Counted from the stretch's first letter, positions 1 through 64,000 are shown. The stretch: 64,000 nt of DNA from Cyanobium usitatum str. Tous (GCF_003011885.1 NZ_PXXO01000009.1:1-64000), one strand, 5' to 3'. Numbers and translations are program-made. The notes: generated by a model from the sequence alone, not told the origin.

Positions 1-278
1 CGCCAGTCGCCACCGAAATAAAAGGCAAGATCCTGCTCGAGACTTTCGCGCCGGTTCAGCTCTGGGAAAGCCACCGGACCCACCACCGGATGCTCCCTAA
101 GCCGGCCAAACTCCTCCTCCATCGCCGAGTACACGAAATAAAGGTCGGCCACCAAGGTGCGGTAGCTGGCCTTATCCACCACCCCCTTAAGGAAGCAGCT
201 CACGAAGCCGGTGTTCTCCGCCATCGTGTGGGCCTTTTTGGTGCCTTCACGCAGTTGGGAAGCGAGCGCAACAGCCAT
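1..278 (-). CDS. ho1: Heme oxygenase, biliverdin-forming (3' part outside window)
   Basis: The N-terminal 92 residues are visible and the gene runs off the left edge. The protein starts MAVALASQLREGTKKAHTMA, the typical heme oxygenase opening; the His in KKAH is the expected axial heme ligand. Further family features are the ENTGFVSCFLKG stretch and DLYFVYSAMEEE. Heme oxygenases open heme with ferredoxin electrons to biliverdin IX-alpha, the precursor of phycobilins. The gene diverges from cpcE/cpcF, whose products attach the resulting bilin to phycocyanin, so the region is a pigment locus. The start is the only ATG fitting the family N-terminus. The fold and family are clear; whether this is HO1 or a second paralogue cannot be decided from a fragment. 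Confidence 0.93.
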   Translation of the reverse strand, partial: MAVALASQLREGTKKAHTMAENTGFVSCFLKGVVDKASYRTLVADLYFVYSAMEEEFGRLREHPVVGPVAFPELNRRESLEQDLAFYFGGDW

Positions 279-450
279 AGGTGCCGGTCTGAGGAACAGG
301 TATGTCGGCAGCAACTTAGAGGGGGCGCCCTGGATTGGTTTGCCCCTTTGCGAAGAGTTCACGACTGGAGTAGTAGGCCCGCCACGCGCGTTGGTCCTGG
401 GGCTGAGTTGATGCTTTGAAAGCCCCATTTATGCGATTCCGGTGCCTGGC

Positions 451-473
451 TGGCTCTCACTCATTGAGAGCCA
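451..473. other. Perfect hairpin in the ho1-cpcE intergenic region
   Basis: A 9-bp perfect inverted repeat (TGGCTCTCA / TGAGAGCCA) encloses a 5-base loop, about 100 bases upstream of the cpcE start. The right arm can extend to pair with a duplicated TGGC on the left. No T-run follows on either strand, so it is not a standard intrinsic terminator. It may be a 5' leader structure of cpcE or an operator; this is inference. Confidence 0.45.
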
Positions 474-572
474 GGCCTCAGCGGACCTGCCGGAATCATG
501 CCCAAGCTGAAATTTCGAACCAGACCGGGCAGTGGCAACATCACTTGGAGCCCGCGTCTCGCGACAGCACCC

Positions 573-1400
573 ATGGCCGACGACGACGCCAGCCCCCCCC
601 AGGCAGGCGAACCCATTAGTGAGCAGGAAGCCCTGCGCCGGCTCCGCCAGAGCGAAGACTCCTCCCAGCAGTACTACGGAGCCTGGTGGCTGGGCCGAAT
701 GCGCAGCCAGCACCCAGAGGCAGTGCCCCTATTGCAACAAGCCCTGCGTCGACGCCGGCCCAGGGATAGCGGGGCCGGCGTCGAGGAGAACGCAGTAGCC
801 CGCAATGCCGCCCGCTCCCTCGGCAAACTGGCTCCAGCAGCACAAGCGGCCATCCCCGACCTGCTCGACACCCTGCAGGACGGCGACGACGGACTACGGG
901 AAGCGGCAGCCCGGGCCCTGGGCCAACTCGGGGCCAGCGAAGCCATTGAGGCTCTCTGCGAGAGGCTAGCCAGCGGCCCCGCCGTGGCTGGCGTCCAGCA
1001 GGCCAACAGCCACCGCCTGATGGAACCCTGCGAAGCTCTGCTGGAGGCCTTGGGCGACATCGGTGTCAACGAGCCGCGGGTGCTGGCCGTGGTGAAACCC
1101 TTCCTCGGCCACGAGAGCCCCCTGATCCGCAGCGCTGCGGCCCGCACCCTGCTGCAACTGAGCGGTGAGGCGCGCTGGGGGGAACTGCTTGTGGACCTAC
1201 TTGACCATCCCCAGCTGCAGGTGCGTCATGCAGCCCTGATGGACCTAGGTGCCGCCGGCTGGCGGCCCGGATTTAAAGCCATTGCCGCCACCCTTGCCGA
1301 GAACAGTCTGAAATTGATTGCCCTGCGGGGGCTGGTGGAACAGGGCAGCGGCGACCCCGGCGACGAGGCCCTGCTGGCCTACATGGACACCTTGCTATGA
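573..1400 (+). CDS. cpcE: Phycocyanobilin lyase alpha subunit CpcE (HEAT-repeat)
   Basis: CpcE forms the heterodimeric CpcE/CpcF lyase that attaches phycocyanobilin to the alpha subunit of phycocyanin (Cys84). The 275-residue product shows the family hallmark QQYYGAWWLGRMR near residues 33-45, then repeated HEAT units such as RNAARSLGKLAP and REAAARALGQLGA, and the near-invariant AENSLKLIALRGL toward the C-terminus. ATG 573 is preferred over an in-frame upstream start at 498, because the extra 25 residues do not resemble the family. The stop overlaps the cpcF start, so the two are translationally coupled. A related lyase such as CpeY or PecE is possible, but length and motifs fit CpcE best. 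Confidence 0.92.
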   Translation: MADDDASPPQAGEPISEQEALRRLRQSEDSSQQYYGAWWLGRMRSQHPEAVPLLQQALRRRRPRDSGAGVEENAVARNAARSLGKLAPAAQAAIPDLLDTLQDGDDGLREAAARALGQLGASEAIEALCERLASGPAVAGVQQANSHRLMEPCEALLEALGDIGVNEPRVLAVVKPFLGHESPLIRSAAARTLLQLSGEARWGELLVDLLDHPQLQVRHAALMDLGAAGWRPGFKAIAATLAENSLKLIALRGLVEQGSGDPGDEALLAYMDTLL

Positions 1401-2041
1401 GCCAGGTTTCACTGGTGGCAGCCCGGATTGCAGCCCTGCAACAGGCCGGCAGTGCCCTGGCCCTACAGCAAGCCACCCAGGAACTGGCCAGCTGCGCCGA
1501 TGCCAGCGCAGCTCCAGTGCTGGTGGAGGTGTTGGGCTTCAACAACCCCGGTGCGGCGGTAGCCGCCGTGAAGGGGCTGATCAGCCTGGGGCCAGCGGCC
1601 GTGGAAGCCCTGTTGCAGCTCGACCCAGTGAATTACGGGGCTAGGGCCTGGGCCGTGCGCGCCCTCGCCGGCATCGGTGATGTGCGTGGGCTAGAGCTGC
1701 TGCTCGATGCCCTCGGCAGCGACGTAGCTGCCAGCGTGCGCCGGGCTGCCGCAAAGGGGCTCGGCCAACTGCAACTGGACGAGCTCCCCCCTGACCAACA
1801 GCAAGCTGTGCGGCGTCAGTGCCTAGGAGCCCTGCTGGCCGCCACTAGCGACGGCGAGTGGGTGGTGCGCTACGCGGTGGCAGTGGGGTTGGAGTTGCTG
1901 GCAGCTGGCCTGCCCGCGGCAGGACCGGAGAGGCAGCTGGCCCAACAGGGCCTGCTCACACTGCAGGAAGCGGCCGCAGACAACGCTCCGGTGGTGCAGA
2001 GGCGCGCCAACTTGGCCCTTTCACGGCTGGAGCTGCAATGA
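1397..2041 (+). CDS. cpcF: Phycocyanobilin lyase beta subunit CpcF (HEAT-repeat)
   Basis: This is the partner of CpcE in the phycocyanin alpha-subunit lyase. It is 214 residues, the usual CpcF length, and consists of HEAT-like repeats. Family features are FNNPGAAVAAVKGLISLG, then AVRALAGIGD, VRRAAAKGLGQL and the segment around DGEWVVRYAVAVGLE. The start overlaps the cpcE stop (ATGA) and the stop overlaps the next gene's ATG, so cpcE, cpcF and the phosphatase gene form a coupled operon. The assignment as CpcF rather than CpeZ or PecF follows from the pairing with a good CpcE. Confidence 0.9.
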   Translation: MSQVSLVAARIAALQQAGSALALQQATQELASCADASAAPVLVEVLGFNNPGAAVAAVKGLISLGPAAVEALLQLDPVNYGARAWAVRALAGIGDVRGLELLLDALGSDVAASVRRAAAKGLGQLQLDELPPDQQQAVRRQCLGALLAATSDGEWVVRYAVAVGLELLAAGLPAAGPERQLAQQGLLTLQEAAADNAPVVQRRANLALSRLELQ

Positions 2042-2511
2042 AGAAACAGGTGCTGTTTGTCTGCCTGGGCAACATCTGCCGCTCCCCAGCCGCTGAAGGG
2101 GTGTTTTTGCACCTGCTGGAGCAATCTCAGGCCTGTGACCGGTTTGTGGTGGATTCGGCTGGCACCGGGGGCTGGCATGTGGGCAAGGCTGCCGATGCAC
2201 GCATGCGCGCAGCCGCCAGCCGCCGCGGCATCCAGCTGCCCAGCCGGGCGCGACAGCTGGAGCGAGCGGACCTCAACCGCTTCGACCACATCCTCACCAT
2301 GGACGCCAGCAACCTGCTTCAGGTGCAAGCCCTAGCCGGGAAAGCTGGCGGCAGCAGCCTCGCCCGCATCGAGCCCCTACTGCGCTACTGCAGTCGGTTT
2401 GATGTCAGCGAAGTGCCCGATCCCTATTACGGGGGAGCCGAGGGATTTGAGCACGTGCTCGACCTACTGGAAGACGCCTGCAGCGGCCTGCTGCAGGCCC
2501 TAGACGACTAA
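2038..2511 (+). CDS. Low-molecular-weight protein-tyrosine phosphatase
   Basis: A 157-residue LMW-PTP. The P-loop CLGNICRS at residues 9-16 contains the catalytic Cys9 and Arg15, and the DPYY motif at 128-131 supplies the general acid Asp128. LMW-PTPs hydrolyse phosphotyrosine and in bacteria often regulate exopolysaccharide tyrosine kinases; in picocyanobacteria the substrate is unknown. The ATG overlaps the cpcF stop by the ATGA arrangement, so it is co-translated with the bilin lyase genes. That coupling hints at, but does not prove, a link to phycobilisome regulation. Confidence 0.93.
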   Translation: MKKQVLFVCLGNICRSPAAEGVFLHLLEQSQACDRFVVDSAGTGGWHVGKAADARMRAAASRRGIQLPSRARQLERADLNRFDHILTMDASNLLQVQALAGKAGGSSLARIEPLLRYCSRFDVSEVPDPYYGGAEGFEHVLDLLEDACSGLLQALDD

Positions 2512-2523
2512 GCGACTAAAGGT

Positions 2524-4107
2524 CTAAACGCCGTTAGCGGCCGGCCAGGCCTCCTCCGGAACCCTCTCGCGGAACAGGTCCACGAGTGCCTGGATCACAG
2601 CCTTAATGGCCATACCGTCCGTAACCAGCTCCACCGCATCCTCTGCCTGGCACAGCGGCGCCACCTCCCGGCTGGAATCCTGGTGATCACGGGCAGCTAT
2701 CTGGGCCTCCAGCTCAGCCAGCGGTGGCACCTCAAATCCCCGCCGCTCGAGGTCTTGGGCGCGGCGGCGGGCCCGCTCCGCCGCAGTGGCCGTCAGAAAA
2801 ACCTTGAGCTCGGCGTCGGGGAAAACGGCGGTGCCAATGTCGCGGCCCTCGGCCACCAGCCCCCCTTTAAGCCCCATGGCCTGCTGCTGGGCAGTGAGGG
2901 CCTGGCGCACACAGCCGTGGGCAGCCACCAGGGAGACCTGGGCCGTTACCTCCGGGCTGCGAATCGCCTCGGTCACGTCGAAGCCATTGATGCTCACCAG
3001 CTGCTCGCCGGCGCCGCCGGCACTGAGCTGCAGATCCAGGTCCAGCAGCAGGGGTTCCACAGCCGCCGCATCGGCGGGGTCGGCTCCCTGGCGCAGCACC
3101 CACCAGGTGAGGGCCCGGTACATGGCGCCGGTGTCTAGGTAAACCAGGCCCATCTGGCGCGCAAAGGCACGGGTGACGGTGCTCTTGCCCGCCCCCGCTG
3201 GTCCATCAATGGCAACGATCGGCAGACGAGACATCAGAAAACAATGGTCGATCAAGCGGCTTGAACCGCAGTGAACCGCAGTGGCGAGCAGGGCCAAGCC
3301 TTGCACTTGCTGCAATGGCTCCAGGCTATGGGGAGCCACAAGCTCCACATAATCCACCCTCAGGCCCGCCGCTTCCAGCTGCCGGGCCAGCTGGGAAGTG
3401 AGCGCTGGGGCCTGGGAAAGGCCGCCGCGCACTTGGGCAGCCGCAGCCGCCAGACCAGCTGGCAGCGCCGCGGCCTGCTGGCGCTGGGAGGGGGAAAGGC
3501 GACGGTTGCGGGAGCTGCAGGCGAGCCCATCGGCCTCCCGCACTGTGGGGCAGCCCTGAATGCGCAGCGGCAAGCCCAGATCCGCCACCACCCGCCTCAG
3601 GATCACCAGCTGCTGCCAATCCTTTTCGCCAAGCAGCAGGAGATCAGGGCGCACCAGGGTCAGCAGCCGAATCACCACGGTGGCCACCCCCTCAAAGTGC
3701 TGGGGCCGGTGGCGGCCACAGAGCCCCTGGCGCAAAAGCAAAGGCGGCACCACCCGGGTCAAGCCGGCCTCGCCCCGGGGGTAGATCTCCGCCACGTTGG
3801 GAGCAAACAGGGCCGTGGCACCGGCGGCGGCGGCTAGATCAATGTCGGAGCGGAGGTTCCGGGGATAGGACTCGAGATCTTCCCCAGGGCCGAACTGCAG
3901 GGGATTGACAAACACACTCAGCAACACAGATGGGGGCTGGCCTGACCCTTGCCTCAGTGCCGCTGCTCGGCGAATCAGCTGCTGATGCCCCTCATGCAGG
4001 GACCCCATCGTGGGCACGAAATGCAGGGGAGCCTGCTGCTGCTGCCGCCAGGCGGCTAGGTCTTGGCATGTTTCGAGCAGGTCCAAGGAAAGAGCGGCGG
4101 CAGCCAA
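2524..4107 (-). CDS. panC/cmk: Bifunctional pantoate-beta-alanine ligase / cytidylate kinase
   Basis: A cyanobacterial gene fusion. The N-terminal half is pantothenate synthetase (FVPTMGSLHEGHQQLI, the HIGH-type motif; VFVNPLQF; LLGEKDWQQL; SSRNRRL). The C-terminal half, beginning near base 3234, is CMP kinase with the P-loop DGPAGAGKST, LDTGAMYRAL and EGRDIGT. It joins coenzyme A synthesis to pyrimidine nucleotide phosphorylation. No ATG is present where the protein should begin. Candidates are GTG at 4119, which lies inside the rlpA terminator stem, and TTG at 4110, 4107 or 4086; I chose TTG 4107 with low certainty. The reading frame and function are secure. Confidence 0.93.
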   Translation of the reverse strand: MAAAALSLDLLETCQDLAAWRQQQQAPLHFVPTMGSLHEGHQQLIRRAAALRQGSGQPPSVLLSVFVNPLQFGPGEDLESYPRNLRSDIDLAAAAGATALFAPNVAEIYPRGEAGLTRVVPPLLLRQGLCGRHRPQHFEGVATVVIRLLTLVRPDLLLLGEKDWQQLVILRRVVADLGLPLRIQGCPTVREADGLACSSRNRRLSPSQRQQAAALPAGLAAAAAQVRGGLSQAPALTSQLARQLEAAGLRVDYVELVAPHSLEPLQQVQGLALLATAVHCGSSRLIDHCFLMSRLPIVAIDGPAGAGKSTVTRAFARQMGLVYLDTGAMYRALTWWVLRQGADPADAAAVEPLLLDLDLQLSAGGAGEQLVSINGFDVTEAIRSPEVTAQVSLVAAHGCVRQALTAQQQAMGLKGGLVAEGRDIGTAVFPDAELKVFLTATAAERARRRAQDLERRGFEVPPLAELEAQIAARDHQDSSREVAPLCQAEDAVELVTDGMAIKAVIQALVDLFRERVPEEAWPAANGV

Positions 4108-4139
4108 CAAAAAACCCACCCGCCAGATTGGCGGATGGG
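4107..4139 (-). terminator. Rho-independent terminator downstream of rlpA
   Basis: On the minus strand a 10-bp stem (CCCATCCGCC / GGCGGGTGGG, with one G-T pair), a 5-base loop and a run of six T form a strong intrinsic terminator about 30 bases after the rlpA stop. It abuts and partly overlaps the possible start codons of panC-cmk. Confidence 0.85.
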
Positions 4140-4167
4140 CTGATCAAGGGAGCTGACTTGGCTCAGC

Positions 4168-4719
4168 TCACTGGAGCACTTCGAGACGCACTTGAGCAAC
4201 GCCACTGGCTGTGAGGCCTAAAGACTGAGCAGCTCCATGGGCAATGTCAATGACGCGGTTGCCGTGGAAAGGACCCCGGTCGTTGATGCGCACCACGGCG
4301 GTGCGGCCATTCCAGAGGTTGGTCACACGCACCTTGGTGCCGAAAGGCAGGGTGCGGTGGGCCGCCGTGAGGGTGCCAGGACGAAAGACCTCACCGTTGG
4401 CAGTGCGGTTTCCAAAGAAACCGGGGCCATACCAACTGGCCTGACCCTTGGAGCTATGCACCACACGGGGCGCTGGCTTGGGGGCAGGAGCGATGGGGGT
4501 CGGAGGAGCCTGCTTGATCTGGGTGTCACTTGGTGACAGCTCCACATCGACCTCGCGGATGGCGACTGCAGGCGTGGGGCCTTGGGGCTCAGGGCTGGAA
4601 ACAGCCGTCGCTACAGCATCATTGCTGGTTGCGGCGAGGCTGGACTCGGCGATGGCGGGAACCAAAGCACTGCCTGAAAGAAGCAGGGCGAGAGCCCCAA
4701 GGGAGAAGGTGCTGCGCAT
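4168..4719 (-). CDS. rlpA: RlpA-like double-psi beta-barrel lipoprotein/secreted protein
   Basis: The 183-residue precursor starts with a signal peptide (MRSTFSLGALALLLSGSAL, cleavage near AIA-ES). After a Pro/Ala-rich linker it has a C-terminal RlpA domain: GQASWYGPGFFGNRTANGE, AAHRTLPFGTKVRVTNL, and RINDRGPFHGNRVIDIAHGA. RlpA proteins bind or cleave peptidoglycan stripped of stem peptides at the septum, so this acts in the periplasm. No lipobox Cys is visible, so it is probably soluble. It is followed by a strong terminator and stands alone. Whether the cyanobacterial protein is a transglycosylase is inference from the Pseudomonas homologue. Confidence 0.9.
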   Translation of the reverse strand: MRSTFSLGALALLLSGSALVPAIAESSLAATSNDAVATAVSSPEPQGPTPAVAIREVDVELSPSDTQIKQAPPTPIAPAPKPAPRVVHSSKGQASWYGPGFFGNRTANGEVFRPGTLTAAHRTLPFGTKVRVTNLWNGRTAVVRINDRGPFHGNRVIDIAHGAAQSLGLTASGVAQVRLEVLQ

Positions 4720-5094
4720 AACAAACGAAACTCGCCGCTATTGCGGCAATCACCAGCCAGAGGCAATTAGTGATTCGTCAGCGTTGGATTCGATCTCAAA
4801 CTGAATGGAATTGAGGTACGAATTCGCGTTCGGGGTTCCTATCGAGAATTGACGACAGGGCAAAGTTAACTGCTCCAGCCGGCCGTTTCGGTCAAAAACG
4901 ACACCTACAAGATTGATCAGCAATTGCAATCCAAGCGGCCAGGGCAGGCGCCTACAGGGCTGAGCGGGGGTCGGCAAGGCCAGCGAGGATCAGCGACCCA
5001 AATCACAATCATCAGCGCAGCTAATCACTTGAGGTGCCAATCGAGCAATTGGCCCCGAATTTGGGCAGGTGGCATCAGAGGATCGGAGCTGCAG
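4720..5094. other. 375-bp intergenic region between divergent rlpA and purM
   Basis: This must hold the divergent promoters of rlpA (minus) and purM (plus). I see a short 5-bp hairpin near 4735 (GCCGC TATT GCGGC) and AT-richer sequence around 4790-4930, but no convincing sigma-70 pair, RNA gene, repeat or coding frame. Short open frames here have no family resemblance. Confidence 0.4.
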
Positions 5095-6150
5095 ATGGGT
5101 TCGCACGGGATGGACTACCGCACAGCCGGGGTGGATGTGGTCGCAGGCAGGGAGTTTGTGGAGCGGATCCGATCCAGTGTTGAAGCCACCCGACGCCCTG
5201 AGGTTGTGGGCGGGCTCGGAGGCTTCGGGGGTCTATGCCGACTGCCCGCCGGGCTGCGGGATCCCCTGCTGGTCTCAGGCACCGACGGGGTTGGCACCAA
5301 GCTTGAACTGGCTCAGGCCTACGGCCGCCACCACGATGTGGGCATCGACTTGGTGGCGATGTGCGTCAACGACGTAATCACCAGCGGGGCCGAGCCGCTT
5401 TTTTTCCTTGATTACATCGCCACAGGCAAGCTCAGCCCGGAGGCCATGGCTGAGGTGGTGGAGGGCATCGCCGATGGTTGCCGCCAAAGCGGCTGCGCCC
5501 TTCTTGGCGGCGAAACAGCCGAAATGCCTGGCTTCTATGCCCCGGGCCGCTACGACCTGGCCGGTTTCTGCGTGGCCGTGGTCGAGGCGAGCGCCCTGAT
5601 CGATGGACGCGCCGTTAGTCCAGGGGATCGCATCCTGGCGGTGGCCAGCAGTGGAGTCCATAGCAATGGCTTCAGCCTGGTGCGCCGCATTCTTGAGAGC
5701 CAGGCGGTCGATGAACTCACGACCCTGCCCCACAGCAACCAAAACCTGATAGATGCCCTGCTCGCCCCCACCCGTCTCTATGGAACCCTGGTTAAAGCCT
5801 TGCTTGCCAGCGAGGTGCCCATAAACGGCATGGCCCACATCACCGGCGGCGGCCTGCCTGAAAACCTGCCCCGCTGCCTGCCCACTGGGGTGCAAGGCGT
5901 GATCGACCCAACCAGCTGGCAGCGTCCAGCTCTGTTCCACTGGCTGCAGCAAGCCGGCGAAGTGCCGGAGGCCGATCTCTGGAACACCTTCAATTTGGGG
6001 GTGGGCTACTGCCTAGTGGTGCCGGCAGCTGCAGCGGATCAAGCTCTCGCAATCTGCCAAGACACTGGCTACGAGGCCTGGGAGCTGGGCGCGGTGGCCA
6101 ATGGCAGTGCTGGAGCGCAACCGCTGGCAGGACTTCCCTTCAGCGCTTGA
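5095..6150 (+). CDS. purM: Phosphoribosylformylglycinamidine cyclo-ligase
   Basis: PurM (AIR synthetase) closes the imidazole ring of aminoimidazole ribotide in purine synthesis. The product is 351 residues. Visible motifs are [13 protein letters not shown], the PurM signature [56 protein letters not shown], and [16 protein letters not shown] 5095 has a GGAG Shine-Dalgarno at a 6-base spacing; ATG 5110, right before DYRTAG, is an alternative start. The gene is monocistronic between two intergenic regions. Confidence 0.97.
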
Positions 6151-6316
6151 TCAGCACGGCTGCCAATGGCCAATTGCATCAGAGTGGGCTGCTGGCCCGG
6201 TCGGAAGACGCTCTCCTGCCTAGGGTGCTGGCCTCGAAGTTGATCAACACCTATCGCCCCGGTTCCTGAGCCAGGGCGATGTTCGAGCCATACGTAGTTG
6301 TATTAGGAGTGGCGTC

Positions 6317-7006
6317 ATGACGCAATCAATAGGTTCACCACAGCGAATAGCGGCCCCAAGTCCCTTGGGCTCCTCCGCTGCACCTCCCCTCGGCACCGGT
6401 CAACGCATCACCCGCCGCCGCAGCTCGGCCGGCCCCGTAGCCCCAGCCCGGCCGCAACGCCCCCGAGAGCTTCAGGCAGCGCCCCAGCGGGGTGGAGTGA
6501 GGCCCACTTTCCTCACCCTGCGAGATCACGGCAAGGTCTATGTAGCCGACCTGCCCCGGCTCTCAGACGGCCAACTGGCCCACGTGACCAAAGAAGCGCG
6601 GGAGGTGCTTGAAAGCCTGGGTCGCCGGCTTGAGGAGCTTGAGGCTCAGCCTTTCCTATCCCAGGCCGAACAGGACACCAGGATCCGGGCTTCCACCAAG
6701 CGGGATGTCACGGAGCGCTTCCTGCGCTCAATCGATGACGAGCTGCAGCTACGCCACAACAACCCCGCCCTGAGGGCAGCGGCTGGTGAGTCGCTGGCTC
6801 GAGCCTTCCTGGAGCTGGCACGCCACCGGCTGCCTGGAGCCACCTTCGATTCCCTGCTGCAGGAAGCCCTGGCAGCCTGCGGTCCCGAAGCGGCCGCCGA
6901 AGCCGAAAGCCACGGCGACCACGGTCCCAACCCTGTGGTGCCCCTGGTACGCCCCCAGGCCATGCCGGTGGTGCTCACCCTCGATCCAGCCCCCCAGGCC
7001 GGTTAG
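6317..7006 (+). CDS. Conserved picocyanobacterial protein of unknown function
   Basis: I do not recognise a named family for this 229-residue protein. The first ~85 residues are low-complexity and rich in Ser, Pro, Arg and Gly with a net positive charge, so probably disordered. Residues ~88-190 look folded and mostly helical, with FLTLRDHGKVYVADLPRLSD, a heptad-like LESLGRRLEELEAQ, and a charged segment including KRDVTERFLRSIDDELQ. The C-terminus is Ala/Pro-rich. No signal peptide or membrane segment is apparent. The start has a good AGGAG Shine-Dalgarno. Its stop overlaps the stop of the convergent aldo/keto reductase gene by 4 bases. Confidence 0.75.
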   Translation: MTQSIGSPQRIAAPSPLGSSAAPPLGTGQRITRRRSSAGPVAPARPQRPRELQAAPQRGGVRPTFLTLRDHGKVYVADLPRLSDGQLAHVTKEAREVLESLGRRLEELEAQPFLSQAEQDTRIRASTKRDVTERFLRSIDDELQLRHNNPALRAAAGESLARAFLELARHRLPGATFDSLLQEALAACGPEAAAEAESHGDHGPNPVVPLVRPQAMPVVLTLDPAPQAG

Positions 7007-7974
7007 TCGCTCTGGAAGGGATTGGCAGGCATGCCTACGTCCAATCCCAGCGCCAGATCATCTAGACGGCGCCGCTCCTCCTCAGACAGGTTCCAGGCCA
7101 GGGCAGCCGCGGCCTGCTCCACCTGCTCCGGCCGGCGCAGGCCAGGAATCGGCAAAGCGCCGTGGGCACGACACCAGTTGAGGGCCACCGCCGCCAGGCT
7201 GGCGTCGCGACTGGCGGCGATTCGGGCCATCTCAGCCTGGAGCTCAACCAAGGCGGGAGCTAGACGGCGGAACAAAGCTCCCCTTGGCCCCCTAGGCAGA
7301 GGCCCATCCGCCATTGATCTGGCCAGCAGCCCCAGGGCCAAGGGGCTGTAGGCGATCAAACGGATACCCAGCTCACGGCAGACTTCAGCCACGCCGCCCG
7401 GCTGGACCGGATTGGGTGCCAGCAGTGATAGCTGCACTTGGAGGCTGCTAGGCGGCACTCCCCGCTCGGCCAAGCGCCGGTGCACCGCCCGCAGGCGACG
7501 CGGTCCCATATTTGAAACGCCAAGGGCCGCCACCTCCCCCTGCTGCACCAGATCAGCCAGACCCTCAAGCAAGGGGTCCTCCTGCCAGGGGGCGTAACGA
7601 GCCGTGCTCCAGTGCAACTGCACCAAATCAATTCGACCGGCCAGGCGCCGTTTCGAAGCCGCAAAAGCCCGGTCATAGCCGCGGCGCCCCAGTCGCCAGG
7701 GGAAGGGGGCGAGCTTGGTCGCCACCAGCAGCTGGTCGCGTTGTGCCGCCGGTAGGGCCGCCGCAAAGCGGCCCAAAAGGGCCTCACTGCGGCCGTTAAA
7801 CCTGCCAGTGCCGTAGGAGTCCGCGGTATCAAAGGTGTGCAGGCCGCATGCCACAGCCCGCTGGAAGGTGGCTTCAAGCACCGGATCCTGGCTCGGGTCG
7901 TAGCCCCAAAGAAATTGATTTCCCCAGGCCCAAGTGCCAACGCCGATGCCGGCCTGCCCCACTGGATGCGCCAT
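7003..7974 (-). CDS. Aldo/keto reductase family oxidoreductase
   Basis: A TIM-barrel NADPH-dependent reductase of 323 residues. The AKR catalytic tetrad is visible: Asp and Tyr in FDTADSYGTG, Lys in VATKLAPFPWR, and His in LVQLHWST. Further AKR features are ALGVSNMGPRRLRAV, IAYSPLALGLL and, near the C-terminus, the cofactor-binding segment ALPIPGLRRPEQVEQAA. The substrate cannot be inferred. ATG 7974 is chosen over an upstream frame extension to 8028, because that extension would overlap the divergent small gene at 8010 and does not look like AKR sequence. Confidence 0.92.
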   Translation of the reverse strand: MAHPVGQAGIGVGTWAWGNQFLWGYDPSQDPVLEATFQRAVACGLHTFDTADSYGTGRFNGRSEALLGRFAAALPAAQRDQLLVATKLAPFPWRLGRRGYDRAFAASKRRLAGRIDLVQLHWSTARYAPWQEDPLLEGLADLVQQGEVAALGVSNMGPRRLRAVHRRLAERGVPPSSLQVQLSLLAPNPVQPGGVAEVCRELGIRLIAYSPLALGLLARSMADGPLPRGPRGALFRRLAPALVELQAEMARIAASRDASLAAVALNWCRAHGALPIPGLRRPEQVEQAAAALAWNLSEEERRRLDDLALGLDVGMPANPFQSD

Positions 7975-8009
7975 CGTGGAGCTAGGTGCCAAAGCAGATA
8001 CTTCCCAAA

Positions 8010-8165
8010 ATGCCCGATTCCACCCCACCCGGCTGCGCCAGCTTGCCTAATAACACCAGCCAGCCGGAGCCTCCCCTCGAGCCGGTTCTTTGCCAACACT
8101 GCGGACGCACCGCCAGCAATGGCATCAGCTGCCAGGGCAGCTGCGTGGCCGACTCGGGCTACTGA
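8010..8165 (+). CDS. 51-residue Cys-rich putative metal-binding microprotein
   Basis: A short frame from ATG 8010 to TGA 8165. After a Pro/Ser/Asn-rich N-terminus it carries LCQHCGRTASNGISCQGSC, giving a C-x2-C-x9-C-x3-C pattern that resembles a small zinc ribbon or treble-clef knuckle, and ends VADSGY. The gene sits head-to-head with the aldo/keto reductase (35 bases apart) and 8 bases before the next secreted-protein gene, so it could be co-transcribed with that gene. I believe similar tiny proteins occur in other picocyanobacteria, but this is from memory and not checked. Function is unknown. Confidence 0.65.
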   Translation: MPDSTPPGCASLPNNTSQPEPPLEPVLCQHCGRTASNGISCQGSCVADSGY

Positions 8166-8173
8166 GCACTCCC

Positions 8174-8677
8174 ATGGCTCGAATGTTCAGCCTGGGCCTG
8201 ATGCTGCTGGCCTGGGCCAGCGCCGCCCAAGCAGGGGGCTTCGGGCGCTGGGAGATCGGGCTAAGAGGCTGCTCACTGAGGCAGGGCCAGATGGGGCAAC
8301 CCCAGCTACTGCGCGAACAGAAGCAGAACTGCGTCCGGTTGCGGCTTGAACAAAACATGGAGGGGCTGCTGAGTGTGCGCCTGATCACGCCCTCTGCCAA
8401 CCAACTATTCGGCAGCAGGAGCCTGGTCTTCGCCGGTGTGCTCGCCCCCGGTCAAAAGCCGATGCGCTGCAACGCCGATGGCGAATGCAAACCGCAATGG
8501 CCTATCCGGCTGGATGTGACCACGGTGGCCACCAACGTGGAATTAGACGGATCTCCAGCGCCCACCTTGCCCCGGGCCCAGCTAGCCAAAGGGACATGCC
8601 TGCTGGAACGCCATCGACTGAGGTGCGAGGCCAGTGATTCCAGCGGACAGAGGTGGGAAGCTCAGGCCCGCCTCTGA
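8174..8677 (+). CDS. Secreted protein of unknown function
   Basis: A 167-residue product starting MARMFSLGLMLLAWASAAQA, a clear Sec signal peptide with AQA-G cleavage. The mature part contains at least four Cys (RGCSLRQG, KQNCVRLR, MRCNADGECK, TCLLERHRLRCE), likely forming disulfides, and a beta-rich composition. No family is recognised. ATG 8174 is selected because it gives the complete signal peptide; the open frame extends upstream without it. The gene follows the Cys-rich microprotein and is followed by a convergent tRNA-Cys. Confidence 0.75.
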   Translation: MARMFSLGLMLLAWASAAQAGGFGRWEIGLRGCSLRQGQMGQPQLLREQKQNCVRLRLEQNMEGLLSVRLITPSANQLFGSRSLVFAGVLAPGQKPMRCNADGECKPQWPIRLDVTTVATNVELDGSPAPTLPRAQLAKGTCLLERHRLRCEASDSSGQRWEAQARL

Positions 8678-8713
8678 AATGAGGCGGAGCTTCAAGCCGA
8701 AGCCATTAAAAAA

Positions 8714-8783
8714 GGCGGCACCCAGATTCGAACTGGGGGTAAAGGATTTGCAATCCTCTGCCTTACCACTTGGCCATGCCGCC
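8714..8783 (-). tRNA. tRNA-Cys (GCA)
   Basis: The minus strand folds as a tRNA: acceptor GGCGGCA paired with TGCCGCC, anticodon loop TTGCAAA with GCA at the anticodon position, and T-arm GTTCGAATC. CCA is not encoded. The 3' end is followed on the minus strand by a six-T run, a likely terminator tail. Confidence 0.96.
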
Positions 8784-8827
8784 GGCCGGGGAGCAAACTC
8801 CCTGCAGCGGATCGTATCAGCCACGGC

Positions 8828-10078
8828 ATGTCCTCCCGTCTGCTGGTTCTGAGCAACGGCCACGGTGAGGATCTGATAGCCCAACGGGTTCTGCAGGCCC
8901 TACGGGCGCGGCGGCCCAACCTGGAAATCCAGGTACTGCCCCTAGTGGGGCTCGGCGAGGCGTTCAGCGCCGACGCAGCTGCCGGCCACCTGCAGCGGAT
9001 CGGCCCCCAGCTGCAGCTGCCTAGTGGTGGCTTCAGCAACCAGAGCTTGAGGGGCCTGGCCCGGGACCTCGGGGCCGGACTGCCCCTGCTGAGCTGGCGC
9101 CAACTGCAACTTGTGCGCCACTCGGCCCGTCAAGGCTGCCCGGTGCTAGCAATTGGCGACCTGCTGCCCCTACTGCTGGCCTGGAGCGGCGGCGGCAGCT
9201 TCGGCTTCATTGGCACCCCCAAAAGCGACCACACCTGGGCCACGCCGGCACCACCGGACTGGGCGGCGACACCGCTCGCTGATGCCTACCACCGCTGCAA
9301 GGGCAGCGAATGGGATCCGTGGGAATGGGCGTTGATGGGCAGCCGGCGCTGCCGGCTCGTGGCCGTGCGCGACCAGCTCACCTCCCAAGGGCTGCGGCGC
9401 CACAAGGTGGCAGCCCTGGCTCCTGGCAACCCAATGATGGATGGCTTCCGCCACAACCCTCTGCCGGCCGGGCTGGCAAGCCAGCGGCGCCTAATCCTGC
9501 TGGCCGGCAGCCGCCTGCCCGAAGCCCTCGGCAATGCCCGCCGGCTGCTGGGTTGCCTCAACCTCCAGCAGCCGCGGCAGCCAGCCAGCGTGCTGGTGGC
9601 CTCTGGATCGGCGCCCACGGTCGCCGCCTGGGCCGAGCTGTTGGGGCAAGCGGGCTTTACGCCCCTACCGCCAGCAGCAGCTAGCGCCGCCAGCGGAGCA
9701 ATTAGCAGCTGGCAACGGGGCCGCTGGACCCTGCTGCTTAGCCAAAACCGCTTCGCCACTTGGGCCGGCTGGGCCGAGCTGGGCCTGGCCACCGCGGGCA
9801 CTGCCACGGAGCAACTAGCGGGGCTGGGGGTGCCCTGCCTGTCGCTGCCGGGACCGGGGCCCCAATTCAAGCCAGGCTTTGCCCGCCGCCAGAGCCGCCT
9901 GCTGGGGGGGGCCGTCGTGCCCTGCCATTCCCAACAGGAGCTGGCCCTAAAACTGCACCAACTGCTCGACGATCCAGCCGAATGCGCCCAGCGTGGCGCC
10001 ATGGGTCGGGAGCGGATGGGGCCGGCCGGTGGCAGCGCCCAGCTAGCCGAGCTGGTGGAGCAACAGCTGCTGGGATGA
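8828..10078 (+). CDS. Lipid-A-disaccharide synthase-related protein
   Basis: The 416-residue product belongs to the cyanobacterial LpxB-related glycosyltransferase-like family. It opens with RLLVLSNGHGEDLIAQRVLQ, carries FIGTPKSDHTW, VRDQLTSQGL and ALAPGNPMMDG in the middle, LLAGSRLPEAL near the domain hinge, and a C-terminal nucleotide-binding-like GTATEQLAGLGVPCLSLPGPGPQF. It shares the GT-B layout with LpxB but is not the canonical enzyme. Its acceptor and product are unknown, and a role in envelope glycolipid synthesis is inference. No signal peptide is present. Confidence 0.82.
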   Translation: MSSRLLVLSNGHGEDLIAQRVLQALRARRPNLEIQVLPLVGLGEAFSADAAAGHLQRIGPQLQLPSGGFSNQSLRGLARDLGAGLPLLSWRQLQLVRHSARQGCPVLAIGDLLPLLLAWSGGGSFGFIGTPKSDHTWATPAPPDWAATPLADAYHRCKGSEWDPWEWALMGSRRCRLVAVRDQLTSQGLRRHKVAALAPGNPMMDGFRHNPLPAGLASQRRLILLAGSRLPEALGNARRLLGCLNLQQPRQPASVLVASGSAPTVAAWAELLGQAGFTPLPPAAASAASGAISSWQRGRWTLLLSQNRFATWAGWAELGLATAGTATEQLAGLGVPCLSLPGPGPQFKPGFARRQSRLLGGAVVPCHSQQELALKLHQLLDDPAECAQRGAMGRERMGPAGGSAQLAELVEQQLLG

Positions 10079-10106
10079 TGCGGCCACCCCCGCAGCTCCG
10101 TCGCCC

Positions 10107-10364
10107 ATGGCCGGCATCCCCGATCGGGCCTACAACGCCGCCTGCGGCATGTTGGCTAGCCAGTTGAGCATCAGCCTGGCGGCCGCCCGCCGCAAGGTCG
10201 ACGTGCGCAGCTCCCAAGAGGGGCTGAAAGAAACCGCAGCCAAGCTCGCCCTGGCCCAGCAGATGCTTGCGGAAGCCCAAGCCAGCGGCGAAAACCACCA
10301 TGAATTGCTCAGCTCCCAGCTGGAGGCAGTCGGCAACGACGAGAACTTCATGGTGGAGGACTGA
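10107..10364 (+). CDS. Small conserved cyanobacterial protein, unknown function
   Basis: An 85-residue, Ala-rich and highly helical protein: AACGMLASQLSISLAAARRKVDVR, then a heptad-like ETAAKLALAQQMLAEAQ, ending with acidic GNDENFMVED. No signal peptide or membrane helix is seen. It follows the LpxB-like gene by 28 bases and converges on the RNase D gene. I recognise it only as a conserved-hypothetical type. Confidence 0.72.
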   Translation: MAGIPDRAYNAACGMLASQLSISLAAARRKVDVRSSQEGLKETAAKLALAQQMLAEAQASGENHHELLSSQLEAVGNDENFMVED

Positions 10365-10379
10365 GACGGCCGGGGCCCT

Positions 10380-11057
10380 TCAGCGGTTGCCGCCGGTGGA
10401 GTGCTCAAACAGCAGGTGAAAGCGCTGGCGATCCAGATCGGCCAACACCGGGATGCAGCCAAAGCAACGCTCAGCCAGCTGCCAGCGCTCCTCCCGCTTC
10501 AGCATGGTTTCCAACCTGTCGCGAGCGGGAAGCAAGTAGCGCACATCGCCGGCGGCGTAGGCCAGCTGGACATCAGAGAGATCTTCAACCCGGCCCCAAT
10601 CGGAACTCTGGGCCTGCTTGTCGAGCTCAATGCCCACCAGCTCCTGCACCACTTCCTTGAGGCCATGGCGGGGGCTGTAAGTGCGGCCCAGCCGGCTGGC
10701 CACCTTGGTGCAAAAGATCGGATCTACGGCAATTGCCAAGTTTTCAGCCAGGGCAGCCACGTCAAACCGGGCGAAGTGGAAAACTTTTTCAATCGCCGGG
10801 TTTTCCATCAAGACCTGGAGCCGGGGTGCCGAGCTCTGGCCGCGGTGGAGGCGGATGCAGCAAACGTTGTCGTTGTCGTCGCAGATCTGTACCAGGCAGA
10901 GCCGATCGCGGCCATGAATCAGACCCATCGCCTCGGTGTCCACCGCCAGCGCCCTAGCCCCGGCGTAGAGGGCCGCCCACTCGGCATCAAGATCACCGTC
11001 AAACACGGCGAAGCGGGCGGGAGCCGGCAGGTTGCTGGGGGCAGACGAAGCGGTCAC
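10380..11057 (-). CDS. rnd: Ribonuclease D family 3'-5' exonuclease
   Basis: A DEDDy exonuclease of about 225 residues: ExoI LAVDTEAMGL (Asp, Glu), ExoII FHFARFDVAAL (Asp) and ExoIII YAAGDVRYLL (Tyr, Asp). It has the exonuclease domain only and lacks the C-terminal HRDC domains of E. coli RNase D, as is common in cyanobacteria. The role is 3' trimming of tRNA precursors or other RNAs. GTG 11057 is chosen as the start; the frame is open to a TTG at 11090 with no conserved sequence in between. Confidence 0.88.
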   Translation of the reverse strand: MTASSAPSNLPAPARFAVFDGDLDAEWAALYAGARALAVDTEAMGLIHGRDRLCLVQICDDNDNVCCIRLHRGQSSAPRLQVLMENPAIEKVFHFARFDVAALAENLAIAVDPIFCTKVASRLGRTYSPRHGLKEVVQELVGIELDKQAQSSDWGRVEDLSDVQLAYAAGDVRYLLPARDRLETMLKREERWQLAERCFGCIPVLADLDRQRFHLLFEHSTGGNR

Positions 11058-11126
11058 ACGGAAAGGGCGAATGCCTTGCCATGCTGACAAGCCATGCCCC
11101 CTAGGGGTGGCGTCACAATTGGATGG

Positions 11127-11678
11127 ATGGCCAACCTCAGCTCCACCCTGCTGCTCACCCTGCTATTAGCCGTAGGCCTGGTTTTTTTCTTGCGTGCCGC
11201 CAGTAAAGACCGCACCACCACAGTCGAGGTCCGCTCCTCGCGGCCGCCTCTGGAGGTGTTGAGCCAGCTGAGCGAATGGCTGCTGCAACGTGGTTGGCGC
11301 ACTGAATCCACTGACCCCGAGCGCCGCCACCTCTGCTTCCGCGCCGAGGTGGCTGCCAGTCCCTGGTTGGCGGTGCTGCTCTCCGTGCTGGGAGCGGTGG
11401 GGGCCGCCTGCCTTGGGCTGGTGCTGCGCCAGCTGCTGCCCCAGCTGGGCTGGTGGCCCCTGTTGCTGGCCTTACTGGGGCCGGCGGCTGGGCTGATTTA
11501 TCGCACTCGGGCGATGCGGGCCGAAACCCTGGAGCTGCGCCTGATCAGCCATGACAGCGCCACGGGCAGCGCCTTACGGCTGAGGGCCCACCGCGATGAG
11601 CTAATAGCGCTCGAATTGGAAATGGGTCCCAAGCTGGGTCTATTCAGCGACGGCAAGCTGCTCAGCTCCCCCATCTGA
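11127..11678 (+). CDS. Probable cofactor assembly of complex C subunit B (CCB-type)
   Basis: A 183-residue membrane protein with a membrane helix at residues ~5-22 (TLLLTLLLAVGLVFFLRAA) and a second hairpin of two helices at ~85-130 (AVLLSVLGAVGAACLGLVL; WWPLLLALLGPAAGLIY). The conserved-looking FFLRAASKDRTTTVEV and the GWRTESTDPERRHLCF stretch match what I recall of the cyanobacterial/chloroplast CCB factors, which attach heme c-i to cytochrome b6 on the stromal side. The family call is from memory and moderate. ATG 11127 lies 33 bases inside the open frame and gives the membrane helix near the N-terminus. Confidence 0.62.
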   Translation: MANLSSTLLLTLLLAVGLVFFLRAASKDRTTTVEVRSSRPPLEVLSQLSEWLLQRGWRTESTDPERRHLCFRAEVAASPWLAVLLSVLGAVGAACLGLVLRQLLPQLGWWPLLLALLGPAAGLIYRTRAMRAETLELRLISHDSATGSALRLRAHRDELIALELEMGPKLGLFSDGKLLSSPI

Positions 11679-11694
11679 CCCTTGCCTGGCAGTC

Positions 11695-12573
11695 ATGCAA
11701 CGATTCCGCCCCCTGGCTTTCGTCTTGACCGGAGTGCTTGCCATAGCTGGGGGCGCGGCTGCCCAAGCGCCGCCGCTGGCCAACTTTGATCCGCTCACAG
11801 GGCCGCGCAGCCGGCTGAGCAAAAACTGGCGAGGTCTGGCTGAGCTGCCCAGCAGCACCGAAATCCTGGTGCTAGCGGGTCATGCCGATTCCCAGGGGAT
11901 TGGCGGAGCCGGCACAGGGGGAGAGGCCGTCGACCTCGGCGCAGCCGCGCCGATGCAGCCGGGCATGCGCGACGAGCTCTATTGGAACCTGCTCACCGTG
12001 CAGGCGGTGGTGGCCCTTGGCCAGCAGCGGGGTCTGGCCATCCGCTTCTACGACCCACCGCTGCGCAGCATTGCTGACGGCGACGATCCACGCACCAACT
12101 GGAGCGTGGGCAAAGCCCATGCCCAAGCCGGTGGGTATGCCCTGGAAATCCACTACGACGCCTACGGACCAGATGGTGTGGGTTCGGGCCTGATCCCTCC
12201 CCTACATCGCCACCCAACCCGCCTAGACGAAAGCCTGGCGCTGGCCTTTGGCCCCTATCCCCTGCTCTTCCGCGACGGCCTGGGAGCCCCCAGGCGAGGC
12301 ATCGCCATTCTCGAGATCGGCAAACTTGAGGGCCAGCTAGAAGCATCGCTGCGAGATCCCCGCAGCCGCAATGGCGCTCTCCAAGCGATCGCTGAGCGAG
12401 TGGTTTCAGCTTTGCAACGGGGTCTGGAGCAGGGCTTGCAACCAGCCCCACCAATGCCTGGCCTGGCCGCCACCAAACCAGCGACCATCAACCCATCACC
12501 TAATTCAGCGCCTGATGGGGGGCGCAGCGGTCCGCAAGCGAGCCGTCCTCCAGCCAATCCTGGGGACGAGTGA
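11695..12573 (+). CDS. Exported protein resembling N-acetylmuramoyl-L-alanine amidase fold
   Basis: The 292-residue precursor has a signal peptide ([20 protein letters not shown]...AAAQ-A). Its mature part carries four spaced motifs that match the amidase_3 pattern: His in LAGHADSQG, Glu in RDELYWN, His in LEIHYDAYG, and Glu in [12 protein letters not shown]. In AmiC-type enzymes these are the Zn ligands and catalytic Glu. Overall similarity is otherwise weak, so a divergent cell-wall amidase is an inference. The C-terminal ~60 residues are Pro/Ser/Asn-rich. Its 3' end overlaps the convergent hemF gene by 74 bases. Confidence 0.68.
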
Positions 12574-13546
12574 ACAGGTCTGTGAGCAAGGCCTCACGGC
12601 TGCCAGCCTCCGACTGATATCCGTATTCCCAGCGCACCAAGGGCGGCAGAGACATCAGGATCGACTCGGTACGTCCGTTGGTCTGCAAGCCGAAAATCGT
12701 GCCCCTGTCAAACACCAAATTGAACTCCACATAGCGGCCCCGCCTGTAGAGCTGAAACTGGCGCTCCCGCTCGCCATAAGCGGTGTGCTGTCGCTTCTCA
12801 GCGATCGGCAAATAGCTGGGCAGGAAGGCGTTGCCGCAGGCACTGGCCAGGGCAAACAGCTGCTCCCAACTCTGCGGCACCGGGCCTAATTGGTTGCTCA
12901 CAGCCGCCGCAGGCCCATCGGGGTCCTGGCCCTTGTAGAGCACCCCGCGGGGATCCTGGTAGTCGTAAAAGATGCCGCCCACGCCGCGGGTCTCGTCCCG
13001 ATGCTTGAGGAAGAAGTACTCGTCGCACCAGGGCTTAAACACCTGATAGAAAGCGGGATTAACGCTGTCGCAGGCTCCTTTGAGCGTGCGGTGGAAATGC
13101 TGGGCGTCTTGCAGGAACGGGTAATAGGGGGTGAGATCGGCGCCGCCGCCAAACCACCACACCGGGCCCGCTTCGAAGTAGCGGTAGTTGAGATGAATGG
13201 TGGGGATGTAGGGGTTGCGGGGGTGCAGCACCATCGAGGTGCCTGTGGCAAACCAGCGATGCCCCTTGGCTTCCGGCCGCTGGCTGAGGATCGAGGGGGG
13301 CAGTTCTGAGCCCTCCACCTCTGAGAAGTTGACGCCGCCCTGCTCGAAGACGCGGCCGCCCTTCATCACTCGAGAGCGACCGCCGCCGCCCTCCGGACGC
13401 TCCCAGCTCTCCTCGGCGAAGCAACCTTCGGCATCAAATTCTTCTAAACCGGCGCAAATGGAGTCCTGCAAGCCCATCAGCAGGGCCTTAGCCCTGGTGC
13501 GGGAGTCGGCCGGTGGAGCTTCCAGCAGGGCCTTAAGCATCGACAC
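12500..13546 (-). CDS. hemF: Oxygen-dependent coproporphyrinogen-III oxidase
   Basis: HemF oxidatively decarboxylates coproporphyrinogen III to protoporphyrinogen IX, feeding heme and chlorophyll. The 348-residue product shows the family motifs [54 protein letters not shown], and [21 protein letters not shown]. It starts at GTG 13546, or at ATG 13540 two codons on. It diverges from mrp and converges with the amidase-like gene, overlapping its last 74 bases. Confidence 0.97.
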
Positions 13547-13689
13547 TGCGCCACATGGCGCTGGAAACGTCTAACCATTTCAGCCCAGCCTCCCCCCAGA
13601 CAAGTCATCGAGAGGGTCTGTCACGCCCATCCTGACGGTCAAACGCAGCAGCGAGGCCCCTAGGATCGCAGTCTCTGATTGGATTTCCG

Positions 13690-14781
13690 ATGGCATCTGT
13701 GGAGCAGGCTCAGGCCGCCCTCAACGCCGTTCAGGATGCCGGCAGCGGGCGCAGCCTGATCGAGCTGGGCTGGATCCAGCAAACGCGACTGGTGGACGAT
13801 CGGGCCCTATTTCGCCTTGCCCTACCTGGGTTTGCCCAGAGCCAGCGGGATCGGATCGCCGCTGAGGCCAAGGCGGCCCTGCTCGCCCTTGAAGGCATCA
13901 ACGACGTTCAAATTGAGTTGGAGCAGCCCAGCGGCGGCGCTCCAATCGGCGCTGCTGGTCATGGCGCGGGTGGCCAGGGACAACTGCCAGAGCGCCAGGC
14001 CATCCCTGGGGTGCGCCAGGTCATCGCCGTCAGCAGCGGCAAGGGCGGAGTGGGCAAGAGCACGGTTGCCGTGAACCTGGCCTGTGCCCTGGCTGCTTCA
14101 GGACTGAAGGTGGGCTTGCTCGATGCGGACATCTACGGGCCGAATGCCCCCACCATGCTGGGAGTGGCTGATCGCACGCCTGAAGTGAGCGGCGAAGGCG
14201 CCCAGCAATTGATGACACCGATCGAAACCTGCGGCATCGCCATGGTGTCGATGGGCCTGCTGATCCAGGAAAACCAACCCGTGATCTGGCGGGGGCCGAT
14301 GCTCAACGGCATCATTCGCCAGTTTCTTTACCAAGTCGCCTGGGGCGAACGGGATGTGCTGATCGTCGACCTGCCTCCTGGCACCGGTGATGCCCAGCTC
14401 ACCATCGCCCAGGCGGTGCCGATGGCCGGGGCGATCATCGTCACCACTCCCCAGCTGGTTTCCCTGGCTGATGCCCGCCGAGGCCTGGCGATGTTTCTGC
14501 AGATGGGGGTGGACGTGCTGGGTGTGGTGGAAAACATGAGCGTCTTCATTCCCCCTGACGCTCCAGACAAGCGTTATGCCCTATTCGGCAGCGGCGGCGG
14601 CTCCCGCCTGGCCGAAGAGGCCGGAGTGCCCCTGCTGGCCGAACTTCCCCTGGAGATGCCCGTGCGGGAGGGGGGAGATGCCGGACGCCCCGTAGTGCTC
14701 AGCCACCCCGAATCGATCAGCGCCCGGGGCTTTTTGGCTTTGGCCCGCCAGCTAAGCGCCGCCCATCTGGTGCCAGCCTGA
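13690..14781 (+). CDS. mrp: Mrp/NBP35-type iron-sulfur carrier P-loop ATPase
   Basis: ApbC/Mrp proteins bind and deliver Fe-S clusters in the cytosol. The 363-residue protein has an N-terminal MIP18/DUF59-like domain (residues ~5-85, including LIELGWIQQ and ALEGINDVQIELE) and a C-terminal MinD-like ATPase with SGKGGVGKST at 115-124, LLDADIYGPNAPTMLG, DLPPGTGDAQLT and VENMS. The usual CxxC bridging pair after VENMS is not visible (VENMSVFIPPDAPD). That fits cyanobacterial Mrp variants but differs from E. coli ApbC. rodA follows 5 bases later. Confidence 0.93.
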   Translation: MASVEQAQAALNAVQDAGSGRSLIELGWIQQTRLVDDRALFRLALPGFAQSQRDRIAAEAKAALLALEGINDVQIELEQPSGGAPIGAAGHGAGGQGQLPERQAIPGVRQVIAVSSGKGGVGKSTVAVNLACALAASGLKVGLLDADIYGPNAPTMLGVADRTPEVSGEGAQQLMTPIETCGIAMVSMGLLIQENQPVIWRGPMLNGIIRQFLYQVAWGERDVLIVDLPPGTGDAQLTIAQAVPMAGAIIVTTPQLVSLADARRGLAMFLQMGVDVLGVVENMSVFIPPDAPDKRYALFGSGGGSRLAEEAGVPLLAELPLEMPVREGGDAGRPVVLSHPESISARGFLALARQLSAAHLVPA

Positions 14782-14786
14782 AGCCC

Positions 14787-16064
14787 ATGTTGAGCCAGTT
14801 GGGGCGGCGAAACCCTCGATTTTTTAGTGGCCGCAGCAGCCGGCGCAACCCCCTGGCCGACGTGGACCTGATCCTCTGGGGGGTACCGCTGGCAATGGTG
14901 GCGATCGCCGGGATCCTGATTGCCAGCACCCAGCGCCAAGCGAATTACGCCGACTGGTACCAGCACTGGGTAACGGCGGCGGTGGGCGTGGTGGTGGCCC
15001 TACTGCTGGCGCGAATGCCATTGGATCGGCTGATCCCATTTAAGTGGCCGATTTATATAGCCATGGTCGCCAGCCTGGTGGCCGTACGAGTTGTCGGCAC
15101 CAGCGCCCTAGGGGCCCAGAGCTGGATCAACATTGGCGGCTTTTATGTGCAGCCCTCGGAATTCGCCAAGGTGGGCGCCATCTTGCTTCTCGCCGAGGTA
15201 CTAGCCAGACACCCGGTTGATCGTCCTGTTGACCTGATCCGTCCAGTGGGACTGATCGCCCTGCCCTGGCTGCTGGTTTTTGTGCAACCCGACCTAGGCA
15301 GCTCGCTTGTGTTTGGGGCCGTACTGCTGGTGATGCTGTTTTGGGCTGGAATGCCTGGGGCCTGGGTGGTGCTGCTGCTCTCCCCTCTTGTGGCGGCGAT
15401 AGTGGCAGGCACCCTGCCCTGGCTGCTGCTGGGCTGGGTGCCCCTGATGGGCTGGCTGGCATGGAAGAGCCTGCCCTGGAAGCGGGTGGCCCTGGCGATA
15501 AGCCTTGCCGTGCAGGGGATCTTCGCAATCGCCACCCCCTGGCTCTGGGAGCACGGCCTGCGCCCCCACCAGCGAGCCAGGCTCACCCTGTTTCTTGATC
15601 CCGCCCAGGATCCCCTCGGCGGCGGCTACCACCTGCTGCAGAGCACCGTGGGCATCGGCTCGGGGCAGATCTGGGGCACCGGCTTAATGCAAGGCTCCCT
15701 CACGAAACTGCGGTTTATCCCTGAGCAACACACCGATTTCATCTTCAGCGCCCTTGGCGAGGAAACCGGTTTTCTCGGCTCGGTGCTGGTGGTGGCCGGC
15801 TTCGCCCTGCTGATGTGGCGCCTGCTGCAGATCGCTGGACGGGCCCGCAGCGATTACGAGGCCCTGGTGGTGGTGGGAATTGGGGCGATGCTGATGTTCC
15901 AAGTGGTGGTGAACATCAACATGACCATTGGACTAGGTCCCATCACCGGCATCCCCCTGCCCTGGCTGAGTTATGGAAGATCCGCCATGTTGGTGAACTT
16001 CATCTCCCTTGGGCTGTGCGTCTCAGCCGCCCGCCGGGGCCGCACGGCCCAGGGCCGCTGGTGA
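14787..16064 (+). CDS. rodA: Rod shape-determining SEDS glycosyltransferase RodA
   Basis: A FtsW/RodA/SpoVE polytopic membrane protein of 425 residues with about ten hydrophobic segments. Signature sequences are GAQSWINIGGFYVQPSEFAK, FVQPDLGSSLVFG, STVGIGSGQIWGTG, LRFIPEQHTDFIFSALGEETG and ITGIPLPWLSYGRSAM. RodA polymerises lipid II into glycan strands for cylindrical growth together with PBP2. RodA is favoured over FtsW by the motif FIPEQHTDFIFS and its length. The TGA overlaps the GTG of the following histidine-kinase-like gene (GTGA). Confidence 0.93.
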   Translation: MLSQLGRRNPRFFSGRSSRRNPLADVDLILWGVPLAMVAIAGILIASTQRQANYADWYQHWVTAAVGVVVALLLARMPLDRLIPFKWPIYIAMVASLVAVRVVGTSALGAQSWINIGGFYVQPSEFAKVGAILLLAEVLARHPVDRPVDLIRPVGLIALPWLLVFVQPDLGSSLVFGAVLLVMLFWAGMPGAWVVLLLSPLVAAIVAGTLPWLLLGWVPLMGWLAWKSLPWKRVALAISLAVQGIFAIATPWLWEHGLRPHQRARLTLFLDPAQDPLGGGYHLLQSTVGIGSGQIWGTGLMQGSLTKLRFIPEQHTDFIFSALGEETGFLGSVLVVAGFALLMWRLLQIAGRARSDYEALVVVGIGAMLMFQVVVNINMTIGLGPITGIPLPWLSYGRSAMLVNFISLGLCVSAARRGRTAQGRW

Positions 16065-17443
16065 GCCTGGCCGACCTGCGACTTTGTTTGGCTGAAGGGG
16101 TGCCAACCGGAGTCGGCAACGAGGACTGCGCGCGGCGGCAGTGGTGGGCAGCCCTGGCCACCCTGCAGGAGGATTTCCTGCTGCCCCACCAACCCCTCCA
16201 GGGCCTATGGCTGGCCGCGCCACTGCCCGCCCTCTATGAACCAGCCCTGTTACAACAGCTGCAGGGCTGGGTTTGGGCCCCAAGCGACCTAGATGGCCTG
16301 CTGCCCAGCCCGGCACCCCTTCTGCCAGGAGCCGGCAACCCAGCTCCATGCGGCAGCTTTCAGCGGCTAGCCCTGGCGGAGGAGGACGGCACCGACCCCC
16401 TCCTGCTGGTGATAACCCCCCAGCTACAGGTAGCCCTTTGCCTCGATGGCCCGGCTGAAGGCCGGCGCCTGATTGTTCGCTTCGACCCTGAGGCCCTGTC
16501 CGAGGCCCTAGGCCTTATTCATGGGCACCTACTTAGCCAGGATCCCGCAGCCTCGGCAGACCTGCGCAGCGCCCTAGAGCGACTGGGGCCCCTGCGCAGC
16601 GACGACCAACTGGGCTTGCGCTTCTGGCCGCGGCTGGGGGAACGGCTGGCCGCCATGGCCCCCAGCCTGACGCTGCAGCCCCTGGTGCATGGCGGTAGCG
16701 ATCGCCCAGCCCAGGCCCAGGAGCGCCAGGCCGGCGACACCCCACGAGCTGTTAGCAGCGAACTAGCCCTGCTCGAGGCCCTCACCCACGAGGTGCGCAC
16801 ACCGCTGGCCACGATCCGCACCCTGATCCGCTCCTTGCTGCGGCGCAACGACCTGCCGTCGGTGGTGCGCCAGCGCCTCGAGCAGATCGACGGCGAATGC
16901 AGTGAGCAAATCGATCGCTTCGGCCTGATCTTCCTAGCGGCCGAGCTGCAACGCCAACCAGGCTGCGAACAGCCCCTTGAAAGCCACGACCTGGCCCGCA
17001 CCGACCTCAGTGCGGTGCTGCACCAGCAGCAAGAACTGTGGCAGCGGCAACTGGCGCGCCGCGGCCTGGACCTGGAGCTGGCGATAGCCGATGGCTTGTC
17101 GCCGGTGCTGAGCGATCCGGCCCGGCTCGAAACCATGCTGGGCGGACTAATCGACCGCTTCAGCCGCGGCCTGCCCAGCGGCAGCCGCGTGACCGTGAGC
17201 CTGCTGCCGGCGGGCAGCAGGCTGAAGCTGCAGCTCAACAGCGAGGGCCACGACCCCAGCGAGAACGACGGGATGGGGAACGGCGAGCAGCGGGAGCTGG
17301 TGGGGCCAGTGCTGAGCTGGAATCCCACCACCGGCAGCCTGCAGCTGAGCCGTCAAGCCACCCAGCGGCTATTCCATCGCCTCGGCGGTCGCCTCACCGA
17401 GCGCAACGGCAGCGGCTTGACCGTGTTTTTCCCGGTTTGCTGA
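16061..17443 (+). CDS. Sensor histidine kinase-like protein with degenerate ATPase domain
   Basis: A 460-residue soluble protein coupled to rodA by a GTGA overlap; the GTG start is forced because the frame upstream lies in rodA. Residues 1-230 form an unrecognised N-terminal region (ADLRLCLAEGVPTG; FLLPHQPLQGLWLAAPL; LVITPQLQVALCLDG). Residues 236-310 are a HisKA domain with H-box LTHEVRTPLATIRTL, phospho-acceptor His243. The C-terminal ATPase region keeps the outline (PVLSDPARLETMLGGLIDRF; RLFHRLGGRLTERNGSGLTVFFP). It lacks a proper N-box Asn (NLLxNA) and the DxGxG G1 box. It may therefore not bind ATP in the usual way. Confidence 0.85.
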   Translation: MSLADLRLCLAEGVPTGVGNEDCARRQWWAALATLQEDFLLPHQPLQGLWLAAPLPALYEPALLQQLQGWVWAPSDLDGLLPSPAPLLPGAGNPAPCGSFQRLALAEEDGTDPLLLVITPQLQVALCLDGPAEGRRLIVRFDPEALSEALGLIHGHLLSQDPAASADLRSALERLGPLRSDDQLGLRFWPRLGERLAAMAPSLTLQPLVHGGSDRPAQAQERQAGDTPRAVSSELALLEALTHEVRTPLATIRTLIRSLLRRNDLPSVVRQRLEQIDGECSEQIDRFGLIFLAAELQRQPGCEQPLESHDLARTDLSAVLHQQQELWQRQLARRGLDLELAIADGLSPVLSDPARLETMLGGLIDRFSRGLPSGSRVTVSLLPAGSRLKLQLNSEGHDPSENDGMGNGEQRELVGPVLSWNPTTGSLQLSRQATQRLFHRLGGRLTERNGSGLTVFFPVC

Positions 17444-17537
17444 AGGGCCGGTTTGTTGACGGGTGTGAAGAGTGCGGCAGAAGCCCCGATGAGGTCAAAA
17501 ACACGGTGCTAGTTTCCGGCTGAAACGTTCCAAAGCC

Positions 17538-17969
17538 ATGGCAGCGACGGTGCTCAACGGTCAACTCCCGAAGTACATCGGCAGCACCGGCGGCCTGCTG
17601 AACTCTGCTGAAACTGAGGAGAAATACGCCATCACCTGGACCAGCCCGAAGGAGCAAGTCTTCGAGCTGCCCACCGGTGGCGCGGCCCACATGAATGAGG
17701 GCGAAAATCTGATGTACTTCGCCCGCAAGGAGCAGTGCCTCGCCCTGGGCACCCAGCTGCGCACCAAGTTCAAACCCCGGATCGAGGACTACAAGATCTA
17801 CCGGATCTTCCCTGGCGGCGACACCGAGTTCCTGCACCCCAAGGACGGCGTTTTCCCCGAGAAGGTCAATGAGGGTCGCACCATGGTTGGTCACAACCCC
17901 CGCCGCATCGGCGCCAACCAAAATCCCGCCAATCTCAAGTTCACCGGCAAGAACACCTTCGACGCTTGA
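17538..17969 (+). CDS. psaD: Photosystem I subunit II PsaD
   Basis: PsaD is the stromal-side photosystem I subunit that docks ferredoxin and stabilises PsaC. The 143-residue protein is full-length and canonical: [68 protein letters not shown] and the C-terminal [17 protein letters not shown]. The 94-base upstream gap should hold its promoter, but I see no unambiguous hexamers. The glycosyltransferase frame begins immediately at the stop. Confidence 0.99.
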
Positions 17970-18887
17970 TTGGCTCTGCTGATCAACCACCTGTTGCAAC
18001 GCGTCAAGATCGGCCGAGTGGGGCTCACGCCCCCCTTGCCTTTGCATGATCGCCACGGAGTTGCCATTGCATTGGTGGTGCGCAATGAAGAGCGCCACAT
18101 TGGTGAGTGGGCCAGATTTCACCGGCTCGCTGGTGTGCGCCATGTATTCGTCTACGACGACGCCAGCAGGGACAACACGCTGGCGGAGCTTCGCCGCCAT
18201 TTAGGCCCCCAGCAACTCACCGTGATTCCCTGGGGGCAGCGCCTCAGCGACCGCAGCCTAGGCCGTCCCATCCACAACCAGGTTTTGGCTTACGCCCATG
18301 CCGCCGCCAATTTTGGTGGTGCGTTCCGTTGGCTGGCCTGCATCGACGCCGATGAATTTTTAGTGCCTGTTAAGGCCAACTCGATCGATGCCGCGTTAGC
18401 CCACCTCGGGCCGGAGGTGGTGAATGTGTCGCTGCCGTGGCACATGTTCGGCCGCTGCGGCCACCAGGATCCCCCTGCTGGGGGTGTAGTAAGCAATTAC
18501 CTGCAAAGAGCCCGGAACCCTATGCAGGACGTGAATTTCAAGTGCATTGTTGACCCTTGCCAGCTCAGCGGTGTGCGCGTTCACACCATGGACACCGGCC
18601 GACCCGCGCTCACCTGGAATGACCGTGGCGAGGCTTTTCGCGTAAAGCAACGGCACAAGTCTTTGTTCTATTCGGCCGAGCACCTGCAACTCAATCACTA
18701 CTACACGCGCTCAAAGGAAGAGCTGGAACAGAAAATTAGTCGCGGTCCCAACCTCGAGGCGAAGCGGCAGGATTATCGGCGTAAGGTGATGCGGACAGTT
18801 ACCCGGATCGAGGCGGGCACCAGGGAGGACCGGCAGGCGATCAATTTCCTGGAGAGAGCCGCGGCTGTGAACTCAGTTCAAAACTGA
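17970..18887 (+). CDS. Glycosyltransferase family 2/92-like
   Basis: A 305-residue GT-A type glycosyltransferase. It has the nucleotide-sugar-binding core VAIALVVRNEERHIGEWARF (31-50), VFVYDDASRDNT (59-70) and the DxD-containing IDADEFLVP (125-133), then KCIVDP, LNHYYTRSKEEL and KISRG. This layout matches GT92/DUF23-type enzymes acting on surface glycans. The frame opens at TTG 17970 directly after the psaD stop; GTG 18018 is an alternative start. It ends in a 10-base overlap with the convergent sulfotransferase gene. The grouping with three sulfotransferase-like genes suggests a sulfated polysaccharide pathway. Confidence 0.85.
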   Translation: MALLINHLLQRVKIGRVGLTPPLPLHDRHGVAIALVVRNEERHIGEWARFHRLAGVRHVFVYDDASRDNTLAELRRHLGPQQLTVIPWGQRLSDRSLGRPIHNQVLAYAHAAANFGGAFRWLACIDADEFLVPVKANSIDAALAHLGPEVVNVSLPWHMFGRCGHQDPPAGGVVSNYLQRARNPMQDVNFKCIVDPCQLSGVRVHTMDTGRPALTWNDRGEAFRVKQRHKSLFYSAEHLQLNHYYTRSKEELEQKISRGPNLEAKRQDYRRKVMRTVTRIEAGTREDRQAINFLERAAAVNSVQN

Positions 18888-19639
18888 TAACCGAACTGGT
18901 CGATCTCGGAAGCATAGAGGCGTCCAATTAGAACTTCTAGCTCTGGTGTGTAGTGGTTTCGGTATCCCCCGGGGGCACCAGCCGGTCGATGCCCTCCCTT
19001 GGAGCGGGGCATCCAACCGTCCCAATCCATCCCAGCGTCCCGAAAAAATAACTGCAGATCTTGCTGGAGCTGCTCAAAGCGCACCACCCGATCAGCCACC
19101 ACCTGATCGTTGATGGTGTACATCGGCCAGTTGTCGTGGAAGGCGAGGGGCACGATGCCGCCGAGGTCATGGCCAGCGGCCAAAGCCTCCACATAGGCGG
19201 CAAAACTGGGAGGAGTCCTTTGACGCTGAATGCGCCAGTAGTAGTCAGACACCGTCTTGTCCCAGGGGTTGCGAATGATCGCCAACTTGCGAAAGCTCGC
19301 CCACTCCTGCGGAAAAGTCGCCGCAACGCAAGCAGCGGGGGCATGGGGAGGCTTGCGGCCGAGCATGGGCCTGTAGGCATGATCTACAGCTCTTGTGAGC
19401 GCACGGCGATAGGCACGAGGCCCGAGCAGGCGGAACAGGGAGAGCACTCCACGACTCTGACGCCAGGCGATGCGGCGCACCCGTTGGGTGAGCGGGATGC
19501 CCAGGGCCATGGTTTCGGCCAAGGCACTTATCTGCAGATCTTCAGGTCCAAGCAATCGGGCCAACGAGACACACAGCGAGCTGCCCGCCGCTTTGCGGCA
19601 GTGCAACACGATCAGCTGATGGCGCTCACTAATGATCAT
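18878..19639 (-). CDS. Sulfotransferase family protein
   Basis: A 253-residue PAPS-dependent sulfotransferase-like protein. The 5'-phosphosulfate loop is seen in LHCRKAAGSSLCVSL (12-26) and the 3'-phosphate motif in LAIIRNPWDKTVSDYYWR (119-136), with RFEQLQQDLQLFF later, a typical pattern for carbohydrate sulfotransferases of the Sulfotransfer_2 type. No signal peptide or membrane anchor is obvious. ATG 19639 is just 6 bases from the stop of the next upstream gene on the same strand, so the two probably form an operon. The acceptor is unknown, and a cell-surface polysaccharide is plausible from the neighbouring glycosyltransferase. Confidence 0.85.
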   Translation of the reverse strand: MIISERHQLIVLHCRKAAGSSLCVSLARLLGPEDLQISALAETMALGIPLTQRVRRIAWRQSRGVLSLFRLLGPRAYRRALTRAVDHAYRPMLGRKPPHAPAACVAATFPQEWASFRKLAIIRNPWDKTVSDYYWRIQRQRTPPSFAAYVEALAAGHDLGGIVPLAFHDNWPMYTINDQVVADRVVRFEQLQQDLQLFFRDAGMDWDGWMPRSKGGHRPAGAPGGYRNHYTPELEVLIGRLYASEIDQFGYQF

Positions 19640-19645
19640 CAGACT

Positions 19646-20380
19646 TCAGCGCTGGGCCCGTGGGCGGTGGTGGGCCAACCAACTTTTGGCAGCTTGCAGC
19701 CATTCAGGCAGTTGGCGGCCACGGCCGCGGCCGATGTGGCCATAGTGCTCAGGGCTTAAGCCGTAGCCGGGCAAGCGGGCGATCAAGGCCTCAATCGGAT
19801 CACTGTCAATGTTGAATTCCACCAGCTGCTCCGGCCGATCCCTCATGAAGCTCCGTACCGCCGCCAGGTGAGCATCCCACTCAGCGCGCCAAGCATCAAT
19901 CAGCAGTCTTTGGCTAACAAGTTTCCGGACCTTTTGTTCGCGCATGGCAAACTCACCGTGGCCATGTAACAAACGAGATCTTATCCAATCCTCACGATCT
20001 CTGAAGTTGAGCAGCAAAATTGTATTGGGGTAGTCGCGCAGGATTTCCCGAAACAAGGAATTGGCATCAAAGCTGCCGATATAATTACTGTCAATCAGAT
20101 CGCCGTAGAAAATAAATTGATCTATTCCGGTGAATACGGGCACGCCCGCCTCGACATTTGCCCTCATGATGCCGCCAATCTTGCGGCGACGACGCAAGCG
20201 ACTTGGCAACTTTTGGTGAACTGCGGGATGGCCCGAGAGAGCGAACAACTGGGAGATGCTCCGAGTAGCACACTTATTGAAGCCGATTGCCACAACCTTT
20301 GGGAGAGATAGTGACTGGTTAACAAGTCCTGCCAGAACGCTTTCAGCAACTGACTCAATAATACTTGATATTTCTCGCAA
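19646..20380 (-). CDS. Sulfotransferase-like protein (P-loop variant)
   Basis: A 244-residue protein whose VVAIGFNKCATRSISQLF (29-46) is a sulfotransferase-type P-loop (GxxKxGTxxL class) with CATRS in place of GTTS. It is followed by LLLNFRDREDWIRSR, equivalent to the 3'-PAPS-binding RDP segment. The family is like the Sulfotransfer_4 group. GC content is visibly lower than in the flanking genes, especially 19950-20380. The start is uncertain: TTG 20380 opens the frame and no ATG lies before the P-loop. It is in tandem with the downstream sulfotransferase and 46 bases from a divergent third one. Confidence 0.78.
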   Translation of the reverse strand: MREISSIIESVAESVLAGLVNQSLSLPKVVAIGFNKCATRSISQLFALSGHPAVHQKLPSRLRRRRKIGGIMRANVEAGVPVFTGIDQFIFYGDLIDSNYIGSFDANSLFREILRDYPNTILLLNFRDREDWIRSRLLHGHGEFAMREQKVRKLVSQRLLIDAWRAEWDAHLAAVRSFMRDRPEQLVEFNIDSDPIEALIARLPGYGLSPEHYGHIGRGRGRQLPEWLQAAKSWLAHHRPRAQR

Positions 20381-20426
20381 GCACCAGTACAGTTGCCGAA
20401 ATTACCGTGCTCAATTGGCCGGAACC

Positions 20427-21182
20427 ATGCCCGGATCGGGGCTACTTAGATCCAGCAGCCGTATTGGCGCCAGGCTATTTTCACCCTTCTATCGTCGCTT
20501 CCCCTACCAAGGAGCGATGGATATTTTCAAGCTTGATCCTAGGGGTGCCTACTCGCCGCTTGAGCCATTTTTTTACAATCGTGTACCTAAAGCGGCGAAC
20601 ACCTCCATAACCCAGACCCTCTTCAACCACAGCGCTTATCGCCCTGGACTGGCCCGGCGTGATAATCCAAAATACAAGTTTCAAAGGCCAATTTTTCTCT
20701 CTCCAAATCAAGTACATAAGCTCGAATATGAAGCCTTTAAATTCACCTTTGTGCGCAATCCCTATAGCCGAGTCCTCTCTGCATATCTCGACAAGGTGGG
20801 GCGCAGAAAGCATCAAGGCGTGAGATTTCTGGCATGGGCAGAGGCAAACAGCCAACCAGCCAGCTTTCTGGGATTTTGTCGCTACCTAGATGCAGGCGGA
20901 CTGTTTCTGGACATGCACTGGGCTCCACAAGTAGAGATTCTTTGCTTACCACTCGAATGCTTTGATTTTATTGGGCGAATAGAATCTATCGACCGAGATC
21001 TCAACCAAGTTCTGCAGAGGGTCTTCAAGGTGCAACTGGAAAGCCCACTACCGCAAACAGGCCGACATCACACACAAGCCAATCAAAAGCTCAAAGAGGC
21101 CTATGGGATGGAGGAGCGTCAAATTGTTAATCGTCTCTATGCCACTGATTTCTTAAAGCTTGGCTACCCCCAAGACTTATAA
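20427..21182 (+). CDS. Sulfotransferase family 2-like protein
   Basis: A 251-residue protein with the HNK-1/chondroitin type sulfotransferase motifs: FFYNRVPKAANTSITQTL (48-65) binds the 5'-phosphosulfate and FTFVRNPYSRVLSAYLDK the 3'-phosphate. FIGRIESIDRDLNQVL then matches the usual acidic segment, and the C-terminus has VNRLYATDFLKLGY. GC content from about 20500 to 21180 is distinctly lower than in psaD or trpE, a sign of acquisition. ATG 20427 is chosen; ATG 20517 is also possible. It is divergent from the other two sulfotransferase genes and ends 24 bases before trpE. Confidence 0.85.
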   Translation: MPGSGLLRSSSRIGARLFSPFYRRFPYQGAMDIFKLDPRGAYSPLEPFFYNRVPKAANTSITQTLFNHSAYRPGLARRDNPKYKFQRPIFLSPNQVHKLEYEAFKFTFVRNPYSRVLSAYLDKVGRRKHQGVRFLAWAEANSQPASFLGFCRYLDAGGLFLDMHWAPQVEILCLPLECFDFIGRIESIDRDLNQVLQRVFKVQLESPLPQTGRHHTQANQKLKEAYGMEERQIVNRLYATDFLKLGYPQDL

Positions 21183-21206
21183 AGGCTTCGTCGCACCACA
21201 GGTTCG

Positions 21207-22745
21207 ATGTCCAAATCCGAGGATCAGGCCTTTGGCAACCAGCTCGAGGCTGGCCACAACTTCATACCCCTCTGGAAGCGCTGGCCTGCTGATCTGGAAA
21301 CCCCTCTCACCGCCTGGCTGAAGGCCGGAGCTGGTAGCAGTTATGGCGTGCTGCTGGAGTCGGTGGAAGGTGGTGAGCGCATCGGCCGCTGGAGCTTTGT
21401 GGTGTCTGATCCGCTCTGGACCCTCACCAGCCGGGGCGACCAAAGCGTGCGCCAGTGGCGCACCGGCTCCGAGGAGCGGCTGCAAGGCAACCCCTTCGAC
21501 CTGCTGCGCCAGTGCCTAGAGCCCCTATCGAGCCCGCCGATCCCCGGTCTGCCACCGGTGGGCCAGCTATTTGGCTTCTGGGGCTACGAGCTGATCCGTT
21601 GGATCGAACCCAGCGTGCCGGTGCATCCGGCGGCCGAGGGTGCACCACCTGATGGCTGCTGGATGCTGGCCGACAGCCTGCTGGTGTTCGACCAGGTGAA
21701 GCGCCAGATCACCGCAGTGGCCTACGCCGATTTGAGTGGCGGCCAGGATCCACAGGCCGCCTACGCCGCGGCCGCAGCCCGGATCTCCGGCCTGGAAGAG
21801 CGCATGCACGGCCCCCTGCCCGGAGCCGGCACCCCCCTTAGCTGGCACGACGCCACGGCCGGTGACATCGCTGCCAATTTGCGGACCACCAGCAACGTCG
21901 GCCAGGAGGCCTTCGAGGCCGCCGTGAGCCGCGGAGAAGGGCACATCGAAGCTGGCGACGTGTTCCAGCTGGTGCTCAGCCAGCGGCTGGAAACCCGCAT
22001 CGATCGCGATCCCTTCGAGCTCTACCGCAGCCTGCGGATGGTGAATCCCTCGCCCTACATGGCGTTTTTCAACTTCGGCGGCTGGTATCTGATCGGCTCC
22101 AGTCCGGAGGTGATGGTGAAGGCAGAGCCCACTGCCGCAGGGAGAGTGAAGGCTTCTTTACGGCCAATCGCAGGCACGCGCCCCCGGGGCGCCGATGAGG
22201 CCGAAGACCTGGCCCTGGAGGCGGAGCTGCTGGCTGATCCCAAGGAGCGGGCCGAGCACGTGATGCTGGTGGATCTGGGCCGCAACGACCTGGGCCGCGT
22301 CTGCCAGCCAGGCACCGTCAAGGTGAGCGAGCTGATGGTGATCGAGCGCTACTCCCACGTGATGCACATCGTGAGCCAGGTGGAGGGCCTGCTGGCCGAG
22401 GGCCAAACGGTATGGGACCTGCTGATGGCCTCCTTCCCCGCCGGTACGGTCAGTGGCGCTCCCAAGATTCGGGCTATGCAGCTGATCCACGCCCTGGAGC
22501 CCGACGCCCGAGGCCCATACTCCGGGGTGTACGGCGGGGTTGACCTGGCCGGCGCACTCAACACCGCTATCACCATCCGCACAATGGTGGTGCTGCCCCA
22601 CCCCGAAGGGGGCTGGCGGGTGCAGGTGCAAGCCGGCGCTGGAGTAGTGGCCGACTCCAAGCCCGAACTCGAATACCAGGAAACCTTGAACAAAGCCCGC
22701 GGCATGCTCAAAGCCCTGGCCTGTCTGCTGCCGGCCCAGCCATGA
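21207..22745 (+). CDS. trpE: Anthranilate synthase component I
   Basis: TrpE converts chorismate and glutamine-derived ammonia to anthranilate, the first step of tryptophan synthesis, with TrpG (not in this window). The 512-residue chorismate-binding enzyme shows the N-terminal tryptophan-feedback region (SYGVLLESVEGGERIGRWSF) and the catalytic core FQLVLSQRLE, SSPEVMVKAE, RPIAGTRPRG, VMLVDLGRNDLGRV, and FPAGTVSGAPKIRAM. Its stop overlaps the gshA start by four bases (ATGA). Confidence 0.96.
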   Translation: MSKSEDQAFGNQLEAGHNFIPLWKRWPADLETPLTAWLKAGAGSSYGVLLESVEGGERIGRWSFVVSDPLWTLTSRGDQSVRQWRTGSEERLQGNPFDLLRQCLEPLSSPPIPGLPPVGQLFGFWGYELIRWIEPSVPVHPAAEGAPPDGCWMLADSLLVFDQVKRQITAVAYADLSGGQDPQAAYAAAAARISGLEERMHGPLPGAGTPLSWHDATAGDIAANLRTTSNVGQEAFEAAVSRGEGHIEAGDVFQLVLSQRLETRIDRDPFELYRSLRMVNPSPYMAFFNFGGWYLIGSSPEVMVKAEPTAAGRVKASLRPIAGTRPRGADEAEDLALEAELLADPKERAEHVMLVDLGRNDLGRVCQPGTVKVSELMVIERYSHVMHIVSQVEGLLAEGQTVWDLLMASFPAGTVSGAPKIRAMQLIHALEPDARGPYSGVYGGVDLAGALNTAITIRTMVVLPHPEGGWRVQVQAGAGVVADSKPELEYQETLNKARGMLKALACLLPAQP

Positions 22746-23920
22746 GCGCCCCTCTGCTGCTTAAAGGTTTTGAGGTGGAGCTCTACACCGGCCGTGCCGA
22801 TGGCACGGTGGTGGGCTGCAGCGCCGAGGCTGCGGCCGCCCTCGAGGGGTTCGTAACCGAGCCCGATTGCCGCAACCTCGAATACATCACTCCCCCGGAT
22901 GCCGACTACGCCCGGCAACTGCAACTGCTGCTCGAGCCCCGCCAACGGCTGCGCCGCTGGCTCGCCAGCCGCCAGCTCACCCTGCTCCCCGGCAGCACGC
23001 TGAGCCTGGGGGACAGCCAGCGTTTTGAGCGCTCAGATCCGGCCAATCCGTATCACGGCTACATCGAGGCCACCTACGGCACCAAGGTGGTTACAGCCAG
23101 TGTGCACATCAATCTGGGGCTCACCGCCGGCCACGGCCTCGAGCCAATGACCAGCCTGTTTGCGGGCCTGCGCCTGATGCGCTGCGAAGCGTCCCTGCTC
23201 CTGGCCCTCAGCGCCAGCTCACCCTTTCTCGACGGGGTCGTAACCGCTGCCCATTCCCAGCGCTGGCTGCAGTTTCCCCTGACGCCAGCGGAGGTGCCCC
23301 TGTTCCTGGACCACCAGCACTACATCGACTGGATGGGCGAGCAACTGGCCTTGGGCACGATGCAAAACGTGCGCCATCTCTGGACATCGGTGCGGCCCAA
23401 TGGCGACAACCGGCCCCACGACCTCAACCGCCTGGAGATTCGCATTTGCGATCTGGTCACCGATCCACTCGTGCTTTTGGCGATCACGGCCTTCGCCGAA
23501 CTGCGCCTGCAGAAGTTGATGCGAGAACCGGAGCGCTACGACCCACTCCAGGCCAGCCGCCTGGACCCATCCCAGCTAGCCGCCCTCGCCGATGCCAACG
23601 ACCGGGCCGCAGCCCGCTCCAGCCTTGATGCCACCTTGATGCACTGGCGCAATGGGGCCCCGATCCAGGCTCGAGACTGGCTGGCTCAGGAGCTGGCCGA
23701 TCTGGCTCCACTTGCTCAAGAGCTGGGACTAACCAGGGTGCTCGCCCCCCTGCAGGGCGTCCTTGGCCAGGGCAACCAGGCCATGAGCTGGCTAGCCGGA
23801 CACCAGGCTGGCCTGTCGATCCCGACCCTGCTCAACCAGACCGTCGAGGCGATGGCAAGCCAGGAGGCCGAGCTACTTGAGGCAATCGCCACAGACGGGG
23901 GGCCTGGTCCTTTGGGATGA
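22742..23920 (+). CDS. gshA: Glutamate-cysteine ligase, cyanobacterial type
   Basis: The first enzyme of glutathione synthesis. The 392-residue protein belongs to the cyanobacterial GshA group, which is distant from E. coli Gsh[59 protein letters not shown], and [16 protein letters not shown]. It is coupled at both ends by ATGA overlaps, with trpE upstream and ppc downstream. The link between tryptophan, glutathione and anaplerotic carbon metabolism is positional only. Confidence 0.94.
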
Positions 23921-26916
23921 TCGAAAATCACTCCGCCGCCAATTCAGCTCCCATGCGGCAGTCCATGCCCACTCCCGCTGCAGCCAGCGAAGCGATACCG
24001 GCTTCCCAGCGGGTCACGCGGCTGCTGGGCGAGCGTCTCGAATTAGTTGAAGATCTCTGGGAGACGGTGCTGCGCAGCGAGTGCCCCCCCGAGCAGGCCG
24101 AGCGACTGCTGCGCCTCAAGCAGCTGAGTGACCCAGACGAGGCTGATGTCACTGGGGCGATCGTGCAGCTGATCCGCGAGATGGATCTGGCCGAGGCAAT
24201 CGCCGCGGCCAGGGCCTTTTCGCTTTATTTCCAGCTGGTCAACATCCTCGAACAACACATCGAGGAGGACAGCTACCTCGACAGCCTCAGAAACCAGGAA
24301 AACGGCCCCAGCGATCCCTTCCTGCCGGCCCTGGCCAACCAGACCGACCCGGCCACCTTTCGCCAGCTGTTCGCCCGCCTGCGCAGCCTGAATGTGCCGC
24401 CAGCCCAGCTGGAGAAGTTGCTGCGCACCCTCGACCTGCGGCTGGTGTTCACCGCCCACCCCACTGAAATTGTGCGCCATACGGTGCGGCACAAGCAGCG
24501 ACGCGTGGCCACCTTGATCCAGAAACTGGAGCAGGGCAGCGGCCTCAATTGCCTTGAGCGCCAAGGCCTGCGACTCCAGCTAGAGGAGGAGATCCGGCTC
24601 TGGTGGCGCACCGACGAACTACACCAGTTCAAACCGACGGTGCTCGACGAGGTCGACTACGCCCTGCACTACTTCCAGCAGGTGCTCTTCGACGCCATGC
24701 CCCAGCTACGCGATCGCATTCGCGCCGCCCTGAAGCTGAGCTATCCAGACGTGGAACCGCCACGGGATTCGTTCTGCACCTTCGGCTCCTGGGTGGGCTC
24801 AGACCGGGACGGCAACCCCTCGGTGACACCGGACATCACCTGGCGCACCGCCTGCTACCAACGCCAGCTAATGCTGGAGCGCTATCTCAAGGCGGTGAAC
24901 GAGCTCAGTGACCAGCTCAGCATCTCGATGCAGTGGAGCCAGGTGAGCCCGGCTCTGCTGGAGTCGCTGGAAATGGACCGGCTGCGCTTCCCGGAGATCT
25001 ACGAGGAGCGGGCTGCCCGCTACCGACTCGAGCCCTACCGGCTCAAGCTCAGCTACACCATGGAGCGGCTGCGGCTCACCCACCAACGCAACCAGCAACT
25101 GGCCGATGCCGGCTGGGAGTCTCCCTGCGATGGCAGCGCCCCACCGCCGCCGATGGGGGGCAGCATGGCCCCCGCTCCCACCCAGGAGTTGCACTACAGC
25201 ACGGTTGATGAATTCCGCTACGACCTGGAACTGATCCAAGACAGCCTCGAGCGCACTGGCCTGAGCTGCGAATCGCTGCAGCACCTGATCAGCCAGGCCC
25301 AGATCTTTGCCTTCTGCCTTGCCAGCCTGGACATCCGCCAGGAGAGCACCCGCCACAGCGATGCCCTCGACGAACTCAGCCGCTACTTGCAGTTAGCCGT
25401 GCCCTACGGCGAGATGGATGAGGCCCAGCGGGTCGAGTGGCTGCTCAGCGAAATCCAGACCCGCCGCCCCCTGCTGCCGCCCACTGCCAAATGGAGTGCC
25501 GCCACAGCCGAAACCTTCGCCGTGTTCCGGATGCTGCAGAGGCTGCAGCAGGAATTCGGATCGCGTATTTGCCGCACCTATGTGATCTCGATGAGTCACA
25601 CGGTGTCCGATTTGCTGGAGGTGCTGCTGCTGGCCAAGGAGGCCGGGCTAGTAGACCCACTTGCCCAGCGCGCCGGCCTGCTGGTGGTGCCGCTGTTTGA
25701 AACGGTGGAGGATCTCCAGAGGGCGCCAGCGGTGATGGGCACCCTGTTCCGCCATCCTTTTTACCTAGCCCTGCTGGGCAGTGACGGTGGCCAGCCCCTC
25801 CAAGAAGTGATGCTGGGCTACTCCGACAGCAATAAGGATTCGGGCTTCCTCTCCAGCAACTGGGAAATCCATAAGGCCCAGATCGCCCTGCAGCGTCTGG
25901 CCATCGAGCACGGCGTCGCCCTGCGCATCTTCCACGGCCGGGGCGGCTCGGTGGGCCGCGGTGGTGGGCCCGCCTATCAGGCGATCCTGGCCCAGCCCAG
26001 CGGCACCCTCAGCGGCCGCATCAAGATCACCGAACAAGGGGAGGTGCTGGCCTCCAAATACTCCCTGCCGGAGCTAGCGCTCTACAACCTGGAAACGGTC
26101 ACCACCGCCGTGTTGCAGAACAGCCTGGTGAGCAGCCCCGTTGACGAAACCCCCAGCTGGAACGAGCTGATGGGCCGACTGGCGGCCCGCTCCCGCGACC
26201 ACTACCGGGCCCTGGTGCACGACAACCCCGACCTGGTGGCCTTCTTCCAGCAGGTGACCCCAATCGAAGAGATCAGCAAGCTGCAGATCTCCAGCCGCCC
26301 GGCCCGCCGCAAGAGTGGCGCCAAGGACCTCTCAAGCCTGCGGGCCATCCCCTGGGTGTTCGGCTGGACCCAGAGCCGCTTCCTGTTGCCCAGCTGGTTT
26401 GGGGTGGGAGCCGCCCTGCAGGAGGAGCTCGACCAGGATCCAGGCCAGCTGGAGCTACTGCGGTTGCTCTACCAGCGCTGGCCGTTCTTCCGCATGCTGA
26501 TTTCCAAAGTGGAGATGACCCTCTCCAAGGTGGATCTCGACCTGGCCCACCACTACGTCCAGGCCCTGGGCCGCAGCGAAAACCGCGAGGCCTTTGAAGC
26601 AATCTTCCAGTCGATCGCTGCGGAATTTGGCCTTACCCGCGATCTGGTGCGGGCGATCACAGGCCACAGCCGACTGCTGGATGGCGATCCTGCCTTGCAG
26701 CTCTCGGTGGATCTACGCAACCGCACGATCATTCCGCTCGGCTTCCTGCAGGTGGCCCTGCTCAGACGCCTGCGCGACCAAAACCGCCAGCCACCGATGA
26801 GTGAAACGAGCGCCAGCAGCAGCGACGATGGGCGCACCTATAGCCGCAGTGAACTGCTGCGGGGCGCCCTGCTCACCATCAACGGCATCGCGGCGGGCAT
26901 GCGCAACACCGGCTGA
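23917..26916 (+). CDS. ppc: Phosphoenolpyruvate carboxylase
   Basis: PEPC fixes bicarbonate onto phosphoenolpyruvate to give oxaloacetate, replenishing the TCA cycle in a phototroph. The 999-residue enzyme carries the catalytic His motif [79 protein letters not shown] and the C-terminal [13 protein letters not shown] ~25-residue insert rich in Pro, Gly and Met near base 25140 ([14 protein letters not shown]) is a variable loop. ATG 23917 overlaps the gshA stop. Confidence 0.99.
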
Positions 26917-26966
26917 GTCCATTCCCTTCAGCCCCTACCTAGATCAGCCCAGCTCTGGACTCCCTC

Positions 26967-27428
26967 TTGATCCCGTTCCGCAGCCAGCCCCAAGCCCCAC
27001 AACTGAGGGATGGTTATCACCTGCTGGCCGATGGCCTACTGCCCAGTGCCGAAGCGCTCAACAGGCTGCTGGTGGCAGCGGGTGATCAGCCCCGGCAGCC
27101 TGAGCGCTGGCAGCGGGTGCTGGAGCTAAGCGTTTGGCACTTGGGCGTGGCGGGCCCCGATGGCCAGCTGGTGGGGTTTGTCAGAGCTACCAGCGACCTC
27201 GCCCTCAATGCCAACCTCTGGGACCTTTGCGCCGATCCTGCCGATCCAGCTGAGGCAGAGATCCTGGCGGTGCTTGTCCATGCCGCCTTGGGCCGATTGC
27301 GCCGGGAGCTGGCGGGGTGCAGTATTTCTCTTTCAGCCCCGCCCCAGGCCCTTGCTGCCCTAGAGCGCTACGGGTTTGCCGTGGATCCGGGGGGCATCCG
27401 CGCCATGGGGCTCAAGCTTGAGAATTGA
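26967..27428 (+). CDS. GNAT-like N-acetyltransferase
   Basis: A 153-residue protein with a GNAT-like core: LGVAGPDGQLVGFVRATSD, then NANLWDLCADPADP (beta4/beta5), then AEILAVLVHAALGRLRRELAG and ALERYGFAVDPGGIRAMGL. The acetyl-CoA loop (Q/RxxGxG/A) is not clear, so it is either a divergent GNAT or a non-catalytic relative. The TTG at 26967 starts it, and no better ATG is available. It follows ppc by 50 bases and precedes a terminator and tRNA-Arg on the opposite strand. Confidence 0.68.
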   Translation: MIPFRSQPQAPQLRDGYHLLADGLLPSAEALNRLLVAAGDQPRQPERWQRVLELSVWHLGVAGPDGQLVGFVRATSDLALNANLWDLCADPADPAEAEILAVLVHAALGRLRRELAGCSISLSAPPQALAALERYGFAVDPGGIRAMGLKLEN

Positions 27429-27487
27429 TCTCAAGCTGGAGAGTTGATTTCAAACCGGGCTTGGCCAGCAAACCACAGTTCCCAAGC

Positions 27488-27528
27488 AAAACCCCACCGC
27501 CTGGGCCTTGATTGCCTCGGCGGTGGGG
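27488..27528 (-). terminator. Rho-independent terminator after tRNA-Arg
   Basis: On the minus strand a perfect 10-bp stem (CCCCACCGCC / GGCGGTGGGG) with a 17-base loop is followed by TTTTGCTT. It lies about 30 bases beyond the 3' end of tRNA-Arg and would end that transcript; read from the plus strand it lacks the T-run. Confidence 0.75.
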
Positions 27529-27556
27529 AGAGGTGGGGCGGGATGCGGTTGGGTGA

Positions 27557-27630
27557 CGAGCATGGAGGGACTCGAACCCCCGACCCTCAGAACCGGAATC
27601 TGATGCTCTATCCAACTGAGCTACATGCCC
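27557..27630 (-). tRNA. tRNA-Arg (CCG)
   Basis: The minus strand gives acceptor GGGCATG pairing with CATGCTC (one G-T pair), D-arm GTAGCTCAGTTGGATAGAGC, anticodon stem TCAGA/TCTGA with loop TTCCGGT (anticodon CCG, reading CGG), and T-loop GGTTCGAGTC. No CCA is encoded. Confidence 0.95.
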
Positions 27631-27679
27631 TTAATGGCACCCTGCCTGGCTTACCTTAACCGCACACCGCATCAGACCC

Positions 27680-28807
27680 ATCCGGCTGCATCGCCTGGAG
27701 CTGCTGCGTTTCCGCAATATCAGTCGGCTGGAGCTGAGCCTGGAGGCTCCCCGGCTACTGGTGGTCGGGGCCAATGGCGAGGGCAAATCCAACCTGCTGG
27801 AAGCGGTGGAATTACTTGGCTGCCTGCGATCCCACCGCACCAGTAGCGATCGTGATTTGATCCAGCACGGCGAGGCCAGCGGCCAGGTGCGCGCCCTCAC
27901 CAGCGGCGGGGACCAGCTGCAGCTGGAGCTGCGCCGAAGTGGCGGCAGGCAGGCCCAGCGCAACGGCAAGCAGCTGGAGCGCCAGCTTGACCTGCTGGGT
28001 TCGCTGCGCTGCGTGGGCTTCAGCGCCCTCGACCTCGAGCTGGTGCGGGGCGAGCCCGCTGGCCGGCGTCAGTGGCTCGACCGGGTGGTGCTGCAGCTCG
28101 AGCCTCTCTACGGCGACCTGCTGAGTCGCTACGGCCGGCTGCTACGCCAGCGCAGCCAATTGCTGCGGCGCGGCCTGGGGGGAACCAGCCTGCTGGCCCT
28201 ACTCGACACCTTTGATCTGCAAATGGCCGTGATCGGCACCCGCTTACACCGGCGCCGCTTCCGGGCGATCCGGCGCCTCGAGCCCCTGGCCGCAGCCTGG
28301 CAGGAGCGGCTCAGCGGCGGCCGTGAAGAGCTGCAACTGAATTACCAAAGCGGCACTGTCTTGGCGGGAGAGGAGGCTGAGGAACCTTGGCGTCAATCCC
28401 TGCTTGAGCAGCTACAGCTTCAACGCCAGGAGGAACTGCGGCTGGGCCAATGCACGGTGGGGCCCCACCGGGACGAGCTAGAGCTGGCCTTGGCCGGCCA
28501 ACCGGCCCGCCGCTACGGCTCGGCTGGCCAGCAACGCACCTTGGTACTGGCCCTCAAGCTGGCTGAGCTCGAGCTTGTGGGATCCGTCCTGGGGGAGCCA
28601 CCCCTACTGCTCCTCGACGACGTGCTCGCCGAACTAGACCCGGAGCGGCAACAATTGCTGCTCGAGGCGGTGGGCGAAGGTCACCAGTGCCTGGTGAGTG
28701 CCACCCACCTGGGAGCCTTCAGTGGGGGCTGGCAGGCCGAAAGCCAGGTGGTGCGGATGCGCGCCGGCCAGCTCGATCCGAAGATGCCAACTGACTTGGA
28801 CAGCTAG
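27680..28807 (+). CDS. recF: DNA replication/repair protein RecF (non-canonical start)
   Basis: RecF is an SMC-like ATPase that loads RecA at gapped DNA. Motifs are [16 protein letters not shown] at the N-terminus, Walker [30 protein letters not shown], the ABC signature region ([21 protein letters not shown]) and Walker [19 protein letters not shown]. The frame is open only from 27635 (after a TAA at 27632). Between it and the conserved N-terminus there is no ATG, GTG or TTG; the nearest conventional start is the internal GTG 27761, inside the Walker A region. I place the start at ATC 27680 because it fits the family N-terminus; ATC 27671 or CTG 27686 are alternatives. Confidence 0.85.
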
Positions 28808-28860
28808 GCCCCACTACCTGGCCGACAGCCTATGGTTAATTGCTCGTTTGGTCGGATTCG

Positions 28861-29367
28861 ATGACCCAGACCCTGCCCTGCCTCCACCCGAACCCGGGAT
28901 GGACTGAGGCCCCTGCTGCTACCACCGCAGCCTCTCCCCTGCCTCACCAGATTTCCGAAACGGTCGGGAAACACTGCATCCTTGAGCTTTATGGCTGCGA
29001 CAGCGCCAAGCTCGACGACGAAGCCTTCCTGAGGGACACCATCACCGCAGCAGCGAAGCGTGCCGGTGCCACCCTCCTCAACCTGATCACCCACCGATTC
29101 GAACCCCAAGGGGTTACGGGATTAGCCCTACTGGCCGAATCCCATATCTCGATTCACACCTGGCCAGAATCGGGCTACGCGGCGGTTGATGTGTTCACCT
29201 GCGGTGATCACACGATGCCGGAAAAAGCCTGTGCGGTACTCGCCGCCGAGCTTTCAGCCAACGACCACAAGCTCACCAGCTTCCGCCGCGAGACACCGCC
29301 GTCGATTGCTGAGAGCCCGCGTGATCCGTTGCAGGAGCATGGGTTCACCGCCGCGGTGACCCTCTGA
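28861..29367 (+). CDS. speH: S-adenosylmethionine decarboxylase proenzyme
   Basis: The pyruvoyl enzyme makes decarboxylated SAM for spermidine synthesis. The 168-residue proenzyme has a ~35-residue Pro/Ala-rich N-terminal extension, then [18 protein letters not shown]. The self-cleavage site is in [23 protein letters not shown] (the Ser after Glu in ESHIS becomes the pyruvoyl group), and the catalytic Cys lies in FTCGDH. This is the prokaryotic class 1B form. ATG 28861 is preferred; TTG 28840 lies upstream in frame. Confidence 0.93.
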
Positions 29368-29369
29368 TC

Positions 29370-30242
29370 TCAGCCGGCTAACCACCGGTTGGCTGAGCCC
29401 AGTTCCCGGTTGAGCTTGCCGCTCACCAGCCCCTCCAGATCCAGCCCAACGGCGCTGAAACCCATCTCCAGGAAGGCCGCCACCAGCGCCTGCCTGGTTT
29501 CGGGCTTGGCCCACAAACCCAGGGCGCGATCCAATTGGGCGGGAGGCAGTTCAATCCGAGCCGTCTGGCCCTGGGAGCGCACGCGCACCTGGGGCCATCC
29601 TCTTGCAAACAACCAGGCTTCCGCTGCAGCCACCCGCTCCAGCCTCTCCGCCGTGATCCGTTCGCCGTAGGGAAAGCGCGAAGCCAGACAAGGCTGGGCC
29701 GGCTTGTCCCACCAGGGCAATCCCAGAGCCCGAGAAATTTGGCGTACGCCGGCCTTGTCGAGGCCCACCTCGGCCAGAGGCGAACGCACTCCGAATTCCT
29801 TTGCGGCCCGAATGCCGGGCCGATGATCGTCTAGATCCTCGGCATTGACGCCATCGAGCACGGTCGCCCCTGCCGCCGCGGCCGCGATCGGCGCCAGCAG
29901 CCGGTGCAGCTCCCGCTTGCAGGCGTAGCAGCGCTGGTCAGGATTACTGGCGTAGGCCGGATCTGCCAGCTCCGCCGTAGCGATCTCCCGGTGGGTGATC
30001 CGCAGCCAACGAGCCTGCTCCGCCGCCTCCGCCCGCAGGTGGGGGGCTAGGGCCGGCGACACACCCGTAATCGCCAAAGCCGCCTCGCCGCGTTGCTCTA
30101 CGGCGAGGGCAGCCACTAGGGAACTATCAACGCCACCGGAATAGGCCAGAACCAGCCGATCTAGGCACGCCAACTGCTGACGCAGCGAGGCCAGCGCCAG
30201 CTCCAGCGGCGGCGGCAACGGCTCCAACGGGGAAAACAGCAT
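29370..30242 (-). CDS. larE: LarE-type ATP-dependent sulfur transferase
   Basis: A PP-loop N-type ATP pyrophosphatase with LVLAYSGGVDSSLVAAL (residues 30-46). LarE family marks are the CxxC in RCYACKREL (Cys105, Cys108), DGVNAEDLDDHRPG, SPLAEVGLDKAGVR, and the Cys185-containing QPCLASRFPYGERIT. LarE adds sulfur to the pyridinium cofactor that becomes the nickel-pincer of lactate racemase. Three Cys at these places match the [4Fe-4S]-bearing LarE type described for Thermotoga, rather than the single-Cys sacrificial type; that is inference. larB, larC and larA are not in the window. ATG 30242 gives a normal 290-residue length. Confidence 0.88.
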   Translation of the reverse strand: MLFSPLEPLPPPLELALASLRQQLACLDRLVLAYSGGVDSSLVAALAVEQRGEAALAITGVSPALAPHLRAEAAEQARWLRITHREIATAELADPAYASNPDQRCYACKRELHRLLAPIAAAAAGATVLDGVNAEDLDDHRPGIRAAKEFGVRSPLAEVGLDKAGVRQISRALGLPWWDKPAQPCLASRFPYGERITAERLERVAAAEAWLFARGWPQVRVRSQGQTARIELPPAQLDRALGLWAKPETRQALVAAFLEMGFSAVGLDLEGLVSGKLNRELGSANRWLAG

Positions 30243-30306
30243 CGCCACCAAACTCCTGCCCAGATCTTGGCAACCCCCACCCCAATGACGCCGGTAACAT
30301 CGCAAT

Positions 30307-31455
30307 ATGAGCAGCACCCAGACGCCGCAACGAGGAACGGGCCGGGGTATCGGCATCCGTACGGCGGCCGGCAGCGATGAGCGCGCCCATGGCCAGCTGC
30401 ACGTCTATGACGGCGATGGCAAGGGCAAAAGCCAGGCGGCCCTAGGTGTAGTTCTGCGCACCATCGGCCTGGGTATCTGCGAGCAAAAACGCACACGGGT
30501 GCTGCTGCTGCGCTTTCTCAAGGGGCCCGGCCGGGCCTACGACGAAGACGCCGCCATCGAAGCCCTGCAACAGGGCTTTCCCCACCTGATCGACCAGGTG
30601 CGCACCGGCAGGGGAGACTTTTTCAGCGCCGAGGAAGCCACCCGCTTCGACCGGCAGGAGGCCCAGCGGGGCTGGGACATTGCCAAAGGGGCCATCGCCA
30701 GCGACCTCTACTCGGTGGTGGTGCTCGACGAGCTCAACCCGGTGCTTGATCTGGGCCTGCTTGATATCGAAGATGTAGCCCGCACCCTGGCGGCCAAACC
30801 CGACGGCATGGAGGTGATCTGCACAGGTCGCGGTGCGCCCCGCCAGCTGGTGCAACTGGCCGACCTGCACTCGGAAATGCGCGCCCACCAGGGCCCGGGT
30901 GGCCTTGAAGGCGTCGAGATTTACACCGGTGAAGGCAAGGGGAAATCCACCAGTGCCCTGGGCAAGGGGCTACAGGCGATCGGCCGTGGCATCAGCCAGG
31001 ACAAAAGCCACCGGGTGCTGATTCTGCAGTGGCTCAAAGGTGGCGCTGGCTATACCGAAGATGCCGCCATCGCCGCACTTCGCGAGAGCTATCCCCACCT
31101 GGTGGATCACCTGCGCTCCGGGCGCGACGCGATCGTGTGGCGCGGCCAGCAGCAGCCGATCGACTACGTGGAAGCCGAGCGTGCTTGGGAGATCGCCCGC
31201 GCCGCCATCTCCAGCGGCCTCTACAAAACAGTGATCCTCGATGAAATCAACCCCACAGTTGATCTGGAGCTGCTGCCGGTGGAGCCGATCGTGCAAACCC
31301 TGCTGCGCAAACCCGCTGAAACGGAAGTAATCCTCACCGGCCGCTGTAAAAACCGCCCTGCCTATTTCGACCTAGCTTCGGTGCACTCCGAGATGGTGTG
31401 CCACAAGCATTACGCCGAGCGCGGCGTCGATCTCAAACGCGGCGTGGATTACTAA
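30307..31455 (+). CDS. Cob(I)yrinic acid a,c-diamide adenosyltransferase, tandem-domain
   Basis: CobO/BtuR-type corrinoid adenosyltransferase (ATP:cob(I)alamin, B12 pathway). The 382-residue protein contains two full copies of the P-loop fold. Copy one has DGDGKGKSQAALG (35-47), VVVLDELNPVLDLGLL, and VICTGRGAP. Copy two has TGEGKGKSTSALG (207-219), VILDEINPTVDLELL and VILTGRCKNRP. Typical CobO is about 200 residues, so this is an internal duplication or fusion. It is divergent from larE with 64 bases between starts. Both copies keep their Walker A Lys, so both may bind ATP. Confidence 0.88.
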   Translation: MSSTQTPQRGTGRGIGIRTAAGSDERAHGQLHVYDGDGKGKSQAALGVVLRTIGLGICEQKRTRVLLLRFLKGPGRAYDEDAAIEALQQGFPHLIDQVRTGRGDFFSAEEATRFDRQEAQRGWDIAKGAIASDLYSVVVLDELNPVLDLGLLDIEDVARTLAAKPDGMEVICTGRGAPRQLVQLADLHSEMRAHQGPGGLEGVEIYTGEGKGKSTSALGKGLQAIGRGISQDKSHRVLILQWLKGGAGYTEDAAIAALRESYPHLVDHLRSGRDAIVWRGQQQPIDYVEAERAWEIARAAISSGLYKTVILDEINPTVDLELLPVEPIVQTLLRKPAETEVILTGRCKNRPAYFDLASVHSEMVCHKHYAERGVDLKRGVDY

Positions 31456-31492
31456 AGCTGGATTACTGAGACTGGGCTACTGAGAAGAGGCC

Positions 31493-32665
31493 TCAGTAGC
31501 GCAGCACACTCGGATCAACTTCCTGGCTCCAGGCGTCGATGCCCCCGCTCACATTGATGCCCTCGATGCCGTGGCGTTTCAGGGCAATCAGGGCCTTGGC
31601 ACTGCGGCCGCCCAGCTTGCAGTGGACGTAGAGGCTTTTGCCCGCCGCCAGCTGCTGGATGCGTTCCACTGCCGTGCCGTTCTCGATCTGATCGAGAGGG
31701 ATCAATACGGCGCCGGGAATCCCGGCGATCTCAGCCTCGGGGGGGTTGCGCACGTCGATCAGCACCAGGCCACTGGTGTCACCATCGAGCAGCGTTTTGA
31801 GCTCGCCCACGCTGATACTCTCCACAGCTCCGGATTCTTCCTGGCCAGGTGCGGTGCCGCCAACGCCGCAAAACTCTTGGTAATCAATAAGTTTGTCGAT
31901 CACGGGGCGCTCGGGATTTGGCCGCAGCTTCAGCTCGCGGAACTTCATCGCCAGGGCATCGAACAGCAGCAGCCGGCCGCTGAGGGTGGTGCCGATGCCG
32001 GTGATGATCTTCACCGCCTCGGTGGCCTGGATCACGCCGATGATTCCGGGCAATACGCCCACCACGCCGCCCTCGGCGCAGGAGGGCACCATGCCCGGCG
32101 GCGGCGGTTCGGGGAACAGGTCGCGGTAGTTGGGGCTCTCGGCATCCAGGTTGAACACCGTGGCCTGGCCCTCGAAGCGGAAGATCGAGCCGTAAACATT
32201 TGGCTTACCCAGCAGCACGCAGGCGTCGTTCACCAGGTAGCGGGTGGGGAAGTTATCAGTGCCGTCGCAGACCAGGTCGTAGCCGGAAATGATCTCCAGG
32301 GCATTTTCGCTGGTGAGGGCGGTCTCGTAGAGATCCACCTGGCAGTGGGGATTGATCTCCAGGATGCGCGCCTTGGCCGATTCAATCTTGGGCTTGCCAA
32401 CCCAGCTGGTGCCATGGATCACCTGGCGCTGGAGGTTGGAGTGGTCGACCACATCGAAATCGACGATGCCGAGCCGGCCAACTCCGGCAGCCGCTAGATA
32501 AAGGAGCAGGGGCGAGCCCAGCCCACCGGTGCCCACGCACAGAACAGAAGCTGCCTTGAGCCGCTTTTGCCCCTCCATACCCACCTCTGGCAGGATCAGG
32601 TGCCGGGCAAAGCGAGCCACCTCATCGGGGCTGAGCTGGACGCCGCTGGTGTCGGGAGGAAGCAT
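31493..32665 (-). CDS. moeB: MoeB/MoeZ-like E1 adenylyltransferase with C-terminal rhodanese
   Basis: A 390-residue ThiF-fold E1-like enzyme fused to rhodanese. It adenylates and thiocarboxylates small ubiquitin-like sulfur carriers such as MoaD, ThiS or CysO. Motifs: ARHLILPEVGMEGQKRL, CVGTGGLGSPLLLYLAAAG (ATP loop), DNFPTRYLVNDAC, and PSCAEGGVVGVLPG (the E1 catalytic Cys). The C-terminal rhodanese has YVHCKLGGRSAKAL with the persulfide Cys. The zinc CxxC of E. coli MoeB is replaced by NYRD, as in mycobacterial MoeZ. ATG 32665 is chosen because it follows the JAMM gene stop by 11 bases. Confidence 0.9.
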   Translation of the reverse strand: MLPPDTSGVQLSPDEVARFARHLILPEVGMEGQKRLKAASVLCVGTGGLGSPLLLYLAAAGVGRLGIVDFDVVDHSNLQRQVIHGTSWVGKPKIESAKARILEINPHCQVDLYETALTSENALEIISGYDLVCDGTDNFPTRYLVNDACVLLGKPNVYGSIFRFEGQATVFNLDAESPNYRDLFPEPPPPGMVPSCAEGGVVGVLPGIIGVIQATEAVKIITGIGTTLSGRLLLFDALAMKFRELKLRPNPERPVIDKLIDYQEFCGVGGTAPGQEESGAVESISVGELKTLLDGDTSGLVLIDVRNPPEAEIAGIPGAVLIPLDQIENGTAVERIQQLAAGKSLYVHCKLGGRSAKALIALKRHGIEGINVSGGIDAWSQEVDPSVLRY

Positions 32666-32676
32666 GGCCTCTTGGA

Positions 32677-33123
32677 TCAGGACACCATTCTCCATGGCAG
32701 GCGCAGGGGCGCGGCCGGGGCTTCCGGCAGCCACCAGGCAACCAACTCCCCGCCAAGGGTTTGGGCCCCGAGGATCACCATCAAAGTGGATATCCCACAG
32801 AGACTGCGATCAGTGCCAGAAGGCACTGCCCCACTGGTGGGGTGGCTGTGGGCCGAGCCCAGCAGCTCCAGCCCCTGAGCCCTGCCCCACTTCTGCGCCT
32901 GCAGCTGCTCCCTTGGATCAATCGCAAAGCGCTGGCAGCGTTGCTGAGGCTGGGGCCAGACGTTGCAACACGGCCAGACCAGGCGCAGTTGCCAGTCGAA
33001 GTCCAAGCGTTCGCCCAGCAGCAGGGCACAACCCTCCTCCGGTTCTGCGCTGGCCAGGATGGGGCGCAAAACGGTGAGCAGGTGCAGATCTGCCCTGATT
33101 TGCTCTGGCGCTTGGGAGAACAC
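32677..33123 (-). CDS. JAMM/MPN+ (Mov34-like) Zn-dependent isopeptidase
   Basis: A 148-residue M67-type metallopeptidase. The JAMM signature is seen as AHSHPTSGAVPSGTD: His92-x-His94-x7-Ser102-x2-Asp105, with a Glu in the EPEEGCALL segment near residue 30. Bacterial JAMM proteins cleave isopeptide or amide bonds at the C-terminus of ubiquitin-like proteins, as in mycobacterial Mec, which releases cysteine from CysO. It lies directly upstream of the MoeZ-like gene on the same strand (stop 11 bases before its ATG), so the two are an operon. GTG 33123 is the start. Confidence 0.88.
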   Translation of the reverse strand: MFSQAPEQIRADLHLLTVLRPILASAEPEEGCALLLGERLDFDWQLRLVWPCCNVWPQPQQRCQRFAIDPREQLQAQKWGRAQGLELLGSAHSHPTSGAVPSGTDRSLCGISTLMVILGAQTLGGELVAWWLPEAPAAPLRLPWRMVS

Positions 33124-33170
33124 GCCGATACCTTATGAATCATTCCAAACATTCGCCTCCCAACCGGTCC

Positions 33171-33557
33171 ATGAGCGATACCACCACCGACGCGGTTGAG
33201 CAGGGCACTGCCACTGAAGTGGAGACTGACGCCACCTCCGGTGCAGCCGAAGCCAGCTTCAGTGAGCGTTACAGCGAAATTCTTGCCAAGGTGAACGGCA
33301 CCCTGGACCAGGTGGACTGGAGCCAGATGGGACGGATCGGCAAAGCCAGCGGGGTGATTCTGGCTGTGATCGTCGCTCAGATCCTGATCAAAGGAGTGCT
33401 CGACGCAATAAACCTGCTACCCGTGGTTCCCGGCCTGCTGGAACTGCTGGGCTTGGTGGTTGTCGGCCAGTGGAGTTGGCACAACCTCACCACCAGCGAA
33501 AAGCGTGGTGCCGTGGTGGCCAAGGTCCAGAACCTCCGCAAGGAATATCTGGGCTAA
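33171..33557 (+). CDS. CAAD-domain (CURT1-like) membrane protein
   Basis: The 128-residue protein has an acidic Thr/Glu-rich N-terminal tail, an amphipathic segment (SERYSEILAKVNGTLDQVDW), and two membrane helices (SGVILAVIVAQILIKGVLDA; VPGLLELLGLVVVGQWSW). It ends LTTSEKRGAVVAKVQNLRKEYLG. This is the CAAD domain, found fused to some cyanobacterial aminoacyl-tRNA synthetases and related to CURT1, which bends thylakoid membranes. Free-standing copies are probably thylakoid-curvature or membrane-organising proteins. The open frame extends upstream to ATG 33135; 33171 is chosen as MSD-starting. The JAMM gene is divergent. Confidence 0.85.
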   Translation: MSDTTTDAVEQGTATEVETDATSGAAEASFSERYSEILAKVNGTLDQVDWSQMGRIGKASGVILAVIVAQILIKGVLDAINLLPVVPGLLELLGLVVVGQWSWHNLTTSEKRGAVVAKVQNLRKEYLG

Positions 33558-34445
33558 TCAGCTCCTATTAATTAGCAGCTGATCAATGCTGGCTTGAGCC
33601 TGGCGCCCCCAGCCGCCGCCAAACAGGCTGGCGTGATTCAAAAGGTGATACAGGTTGTAGAGGGCGACCCGAGCCTTGGCCCCAGGCTCCACCGGCCAGA
33701 CATCTACGTAACCGCTAAAAAAAGCTTTCGGAAATCCGCCGAATAGCTGGGCCATCGCCATATCCACCTCCCGATCCCCCCAATAGCAAGCGGGGTCGAA
33801 AATTGTGCTGCAGCCATTGGTCAGCAGGCCCGCATTGCCGCGCCAGAGATCCCCGTGCACAAGCACCGGCTCACAGTGACGGCCGCTTAGCCGTAGCGGC
33901 ACCAGCTCCAGCAGCTCCCGTGCTCCCCGCAGCGGCTCTCCCCGCCTAGCGGCCCAAGCCAGCTGGGGCGCCAAGCGGCACTCCGCAAAAAACACCCCCC
34001 AATCGGAGCGCCAGCCGTTGGGCTGGGGGGCTGATCCAATGAAGTTGTCTGCCGCCGCGCCGTAGCCCTGGGCTGGTGCCGAGCCGGCACTGCTGCGGTG
34101 CAGCTGGGCCAAGCCCTGGCCGCATTGAAACCAACCACTTTCAGCTGCGGCGCCAGCTGAGCCGGCCAACTGCAGCCAGCTGAGCAGCAGCACGGCGAGA
34201 TCGCCGGCCACTCCCCATGCCAGGGGCTCTGGAATCACCAGCGCGGCAGGCGCATGCTGTGCCAACTGCTGCAGACCGCTTAGCTCCGCCTCAAACATGG
34301 GTAGGGCTGCGGCCGCGTTGGTCTTGGCAAACAAGCTGCGACCATCAGCCAACTCAAGCCGCCAGGCCTGGTGGATACAACCACCCCCCAGCGGCGTCTG
34401 GGCCACCACGGCGCAGCCGAGCTGCTGCTCTACCCAGGCCTGCAT
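33558..34445 (-). CDS. Fructosamine/ketosamine-3-kinase family protein
   Basis: A 295-residue aminoglycoside phosphotransferase-fold kinase of the fructosamine kinase group, which phosphorylates protein-bound ketosamines and so starts deglycation repair. Motifs: GGGCIHQAWRLELADG, KTNAAAALPMFEAEL (ATP Lys), NFIGSAPQPNGW, HGDLWRGNAGL (catalytic HxD...N), IFDPACYWGDREVDMAM, and LYNLYHLLNHASLFG near the C-terminus. ATG 34445 is chosen over GTG 34460. It is divergent from the crtD-like gene. Confidence 0.92.
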   Translation of the reverse strand: MQAWVEQQLGCAVVAQTPLGGGCIHQAWRLELADGRSLFAKTNAAAALPMFEAELSGLQQLAQHAPAALVIPEPLAWGVAGDLAVLLLSWLQLAGSAGAAAESGWFQCGQGLAQLHRSSAGSAPAQGYGAAADNFIGSAPQPNGWRSDWGVFFAECRLAPQLAWAARRGEPLRGARELLELVPLRLSGRHCEPVLVHGDLWRGNAGLLTNGCSTIFDPACYWGDREVDMAMAQLFGGFPKAFFSGYVDVWPVEPGAKARVALYNLYHLLNHASLFGGGWGRQAQASIDQLLINRS

Positions 34446-34480
34446 CGCGCGCCCGCGCACCTGGTTGCCAGCATGGCGCC

Positions 34481-36019
34481 ATGGAGAAGCGCCTCGATGT
34501 GGTGGTGGTGGGCGCCGGCATCGCCGGCCTCACCGCCGCAGCCCTACTGGCCCGGGAGGGCCTAACGGTGGAACTGCTGGAAGCCCACCAGCAGAGCGGT
34601 GGCTGCGCCGGCACCTTCCGCCGCGGCCCCTACACCTTTGATGTGGGCGCCACCCAGGTCGCTGGCCTGGAACCTGGCGGCAGCCACCAGCGCCTGCTGG
34701 CCCACTTCGCTCTGCCCTTACCGCAGGCCACCCCCCTGGATCCGGCCTGCGTGGTGGATCTGGCCGATGGCCAGCCGCCGGTGCGGATCTGGCGCGATCC
34801 GGAGCGCTGGGCCGCCGAGCGGGAGCTGCAGTTTCCCGGCAGCGGCCGCTTCTGGCAACTGTGCGCCGTCCTGCACCAGGCCAACTGGACCTTCGCTGGC
34901 CGCGATCCGGTGCTACCACCGCGCACCCTCTGGGATCTGGGCCAGCTGCTGCCGGCCATGCGCCCCGCCAACCTGGCCAGTGGCCTGCTGGCCGGCGCCA
35001 CGGTGGCCGATCTGCTGGCGCTCACGGGCTGCGGCGGCGACCCGCGCCTGCGCCGCTTCCTCGATCTGCAGCTACGCCTCTACTCCCAGGAGCCCGCCGA
35101 TCGCACCGCCGCCCTCTATGGCGCCACCGTGCTGGCCATGGGCCAGGCACCGCTGGGGCTCTGGCACCTGCAGGGCTCAATGCAGGTGCTCAGCCAGCAG
35201 CTTGAGCAGGCCCTGGCTGCCGGCGGCGGCCAGCTGCGACTGCGACATCGGGTGAAAGCCCTGCAGCGCAACAACGAGCCTGGAGGCGGGGCGGGCTGGA
35301 GGTTGCAGGGCGAGCAGCTGGGTGGAGCAGGCAAGGGGCAGGCGTTCAGCTTGAGCGCTACCAATGTGGTGCTGGCCATACCGGTGCAAAGCCTGCCCGC
35401 TCTGCTCGGCCAGCAGCTGCCTACGGGCTACCGCAACCGGATAGAAAATTTGAGCGATCCATCTGGGGCATTGGTTTTTTACGGTGCCATTGAGCGAGCA
35501 CTGCTGCCCGCCAACTGCCCCAGCCACCTACAACTCGATTGGGCCGATCCGGGCACCTTGTTTGTGTCGGTGAGCCAGGAGGGCGACGGCCGGGCGCCGG
35601 TGGGCCTGGCCACTGTGATCGCCAGCGTTTTCACCCCAGCGAAACCCTGGTTTGGCCTCGAACCCACCGCCTACGACCAAGCCAAGGCCGAATCGCTGGC
35701 CGCCATGCAGCGGGGGTTGGAGTCGCTGCTGGGCATCAGCCCAGCACAGTGGCGCCACGCTGAGCTGGCCACACCAAGGGGTTTTGAGCGCTGGACCGGG
35801 CGGCCCTTTGGCTTTGTGGGCGGTCTGGGACAGCACCCCAGCCGCTTCGGGCCCTTCGGCCTAGCCAGCCGCACCCCTCTGCCGGGCCTGTGGCTGTGCG
35901 GTGATTCGATCCACCCCGGAGAGGGCACGGCCGCCGTGGGCCTCTCAGCCCTGATGGCCTGTCGGCAGCTGCTGGCAGAGCGTGGCCAGACGCTTAGCCT
36001 CAGCGGACTGAGCACCTAG
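34481..36019 (+). CDS. crtD: CrtD-like carotenoid C-3',4' desaturase
   Basis: A 512-residue FAD-dependent carotenoid desaturase/isomerase. It has the dinucleotide motif VVVGAGIAGLTAAALLAREG, QQSGGCAGTFRRGPYTFDVG, SMQVLSQQLEQAL, LRLRHRVKALQR, and a C-terminal FAD motif LWLCGDSIHPGEGTAAVGLS. The GGCAGTFRRGPYTFDVGATQ sequence resembles the CrtD group (myxol/plectaniaxanthin pathway), whereas CrtISO would read PGGSAGYF. The frame open back to 34217 overlaps the kinase gene, and ATG 34481 is the first start before VVVG. The CrtD versus CrtH choice is from memory. Confidence 0.82.
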   Translation: MEKRLDVVVVGAGIAGLTAAALLAREGLTVELLEAHQQSGGCAGTFRRGPYTFDVGATQVAGLEPGGSHQRLLAHFALPLPQATPLDPACVVDLADGQPPVRIWRDPERWAAERELQFPGSGRFWQLCAVLHQANWTFAGRDPVLPPRTLWDLGQLLPAMRPANLASGLLAGATVADLLALTGCGGDPRLRRFLDLQLRLYSQEPADRTAALYGATVLAMGQAPLGLWHLQGSMQVLSQQLEQALAAGGGQLRLRHRVKALQRNNEPGGGAGWRLQGEQLGGAGKGQAFSLSATNVVLAIPVQSLPALLGQQLPTGYRNRIENLSDPSGALVFYGAIERALLPANCPSHLQLDWADPGTLFVSVSQEGDGRAPVGLATVIASVFTPAKPWFGLEPTAYDQAKAESLAAMQRGLESLLGISPAQWRHAELATPRGFERWTGRPFGFVGGLGQHPSRFGPFGLASRTPLPGLWLCGDSIHPGEGTAAVGLSALMACRQLLAERGQTLSLSGLST

Positions 36020-36024
36020 CCATG

Positions 36025-36945
36025 TCAGGGGGAGCAGAGAAACTGCGGCCGCAACTCCTGGCTGCGATCGAGCACCTGCCGCAAGCCCTGCCAATCCCCC
36101 TGGCTCACCTGCTGCTCGAGAGCTTCCAGCTGCTGCCGGTAGACCGCCAGCGCCGCTAGCAGCGCCTCGCGGTTGCAGCGGGCCATCAGGGCACCCAACT
36201 CCGGATTGCCGCCGCCCACCCGGCTGGTGTCGGCAAAGCCGCTCGAAGCCAGGGCGCGCACTAGGCCGGCTAAATCCCCGGCGCCCGCAGCGCCAGCCCG
36301 ATCAGCCGCATGCAGCAAGGCGGCACCCACCAAAACCGGCAGGTGGGAGATCAGCGCCACCGCTTGGTCGTGCTCAGCGGCGCCGCAACTGAGCCAGTGG
36401 GCCCCCACAGCCTGGGCCAAGCCCTGAACCAACGCCAGCGCCTGCGGATCGGTAGCGGCAGCGGGGGTCGCCACCCAAGGGCGCCCGTGAAACAACCCGT
36501 GCTGGCCCGCCTCCACCCCCGCCTCAGCCGTACCGGCCATCGGATGACTAGCGACAAAACGGGGATGCAGGCCCTGCCAGAGCTCCAGCACCGGCGCCTT
36601 CACCGAACCCACATCGGTGATCACCGCCTGGGGTGGCAACGCCGCCACCAACTCCTGCGGCGGCTCCAGCAGCCGGTCTAGGGGCAGGGCCAGGACCACC
36701 AGGCTGCAGCCCGCCAGCACGGCGGGGTTGGTGCCCACCTCGGTGGCCAGGAGCCGCTGCCGGGCTCGCTCGGCGGTGGCCTCACGGTGCACTAAGGCAC
36801 GCACCTCCACGCCTTGGTGCTGCAGATCCAGCCCCAAGGAGCCGCCAATCAATCCCAAGCCCACGATCCCCACGGGCCCCTGCCGCCACGGATTGGCAGT
36901 GCTGTGAGCACGAGCCTGGGGGCTGGGCAAGGAATGGGGAGTCAT
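36025..36945 (-). CDS. tyrA: Prephenate/arogenate dehydrogenase
   Basis: A TyrA-type dehydrogenase (306 residues) for tyrosine synthesis. It shows the NAD(P) loop VGIVGLGLIGGSLGLDL, TDVGSVKAPVLELW, ASHPMAGTAEAGVEAGQHGLF, ALISHLPVLVGAAL and GFADTSRVGGGNPELG. Cyanobacterial TyrA uses NADP and prefers arogenate; this is family knowledge. It converges with crtD (6 bases apart) and diverges from the DinG-like gene. Confidence 0.95.
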   Translation of the reverse strand: MTPHSLPSPQARAHSTANPWRQGPVGIVGLGLIGGSLGLDLQHQGVEVRALVHREATAERARQRLLATEVGTNPAVLAGCSLVVLALPLDRLLEPPQELVAALPPQAVITDVGSVKAPVLELWQGLHPRFVASHPMAGTAEAGVEAGQHGLFHGRPWVATPAAATDPQALALVQGLAQAVGAHWLSCGAAEHDQAVALISHLPVLVGAALLHAADRAGAAGAGDLAGLVRALASSGFADTSRVGGGNPELGALMARCNREALLAALAVYRQQLEALEQQVSQGDWQGLRQVLDRSQELRPQFLCSP

Positions 36946-37004
36946 CGGGGCGCAGGAGCCATCCCGCCAGCTTCCTACGCTTTTGATCTGTTGGTTGGCT
37001 GGGA

Positions 37005-38441
37005 ATGCTCGAAGCCCGCGCCCATCAGCAACTCAAAGACCTATTGCGCCAGGAGGGCAGTGCTCCCTGGCCCCACCACCTCAGCCTCAGCCGCTTGGTG
37101 GCCCGCAGCCTGCGCCGCGGCGACCACACCCTGGTGCGACTAGCCCCAGGCAGCGAACCCAGCTGGTGGATCAGCCTGCTGGTACCCCTTGCCCTGAGCG
37201 AGTGCCCCCTGGCAATAGTGGTGGGCGAGGCCCAACGCCAACGGCTGCTACAGGTGGAGCTGCCCAGGCTGGCAAAGGCCGAACCAAGCATGGCCCTGCC
37301 CTGCTTCGAGGGCGACCGAGCACCAGAAGATGCCCGCGTCTGGTTGCTTAACCATCAACAGCTGGTGGCGGCCTGGCAAAAGGGGTGGCTGGGGGAGCGC
37401 CAACTGGTGATCCCGGAGGCGGAACAGCTCGACACCCTGCTGCGCCAAACCCTGGAGGTGGTGGTCACGCCCCAGCACTGGGACCAACTGCGGCGGGCCC
37501 AGCCCGCGGCCGAGTCCAGCCTGCTGAGCCTGCACCAACGGCTCAATCGCCGGGTGCTCAGCGCCCCCCACCGTCCCAACCAGCTGGTGGCCCTGGCCCC
37601 AGACGACGAAGCCCCCCTGCGCCATCTACTGCAGCTGCTAAGCCCCCTACCCGCGCCATGGCCCGACTGGCTGGCCGCCAAGGGCGAAGGCTGGACCAGC
37701 TGGGCCCAGCTGAATCCCCAACTGCTGCAATGGCAACTGCACCGCCACCCCCTCGAGCCCTTGGCGGTGCTGCGCGGCCTGCTGGAGCGGCGGGGTGCGG
37801 TGCTGCTGGGCCAACTTGCGCCGGGGAGTGAATTGGGGCTCCAGCCGGTTGTGGAGCTGAATCTCGGCGATGCGCCCCTTGCCGACCCCCTGCCCCTGTT
37901 TGCGCCGCTGCGCCAACCGCTGCCGAATAGCCCGAACTACGGACAGCACCTGCTCGAGCAAAGCCGACGCCTGATCCTTGGCCAAGCTGGGCTAACGGTC
38001 GTGCTGATCGATGACGACGCCCTGCGATTAGGACTGACCAGTGGGCTGGCAGCGGAATTCGGCAGTCGAGTAGTGCACGAGAGCACCGCGCCCGAAGGCA
38101 ATGGGGTGATTTGTGCACGCTGGTGCTGGTGGCTTGAGCAGCAGGCCCGGCTGCCACTGCCAAGCCAGATCGTGATCGCCCTGCTGCCGATCGCCAGCCT
38201 CGAAGATCCCCTCACCGCAGCGCGAGTAATGGCATTACGCCAAGGGGGGCGCGATTGGTTCCGAGAGGGCCTGTTGCCAGATGCCCTCACCCGTTTGCAG
38301 CTCGGTGTAGCGGGGCTTAGGCGCGAGGGCGCTGGCCGGCTGGCCGTACTGGATGGACGGCTGCGGGGGCGGAGCTGGGGCCGCCAGGTGCTTGCGGCCC
38401 TGGAACCCTGGATCAACCTGACCCGCTTACTGCCTCACTGA
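37005..38441 (+). CDS. Degenerate DinG/Rad3-like helicase homologue
   Basis: A 478-residue protein whose overall order resembles picocyanobacterial DinG-family ATP-dependent helicase-like proteins. The C-terminal LAVLDGRLRGRSWGRQVL matches the DinG motif VI region (DxR), and LRQGGRDWF precedes it. The expected Walker A sits at LVRLAPGSEPSWW (residues 43-55) without GKT/S, and motif II at VIPEAEQLD lacks DEAH. The Fe-S cluster Cys set of DinG is not visible. The protein is long, uninterrupted and conserved-looking, so it is probably a functional non-ATPase rather than a pseudogene. Confidence 0.72.
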   Translation: MLEARAHQQLKDLLRQEGSAPWPHHLSLSRLVARSLRRGDHTLVRLAPGSEPSWWISLLVPLALSECPLAIVVGEAQRQRLLQVELPRLAKAEPSMALPCFEGDRAPEDARVWLLNHQQLVAAWQKGWLGERQLVIPEAEQLDTLLRQTLEVVVTPQHWDQLRRAQPAAESSLLSLHQRLNRRVLSAPHRPNQLVALAPDDEAPLRHLLQLLSPLPAPWPDWLAAKGEGWTSWAQLNPQLLQWQLHRHPLEPLAVLRGLLERRGAVLLGQLAPGSELGLQPVVELNLGDAPLADPLPLFAPLRQPLPNSPNYGQHLLEQSRRLILGQAGLTVVLIDDDALRLGLTSGLAAEFGSRVVHESTAPEGNGVICARWCWWLEQQARLPLPSQIVIALLPIASLEDPLTAARVMALRQGGRDWFREGLLPDALTRLQLGVAGLRREGAGRLAVLDGRLRGRSWGRQVLAALEPWINLTRLLPH

Positions 38442-38479
38442 CGTGGGATTCTGGCTTCACCATCCAAGTAGCGGAGGCC

Positions 38480-38728
38480 ATGGGGGAAGCCAAGCGTCGC
38501 AGTATTCAGGGTCTGCCACCCAAGCTGGTTAAGCCAAAACGGCCAAAAGAAATTGACACCTCGCCACGCGTCGCAGCCTGGCTGCCCCTGACGCGCAGCC
38601 AGGCTGATCGCTTCGTCACCCTCACCACCAAAGGGGCCTGGATAGGCATCGGCGCCCTGGTGCTGTTCTGGCTGACGGTGCGTTTTATCGGCCCCGCAGC
38701 CGGCTGGTGGAACCTGTCCGACGGCTGA
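38480..38728 (+). CDS. DUF2839 domain membrane protein
   Basis: An 82-residue protein beginning MGEAKRRSIQGLPPKL, the hallmark of the cyanobacterial DUF2839 family. Its C-terminal half has one membrane helix (WIGIGALVLFWLTVRFIGP) and ends with WWNLSDG. The basic N-terminus suggests a cytosolic/stromal orientation. Function is unknown. It follows the DinG-like gene and precedes a DUF1815 gene. Confidence 0.85.
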   Translation: MGEAKRRSIQGLPPKLVKPKRPKEIDTSPRVAAWLPLTRSQADRFVTLTTKGAWIGIGALVLFWLTVRFIGPAAGWWNLSDG

Positions 38729-38781
38729 GCCGCGAAATCCTGAAGAAAAGATTAGGATCTTTATGAATCCGTCGGGTCGTC

Positions 38782-39171
38782 GTGTTCCCACGCTTAGCCG
38801 AGCAGTACAGATCTGTGGTTCACGACCTGGTGATGAGTCTTCAGGCTCTCGCCAAAAGCCTTCAAGACCGAGGCATTGCTGCCACCTGCTACGTCTGCGG
38901 TGATGGCCGGGATGGTCACGGGGCCTCCTTCGTCGCCAACCTCGACGCAAACCACATGGTGCGGTTTTTAGTTTCCGATTTCGGCATCAGCTGGGTGGAA
39001 TCCCGCGATGGCCACGAACTGGTGAAGTTGGAAGGAGCCGAAGCCATCCAGGAGCTACAGCGAGTCGCCCAGGTGCTCCAAAGCCCCGTAGCAGCCAAGG
39101 GATCGCGAGCTCAATCGCCAGCCAACCCGCCTAACCCCAACCAGCTCAAGGGAGCATTCACGCACCCTTGA
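38782..39171 (+). CDS. DUF1815 family protein
   Basis: A 129-residue small soluble protein. MFPRLAEQYRSVVHDLVMSL, ALAKSLQDRGIAATCYVCGD, FVANLDANHMVRFLVSDFG and ELVKLEGAEAIQELQ match the cyanobacterial DUF1815 pattern. The GTG start 38782 reproduces the family N-terminus; the ATG at 38833 would cut it. The last 25 residues are Pro/Asn-rich and not conserved, and the end lies in a hairpin shared with the convergent recA gene. Function is unknown. Confidence 0.85.
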   Translation: MFPRLAEQYRSVVHDLVMSLQALAKSLQDRGIAATCYVCGDGRDGHGASFVANLDANHMVRFLVSDFGISWVESRDGHELVKLEGAEAIQELQRVAQVLQSPVAAKGSRAQSPANPPNPNQLKGAFTHP

Positions 39172-39174
39172 GCT
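39143..39174. other. Perfect hairpin between convergent DUF1815 and recA
   Basis: A 10-bp perfect inverted repeat (AGCTCAAGGG / CCCTTGAGCT) with a 12-base loop spans the DUF1815 stop and ends 12 bases from the recA stop. No T-run follows on either side, so it may be a bidirectional terminator needing other factors, or an mRNA 3'-end stabiliser. Confidence 0.5.
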
Positions 39175-39186
39175 GGGACAAGCCGC

Positions 39187-40422
39187 TCAGCTAGCCACCA
39201 GCAACTCTTCGAGGCCATCGCCCGCTTCAGCGAGCCCTGATGCTGCAACAGCCGCCTTGGCAGCCGCGGCCAGGGGCTTCATGGAATTGGCGGTGACCTC
39301 TGAGCCCTCCTTCAGCTTTTGCCGAGTGAGTTGCTCAATCACCTCAGCCTGGGCTGGGTTTTGCTCCAACCAGGTGATCGTGTTGTCCCGGCCCTGACCA
39401 ATGTTGTCGCCCTCGTAGCTATACCAGGCACCTTTGCGGATCACCACACCGGTCTCCTCAGCCAGGTCGAGCAAACAGCCAAGGGTGCTGATGCCACGGC
39501 CAAACAGGATGTCGAATTCGGCGATCCGGAAGGGCGGGGCGACTTTGTTTTTTGCCACCTTCACCTTGGCGCGGATGCCGTACTCCTCGGTGCCCCGCTT
39601 GAGGGTCTGAATCCGGCGAATGTCCAAGCGCACCGATGCATAAAACTTGAGGGCGTTACCACCGGTGGTGGTTTCCGGATTGCCGTAGGTGACACCGATC
39701 TTCTGGCGCAGCTGGTTGAGGAAGATCACGGTGCAGCCGGATTTACCGATGTTGCCGGTGATCTTGCGCATGGCCTGGCTCATCAGGCGAGCCTGGGCAC
39801 CTACAGCCAGGTCCCCCATTTCACCTTCAATTTCAGCGCGGGGGGTCAAGGCCGCCACCGAGTCGATCACCACGATGTCTACGGCCGCTGAACGCACCAG
39901 CTGGTCGACAATCTCCAAGGCCATCTCACCGGTATCCGGTTGGGAGACCAGCAGGTTTTCAATGTCAACGCCAAGGGCAGCTGCATAAACGGGGTCGAGG
40001 GCATGCTCCGCATCCACAAAAGCGGCCACACCACCTCGCTTCTGCACCTCGGCAATGGCATGCAGCGTGAGGGTGGTCTTACCGGAACTCTCCGGCCCAT
40101 AGACCTCAACTACGCGACCCTTGGGATAGCCCCCACCCAGGGCCAGATCCAGGGTGAGAGCCCCAGTGCCGATGGTTTCCACCCGCATGCGGGACGCATC
40201 CCCCAGGCGCATGATCGAACCCTTGCCGAAATTACGCTCGATCTGATTCAAGACAAGCCCCAAGGCCTTGTCGCGCTCGGCGGCTGCCCGGCTATCGGCA
40301 GTCGAATTATTAGCTGAAGAGGCGGTAGCCGCAGAAGAGGCAGAAGCCGAAGCAGAACTGGCTGAGGCGCGGGAAGCAGGGGGCACGGAAGGGCTGGAGG
40401 AGGAGTTAGGGGTAGCGGGCAT
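39187..40422 (-). CDS. recA: Recombinase RecA
   Basis: RecA performs strand exchange and stimulates LexA self-cleavage. The 411-residue protein has Walker A GPESSGKT at 109-116, [66 protein letters not shown] and the C-terminal DNA-binding region. The first ~50 residues are a Ser/Ala/Asn low-complexity tail, longer than usual for RecA. ATG 40422 is chosen; the open frame continues to 40455. An SOS-box-like palindrome lies 173 bases upstream at 40595-40608. Confidence 0.98.
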
Positions 40423-40594
40423 AACAGCAATCAAATGCGAAGGAACAGGCCGCAAAGACGCAAAGCAGGGCGGGGAGCGAGCCGTAAATCGGCATTACCC
40501 GCAGGCACGACCTCCAGGCAAACCGGAAGACGGCCATCCTGCGGCCTCTAAGCAGCAAGTGCCCCTAAAGCGGGCCGGCGTATCAATTACTTAT

Positions 40595-40608
40595 AGTACG
40601 AGCGTACT
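40595..40608. promoter_or_regulatory. Putative LexA (SOS) box upstream of recA
   Basis: The 14-base palindrome AGTACGAGCGTACT matches the cyanobacterial LexA consensus RGTACNNNDGTWCB except that the D position is C on both strands. On the minus strand it is followed by TATAAGTAATTG, so it overlaps a TACTAT -10-like element, as expected for repression. It lies 6 bases beyond the end of the convergent HAD gene and drives recA by inference. Confidence 0.7.
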
Positions 40609-40613
40609 CTAGC

Positions 40614-41402
40614 TCACTGGGGCCATTGCGCCAGGGGGGCAGCAAATAGCTCCGGCGTCAGCCAGCCGATGTCAGCCGGCAAAGCCTCAGCGTCCTGGGG
40701 GCACAAGTACCCCCAACTCACCAAAAAACACCGAACCGATGCCAAGCGGGAATCTGCCCGCACTGTTGCCAGCGTGGGGCGTCGGTCTTCGACAAACCAG
40801 AGCGGGCGCCCATGATCCAGCAGCTGGTGCAGCACCTCGGGCTTGCTGCCGTGCTCGTGGCCATAAAGGGCGGAAGGCTCTAGAGCCGCAGCCGCCAACA
40901 GCCTGGCCGCAAAAGCGGCGCCCTTGGTGGTGAGCACCATCCAGTCGGCCCCTTCCTGCCCCAAGCGCTGTAATCGCTCCTTCACCCCCGGGTAAAGCCT
41001 GTGGCGGGAAAGCCAGGCAGCAGGCGCTTCAGCGATGGCGGCATTGCGGACCTGCTCGAGCTGGCGCTGCAGCCGCTCCGGCTGCCACCCCCAACGGGCC
41101 AGAGCGGCAGGCAAGGCCCCGTCGTAATCGGCCAGCAACTCCTCCAGATTGAGATCCGGGCGGCCCAGCTCCGCTGCCATCAGCACCATCTCCCAACCCT
41201 TGTGAATCAGGGGCCGCAAGCTGGTGAAACCTGCCGGTGCCTGCTCGGGGAGCACCAGCTCTGGAGCCAGCTGCAGGGCCGCCGCCCGGGCCGACCACCA
41301 GTATTCGGGCATGCCATCCATCAACACCCCGTCGAAATCAAAAACGATCAAGGGGCCAGATTTAGCCCAAAAGCCAGTCGCAGCAGGGGGAGCGAAAGAC
41401 AT
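40614..41402 (-). CDS. HAD-superfamily hydrolase
   Basis: A 262-residue haloacid dehalogenase-type phosphatase. Motif I is IVFDFDGVLMDGMPE (nucleophile and acid Asp), with a helical cap, motif II Thr in WMVLTTKGAAFAARLL, motif III Lys in GSKPEVLHQLL, and motif IV WFVEDRRPTLATV. The substrate cannot be inferred; similar cyanobacterial proteins are annotated only as HAD family. ATG 41402. It lies 9 bases from the 3' end of tRNA-Gln on the same strand, so processing from one precursor is possible. Confidence 0.92.
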   Translation of the reverse strand: MSFAPPAATGFWAKSGPLIVFDFDGVLMDGMPEYWWSARAAALQLAPELVLPEQAPAGFTSLRPLIHKGWEMVLMAAELGRPDLNLEELLADYDGALPAALARWGWQPERLQRQLEQVRNAAIAEAPAAWLSRHRLYPGVKERLQRLGQEGADWMVLTTKGAAFAARLLAAAALEPSALYGHEHGSKPEVLHQLLDHGRPLWFVEDRRPTLATVRADSRLASVRCFLVSWGYLCPQDAEALPADIGWLTPELFAAPLAQWPQ

Positions 41403-41411
41403 GGATCAAAA

Positions 41412-41483
41412 CTGGGTCGCTAGGATTCGAACCTAGGAATGGCGGTACCAAAAACCGCTGCCTTACCGCTTGGCGACGACCCA
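41412..41483 (-). tRNA. tRNA-Gln (TTG)
   Basis: Minus strand: acceptor TGGGTCG pairing with CGACCCA, D-arm CGCCAAGCGGTAAGGC, anticodon stem GCGGT/ACCGC with loop TTTTGGT (anticodon TTG), and T-arm with GGTTCGAATC. The U1 at the acceptor end is typical of Gln tRNAs. CCA is not encoded. Confidence 0.95.
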
Positions 41484-41606
41484 ATGGCGCTCTGAAAGAG
41501 CTTGAACCAAACCTAACGGATGGGCTCAACCGGAAATTCCGGATACCAAGATAGTTACCCATAGCGCCCGGTCCTTCGTCAACCGCCGCAGCCACCGGCT
41601 CCTAGC

Positions 41607-43283
41607 TCAGACAGGAAATAGCCGCAGTCGCTGCTCCACACCGCGACCAAACACAGCGCTGCGTAGCCGGTAGCGATCAGCTAATTCCGCCTGCATCAAC
41701 CGCACCCTCTCGCTGCGGGGCAGCAGCTCTACGGGCTGGCCGTGGGGCAACACCACCTGTTCAACAGCCAGCCGGCATTCCTCCAGCCCGGCGAGTGCGT
41801 CATCGGCCTGGGCGCTGCAGGCAGCCACTGCGACTGGATCCTTTTGCGCCTGGCCCTCACGATGACGCTGGAGCAGCCGCTCTAGGGCGCGCTGCAGCTG
41901 GGGCGGGGCCGCCGACTTCAAGACCAAAATCGGCAGGCCCAGGTCCTGAGCCTGACGGCGCACATGGGGATCACGGCCGAGATGTTGGCGCAGGCTGAGT
42001 ACCGCGTCAGCCAGCTCGACACTGCCCACCAGCTCCACGGGCAACTGACGGGCCCGCACCACCTGCTCCAGCGGCCCCAGGCTGAGGCCCGCTCCGTACA
42101 CCCGCAACATCGCTGCCGCAGCTTCAACCGCTGGGAGCTCTGACGCCGCGTCAGCGTCCTCCAACTCGGGCAGGGGTGCGGCCGCCAGCCGTGGTCGCCC
42201 ATGGGGCCGCGGCGCCACCGCCTCCCTGGCAGCTGGGGCAGGCGCTGACTCAAGTTGCCGCTGCAGCTGCCCATCGGCGCCGAGCTCCCGAATCTCGGGG
42301 CGCCCCACCTGGCCCCGCAGCAGCATGTCCACCGTGCGTGCCACATCCCTGTGCACATGCCAACGATGGCGGCTGTGCATCTCAACCGCCATGGCAAAAG
42401 TGGGCTCGGCAGCCCTCTCCAACACGGTTTTCTGCGTGCGACGGCGGCGGGCCTCCTCATCGCCGAGCGTCACCGCCTGAATGCCACCCACCAAATCGGA
42501 GAGGGTGGGATTTTTAATCAAGTTTTCGATGGCATTGCCATGGGCCGTGGCCACGAGCATCACGCCACGCTCGGCAATGGTGCGAGCCGCCTGGGCTTCA
42601 AGCTCGGTGCCGATCTCGTCAATAACGATCACCTCGGGCATGTGGTTTTCCACGGCCTCGATCATCACCTGGTGCTGAAGCTCCGGCCGGGCTACCTGCA
42701 TGCGCCGGGCGCCGCCGATGGCGGGATGGGGAATGTCGCCATCCCCGGCGATTTCATTGCTGGTGTCAATCACCACCACCCGCTTGCCCAGGTCGTCGGC
42801 CAACACCCGGGCGATCTCGCGCAGGGCGGTGGTCTTGCCCACACCAGGGCGCCCCATCAACAGCAGCGACTCGCCGGAATCGAGCAGGTCGCGCACCATG
42901 GCCACTGTGCCAAACACTGCTCTGCCCACCCGGCAGGTGAGTCCCACGATCGTGCCGGTGCGGTTGCGGATCGCACTGATGCGATGCAGGGTGCGCTCAA
43001 TGCCGGCACGGTTGTCGCCGCCGAAGCTGCCTAATTTCTCCACCACTACAGCCAGGTCGGCGCGCTCCAGGGGCTGATTGCCCAGGGCGCTTACCTGGCC
43101 CGGATAGCGGGCCTCGGGCACCCGGCCCAGGTCGAGCACAACCTCCAGCAACTGCTCACGCGACTCGGCGGTCGCCAGGGCCGCCTGCACCACCTCAGGC
43201 AGCAGGGCCAGCAGGCGATCGAGGTCGTCGGTGACGCGCTGGGGGGCGATCAAAGCAGGGCTGGACAACGAATCGCAAGGCAC
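41607..43283 (-). CDS. ycf45: Ycf45-like AAA ATPase with R3H domain
   Basis: A 558-residue protein of the Ycf45/SpoIIIAA-like P-loop group. Walker A is SLLLMGRPGVGKTTALREIA, followed by VVVIDTSNEIAGDGDIPHP, MIEAVENHMPEVIVIDEIGTE (Walker B) and LVATAHGNAIENLIKNPTLSDL. The C-terminal ~60 residues form an R3H nucleic-acid-binding domain (RVRLMQAELADRYRL...VEQRLRLFP). A Pro/Ala-rich linker separates them. The role is unknown, and single-stranded nucleic acid binding is inferred from R3H. The GTG start overlaps the LdpA stop (TAGTG). Confidence 0.9.
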   Translation of the reverse strand: MPCDSLSSPALIAPQRVTDDLDRLLALLPEVVQAALATAESREQLLEVVLDLGRVPEARYPGQVSALGNQPLERADLAVVVEKLGSFGGDNRAGIERTLHRISAIRNRTGTIVGLTCRVGRAVFGTVAMVRDLLDSGESLLLMGRPGVGKTTALREIARVLADDLGKRVVVIDTSNEIAGDGDIPHPAIGGARRMQVARPELQHQVMIEAVENHMPEVIVIDEIGTELEAQAARTIAERGVMLVATAHGNAIENLIKNPTLSDLVGGIQAVTLGDEEARRRRTQKTVLERAAEPTFAMAVEMHSRHRWHVHRDVARTVDMLLRGQVGRPEIRELGADGQLQRQLESAPAPAAREAVAPRPHGRPRLAAAPLPELEDADAASELPAVEAAAAMLRVYGAGLSLGPLEQVVRARQLPVELVGSVELADAVLSLRQHLGRDPHVRRQAQDLGLPILVLKSAAPPQLQRALERLLQRHREGQAQKDPVAVAACSAQADDALAGLEECRLAVEQVVLPHGQPVELLPRSERVRLMQAELADRYRLRSAVFGRGVEQRLRLFPV

Positions 43284-44302
43284 TACGTACGTTCTAGCCA
43301 GGGATTAACAAGCTCCCGAGCCAGCCCCAGGGCAAGGGGGAAAAGCTCGGCATCGGCCAGCAAAGAGCGTCCCCGCCCCTGGGCCTCAAGTAGCAGGGGC
43401 TGCAACAGCCGGCGAGCCACGCCACCAAAGGCGACGCCAGCGATTCGATGCTGCAAGGGATAGCTAGTCAACTGAGGCAGCGTGTGAGCGTTGGTGCCCC
43501 CAGCCAGCTGCACGGGGCCGGGGGGAGCCTGGGGGAGCACGGCCGCAACCAACTTGACGGCCGCTCGGGCCGTACCCGCCCCCACATCACCACTCATCGG
43601 CCGGCCATCGAGCTGCCAGAGGGGACGAAAGCCGGCGCCGCGCAGCAGGCTGAAGCGCTGCCATAGCTCCGCCACCAGCGCAGCGGGCGATTGGGCTGTG
43701 CCCTCAAGACCCGCACTCACCGCCAGCCGCTGCAGCTGCACGCCACTGGCCCGCAGCTGGCCAACCCGCTCTGCAAAGGCCACGCCGCGACCGGGGTGGG
43801 TGTGGAGTTCCACCGCATCAGGGCGCAACTGCGCAAGCAGGGGAGGCACATCCGCCCCTGCCAGCACCTGACTCCGCTCCTCAATCAGTCCGTGGGGGCA
43901 GGCAGGCAGGCAGCGGCCACAGCCATAGCAGCGCTCCGCCAACACTCCTGGAGCGCCAGTAGCAGCAAGCCCGATGGCCAAGGCCGGACAAACCCGCTCA
44001 CAGGGGCGGGGGCAGGCCGGCGGGCAGCAGGCGGGGTCGAACCAAGCCTTACGGAAATGGGGATCGTCGCCATCGCTGAGGCTCAACATCAGCCAGGGGC
44101 GACTGGCGCCACGGGCTTCAGCCCAATCAATCCCTCGGCGGATCGCGGCCACTACAGCCGCATCTACCGCGCCATCTATGCAGTGCACACCGGCCAGAGA
44201 AAAAATGCCGCAGAGGTCTTCGATCCCAGCCAGATCCTGGTTGCTAGCCCCACAGATCAACTTGACCCAGCGGCCTGAGGCGAGAGCCTCCTCAGGCGTC
44301 AA
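43283..44302 (-). CDS. ldpA: LdpA, light-dependent period iron-sulfur protein
   Basis: LdpA is a redox-sensing iron-sulfur protein that sets circadian period in response to light in Synechococcus elongatus. The 339-residue protein has [21 protein letters not shown] and [15 protein letters not shown] at the N-terminus. Two Cys clusters follow: [14 protein letters not shown] (92-105) and the ferredoxin-like [12 protein letters not shown] (125-136), consistent with two [4Fe-4S] sites. [12 protein letters not shown] and [15 protein letters not shown] come later. Start TTG 44302 overlaps the ndhN stop by 11 bases; the frame is open to GTG 44377. Confidence 0.9.
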
Positions 44303-44753
44303 GCAGCTGCTCAAGGGGCTGCCAGCGCAGTTCACGGGAACCGCCCATCTCCACCACAAGCTTGAGTCGAGTCTCACGCTGACAGTGGGAAATCAGGGAG
44401 CCCAATTCAGCCTGAGACAGAACCTGACCCTCCAACAACCACAGCAGGATCGGCTGCGTGCCCTCGAGCAAAGCCCCCAATTGGGGCATCACCCGCTGCA
44501 CCTCGCCCACGGCTGCGCCCCTGCCCACGCTCTGGTGACCCAGGTGGGGCGGACGCACACCGTGCAACTGCAAAAGAAAGGCCTCAGGATCACCAAGCCC
44601 CCGCGCCGATGTGAGCTGGGCGCGATAACCAACAGCCCGCATCCGGCGCATCAAGCGAGTCTCTGCGCCACCCTCAAGGGGTGCAAATAGGGCCAGAGCA
44701 CCGGCGCGCTCAAGGTCCTGGCGGAAACCGCGACCGGAGAGCAGCAGGGGCAT
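44292..44753 (-). CDS. ndhN: NAD(P)H-quinone oxidoreductase subunit N
   Basis: A 153-residue oxygenic-photosynthesis-specific subunit of the NDH-1 complex that drives cyclic electron flow at the thylakoid. Visible family sequence: [73 protein letters not shown] and [13 protein letters not shown]. It is the first gene of an ndhN-ldpA-ycf45 operon with overlapping ends. A 454-base region lies upstream, shared with rplC. Confidence 0.95.
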
Positions 44754-45207
44754 TACAGGTAATTGCTAGCTAGACACCACTCTGACAGCCCAAGCAGGGT
44801 TAGGTGGTGCGGTATGTTCATCAACTGTGCCATTGATATGTGCCCGACCGCTAGCCGGGCCTCCAGATCACGGCGCACGATCACCAGTGGTGGTGATCGT
44901 CCTCGGCCAGCACGGTTCCAGCAGCTTTAAAAGGTTGCAGGTCCCGTCGGGAAACTGCCAGAACGCATTGCTCTCACGTCTGTTGAGTCCAGTCCGGTTC
45001 CGATAAGTCCCAGCCGCGCTGATCCGAATCAGATCAGCCTCGCTAGCCCTTGGAAATCGCAACCCGTCGATGGAGGCCCAAGCTTCCGCGGCGAAGAGCG
45101 GCCCCTCGGCCGAGCCAGGCAAAATCCTGACCGCTTCAGTTTCACCGTCGTGCATGAGCCCCTTGCTCACTGCGCCCGGTGGTCCAGCTGGCGTTGTTTC
45201 CCCTCCT
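44754..45207. promoter_or_regulatory. 454-bp divergent control region ndhN / rplC leader
   Basis: This holds promoters for ndhN (minus) and the ribosomal protein operon (plus). Structures seen: a 9-bp perfect hairpin CGATCACCA-GTGG-TGGTGATCG at 44878-44899, a 6-bp hairpin CTGATC...GATCAG at 45019-45037, and GCCCG...CGGGC near 44842-44860. The rest, up to the rplC ATG, reads as a long untranslated leader. No -10/-35 pair is certain and no convincing coding frame is present; minus-strand frames here have no family resemblance. Confidence 0.5.
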
Positions 45208-45855
45208 ATGTCTATCGGCATTCTTGGGAAGAAATTGGGCATGTCCCAGTTCTTCAACGACGAGGGCAAGTCCATCCCGGTCACCTTGATCGAGGCGGGT
45301 CCTTGCCGCATCACCCAACTCAAAAGCACCAGCACCGACGGCTACAACGCCGTTCAGCTTGGTTTTGGCGACATTCGCGAAAAGCTCGTGAACAAGCCAG
45401 CCAAGGGGCACCTAGCCAAATCTGGTGATGAGGTCCTGCGCCACCTGAAGGAATATCGGGTCGACAGCGTGGATGGCCTTGAGCTGGGTGGCTCCATCTC
45501 CGTGACGGCCTTTGAGCCTGGTCAAAAGGTTGATGTGAGCGGCGACACCATGGGCCGTGGCTTTTCCGGCCTCCAAAAGCGCCACGGCTTCAGCCGGGGC
45601 CCCATGACCCACGGTTCCAAGAACCACCGAGAGCCTGGCTCGATCGGCGCCGGCACCACGCCGGGCCGCGTCTACCCCGGCAAGCGCATGGCGGGCCGCT
45701 ACGGCGGCAAACAAATCACCACCCGCGGCCTCGTCATCCTCAAAGTGGATGTGGAGCGCAACTTGCTGGTAGTGAAGGGTTCGGTGCCCGGCAAGCCTGG
45801 CGCCCTGCTCAACATCCGCCCGGCGAACCGGGTGGGCGCCAAAGCCGGGAACTGA
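45208..45855 (+). CDS. rplC: 50S ribosomal protein L3
   Basis: First gene of the large ribosomal operon. The 215-residue protein begins [20 protein letters not shown], and has [40 protein letters not shown] and [18 protein letters not shown], all strongly conserved in L3. L3 organises 23S rRNA domains near the peptidyl transferase centre. ATG 45208 is the family start; the frame is open well upstream without conservation. There is no rpsJ before it, as usual in cyanobacteria. Confidence 0.98.
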
Positions 45856-45866
45856 GGAGAAAACCA

Positions 45867-46502
45867 ATGGCTAATTGTGTAATTCGCGACTGGCAAGGCA
45901 AGGAGGCCGGCAAGGCTGCCCTTGAACTCAAAGTTGCTAAGGAATCGTCTGCCACAGACTTGGTGCATCGCGCCGTGGTGCGTCAGCTGGCAAACGCCCG
46001 TCAGGGCACGGCCAGCACGCTTACCCGCGCTGAAGTAGCCGGTGGCGGCCGCAAGCCCTACAAGCAAAAGGGCACAGGACGGGCTCGCCAAGGCTCGATT
46101 CGAACCCCCCTCCGCCCCGGCGGTGGTGTGGTGTTTGGTCCCAAGCCCCGCAGCTACACCCTGGCGATGAACCGCAAGGAGCGTCGCCTGGCCCTGCGCA
46201 CCGCGTTGATGAGTCGCATCAACGACATCACCGTGGTCAAGGGCTTTGGCGTTGGGCTCGATACTCCCAAAACCAAGGAAATCACCGCCGGCCTCGGCCG
46301 GCTTGGTATCGAAGCCGGCACCAAGGTGCTGGTGGTGCTCGACGGAGCCTCCGAGGCCGTGCGCCGCTCGGTGCGCAACCTCGAGAAGGTCAAGCTGATC
46401 GCTGCGGATCAGCTCAACGTGTTTGATTTGCTCCACGCCAACAAGTTGGTGGTGAGCGAGGAAGCACTCGCGAAGATTCAGGAGGTCTACGGCGATGGCT
46501 GA
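45867..46502 (+). CDS. rplD: 50S ribosomal protein L4
   Basis: The 211-residue L4 has the extended-loop region [19 protein letters not shown] and [20 protein letters not shown], with the globular C-terminal part [20 protein letters not shown]4 lines the exit tunnel, and in E. coli it also autoregulates its operon. It follows rplC by 11 bases and ends 8 bases inside rplW. Confidence 0.98.
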
Positions 46503-46797
46503 ACGTTTTTCGAGCCGGCTTGCGGATGTGATCCGTCGGCCGCTGATCACCGAGAAGGCCACCCGGGCCCTCGAGCAGAACCAGTACACCTTTGAGGTGG
46601 ACCATCGGGCTGCAAAACCCGATATCAAGGCTGCCGTTGAACAGCTGTTCGACGTCAAAGTCATCGGCATCAGCACCATGAATCCCCCTCGCCGCTCCAG
46701 GCGGGTGGGCCGCTTCGCCGGCAAACGTGCCCAAGTGAAGAAAGCAGTGGTGCGCCTCGCCGAAGGCAATGCCATCCAGCTGTTCCCTGAGTCCTGA
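46495..46797 (+). CDS. rplW: 50S ribosomal protein L23
   Basis: A 100-residue L23 with [37 protein letters not shown] and [19 protein letters not shown]. It sits at the tunnel exit where trigger factor and SRP dock. The start overlaps the rplD stop by 8 bases, indicating coupled translation. Confidence 0.98.
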
Positions 46798-46812
46798 GGG
46801 GTCTGAAAAGAA

Positions 46813-47676
46813 ATGGCTATCCGTAAATACCGACCCATCACCCCCGGCACCCGTACCCGTGTCGCCAGCGACTTCTCTGAAGTAACTGGCCGCGAACGGG
46901 AGCGAGGCCTGGTGGTCGCCAAACACCGCCGCAAAGGTCGCAACAACCGCGGCGTGATCACCTGCCGCCACCGCGGCGGTGGTCACAAGCGCCTCTACCG
47001 CATCGTCGACTTCCGCCGCGACAAGCTCGGAGTCGTCGCCAAAGTGGCGGCCATCCACTACGACCCGCACCGCAACGCCCGCCTAGCGCTGCTCTTCTAC
47101 GTCGATGGCGAGAAGCGCTACATCCTTGCTCCGGCTGGCATTGAGATCGGACAGCAGGTGATCTCTGGACCCGAGTCGCCGATTGAAACGGGGAATGCCC
47201 TGCCTCTTTCTGCCATCCCCCTCGGCTCCAGCGTCCACAACGTCGAGCTCTATGCCGGTCGGGGCGGCCAGATGGTCCGCACGGCTGGTGCCAGTGCCCA
47301 AGTGGTTGCCAAAGAGGGCGACTACGTAGCCCTCAAGCTGCCTTCCACCGAGGTGCGCCTTGTGCGCCGCGAGTGCTACGCCACCCTTGGTGAAGTTGGC
47401 AACTCCGAAGTGCGCAACACCAGCCTGGGCAAGGCTGGTCGCAAGCGCTGGCTTGGTCGCCGGCCTGAAGTGCGTGGATCGGTGATGAACCCCTGCGACC
47501 ACCCTCACGGTGGTGGTGAGGGCCGCGCCCCGATCGGACGCTCTGGGCCGGTCACCCCCTGGGGCAAGCCTGCCCTTGGCTACAAAACCCGTAAGCGGAA
47601 CAAACCCAGCAATCGGTTTGTGCTCCGGAAACGTCGCCGTACCTCCAAACGGAGCCGTGGCGGACGCGATTCCTGA
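46813..47676 (+). CDS. rplB: 50S ribosomal protein L2
   Basis: A 287-residue L2, one of the most conserved proteins, needed for subunit joining and peptidyl transfer. It starts [20 protein letters not shown]; the peptidyl-transferase-associated loop [19 protein letters not shown] is intact, as is [15 protein letters not shown]. It has normal length and basic C-terminal KRSRGGRDS. Confidence 0.99.
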
Positions 47677-47711
47677 TGATCAACACCGCTTTGCTGTTCG
47701 CTTAATCAACC

Positions 47712-47987
47712 ATGGGACGTTCGCTCAAAAAAGGACCGTTTGTTGCCGACAGCCTGCTTCGCAAGGTTGAAAAGCAAAACGGCGCAGATGACAAGTCCGT
47801 GATCAAAACCTGGTCACGTGCTTCCACCATCCTGCCGATGATGATCGGCCACACCATTGCCGTTCACAACGGCAAATCCCATGTTCCCGTCTACGTGACG
47901 GAACAGATGGTGGGCCACAAACTCGGGGAATTTGCCCCCACCCGCACCTTCCGGGGCCACATCAAGGATAAGAAAGGAGGCCGCTGA
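47712..47987 (+). CDS. rpsS: 30S ribosomal protein S19
   Basis: A 91-residue S19 with [43 protein letters not shown]-type core ([18 protein letters not shown]) and [18 protein letters not shown]. It binds 16S rRNA in the head of the small subunit with S13. Confidence 0.99.
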
Positions 47988-47991
47988 CGCT

Positions 47992-48345
47992 ATGGCAAAC
48001 ACACCTTCCAACCAGGCTCTCGCCCACGGCCGCTTCATCCGCGGTTCCGTATCCAAGGTGCGACGGGTTCTCGACCAGATCCGCGGCCGCAGCTATCGCG
48101 AGGCCCTGATCATGCTCGAGTTCATGCCTTACCGCTCAACCGGCCCAATCACCAAGGTGTTGCGCTCGGCTGTGGCTAACGCCGAGAACAATCTCGGCCT
48201 AGACCCCTCGACATTGGTAATCGCTTCAGCGATCGCCGACATGGGTCCCTGCCTGAAGCGCTTCCGCCCACGCGCCCAGGGTCGTGCCTACGCGATCAAA
48301 AAACAAACCTGCCACATCAGCATTGCTGTGGCTCCTTCCACCTAA
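47992..48345 (+). CDS. rplV: 50S ribosomal protein L22
   Basis: A 117-residue L22: [26 protein letters not shown]-like [32 protein letters not shown], and the tunnel loop near [21 protein letters not shown] 47992 is chosen; the frame opens earlier at 47932 inside rpsS. A GGAGG Shine-Dalgarno lies upstream. Confidence 0.98.
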
Positions 48346-48364
48346 CCCCCGAGGACACCGAAAG

Positions 48365-49093
48365 ATGGGACACAAGATCCATCCAACCGGCCTGCGCCTG
48401 GGGATTACCCAGGATCACCGCTCGCGTTGGTACGCCCCCAGTAAGACCTATCCAATCCTGCTTCAGGAAGACGACCGCATTCGCAAGTTCGTCCATAAGA
48501 AGTACGGCGCCGCAGGCATCAGCGACGTGCTGATTGCCCGTAAGGCAGATCAACTGGAAGTTGAACTCAAGACCGCCCGTCCCGGCGTGCTTGTTGGCCG
48601 TCAGGGCAGCGGCATTGAGGAGCTACGTACCGGCATTCAGAAAACCCTCGGTGATGCCAACCGTCAGGTGCGCATCAACGTGGTGGAGGTAGAGCGGGTC
48701 GATGCCGACTCGTTCTTGCTGGCTGAATACATCGCCCAGCAACTGGAGAAGCGCGTTGCCTTCCGCCGCGTCATCCGCATGGCCGTGCAACGGGCCCAGC
48801 GGGCTGGCGTGCTCGGCCTGAAAATCATGGTGGCTGGCCGACTAAACGGCGCCGAGATCGCCCGGACCGAATGGACCCGGGAAGGTCGCGTGCCCCTGCA
48901 CACCCTGCGTGCCGACATCGACTACGCAACCAAACTGGCCAGCACCACCTACGGGGTGCTGGGTATCAAGGTGTGGATTTTCAAAGGCGAGGTGCTGCCT
49001 GGCCAGAAAGAGCAGTTGCCCGTTGGTGCTGCGCCCCGCCGCCGGACCAGCCGGCAGCCGCAACAGTTTGAAGACCGCTCTAACAAAGAGTGA
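48365..49093 (+). CDS. rpsC: 30S ribosomal protein S3
   Basis: A 242-residue S3. N-terminal [22 protein letters not shown] domain with [19 protein letters not shown], and C-terminal [20 protein letters not shown], plus a basic tail ([15 protein letters not shown]). S3 contributes to mRNA entry and helicase activity of the ribosome. ATG 48365 fits the family N-terminus; the frame is open to 48284. Confidence 0.98.
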
Positions 49094-49109
49094 TCCGGAG
49101 CCCTGAACC

Positions 49110-49553
49110 ATGCTGAGTCCAAGACGCGTCAAATTCCGCAAACAACAGCGAGGCCGCATGCGCGGTGTCGCTACCCGGGGCAACACGATTGCCTTCGGGG
49201 AGTTTGCATTGCAGGCCCAGGAATGTGGCTGGATCACCTCCCGCCAGATTGAAGCCAGCCGCCGAGCCATGACCCGCCACGTCAAACGCGGCGGCAAGAT
49301 CTGGATCCGGATCTTCCCTGACAAACCAGTCACCATGCGCGCCGCCGAAACCCGTATGGGTTCTGGTAAAGGCAACCCGGAATTCTGGGTGGCCGTAATC
49401 AAACCGGGCCGCATTCTGTTTGAAATGGGTGGCCCTGAAATCACCCCCGAGATCGCCAAGGAAGCCATGCGCCTGGCGCAGTTCAAGCTTCCTCTCAAGA
49501 CCAAATTCCTGAGCCTGGCGGATCAGGAAATCGCAGCCCCAGTGGAGGCCTGA
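49110..49553 (+). CDS. rplP: 50S ribosomal protein L16
   Basis: A 147-residue L16: [59 protein letters not shown] and [21 protein letters not shown]16 helps position A-site tRNA. It ends 3 bases before rpmC. Confidence 0.98.
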
Positions 49554-49556
49554 CCG

Positions 49557-49781
49557 ATGGCAAAACCCAACATCGCCGATGTGCGCAAGCTCACCGGTGA
49601 CCAGATCAACGAACAGGTCAACGCCACCAGGCGTGAACTGTTTGAGTTGCGCTTCCAGCAAGCCACCCGCCGGCTGGAAACTACTCACCGCTTCAAGGAG
49701 GCTCGCATCAAGCTGGCCCACCTGATGACGGTGCAGCAGGAGCAGCAACGCTCCGCCGCCACGGCTGCTTCAGCCTCCTGA
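49557..49781 (+). CDS. rpmC: 50S ribosomal protein L29
   Basis: A 74-residue L29 with [39 protein letters not shown] and a short Ala/Ser-rich tail. The two long helices match the L29 hairpin fold at the tunnel exit. The small gene lies tightly between rplP and rpsQ. Confidence 0.96.
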
Positions 49782-49797
49782 TACCCCCTCGATCCCC

Positions 49798-50049
49798 ATG
49801 GCACTCAAGGAAAGGGTCGGCACCGTCGTCAGCGACAAGATGGACAAAACGGTGGTGGTGGCGGTGGAAAACCGCTTCCCCCATCCCATCTATCAAAAGA
49901 CGGTCAGCCGCACCACCAGATACAAAGCCCACGATGAAGCGAACAGCTGCAAAGTGGGTGACCGGGTTCGCATCACCGAGACCCGCCCGCTCAGTCGCAC
50001 CAAGCGCTGGACCGTGGCCGAAGTTCTCACCAACAGCACCGCCGGTTGA
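49798..50049 (+). CDS. rpsQ: 30S ribosomal protein S17
   Basis: An 83-residue S17: [58 protein letters not shown], an OB-fold 16S rRNA-binding protein of the primary assembly set. Confidence 0.98.
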
Positions 50050-50061
50050 GGAGAACTCCTA

Positions 50062-50427
50062 ATGATCCAACAAGAAACCTATTTAAACGTCGCTGATAAC
50101 AGCGGCGCCAAGCGCATCCAATGCATCCGGGTGCTCGGCACAAACCGTCGCTACGCCCACGTGGGCGACGTGATCGTGGCAGCCGTCAAGGATGCCATGC
50201 CCAACATGGGTGTCAAAAAATCGGATGTGGTCAAAGCCGTAGTGGTGCGCACCAAAGCCACCCTGCGCCGTGACACCGGCAATTCAATCCGGTTTGACGA
50301 CAACGCAGCCGTGATCTTGGGTAACGACAACAACCCCAAGGGAACCCGAGTCTTCGGCCCGGTTGCCCGTGAACTGCGCGAGCGCAACTTCACCAAGATC
50401 GTTTCCCTCGCTCCGGAGGTCATCTGA
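50062..50427 (+). CDS. rplN: 50S ribosomal protein L14
   Basis: A 121-residue L14, [59 protein letters not shown] and [20 protein letters not shown]. It forms an intersubunit bridge and binds silencing factor RsfS in other bacteria. Confidence 0.99.
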
Positions 50428-50428
50428 A

Positions 50429-50785
50429 ATGGCGACCGCAACTCCCAAGGCAAAACCCGCTGAGCGCATCAAGATGCGCGTCAAAAAGGGTGACACCGTC
50501 CAGCTGATCTCCGGCAAGGACAAGGGCAAAACCGGAGAGGTGCTACGCACCCTTCCCTATGAAAATCGTGTCGTAGTGCAGGGAATCAACCTGCGTACCC
50601 GCCACGTCAAACCCACCCAGGAAGGCGAGAGTGGCCGCATCGTGACCGAGGAAGCCTCTGTGCATGCCTCGAATGTGATGCTCTACTCCAGCTCAAAACA
50701 GGTGGCAAGCCGCGTTGAAATCGTGGTGGAGAAAGACGGCACTAAAAAGCGTCGCCTCAAGAAGACAGGAGAAATCCTCGATTGA
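50429..50785 (+). CDS. rplX: 50S ribosomal protein L24
   Basis: A 118-residue L24 with the KOW motif in [40 protein letters not shown] and [18 protein letters not shown]-like end. ATG 50429 starts one base after the rplN stop; earlier frame to 50363 lies within rplN. The protein carries a short Ala/Thr/Lys-rich N-terminal extension. Confidence 0.97.
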
Positions 50786-50892
50786 GCTCCAGAGGCGTGC
50801 CCCGCGAGCACTCGCGCAGGCCCCGCCAACTTCAACTCCAGTCCCTGTCAGCCTTCTGACCCAGACCAGAAGCGCACCCCCCTCTCCCCGTC

Positions 50893-51432
50893 ATGTCACT
50901 GAAAAAGCGCTACCGGGAGTCGATTCAGCCCAAACTCCTAAAGGACCTGAATCTCTCCAATATTCACGAAGTTCCCAAGGTGGTGAAAGTCACCATCAAC
51001 AGGGGCCTCGGCGAAGCGGCCCAGAATGCCAAAGCCCTCGAGGCCTCAATCACCGAAATGGCCACAATCACTGGCCAAAAAGTGGTGGTGACTCGAGCCA
51101 AAAAAGCAATCGCCGGCTTCAAAATTCGCCAGGGGATGCCAATCGGTGTCGCCGTCACCCTGCGTGGTGAGCGGATGTATGCCTTCCTGGAGCGCCTAAT
51201 CAATCTTGCTCTGCCCCGCATCCGCGACTTCCGCGGTGTGAGCCCCAAGAGCTTTGACGGCCGGGGGAATTACACCCTGGGGATCCGCGAACAAATCATT
51301 TTCCCTGAGATCTCCTTCGACAAAATCGATGCGATCCGGGGGATGGACGTCACGATTGTGACCAACGCCCGTAACGACGAAGAGGGCCGGGCCCTCCTCC
51401 GCGAGATGGGAATGCCGTTCCGCAGCAACTGA
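50893..51432 (+). CDS. rplE: 50S ribosomal protein L5
   Basis: A 179-residue L5: [78 protein letters not shown] and [19 protein letters not shown]. It contacts 5S rRNA and P-site tRNA. A 107-base gap separates it from rplX, larger than elsewhere in the cluster. rpsN, found next in E. coli, is absent. Confidence 0.98.
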
Positions 51433-51451
51433 GCCCTCTTCGGACCCGACC

Positions 51452-51853
51452 ATGGCCAATCACGACCCAATTTCAGACATGCTCACCCGCATCCGCAATG
51501 CGAGTGAGAAGCGCCACGAAACCACCAAGATTCCTGCATCCCGACTGGTGCGTAACGTCGCCAATGTGCTGCAGCAGGAAGGCTTCATCGCCGCAGTCAC
51601 CGAAGAAGGTGAGGGCGTCACGAAGCACTTGGTGCTTGAGCTCAAGTACAGCGGCAAGCATCGCCAGCCCACGATTCGCTCTGTCCAGCGAGTCAGCAAG
51701 CCAGGCCTGCGCATTTACAAGAACAATCGCCAGTTGCCCAAAGTTTTGGGCGGCCTGGGAGTTGCCATCATCTCTACGTCGAAAGGGGTGATGAGCGACC
51801 GCGATGCCCGTAAGCAGGGCGTCGGCGGCGAAGTGCTCTGCTACGTCTACTGA
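51452..51853 (+). CDS. rpsH: 30S ribosomal protein S8
   Basis: A 133-residue S8: [60 protein letters not shown], and [21 protein letters not shown]. In E. coli it represses the spc operon, and such control here is possible but unproven. It starts 19 bases after rplE. Confidence 0.98.
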
Positions 51854-51870
51854 ATCTGGGAGATTGATCC

Positions 51871-52410
51871 ATGTCTCGTATTGGTAAAGCGCCGATTCCC
51901 CTCCCCGACAAGGTGAGCGTCAGCCTCAATGGCTTGGCAGTCACCTTGAAGGGTCCTAAGGGCGAACTCAGCCGCACCCTGCCCGAAGGGGTGCAGATCT
52001 CCCAGGACGGCAACACCCTGGTGGTGAGCCCCAGCAGCGAAACCCGTCGCTCCCGCGAGCGCCACGGTCTCTGCCGCACGCTTGTCGCCAACATGGTGGA
52101 AGGCGTCAGCCAGGGATACACCCGCAAGCTGGAAATTATTGGCGTTGGCTATCGCGCCGCCGTCCAAGGCACAAAGCTTGTGGTCTCAGCTGGCTACAGC
52201 CACCAGGTGGAGATGGTGCCCCCCGAGGGCGTCACCTTCGCCGTAGAGGGAAATACCACCGTGTTTGTCTCCGGTGCCAACAAGGAATTGGTGGGCAACG
52301 AAGCTGCCAAGGTGCGTGCCATTCGTCCGCCTGAGCCTTACAAGGGCAAGGGCATCAAGTACGAGGGTGAGCGCATCCTGCGCAAGGCCGGTAAGACCGG
52401 TAAGAAATGA
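51871..52410 (+). CDS. rplF: 50S ribosomal protein L6
   Basis: A 179-residue L6: [59 protein letters not shown] and [20 protein letters not shown]. It binds near the sarcin-ricin loop. Normal length, 17 bases after rpsH. Confidence 0.98.
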
Positions 52411-52442
52411 GGTCTGCCTGAGCGTCGTTACCCTGTATCGCA

Positions 52443-52808
52443 ATGTCATCCATCTCCCGCAAACAGCAGACCCAGAAGCGTCACCGCCGCCTGCGTCGTC
52501 AGCTCACTGGCACGTCCTCCCGTCCCCGGTTGGCCGTGTTCCGCTCCAACAACCACATCTACGCGCAGGTCATCGACGACGACGCCCAGAACACCATCTG
52601 TGCGGCTTCGACCCTCGACAAGGACCTGCGCACCAACCTCGACGCCAGCTCTACCTGTGATGCCTCCGTGGCGGTAGGCGAGCTGGTAGCCAAACGGGCG
52701 CTCGCCCAAGGCATCCAGCAGGTGGTCTTCGATCGAGGCGGCAACCTGTACCACGGCCGGGTCAAGGCCCTGGCTGACGCCGCCCGGGAAGCGGGCCTTC
52801 AGTTCTGA
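52443..52808 (+). CDS. rplR: 50S ribosomal protein L18
   Basis: A 121-residue L18: [60 protein letters not shown] and [20 protein letters not shown]. It binds 5S rRNA together with L5. Confidence 0.98.
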
Positions 52809-52822
52809 TCCCTGCTCTCACC

Positions 52823-53476
52823 ATGACCGAAACCAACGATCAAGTTCAGTCCAACGACATCCCGGCCGCGTCGGATGTACCTGCTGCTGCCGAAGGCCAG
52901 CAGGATCGCCGCGGTGGTCGGGCTGAAGGCCGAGGCGGCGATAGCCGTCGCGGTGGCGGCCGCGGGCGCGACAACCGTCGCGGCCAGGAGCGCGACTCCG
53001 AATGGCAGGAGCGGGTGGTGCAAATCCGCCGCGTCTCCAAGACCGTTAAAGGCGGCAAGAAGATGAGTTTCCGGGCCATCGTTGTCGTTGGCAACGAGAA
53101 GGGCCAAGTAGGTGTGGGCGTCGGCAAAGCCGGCGACGTGATCGGCGCCGTCCGCAAGGGCGTAGCCGATGGCAAGAAGCACCTGGTCAAGGTGCCCCTA
53201 ACCCGTCACAACTCCATCCCTACCCTCAGCAACGGCCGCGACGGTGCCGCCAGCGTGCTGATCCGCCCGGCAGCGCCCGGAACCGGGGTGATTGCGGGCG
53301 GCTCGATCCGCACGGTGCTCGAATTGGCCGGCATCAAAAATGTGCTGGCCAAGCGCCTCGGATCCAAGACCCCCCTCAACAACGCCCGCGCTGCGATGGA
53401 GGCATTGGCCGGCCTTCGCACGCACAAGGAGACCGCCAAGGAGCGGGGCATCTCCCTAGAGCAGATCTACTCCTAA
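52823..53476 (+). CDS. rpsE: 30S ribosomal protein S5, with RGG-rich N-terminal extension
   Basis: S5 acts in translational accuracy near the mRNA entry. The conserved core, from [20 protein letters not shown] (residue 61) through [20 protein letters not shown] and [20 protein letters not shown], is complete. The protein is 217 residues against about 167 in E. coli. The extra N-terminus is a disordered-looking acidic stretch followed by repeated RGG/GRG units (residues 29-55), typical of RNA-binding RGG tails. rpmD, next in E. coli, is missing as usual in cyanobacteria. Confidence 0.97.
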
Positions 53477-53485
53477 GGCCTCGTC

Positions 53486-53935
53486 ATGACGTTCAATCTC
53501 CAGTCTCTCAAATCCAACCCTGGCGCCCGGCGCCGCAAGCTCCGCAAGGGTCGCGGCATTGCTGCGGGCCAGGGTGCCAGCTGCGGTTTCGGCATGCGCG
53601 GCCAGAAGTCCCGTTCGGGTCGGCCGACCCGTCCTGGCTTCGAGGGTGGCCAAATGCCTCTCTACCGCCGCATCCCCAAGCTCAAGCACTTTGAGCTGGT
53701 CAACCAGAAGGAGTTCACGATCATCAACGTGGCCAAGCTCGCCGACTGCAAAACCGGCAGCACCATCAGCCTCGATTCCCTGGTGAAGGATGGTCTCGTG
53801 ACCAGCCCCAAGCACCCCCTCAAGGTGCTTGGCAACGGTGAACTCTCCGTCAAGCTCACCGTGCAGGCCGCCGCATTTACTGCCAGCGCCCGCACCAAGA
53901 TCGAAGCTGCCGGTGGCAGCTGCGAAGTCATCTGA
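53486..53935 (+). CDS. rplO: 50S ribosomal protein L15
   Basis: A 149-residue L15: [60 protein letters not shown] and [21 protein letters not shown] strong terminator-like hairpin follows before secY. Confidence 0.98.
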
Positions 53936-53966
53936 TCGCCTTGCGGGCCTCCGCCCTAAGGTCTGA

Positions 53967-54017
53967 GCCGTCCAGTCGAGCCCCGGGCACGCCACGGGTC
54001 TTGATGGGCGGTTTTTT
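53967..54017 (+). terminator. Rho-independent terminator between rplO and secY
   Basis: A long hairpin pairs CCGTCCA (53968-53974) with TGGGCGG (54005-54011), continuing inward (TCGAGCCC / GGGTCTTGA with one mismatch), and is followed at once by six T. It lies 20 bases before the secY ATG. It would end or attenuate the ribosomal operon here. Confidence 0.75.
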
Positions 54018-54037
54018 CATGTCCATCACACGCCGCC

Positions 54038-55357
54038 ATGCTTGTTAGCCGGGGTCGCAACCCAAGCGCCGGGGAAATCCTCAGCCAACTGATCCAGTCG
54101 AAGGGACTGCGCGACCGGGTGCTAACCACCCTCGGCCTGCTGCTGCTGGTCCGGCTGGGCATCTACATCCCGATGCCAGGCATCGACCGGGTGGCCTTTC
54201 AGCAGTTCCTCTCCCAGGGCGGTCAGCTGATCGGGTTCCTGGACATCTTCACCGGGGGCGGCCTGTCCACCCTCGGCGTTTTCGCTCTGGGCATCCTGCC
54301 GTTCATCAACGCCTCGATCATCATTCAGCTGCTTACCGCGGCCCTGCCCCAACTGGAGGACCTCCAGAAGAATGAGGGCGAGGCCGGCCGGCGCAAGATC
54401 GCCCAGATCACCCGCTACGTAGCTCTGGGCTGGGGCATCCTTCAGAGCCTGGTCTTTGCCCTGATCCTGCGGCAATACGCCACAGAGGGCCTTTCGGAGC
54501 CGGTGTTTGTAATCCAAACGGCCCTCGCCCTGGTTACCGGCTCGATGGTGGTGATGTGGATCAGCGAGGTGATCACCGAGCGAGGCATCGGTCAAGGCGC
54601 CTCGCTGGTGATCTTCGTCAACATCGTGGCCACCCTGCCCAAGGCCCTGGGTTCAACGATCGAGCTGGCCCAGAGCGGTGACCGCAGCACAGTTGGCGGC
54701 ATTGTCGTGCTTGTGCTGGTTTTCCTGTTGACGATCGTGGGGATCATCTTTGTGCAGGAAGGCAACCGCCGCATCCCAATTGTCAGCGCCAAGCGCCAAG
54801 TGGGCGGAGCAGGGGTGCTTGCGGCGCGCCAGAGCTATCTGCCGCTCAAGCTCAACGCCGGCGGCGTGATGCCCATCATTTTTGCCTCGGCCGTGGTTTT
54901 CCTGCCGCTCACCATTGCCAACCTCACCCGCAACCCTTGGCTGATCAAGTTGGCGGGATATCTCAACCCCAACAGCAGCACTCCCTGGCTGTACGCCTTG
55001 GTTTTCTTCGGCCTGATCTGCGGCTTCGGCTTCTTCTACGCCTCACTCACCGTAAACCCGGTGGACATCGCCACCAACCTCAAACGCAGTGGGGTGGCGA
55101 TCCCTGGCGTGCGGCCCGGCTCTGCCACCGCCAGCTATCTGAGCGGAGTGCAAAACCGACTCACCCTGCTCGGCGGCTTGTTCCTTGGCGCCGTTGCGAT
55201 CATTCCCTCAGCCGTGGAAGGGGCCACCCAGGTGCGCACCTTCCAGGGACTGGGAGCCACCTCCCTGCTGATTCTTGTGGGCGTTGCGATCGACACAGCC
55301 AAACAAGTGCAGACCTACGTGATCTCCCAGCGCTACGAGGGCATGGTGCGCGAGTGA
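54038..55357 (+). CDS. secY: Preprotein translocase subunit SecY
   Basis: A 439-residue polytopic membrane protein forming the Sec channel in thylakoid and plasma membranes. Ten helices are visible, with RLGIYIPMPGIDRVAFQQF, GIFALGILPFINASIIIQLL-like segment (FALGILPFINASIIIQLL), GIGQGASLVIFVNIVATLP, and conserved cytosolic loops PLKLNAGGVMPIIFASAV and AIPGVRPGSATASYLSGVQN. It is the first gene after the terminator, so it may be transcribed separately from the upstream operon. Confidence 0.98.
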   Translation: MLVSRGRNPSAGEILSQLIQSKGLRDRVLTTLGLLLLVRLGIYIPMPGIDRVAFQQFLSQGGQLIGFLDIFTGGGLSTLGVFALGILPFINASIIIQLLTAALPQLEDLQKNEGEAGRRKIAQITRYVALGWGILQSLVFALILRQYATEGLSEPVFVIQTALALVTGSMVVMWISEVITERGIGQGASLVIFVNIVATLPKALGSTIELAQSGDRSTVGGIVVLVLVFLLTIVGIIFVQEGNRRIPIVSAKRQVGGAGVLAARQSYLPLKLNAGGVMPIIFASAVVFLPLTIANLTRNPWLIKLAGYLNPNSSTPWLYALVFFGLICGFGFFYASLTVNPVDIATNLKRSGVAIPGVRPGSATASYLSGVQNRLTLLGGLFLGAVAIIPSAVEGATQVRTFQGLGATSLLILVGVAIDTAKQVQTYVISQRYEGMVRE

Positions 55358-55418
55358 CCACCAGCCCCTTGCCTGCGGGCCTCGCAGCAACCCCTTCCTC
55401 CAACTTTCAAGTTCAGCG

Positions 55419-55979
55419 ATGAAGCAACGTCTCCTCTTCCTTGGCCCCCCCGGCGCTGGCAAGGGCACCCAAGCCCAGCAACTGGCCGCCGATCGCCAGC
55501 TGCTGCATCTCTCTACGGGGGACCTGCTGAGGGCGGAGGTAGCTGCTGGCAGCGATCTGGGTAAGGAAGCCGAGGCCGTAATGGCCCGTGGTGAGCTGGT
55601 GAGTGATGCGCTGGTGCTGGCGATTGTGCGTGGCCGGCTGGAAGCACTGGCCGCCAGCGGCGGCGGCGGCTGGTTACTGGATGGCTTCCCCCGCAACCTC
55701 GCCCAAGCCGAGGCTCTGGGGCTGTTGCTCGATGAGCTGCAGCAACCGATCGAGCTAGTGGTGCTGATGGAGCTCGACGACGCCGTCTTGATCCAAAGGC
55801 TCCTTAGCCGGGGGCGCTCTGACGACAACGAAAGCGTGATTCGCCACCGGCTGGAGGTCTACCGGGAACAGACCGCACCTCTTATTCACCACTATCAGCA
55901 GCTTGGCTTGCTGCAGGCCATTGAGGCCAATGGCAGCGTCGATGCGATCGCTGAACGGATCGCCGCCCTGCTCGGCTGA
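55419..55979 (+). CDS. adk: Adenylate kinase (short form)
   Basis: Adk interconverts AMP, ADP and ATP. The 186-residue protein has LFLGPPGAGKGTQAQQLA (P-loop), LHLSTGDLLRAEVAAGSDLG, WLLDGFPRNLAQAEAL and SRGRSDDNESVIRHRLEVYR. It lacks the Zn-type LID insert, as in cyanobacterial short adenylate kinases. It lies between secY and rpmJ; infA and map are not found in this interval. Confidence 0.97.
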   Translation: MKQRLLFLGPPGAGKGTQAQQLAADRQLLHLSTGDLLRAEVAAGSDLGKEAEAVMARGELVSDALVLAIVRGRLEALAASGGGGWLLDGFPRNLAQAEALGLLLDELQQPIELVVLMELDDAVLIQRLLSRGRSDDNESVIRHRLEVYREQTAPLIHHYQQLGLLQAIEANGSVDAIAERIAALLG

Positions 55980-56044
55980 GTCACTTAAGGGTGTTGACCG
56001 GTGTGGTAGGTTGTCGGTTTGCAAATTAGGAGAGCACAACTCCC

Positions 56045-56158
56045 ATGAAGGTGCGTGCCTCGGTCAAGAGAATGTGCGACAAATGCCGGGTGATTCGTCG
56101 CCACGGCCGGGTGATGGTGATCTGCACCAATCCCAAGCACAAACAGCGCCAAGGCTGA
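56045..56158 (+). CDS. rpmJ: 50S ribosomal protein L36 (zinc-binding form)
   Basis: A 37-residue protein beginning [20 protein letters not shown] and ending NPKHKQRQG. The zinc ligands C11, C14, C27 and H32 are all present, so this is the C+ type. AGGAGA lies upstream of the ATG. The gene is too short for typical gene finders but is fully conserved in position between adk and rpsM. Confidence 0.97.
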
Positions 56159-56249
56159 CCAGCCCTAGCCCGCCCCCTTGGGGGCCAGCTGTGCATCATT
56201 TCCCCGCTCCGTTCAGGCGGAGCCCCTTGCCCCCTCATCGAATTACTAC

Positions 56250-56615
56250 GTGGCTCGGATTGCCGGCGTTGATATCCCACGCGAAAAGCGCGTCGAGATT
56301 GCCCTCACCTACGTGTATGGCATCGGTCTTACCCGTGCCCAGAAGATTCTGGCCAAATCCGGTGTCAGCCCTGACATACGGGTAAAAGACCTCAGCGACG
56401 CCGACGTACAAAAGTTGCGCGGTGCTGCCGAAACCTTCACCCTCGAAGGCGACCTGCGCCGTCAAGAGGGCATGGCCCTCAAGCGCCTCCAAGACATCGG
56501 CTGCGTGCGCGGTCGCCGCCATCGCATGGGTCTGCCCGTGCGTGGCCAGCGCACACGCACCAATGCGCGCACCCGTCGTGGTGCTCGCAAAACCGTGGCC
56601 GGCAAGAAGAAGTAA
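56250..56615 (+). CDS. rpsM: 30S ribosomal protein S13
   Basis: A 121-residue S13: [40 protein letters not shown], and [23 protein letters not shown] 56250 reproduces the universal N-terminus VARIAGV; the frame continues upstream to 56178 without conservation. Its tail contacts the P-site tRNA. Confidence 0.97.
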
Positions 56616-56732
56616 GGCCTCGCCTTCCTTCACCTGCTCCCACCCTGCCGCCAACTGCGTAAGCGACCGGCGTCACCAGGGTGCCTCCCGACGTTCCCCT
56701 GATCACCTCCTGCACCAGCAGGCCTTTCCGCC

Positions 56733-57125
56733 ATGGCAAAGCCAGCCAAAAAATCCGGCGCCAAGAAAACGAAGCGCAACGTCCCCAACGGCGTTGCCCA
56801 CATTCAGAGCACTTTCAACAACACGATCGTGTCGATCACCGACACCGCCGGAGAGGTGATTTCCTGGAGTTCCGCCGGTGCCAGCGGCTTCAAAGGAGCC
56901 CGCAAAGGCACACCCTTTGCCGCCCAAACCGCAGCTGAAGCAGCAGCACGCCGCGCCCTCGAGCAGGGCATGCGCCAGATCGAAGTCCTTGTGAGGGGTC
57001 CTGGTTCAGGCCGCGAAACCGCAATCCGAGCCCTGCAGGTGGCCGGCCTTGAAATCACCCTGATCCGCGACGTGACTCCCCTTCCCCACAACGGTTGCCG
57101 TCGCTCCAAGCGCCGTCGCGTCTGA
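56733..57125 (+). CDS. rpsK: 30S ribosomal protein S11
   Basis: A 130-residue S11: [59 protein letters not shown] and [19 protein letters not shown]. It lies on the platform near the Shine-Dalgarno duplex. A 117-base gap separates it from rpsM; rpsD is not next to it. Confidence 0.98.
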
Positions 57126-57182
57126 GTCGTCGTTTCGTTCCTGCCCCCCTGGGCTTTCTCCAACCTTTCGACCCTTCAGACC

Positions 57183-58121
57183 GTGTTGCATTACCAAATC
57201 GATCGCATTGAGCACGAGGTCGCGGAAGACCGATCCCAGATTGGTACCTTCCTGATCGGCCCGCTCGATCGCGGCCAGGCCACCACGCTTGGCAATGCCC
57301 TGCGACGCGTCCTGATCGGCAGCCTCGAAGGCAGTGCCATCACCGCGGTACGCATTTCCGGAGTCAACCACGAGTACGCCACCGTGCCTGGGGTTCGTGA
57401 AGACGTGCTCGACATTCTGCTCAACTGCAAGCAGATCTCCGTTAGCAGCCGCAACCGCGAGCTGGAGATCGGACGCCTAGTGGTGAATGGCCCCGCGACG
57501 GTTACCGCCGCGGATCTGCAGTTCTCCTCCCAGGTTCAGGTAATCGATTCAGATCGCCTGATCGCCACCGTGGCTGAAGGCCACAGCCTCGAAATGGAGG
57601 TCCATGTGGAGCGTGGTGTTGGCTATCGGCCCGTCAATCGCCACAGCGAAGACACCAACGCCATTGACCTGCTTCAGATCGATGCTGTGTTCAAGCCCGT
57701 GCGCCGGGTCAACTACACGGTGGATGAAACCGCCGTTGGTGAGGGTGGATCCGCTCGCGAAAGACTGCGCCTGGAGATCGAAACCAATGGCAGCGTCACA
57801 CCAGACGACGCCATGGCCCAATCAGCCAACCAGCTGATCGGTCTGTTCCAGCCCCTGGCCAGCTTGACCATGGTTGAAGAGCCCGGCCTTGAGCCCGAGC
57901 CCTCCGCCGAGGCCCAAATTCCTCTCGAAGAGCTAAACCTCTCCGTGCGGGCCTACAACTGCCTGAAGCGCGCCCAGGTCAACTCCGTGTCCGACCTGAT
58001 GGGCTTCAGCTACGAAGATCTGCTGGAGATCAAAAACTTCGGCTCCAAATCAGCCGACGAGGTGATCGAAGCGCTGGAGCGCATCGGCATCACCCTGCCC
58101 CAGAGCCGCACTAGCGCCTGA
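57183..58121 (+). CDS. rpoA: DNA-directed RNA polymerase alpha subunit
   Basis: A 312-residue alpha subunit. The N-terminal assembly domain has [20 protein letters not shown] and [20 protein letters not shown]. The C-terminal domain has [20 protein letters not shown] and [20 protein letters not shown], which contact UP elements and activators. The start is GTG 57183. It lies in the rpsK-rpoA-rplQ arrangement common to bacteria, a standard link between ribosome and polymerase production. Confidence 0.98.
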
Positions 58122-58165
58122 TCGGCGGCCCCTTTACCGACAGCCTTCTCACCTGAGTCAGACCT

Positions 58166-58516
58166 ATGAGACACCAGTGCCGAGTCCCCATGCTGGGACG
58201 CCCCGCCGACCAACGCAAAGCCATGCTGCGGGGTCTCACCACCCAGCTGATTCGCGAAGGTCGGGTTACCACGACCAAAGCCCGTGCCAAGGCGTTGCGC
58301 GATGAAGCTGAGCGCATGATCAGCCTGGCCAAGGACGGCAGCCTGTCTGCCCGTCGCCGCGCCATCGGTTACATCTATGACAAGCAGTTGGTTCATGCCC
58401 TGTTTGACAAAGCTCAAGACCGCTATGGCGAGCGCCAAGGTGGCTATACCCGCATCATCCGCACCGTTCCCCGCCGCGGCGACAACGCCGAAATGGCCAT
58501 CATCGAATTGGTCTAA
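58166..58516 (+). CDS. rplQ: 50S ribosomal protein L17
   Basis: A 116-residue L17: [40 protein letters not shown], and [20 protein letters not shown]. It follows rpoA and is ended by a strong intrinsic terminator. Confidence 0.98.
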
Positions 58517-58547
58517 ATCTCTACCCCTCTGGCGAGATTCCAAACTG

Positions 58548-58578
58548 CCGCGGTGGCTTAAGCCCACCGCGGTTTTTT
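58548..58578 (+). terminator. Rho-independent terminator after rplQ
   Basis: A perfect 9-bp stem (CCGCGGTGG / CCACCGCGG), loop CTTAAGC, and six T. It ends 9 bases before the truA ATG, so it overlaps the space where a truA Shine-Dalgarno would lie. Confidence 0.85.
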
Positions 58579-58587
58579 AATGGCTGC

Positions 58588-59508
58588 ATGGTGCCCGTGC
58601 TGACTCCCGCCCCCGCCCTGCGCCGCATCGCACTTTGCCTGCAATACGACGGCTCCGCGTACTGCGGCTGGCAGCGGCAACGCAATGCCCACAGCGTGCA
58701 GCAGACCCTGGAGCAAGCGATAGCTGGGCTTGACCCCCAAGGACCCAATCGCACCATGGCTGCTGGGCGCACCGATACGGGCGTGCATGCTGCTGCCCAG
58801 GTGGCACATTTCGAAGCTGCTGGGCCAATTCCGCCGGAGCGCTGGGCCAAGGCCCTCAATGGTCGGCTACCGGCCACGATCCGCATCCGGGCGGCTGTAG
58901 AGGTTGACCCCAGCTGGCACGCCCGCTTCAGCGCTAGCTACCGGCGGTACCGCTACACGATCTACAACGCCCGCACCCCCAACCTGTTCCTGGCCCCCTG
59001 GAGCTGGCACCGCTATCAGCGCCGGTTGGATGAACAAGCCATGGGCCAGGTCCTGGAGTCCATGCTGGGAGAACACGACTTTTCTGCCTTTCAACGAGCC
59101 GGCAGCCGCCGAGCCCACGGCCGCACCACCCTTCAGGAGGTGCGTTTGGAGCGCCAGGGTGACCTGATCAGCGTCGAGTTGCAAGCCAGCGGTTTTCTTT
59201 ACGGCATGGTGCGTCTGGTGCTGAGCCAACTCGTGGCGGTTGGCGAGGGGCGGCTCAGCAGCTCCGACTTCGAGCGCCGCTGGCGCGAGTGCCAACGCGT
59301 GGAAGTAAAAGAGGCCGCACCACCGCAGGGCCTCTGCCTGCTGCGGGTGGGCTACCCCAAACCAGTTTTCCCACGAGCCGCCTGGTATGATTGCCAACCG
59401 CGGTATCAGCTCGAGATTTCCGATTCTCCGGATCTCCAGCCTGGTTCAGCCCAGCCTTTCGTCAGTTCAGCGCAGCTACCTCCTGGGGGCGCGCCGGCCA
59501 GGCGGTAA
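58588..59508 (+). CDS. truA: tRNA pseudouridine(38-40) synthase
   Basis: TruA converts U38-U40 of tRNA anticodon arms to pseudouridine. The 306-residue protein has [20 protein letters not shown], the catalytic Asp in [30 protein letters not shown], and [20 protein letters not shown] and [20 protein letters not shown]. The C-terminal ~40 residues are Pro/Gln-rich and not conserved. The gene starts 9 bases after the rplQ terminator. Confidence 0.95.
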
Positions 59509-59589
59509 GGTCACTGAACCCGGGCGTTGGGTTTCCAACGACCAGCTGTCCTGCCCCACTTCCGGCCTGCCGGTGCCTGATCAGGCGAA

Positions 59590-60042
59590 ATGAACAAGAC
59601 CCCCCTGCCCTCAATTGATTCCCTCGACCGCCAGTGGTACCTGGTGGACGCAGAGAATCAGACCCTCGGTCGCCTGGCGAGCGAAGTGGCCCAAGTGCTG
59701 CGCGGCAAGAACAAGCCCTGCTACACACCCCACCTCGACACCGGCGACTTTGTCATCGTCATCAACGCCGACAAGGTGAAGGTGAGCGGTAACAAGTCGA
59801 CCCAGAAGATCTACCGCCGCCACTCCGGCCGGCCCGGTGGCATGAAGACCGAAACCTTCGCCCACCTCCAAGCCCGGATCCCTGAGCGGATCGTGGAGAA
59901 AGCCATCAAAGGCATGCTTCCCCACAACGCCCTGGGTCGTCAGCTGTTCCGCAAGCTGAAGGTTTACAAGGGTACTGAGCATCCCCACGCTGCCCAACAA
60001 CCCCAAGCCCTAGCCCTCGATCCCGCCACTGCCGCCCAATGA
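59590..60042 (+). CDS. rplM: 50S ribosomal protein L13
   Basis: A 150-residue L13: [60 protein letters not shown] and [20 protein letters not shown]. Its stop overlaps the rpsI start (ATGA), giving coupled L13/S9 expression as in most bacteria. Confidence 0.98.
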
Positions 60043-60440
60043 GCACTAACAAAGTCGTCTATTGGGGTACGGGTCGTCGTAAGACGGCAGTCGCCCGAGT
60101 GCGTGTGGTTCCCGGCAACGGCACAGTAACCATCAACGGTCGCCCTGGCGACAACTACCTCAACTACAACCCCGTCTATCTCGCAGCGGTCAAAGCTCCC
60201 CTGCAGACTCTCGGGCTTGCAACTGACTATGACCTGCTGGTGAATGTGCGTGGTGGTGGGCTTACTGGCCAAGCCGACGCCATCAAGCAGGGTGCAGCTC
60301 GTGCCTTGTGTGAATTGTCCCCGGACAACCGCAAACCCCTTAAAACAGAAGGCCACCTCAGCCGCGACCCCCGCGCCAAGGAGCGTCGCAAGTACGGCCT
60401 GAAGAAAGCTCGTAAGGCGCCTCAGTTCTCCAAGCGCTGA
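60039..60440 (+). CDS. rpsI: 30S ribosomal protein S9
   Basis: A 133-residue S9: [40 protein letters not shown] and the C-terminal [12 protein letters not shown] that reaches the P-site tRNA. It overlaps rplM by four bases. Confidence 0.98.
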
Positions 60441-60473
60441 TTTCTTCCCTCCGCCATCAGCCCCTTCCCCGTC

Positions 60474-60788
60474 ATGCCCAAGGCCGAAATTCATCCCACC
60501 TGGTATCCCGATGCCAAGGTGATTTGCAACGGAGAGGTGGTTATGACCACCGGTTCCACCTCCCCCGAACTCCACGTCGATGTGTGGAGTGGCAACCACC
60601 CCTTCTATACAGGCACCCAAAAGATCCTCGACACCGAGGGCCGTGTAGACCGCTTCATGCGCAAGTACGGCATGGGTGGAGCAGATTCACTCTCCAACGC
60701 CGCTGCCAAGCAGGAGCCCCAAGTTGAGGCCCCGGCCGAAGCTGCAACCGAAGTTGAGACCGAGGCCCCCGCTGTGGCCGAAGCCTGA
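60474..60788 (+). CDS. rpmE: 50S ribosomal protein L31, zinc-free form with acidic tail
   Basis: A 104-residue L31: IHPTWYPDAKVICNGEVVMT, SPELHVDVWSGNHPFYTGTQ and GRVDRFMRKYGMG. The Cys residues that bind zinc in C+ L31 are replaced (for example W and N in VDVWSGNHP), so this is the C- type. The last ~30 residues are a Glu/Ala/Pro-rich tail (VEAPAEAATEVETEAP) not found in E. coli L31. Confidence 0.96.
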   Translation: MPKAEIHPTWYPDAKVICNGEVVMTTGSTSPELHVDVWSGNHPFYTGTQKILDTEGRVDRFMRKYGMGGADSLSNAAAKQEPQVEAPAEAATEVETEAPAVAEA

Positions 60789-60814
60789 TCTCTGCAGGCC
60801 TGATTGAACCCCCC

Positions 60815-60846
60815 AGCCGGGTGCTTACGGGCACCCGGCTTTGTGT
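60815..60846 (+). terminator. Rho-independent terminator after rpmE
   Basis: A perfect 10-bp stem AGCCGGGTGC / GCACCCGGCT with loop TTACGG, followed by TTGTGTT (the stem itself ends in T). It separates the rplM-rpsI-rpmE transcript from prfA. Confidence 0.8.
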
Positions 60847-60882
60847 TGTCTGGTGCCCATGCGGGCTCCTCCTATCTCGCTG

Positions 60883-61980
60883 ATGGATCCTTCCCTGCTG
60901 CATGAGCGTCTGGAGACGGCCCGCCGCACCTTCGAGACCCTGGAACGCCAGCTGGCCGATCCAGCCGTGGCGGCTAATCCCAGCCAGATGCAGGCCATCG
61001 CCCGCGAGAGGGCTCGGCTTGAGCCCTTGGTGCAGGACCACCTGAGCCTGCAGAAACTGCAGCAGGAAGAACGAGAAGCTCGCGCCCTGCTGAAGGAACA
61101 TCGGGGCGACCTCGCCATGGAGGAACTGGTCAACGAGGAGCTGGCAACCCTGGCGGAAGCCACGGCCAGCCTGCTCGACAAGCTCACGGTGGCCCTGCTG
61201 CCCCGAGACCCCCGCGATGAGCGCAGCGTGATGTTGGAGATCCGCGCCGGCGCCGGTGGCGATGAAGCGGCGATCTGGGCCGGCGATCTAGCCCGCATGT
61301 ATGAGCGCTACGCCCAAGGGGTGGGCTGGCGGGTGGAACCGGTGAGCGCCTCCGAAGCCGAGCTCGGGGGCTACAAAGAACTGATCCTCGCCATCAAGGG
61401 GGATGGGGTTTTCAGCCAGCTGAAGTTTGAGGCCGGCGTGCATCGGGTGCAACGGGTGCCGGCCACCGAGTCCCAGGGCCGGGTGCACACCTCAACCGCC
61501 ACGGTCGCCGTGATGCCGGAGGCTGATCCCGTGGAGGTTCAGATCGACCCCGGCGACATCGAAATCAGTACCGCCCGCTCCGGTGGCGCCGGCGGCCAAA
61601 ACGTCAACAAAGTCGAAACGGCCGTAGACCTGTTGCACAAGCCCACCGGCATTCGGGTGTTCTGCACCCAGCAGCGCTCCCAGCTGCAGAACCGTGAGCG
61701 CGCCATGGAAATCCTGCGGGCAAAGCTCTATGAGCGCCAGCTGGCAGAAGCCAACGCCCAGCAGCGCTCCACCAGGCTGGCCCAGGTAGGCAGCGGCGAC
61801 CGCAGCGAGAAAATCCGCACCTACAACTTCAAAGACAGCCGCACCACCGACCACCGCCTAGGCCGCAACTTCGCGCTTGAGCCGGTGCTCAACGGCCAGC
61901 TCCACGACCTGATCAGTGCCTCAATCGCCGCCGATCAGAGCCGCCAGCTCGAGGAGCTGGCCCAACAGGTAGCCAGCTGA
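60883..61980 (+). CDS. prfA: Peptide chain release factor 1
   Basis: RF1 reads UAA and UAG. The 365-residue factor carries the peptide anticodon PAT in [15 protein letters not shown] and the GGQ hydrolysis motif in [18 protein letters not shown], plus [18 protein letters not shown] at the start of the core. The N-terminal coiled helices are [21 protein letters not shown] 60883 is preferred; the open frame extends back to 60841 in the terminator tail. Confidence 0.97.
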
Positions 61981-61986
61981 GCGCTC

Positions 61987-62487
61987 TCAGGCCCCAATCA
62001 CATATTTGGCCCACTCGCCATGCAGCCCTGCCGAAATCTGGCGACTGGCTTCAAAGCTGAAGCTGCCCAGGGGCCGATGAGGTGGACGCAGCAGCGGCAT
62101 CGCGGCCTCCCGCGGCGTGCGGTTGCCCTTGCGGACATTGCAGGGCAGACAGGCTGTGGTGACGTTTTCCCAGGTATCGAGGCCACCGCGGCTGCGGGGC
62201 ACCACATGGTCGACAGAGAGCTGCTGAGCGCTGGCCCCGCAGTACTGGCAGCGATGGCCATCGCGGTGAAACAGGTTGCGACGGGTCAGGGGCAACGGCT
62301 TGTAGGGCACCCGAACAAAATGACGCAGGCGGATCACAGTGGGGAGCAGCGTGTCCTCGCGAATCCTGCGAACCGGGTCATGCTCAAGCCCCTCCGCCTT
62401 CCCCTTCAGCACCATCACCACCGCACGACGCCAGGTGGTGATGTTGAGGGGCTCGTAGGACGCGTTTAGAACGAGAACATGGCCCAT
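61987..62487 (-). CDS. HNH endonuclease family protein
   Basis: A 166-residue protein of the cyanobacterial HNH group: VLVLNASYEPLNITTWRRAV, VMVLKGKAE, then CQYCGASAQQLSVDHVVPRS, ending with RGGLDTWENVTTACLPCNVRKGNR-type zinc-finger. The HNH core is D-H in SVDHVVPR, N in WENVTTAC and the two CxxC pairs. The biological role of these short stand-alone HNH proteins is unknown. ATG 62487 fits the family N-terminus better than 62511. Convergent with prfA, divergent from alr. Confidence 0.93.
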   Translation of the reverse strand: MGHVLVLNASYEPLNITTWRRAVVMVLKGKAEGLEHDPVRRIREDTLLPTVIRLRHFVRVPYKPLPLTRRNLFHRDGHRCQYCGASAQQLSVDHVVPRSRGGLDTWENVTTACLPCNVRKGNRTPREAAMPLLRPPHRPLGSFSFEASRQISAGLHGEWAKYVIGA

Positions 62488-62537
62488 GCCAGCACCCGTG
62501 ATCGGCGGCATGCTAGTGGCAATCTTCGCTGTAATCC

Positions 62538-63755
62538 GTGACCCAGGCGACCGAGACCAGCTGGAGTGCCCAGGCCCATGAGGCCAGCCTGGCTCGGCAA
62601 CGGGCCTGGGTAGAGGTGAATACCGGCGCCATAAGTGCCAACGCCCGCAGCTTGAAACGCTGCATAGGCAATGGCACCGAGCTGATGGCTGTGGTCAAGG
62701 CCGACGGCTATGGCCATGGATCGATCTCCGTGGCCCGGGCCGCCCTCGCTGGTGGAGCTAGTCAGTGCGGTGTCGCCACCCTGAGCGAAGGCATCGAGCT
62801 ACGCAGGGCCGGCATCGAAGCACCAATCCTGGTGCTCGGCAACCTCACCCAGGTAGAGGAGCTGCGCAGCTGTCTGCACTGGCAGCTCATGCCGACTATC
62901 AGCGGCATGCGCGAAGCCCTGCTCTGCCAAAACCTCGCCAGCGGCCAAGGCCGCCCGATGGCCCTGCAGCTCAAGCTCGACACTGGCATGGCTCGGCTCG
63001 GGGCCGATTGGCAGGAGGGGCCCAGACTCGTGGCCGCGATCACGGAACTGGAAGCCGTGCAGTTGGCCGGTCTCTATTCCCATCTCGCCAGTGCCGATGC
63101 ATCAGCGGACGCCGATGACGGGCTCACCGATCAACAGCAGCGGCTTTTCGAGACGGTGCTGCAGGCCCTGGAGCACCAGCGCCTGCCGGCTGGCATCCGC
63201 CACCTGGCCAACTCGGCCGGCACCCTGCGCAGCCCCGCGCTGCACTACGACCTAGTGCGCGTGGGCCTGGCGCTATATGGTCACAGTCCGGCGGCCCACC
63301 TGGCTTCTGTCACTCCCCTGCAGGGAGCGATGACCCTGCACGCCCGCGTCAGCCTGATTCGGGAGGCGGGCAGCGGGGTGGGGGTGAGCTACGGCCATCG
63401 CTTCCGCACCAGCCGCCCCAGCCGTCTGGCCGTTGTTGGCATTGGCTACGCCGATGGCGTGCCTCGCCAGCTCTCCAACCAGCTGGAAGTGCTGTTTGCA
63501 GGCCAACGTCTGCCCCAAGTGGGCGCCATCACCATGGACCAACTGGTGCTCGATGCAACCGACTGCCCGGGACTGGAGGTGGGGTCGGTGGTGACTCTGC
63601 TGGGCCAGGAGGGAAGCGAACAAATCACCCCTACCGACTGGAGCGATCGCTGCCAGACCATCCCCTGGGAAATCCTCTGCGGCTTTAAGCACCGCCTGCC
63701 ACGACTCACCGCCGCCCAAGCCGCCTGGGAAGCCCCAGGCGATAGGGCTCACTGA
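62538..63755 (+). CDS. alr: Alanine racemase
   Basis: A PLP-dependent enzyme supplying D-alanine for peptidoglycan. The 405-residue protein has the PLP Lys in LMAVVKADGYGHGSISVARA, LQLKLDTGMARLGADW, GLYSHLASADASAD, LVRVGLALYGHSP and the catalytic Tyr in GVGVSYGHRFRT. MTQATETSWSAQAHE is a variable N-terminus. It is followed by tRNA-Ser, with only 18 bases between its stop and the tRNA. Confidence 0.96.
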   Translation: MTQATETSWSAQAHEASLARQRAWVEVNTGAISANARSLKRCIGNGTELMAVVKADGYGHGSISVARAALAGGASQCGVATLSEGIELRRAGIEAPILVLGNLTQVEELRSCLHWQLMPTISGMREALLCQNLASGQGRPMALQLKLDTGMARLGADWQEGPRLVAAITELEAVQLAGLYSHLASADASADADDGLTDQQQRLFETVLQALEHQRLPAGIRHLANSAGTLRSPALHYDLVRVGLALYGHSPAAHLASVTPLQGAMTLHARVSLIREAGSGVGVSYGHRFRTSRPSRLAVVGIGYADGVPRQLSNQLEVLFAGQRLPQVGAITMDQLVLDATDCPGLEVGSVVTLLGQEGSEQITPTDWSDRCQTIPWEILCGFKHRLPRLTAAQAAWEAPGDRAH

Positions 63756-63773
63756 TAAAGTCGTCGAGCCCCT

Positions 63774-63862
63774 GGAGAGGTGGCTGAGTGGTTGAAAGCG
63801 GCTCCCTGCTAAGGAGTTACAGGAGGCAACTCTTGTCGAGGGTTCGAATCCCTCCCTCTCCG
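63774..63862 (+). tRNA. tRNA-Ser (GCT)
   Basis: Acceptor GGAGAGG pairs with CCTCTCC; the D-arm is GGCTGAGTGGTTGAAAGCGGC; the anticodon loop CTGCTAA has GCT; a long variable arm (AGTTACAGGAGGCAACTC) and T-arm with GGTTCGAATCC follow. The long variable arm is diagnostic of class II tRNA-Ser. CCA is not encoded; a TTTT follows. Confidence 0.96.
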
Positions 63863-64000
63863 TTTTAAGCAGAATTCACGGCGAGTCACCACCGCCGCGA
63901 GTCCTGCTTGCGACTGACATTGGTGAGTCAGCGATTTTCCACTAGTGCGACCCAGTACCCGCCCATGGGTGTTGGAAGTGGTGTTAGGTGCCCAGTCTTG

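Follow-up and report, generated by a model that had tools for sequence, protein, structure and literature searches.

How did one glycosyltransferase and three sulfotransferases come to lie between psaD and trpE in a picocyanobacterial chromosome, when did they arrive, and what might they modify? A first-pass annotation of the 64 000-nt stretch analyzed here (the window) had proposed a recently acquired, possibly phage- or grazer-related pathway for a sulfated surface polysaccharide. The host genome (G000, 2.5 Mb) belongs to a picocyanobacterial family that also includes Cyanobium. Comparison with relatives shows the genes to be a genuine accessory cassette, of a known kind and patchy in its distribution. 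We propose that a related genus was probably the source, with transfer by homologous recombination, and that its entry predates the split between the window genome and its congener G015 (probability about 0.6). Sulfated glycans are little studied in this group, for which the locus provides three sulfotransferases as a compact system open to testing.

Gene content of the locus

Four open reading frames were confirmed at the annotated positions, and these are the only genes between psaD (17538..17969, + strand; photosystem I subunit II, Pfam PsaD 244 bits) and trpE (21207..22745, +; anthranilate synthase component I, Pfam Chorismate_bind 286 bits). The 3.2-kb chromosomal cassette occupies this single intergenic slot and opens with GT (+); ST1 and ST2 follow one another on the − strand, and ST3 (+) points away from ST2, the layout first described. 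GT (17970..18887, +) is a GT92/GT2_4-type glycosyltransferase with homologs 66–90% identical. It scores 70.1 bits against Glyco_transf_92 (PF01697, cut-off 23) and 55 bits against Glyco_tranf_2_4 (PF13704, cut-off 27.5), thus passing the curated Pfam cut-offs, and its DxD-type metal motif, DADEF, is conserved in the GTs of all ten cassettes. GT and ST1 (18878..19639, −) lie tail to tail with overlapping 3′ ends in the window.

The sulfotransferase assignments are firmest for ST3 (20427..21182, +; GC 0.49), a Sulfotransfer_2 protein (PF03567) at 81.9 bits against a cut-off of 22. Its 5′ loop reads RVPKAANTS and it also carries VRNPYSRVLSAYL; the family keeps PKAANT (5′-PSB) and VR(N/D)P.SRVLSAYLDK (3′-PB). 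The mechanical ORF opens at 20256; homologs begin near 20427, which is probably the start. ST2 (19646..20380, −) is of Sulfotransfer_4 type (PF17784, 25.4–26 bits, cut-off 22.8), and all nine family members match (best 8.3e-9). It contains GFNKCATRS and LNFRDREDWIRSRL, and its family keeps the 5′-PSB and 3′-PB motifs as NKC.TRS and LN.RDRE.W.RSR; the first ~28 aa, with a TTG start, are uncertain. The best Foldseek matches of its model (pLDDT 75) are sulfotransferases, at modest values (E 1.3e-3, TM 0.55). For ST1 the profile search divided: the window protein alone reaches only 16.7 bits against the Sulfotransfer_2 cut-off of 22, whereas 9/9 family members match (best E 2.9e-6). Its 5′-PSB-like loop HCRKAAGSS and 3′-PB-like RNPWDKTVSDY are conserved in the family (the former as RKAAGSS), and its AlphaFold model is poor and unreliable (pLDDT 54). 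Sequence searches against solved structures gave no match for ST3 and weak matches for ST1 and ST2, mostly to sulfotransferases; PCNA matches of ST2 were discounted, covering only about 35–45 residues. The initial identification of one GT92-like glycosyltransferase and three sulfotransferases thus stands, for ST1 only as probable and through its family. The three are distinct proteins of Sulfotransfer_2 and Sulfotransfer_4 types with different motifs and are not recent duplicates of one another, in agreement with the earlier view that this is no simple duplication.

Occupied and empty psaD–trpE slots

Each of the 15 congeners of the window genome (genus g1) yielded a PsaD, and we compared the stretch downstream of the gene. 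In 14 of them psaD and trpE are adjacent across a short spacer with no cassette genes; G015 alone has the cassette. The two genes also adjoin in 15 genomes of the family that represent 14 additional genera. Judged by these empty sites in 14 congeners and 14 further genera, the slot is ancestrally empty, which bears out the proposed insertion between core genes. The spacer of the empty congeners is CTATAAAGGC or near-identical, followed by a GC hairpin and T8 conserved in 14/14. A simple terminator scan did not flag this hairpin, and folding of the spacer yields a hairpin that is not significant against shuffles.

Family-wide searches with each cassette gene (400 genomes each) found GT in ten genomes of only two genera, and strong matches to ST1, ST2, and ST3 were restricted to the same two. 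The carriers are the window genome, G015, and 8/13 genomes of a second Cyanobium genus (g31), always in this slot; the remaining five g31 genomes are empty. The g31 cassettes (VGPU01000008.1, JAGYNF010000021.1, NZ_JAGQCU010000007.1, NZ_JAGQCJ010000021.1, and others) share slot, gene order, and orientation with the window, at 66–80% (GT) and 69–81% (ST1) identity. They differ in their higher GC, in a psaD terminator and ATG-started GT retained in 7/8, and in ST3, which is present in four and missing from four. The four genes are hence not an obligate set; each of the ten cassettes has GT, ST1, and ST2 together, oriented alike. Among the empty g31 genomes, G151 still holds ACGACCGGCGCCTATAAAGGC in its psaD–trpE spacer (L163), the last codons of ST3 as found in G225, so that a deletion most likely removed the cassette there.

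Age of the cassette

Between the window genome and G015, dS was 0.14 for ST1 (C-terminal part), 0.18 for ST2, and 0.19 for ST3 (C-terminal part), and 0.16, 0.14, 0.14, and 0.15 for the flanking psaD, trpE, the gene at 22742–23920, and ppc, respectively. Since the sulfotransferases have diverged as much as their flanks, the cassette is, by this measure, as old as the split of the two genomes. The supposed recent acquisition gains no support from this agreement (0.14–0.19 vs. 0.14–0.16) or from the state of the G015 copy, where a frameshift divides ST1 and gaps and stops disrupt ST3. The G015 cassette (L023, 1839–4010) is decaying, and the conserved part of its ST2 has no standard start codon upstream. 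On flank genes G015 groups with the empty congener G009 and not with the window genome, which requires losses or repeated exchanges; the cassette is missing from two relatives that are just as close.

The 5′ half of GT diverges more than the rest (76–82% nucleotide identity between window and G015), which suggests a later or separate local recombination there. Window positions 17993–18442 are only ~79% identical to G015, and most of the other cassette sequence is 90–97% identical.

Route of entry

The junctions point to exchange within the core genes. On the left, the insert boundary in the window and G015 is native psaD (93–99% identity to congeners for the window gene). The right edge falls at 21171..21189 (+), where the ST3 stop codon lies inside TATAAAGGC, an old spacer motif found at the empty site in most relatives. 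Beyond it, the first ~20 codons of trpE (21207..21266, +; MSKSEDQAF...) are of a type foreign to the genus, closest to g31 (DQAF) or G015, and the gene is native after this boundary: nucleotide identity to the congeners G007 and G009 is 67–73% over codons 1–20 and 97–100% over codons 21–40. Because psaD is native on the left and trpE is foreign then native on the right, we favor homologous recombination in which the crossovers fell within the flanking genes; shared flanks most likely allowed the cassette and ~60 nt from the start of trpE to be exchanged as one tract. No end repeats were found, nor a tRNA gene or integrase beside the cassette (the nearest tRNA is over 6 kb away). It is thus no mobile island of the integrase or tRNA type, and transposition or integrase-mediated entry was rejected.

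As far as sampled, the home of the cassette would be g31, a genus of the same family in which most genomes carry it. Crossovers at the end of psaD and at about codon 20 of trpE would have replaced the native short terminator spacer with the imported tract before the window genome and G015 diverged, with later loss or decay in relatives. Gene families, slot, distribution, junctions, and divergence are all observed; from them we infer the direction of transfer. One comparison counts against transfer from g31 as sampled: between g1 and g31 the cassette shares 65–74% nucleotide identity and the flanks 78–83%. Cassette divergence exceeds flank divergence, so that no sampled g31 genome is a near donor, and the donor would be unsampled or the transfer old.

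The main rival is vertical inheritance with many losses, in which the cassette was already present in the common ancestor of both genera and later disappeared from most g1 and some g31 species. We consider this unlikely, if the most serious competitor. The slot, order, and orientation common to both genera agree with it, as does the greater divergence of cassette than flanks between genera, expected of old, fast-evolving genes, and the G151 scar documents at least one loss within g31. Yet a compact spacer (TATAAAGGC-like motif, GC hairpin, T run) recurs at all 14 empty g1 sites and in most other genera, together with one common type of trpE N-terminus and no ST3 remnants. Vertical descent would need many independent clean losses, each restoring an identical spacer, and would have to accommodate the sharp boundary at codon ~20 of trpE. 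Entry by recombination remains the preferred reading, and on it the locus would be a small-scale example of picocyanobacteria of different genera trading surface-glycan genes by way of conserved core flanks, with no evident mobile element. Our literature search found no paper bringing psaD, trpE, and Synechococcus together.

The psaD–GT junction

In seven of the eight g31 cassettes, a GC hairpin with T run separates psaD from a GT that starts with ATG (MLNALLQRIK...; MFN in one). The window genome, G015, and the g31 genome G209 lack the psaD terminator spacer, and the GT frame follows directly after the psaD stop; G209 is tied to the window/G015 type by this absence and by a weak (66%) tree split. 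Neither G015 nor G209 has an ATG, GTG, or TTG ahead of the conserved part of GT. The candidate starts in the window are a CTG at 17982 and an in-frame TTG alternative at 17970. CTG ATC AAC aligns without gaps to ATG CTG AAC of other homologs, and conservation begins at the CTG, with 14–15 of 16 residues identical from there and 0–1 of 3 before. GT therefore probably starts at this CTG, with three codons between it and the psaD stop. Read-through of the psaD stop into GT is unlikely, as the stop differs among the three genomes (TGA, TAA, TGA) and the next three codons are unconserved.

Because the psaD terminator is deleted in this lineage, GT is likely co-transcribed with psaD. Its translation would begin from the non-standard CTG (or the window TTG) a few codons past the psaD stop, probably by coupling, and a CTG start with translational coupling and shared transcription is the simplest reading of the junction. 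A bolder and less likely reading is that deletion of the terminator and GT leader has wired a surface-glycan gene to photosystem I expression in these three genomes of two genera, through in-frame termination–reinitiation from the CTG. Through such a junction, surface chemistry could become tied to photosystem expression. It is rather improbable that GT is instead dead or poorly expressed, its start and leader having been deleted with the psaD terminator and any translation beginning at an internal GTG (18021) without the conserved N-terminus. The missing ATG, GTG, or TTG in G015 and G209 speaks for that outcome; the N-terminal residues are nevertheless still conserved across the three genomes, and GT dN/dS between the window and G015 is 0.11.

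Putative function

GT would attach a sugar to a glycan of the cell surface, which the PAPS-dependent ST1–ST3 would sulfate from PAPS, altering surface charge and perhaps how phages or grazers recognize the cell. The likely product would be a sulfated surface glycan; effects on phages or grazers are plausible. Enzyme capacity is indicated by the conservation of both sulfotransferase motifs in each ST family, and the genome encodes an APS kinase for PAPS supply. The cassette would modify a glycan made elsewhere, because it has one glycosyltransferase and no export genes. A Wzz-type chain-length protein is encoded elsewhere in the genome. A further sulfotransferase also occurs elsewhere in the genome (Sulfotransfer_3, 48.7 bits, G000:C22:123436-123753, L001).

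A close parallel is the synechan (xss) system of Synechocystis PCC 6803, an exopolysaccharide sulfated by sulfotransferases clustered with glycosyltransferases (PMC8205485). Both loci are cyanobacterial and place sulfotransferases of distinct subfamilies beside glycosyltransferases, for glycan sulfation that is putative here. The xss cluster, however, lies on a plasmid and has eight glycosyltransferases, Wzx/Wzy/PCP, and regulators, whereas the cassette is chromosomal with a single glycosyltransferase; no Wzx, Wzy, or PCP polymerization and export genes lie between psaD and trpE, so it is not a synechan-type cluster. Like the genomic islands and flexible gene content of marine picocyanobacteria (PMC7522525), the cassette consists of accessory genes between core genes, patchy among strains. 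It differs from them as a 3.2-kb, four-gene unit in a single slot with no adjoining tRNA, integrase, or end repeats.

Outside the family, full-length GT homologs (47–61% identity) occur in Rhodobacteraceae (GT92/GT2_4 enzymes, for example of Amaricoccus, Rhodovulum, and Actibacterium) and a few other alphaproteobacterial bins, with no sulfotransferase of the three ST families nearby. This, and the absence of ST3 from half of the g31 cassettes, would fit unrelated accessory genes having gathered by chance in a slot that tolerates insertions, rather than a single pathway. We regard such an assembly as improbable, given that GT, ST1, and ST2 have been kept together in one orientation across ten cassettes of two genera and that the 3′ ends of GT and ST1 overlap in the window. 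Many Rhodobacteraceae carry the conserved GT92/GT2_4 glycosyltransferase in varied neighborhoods (L120–L149), in one case beside a malonyltransferase-like fabD gene (L132).

Base composition and viral relatives

The low GC noted at 19950–21180 was confirmed (0.49 vs. 0.64 for the whole window). The lowest-GC 1230-nt stretch of the window starts at 19959, and the lowest block comprises ST3 and the 5′ part of ST2. ST2 and ST3 (GC 0.54 and 0.49) fall far below their g31 copies (0.63–0.71). This low GC is common to the window and G015 and absent from g31, so it would have been brought by an unsampled donor or have arisen before the two genomes split.

The first proposal, that a phage or low-GC donor contributed the genes recently, is the least probable account by far: GC3 of 0.46–0.56 in ST3 and part of ST2 against ~0.80 in the flanks, and matches of PHROG 3347 (Galactose-3-O-sulfotransferase) to ST3 (8e-9) and ST1 (4e-4), speak for it, but the low GC shared with G015 at flank-like dS predates their split, a comparison that already largely refutes it, and the nearest homologs occupy this very slot on Cyanobium chromosomes. 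ST1–ST3 had no match in tblastn searches of 50 697 phage records, and viral contigs held no relatives of GT, ST2, or ST3 and only 21–32% identical relatives of ST1; a phage origin was rejected on these grounds. The cassette is not recent and not visibly phage-derived. The distant ST1-like sulfotransferases (21–32%) occur at 42 loci of uncultured viral contigs (L188–L229).
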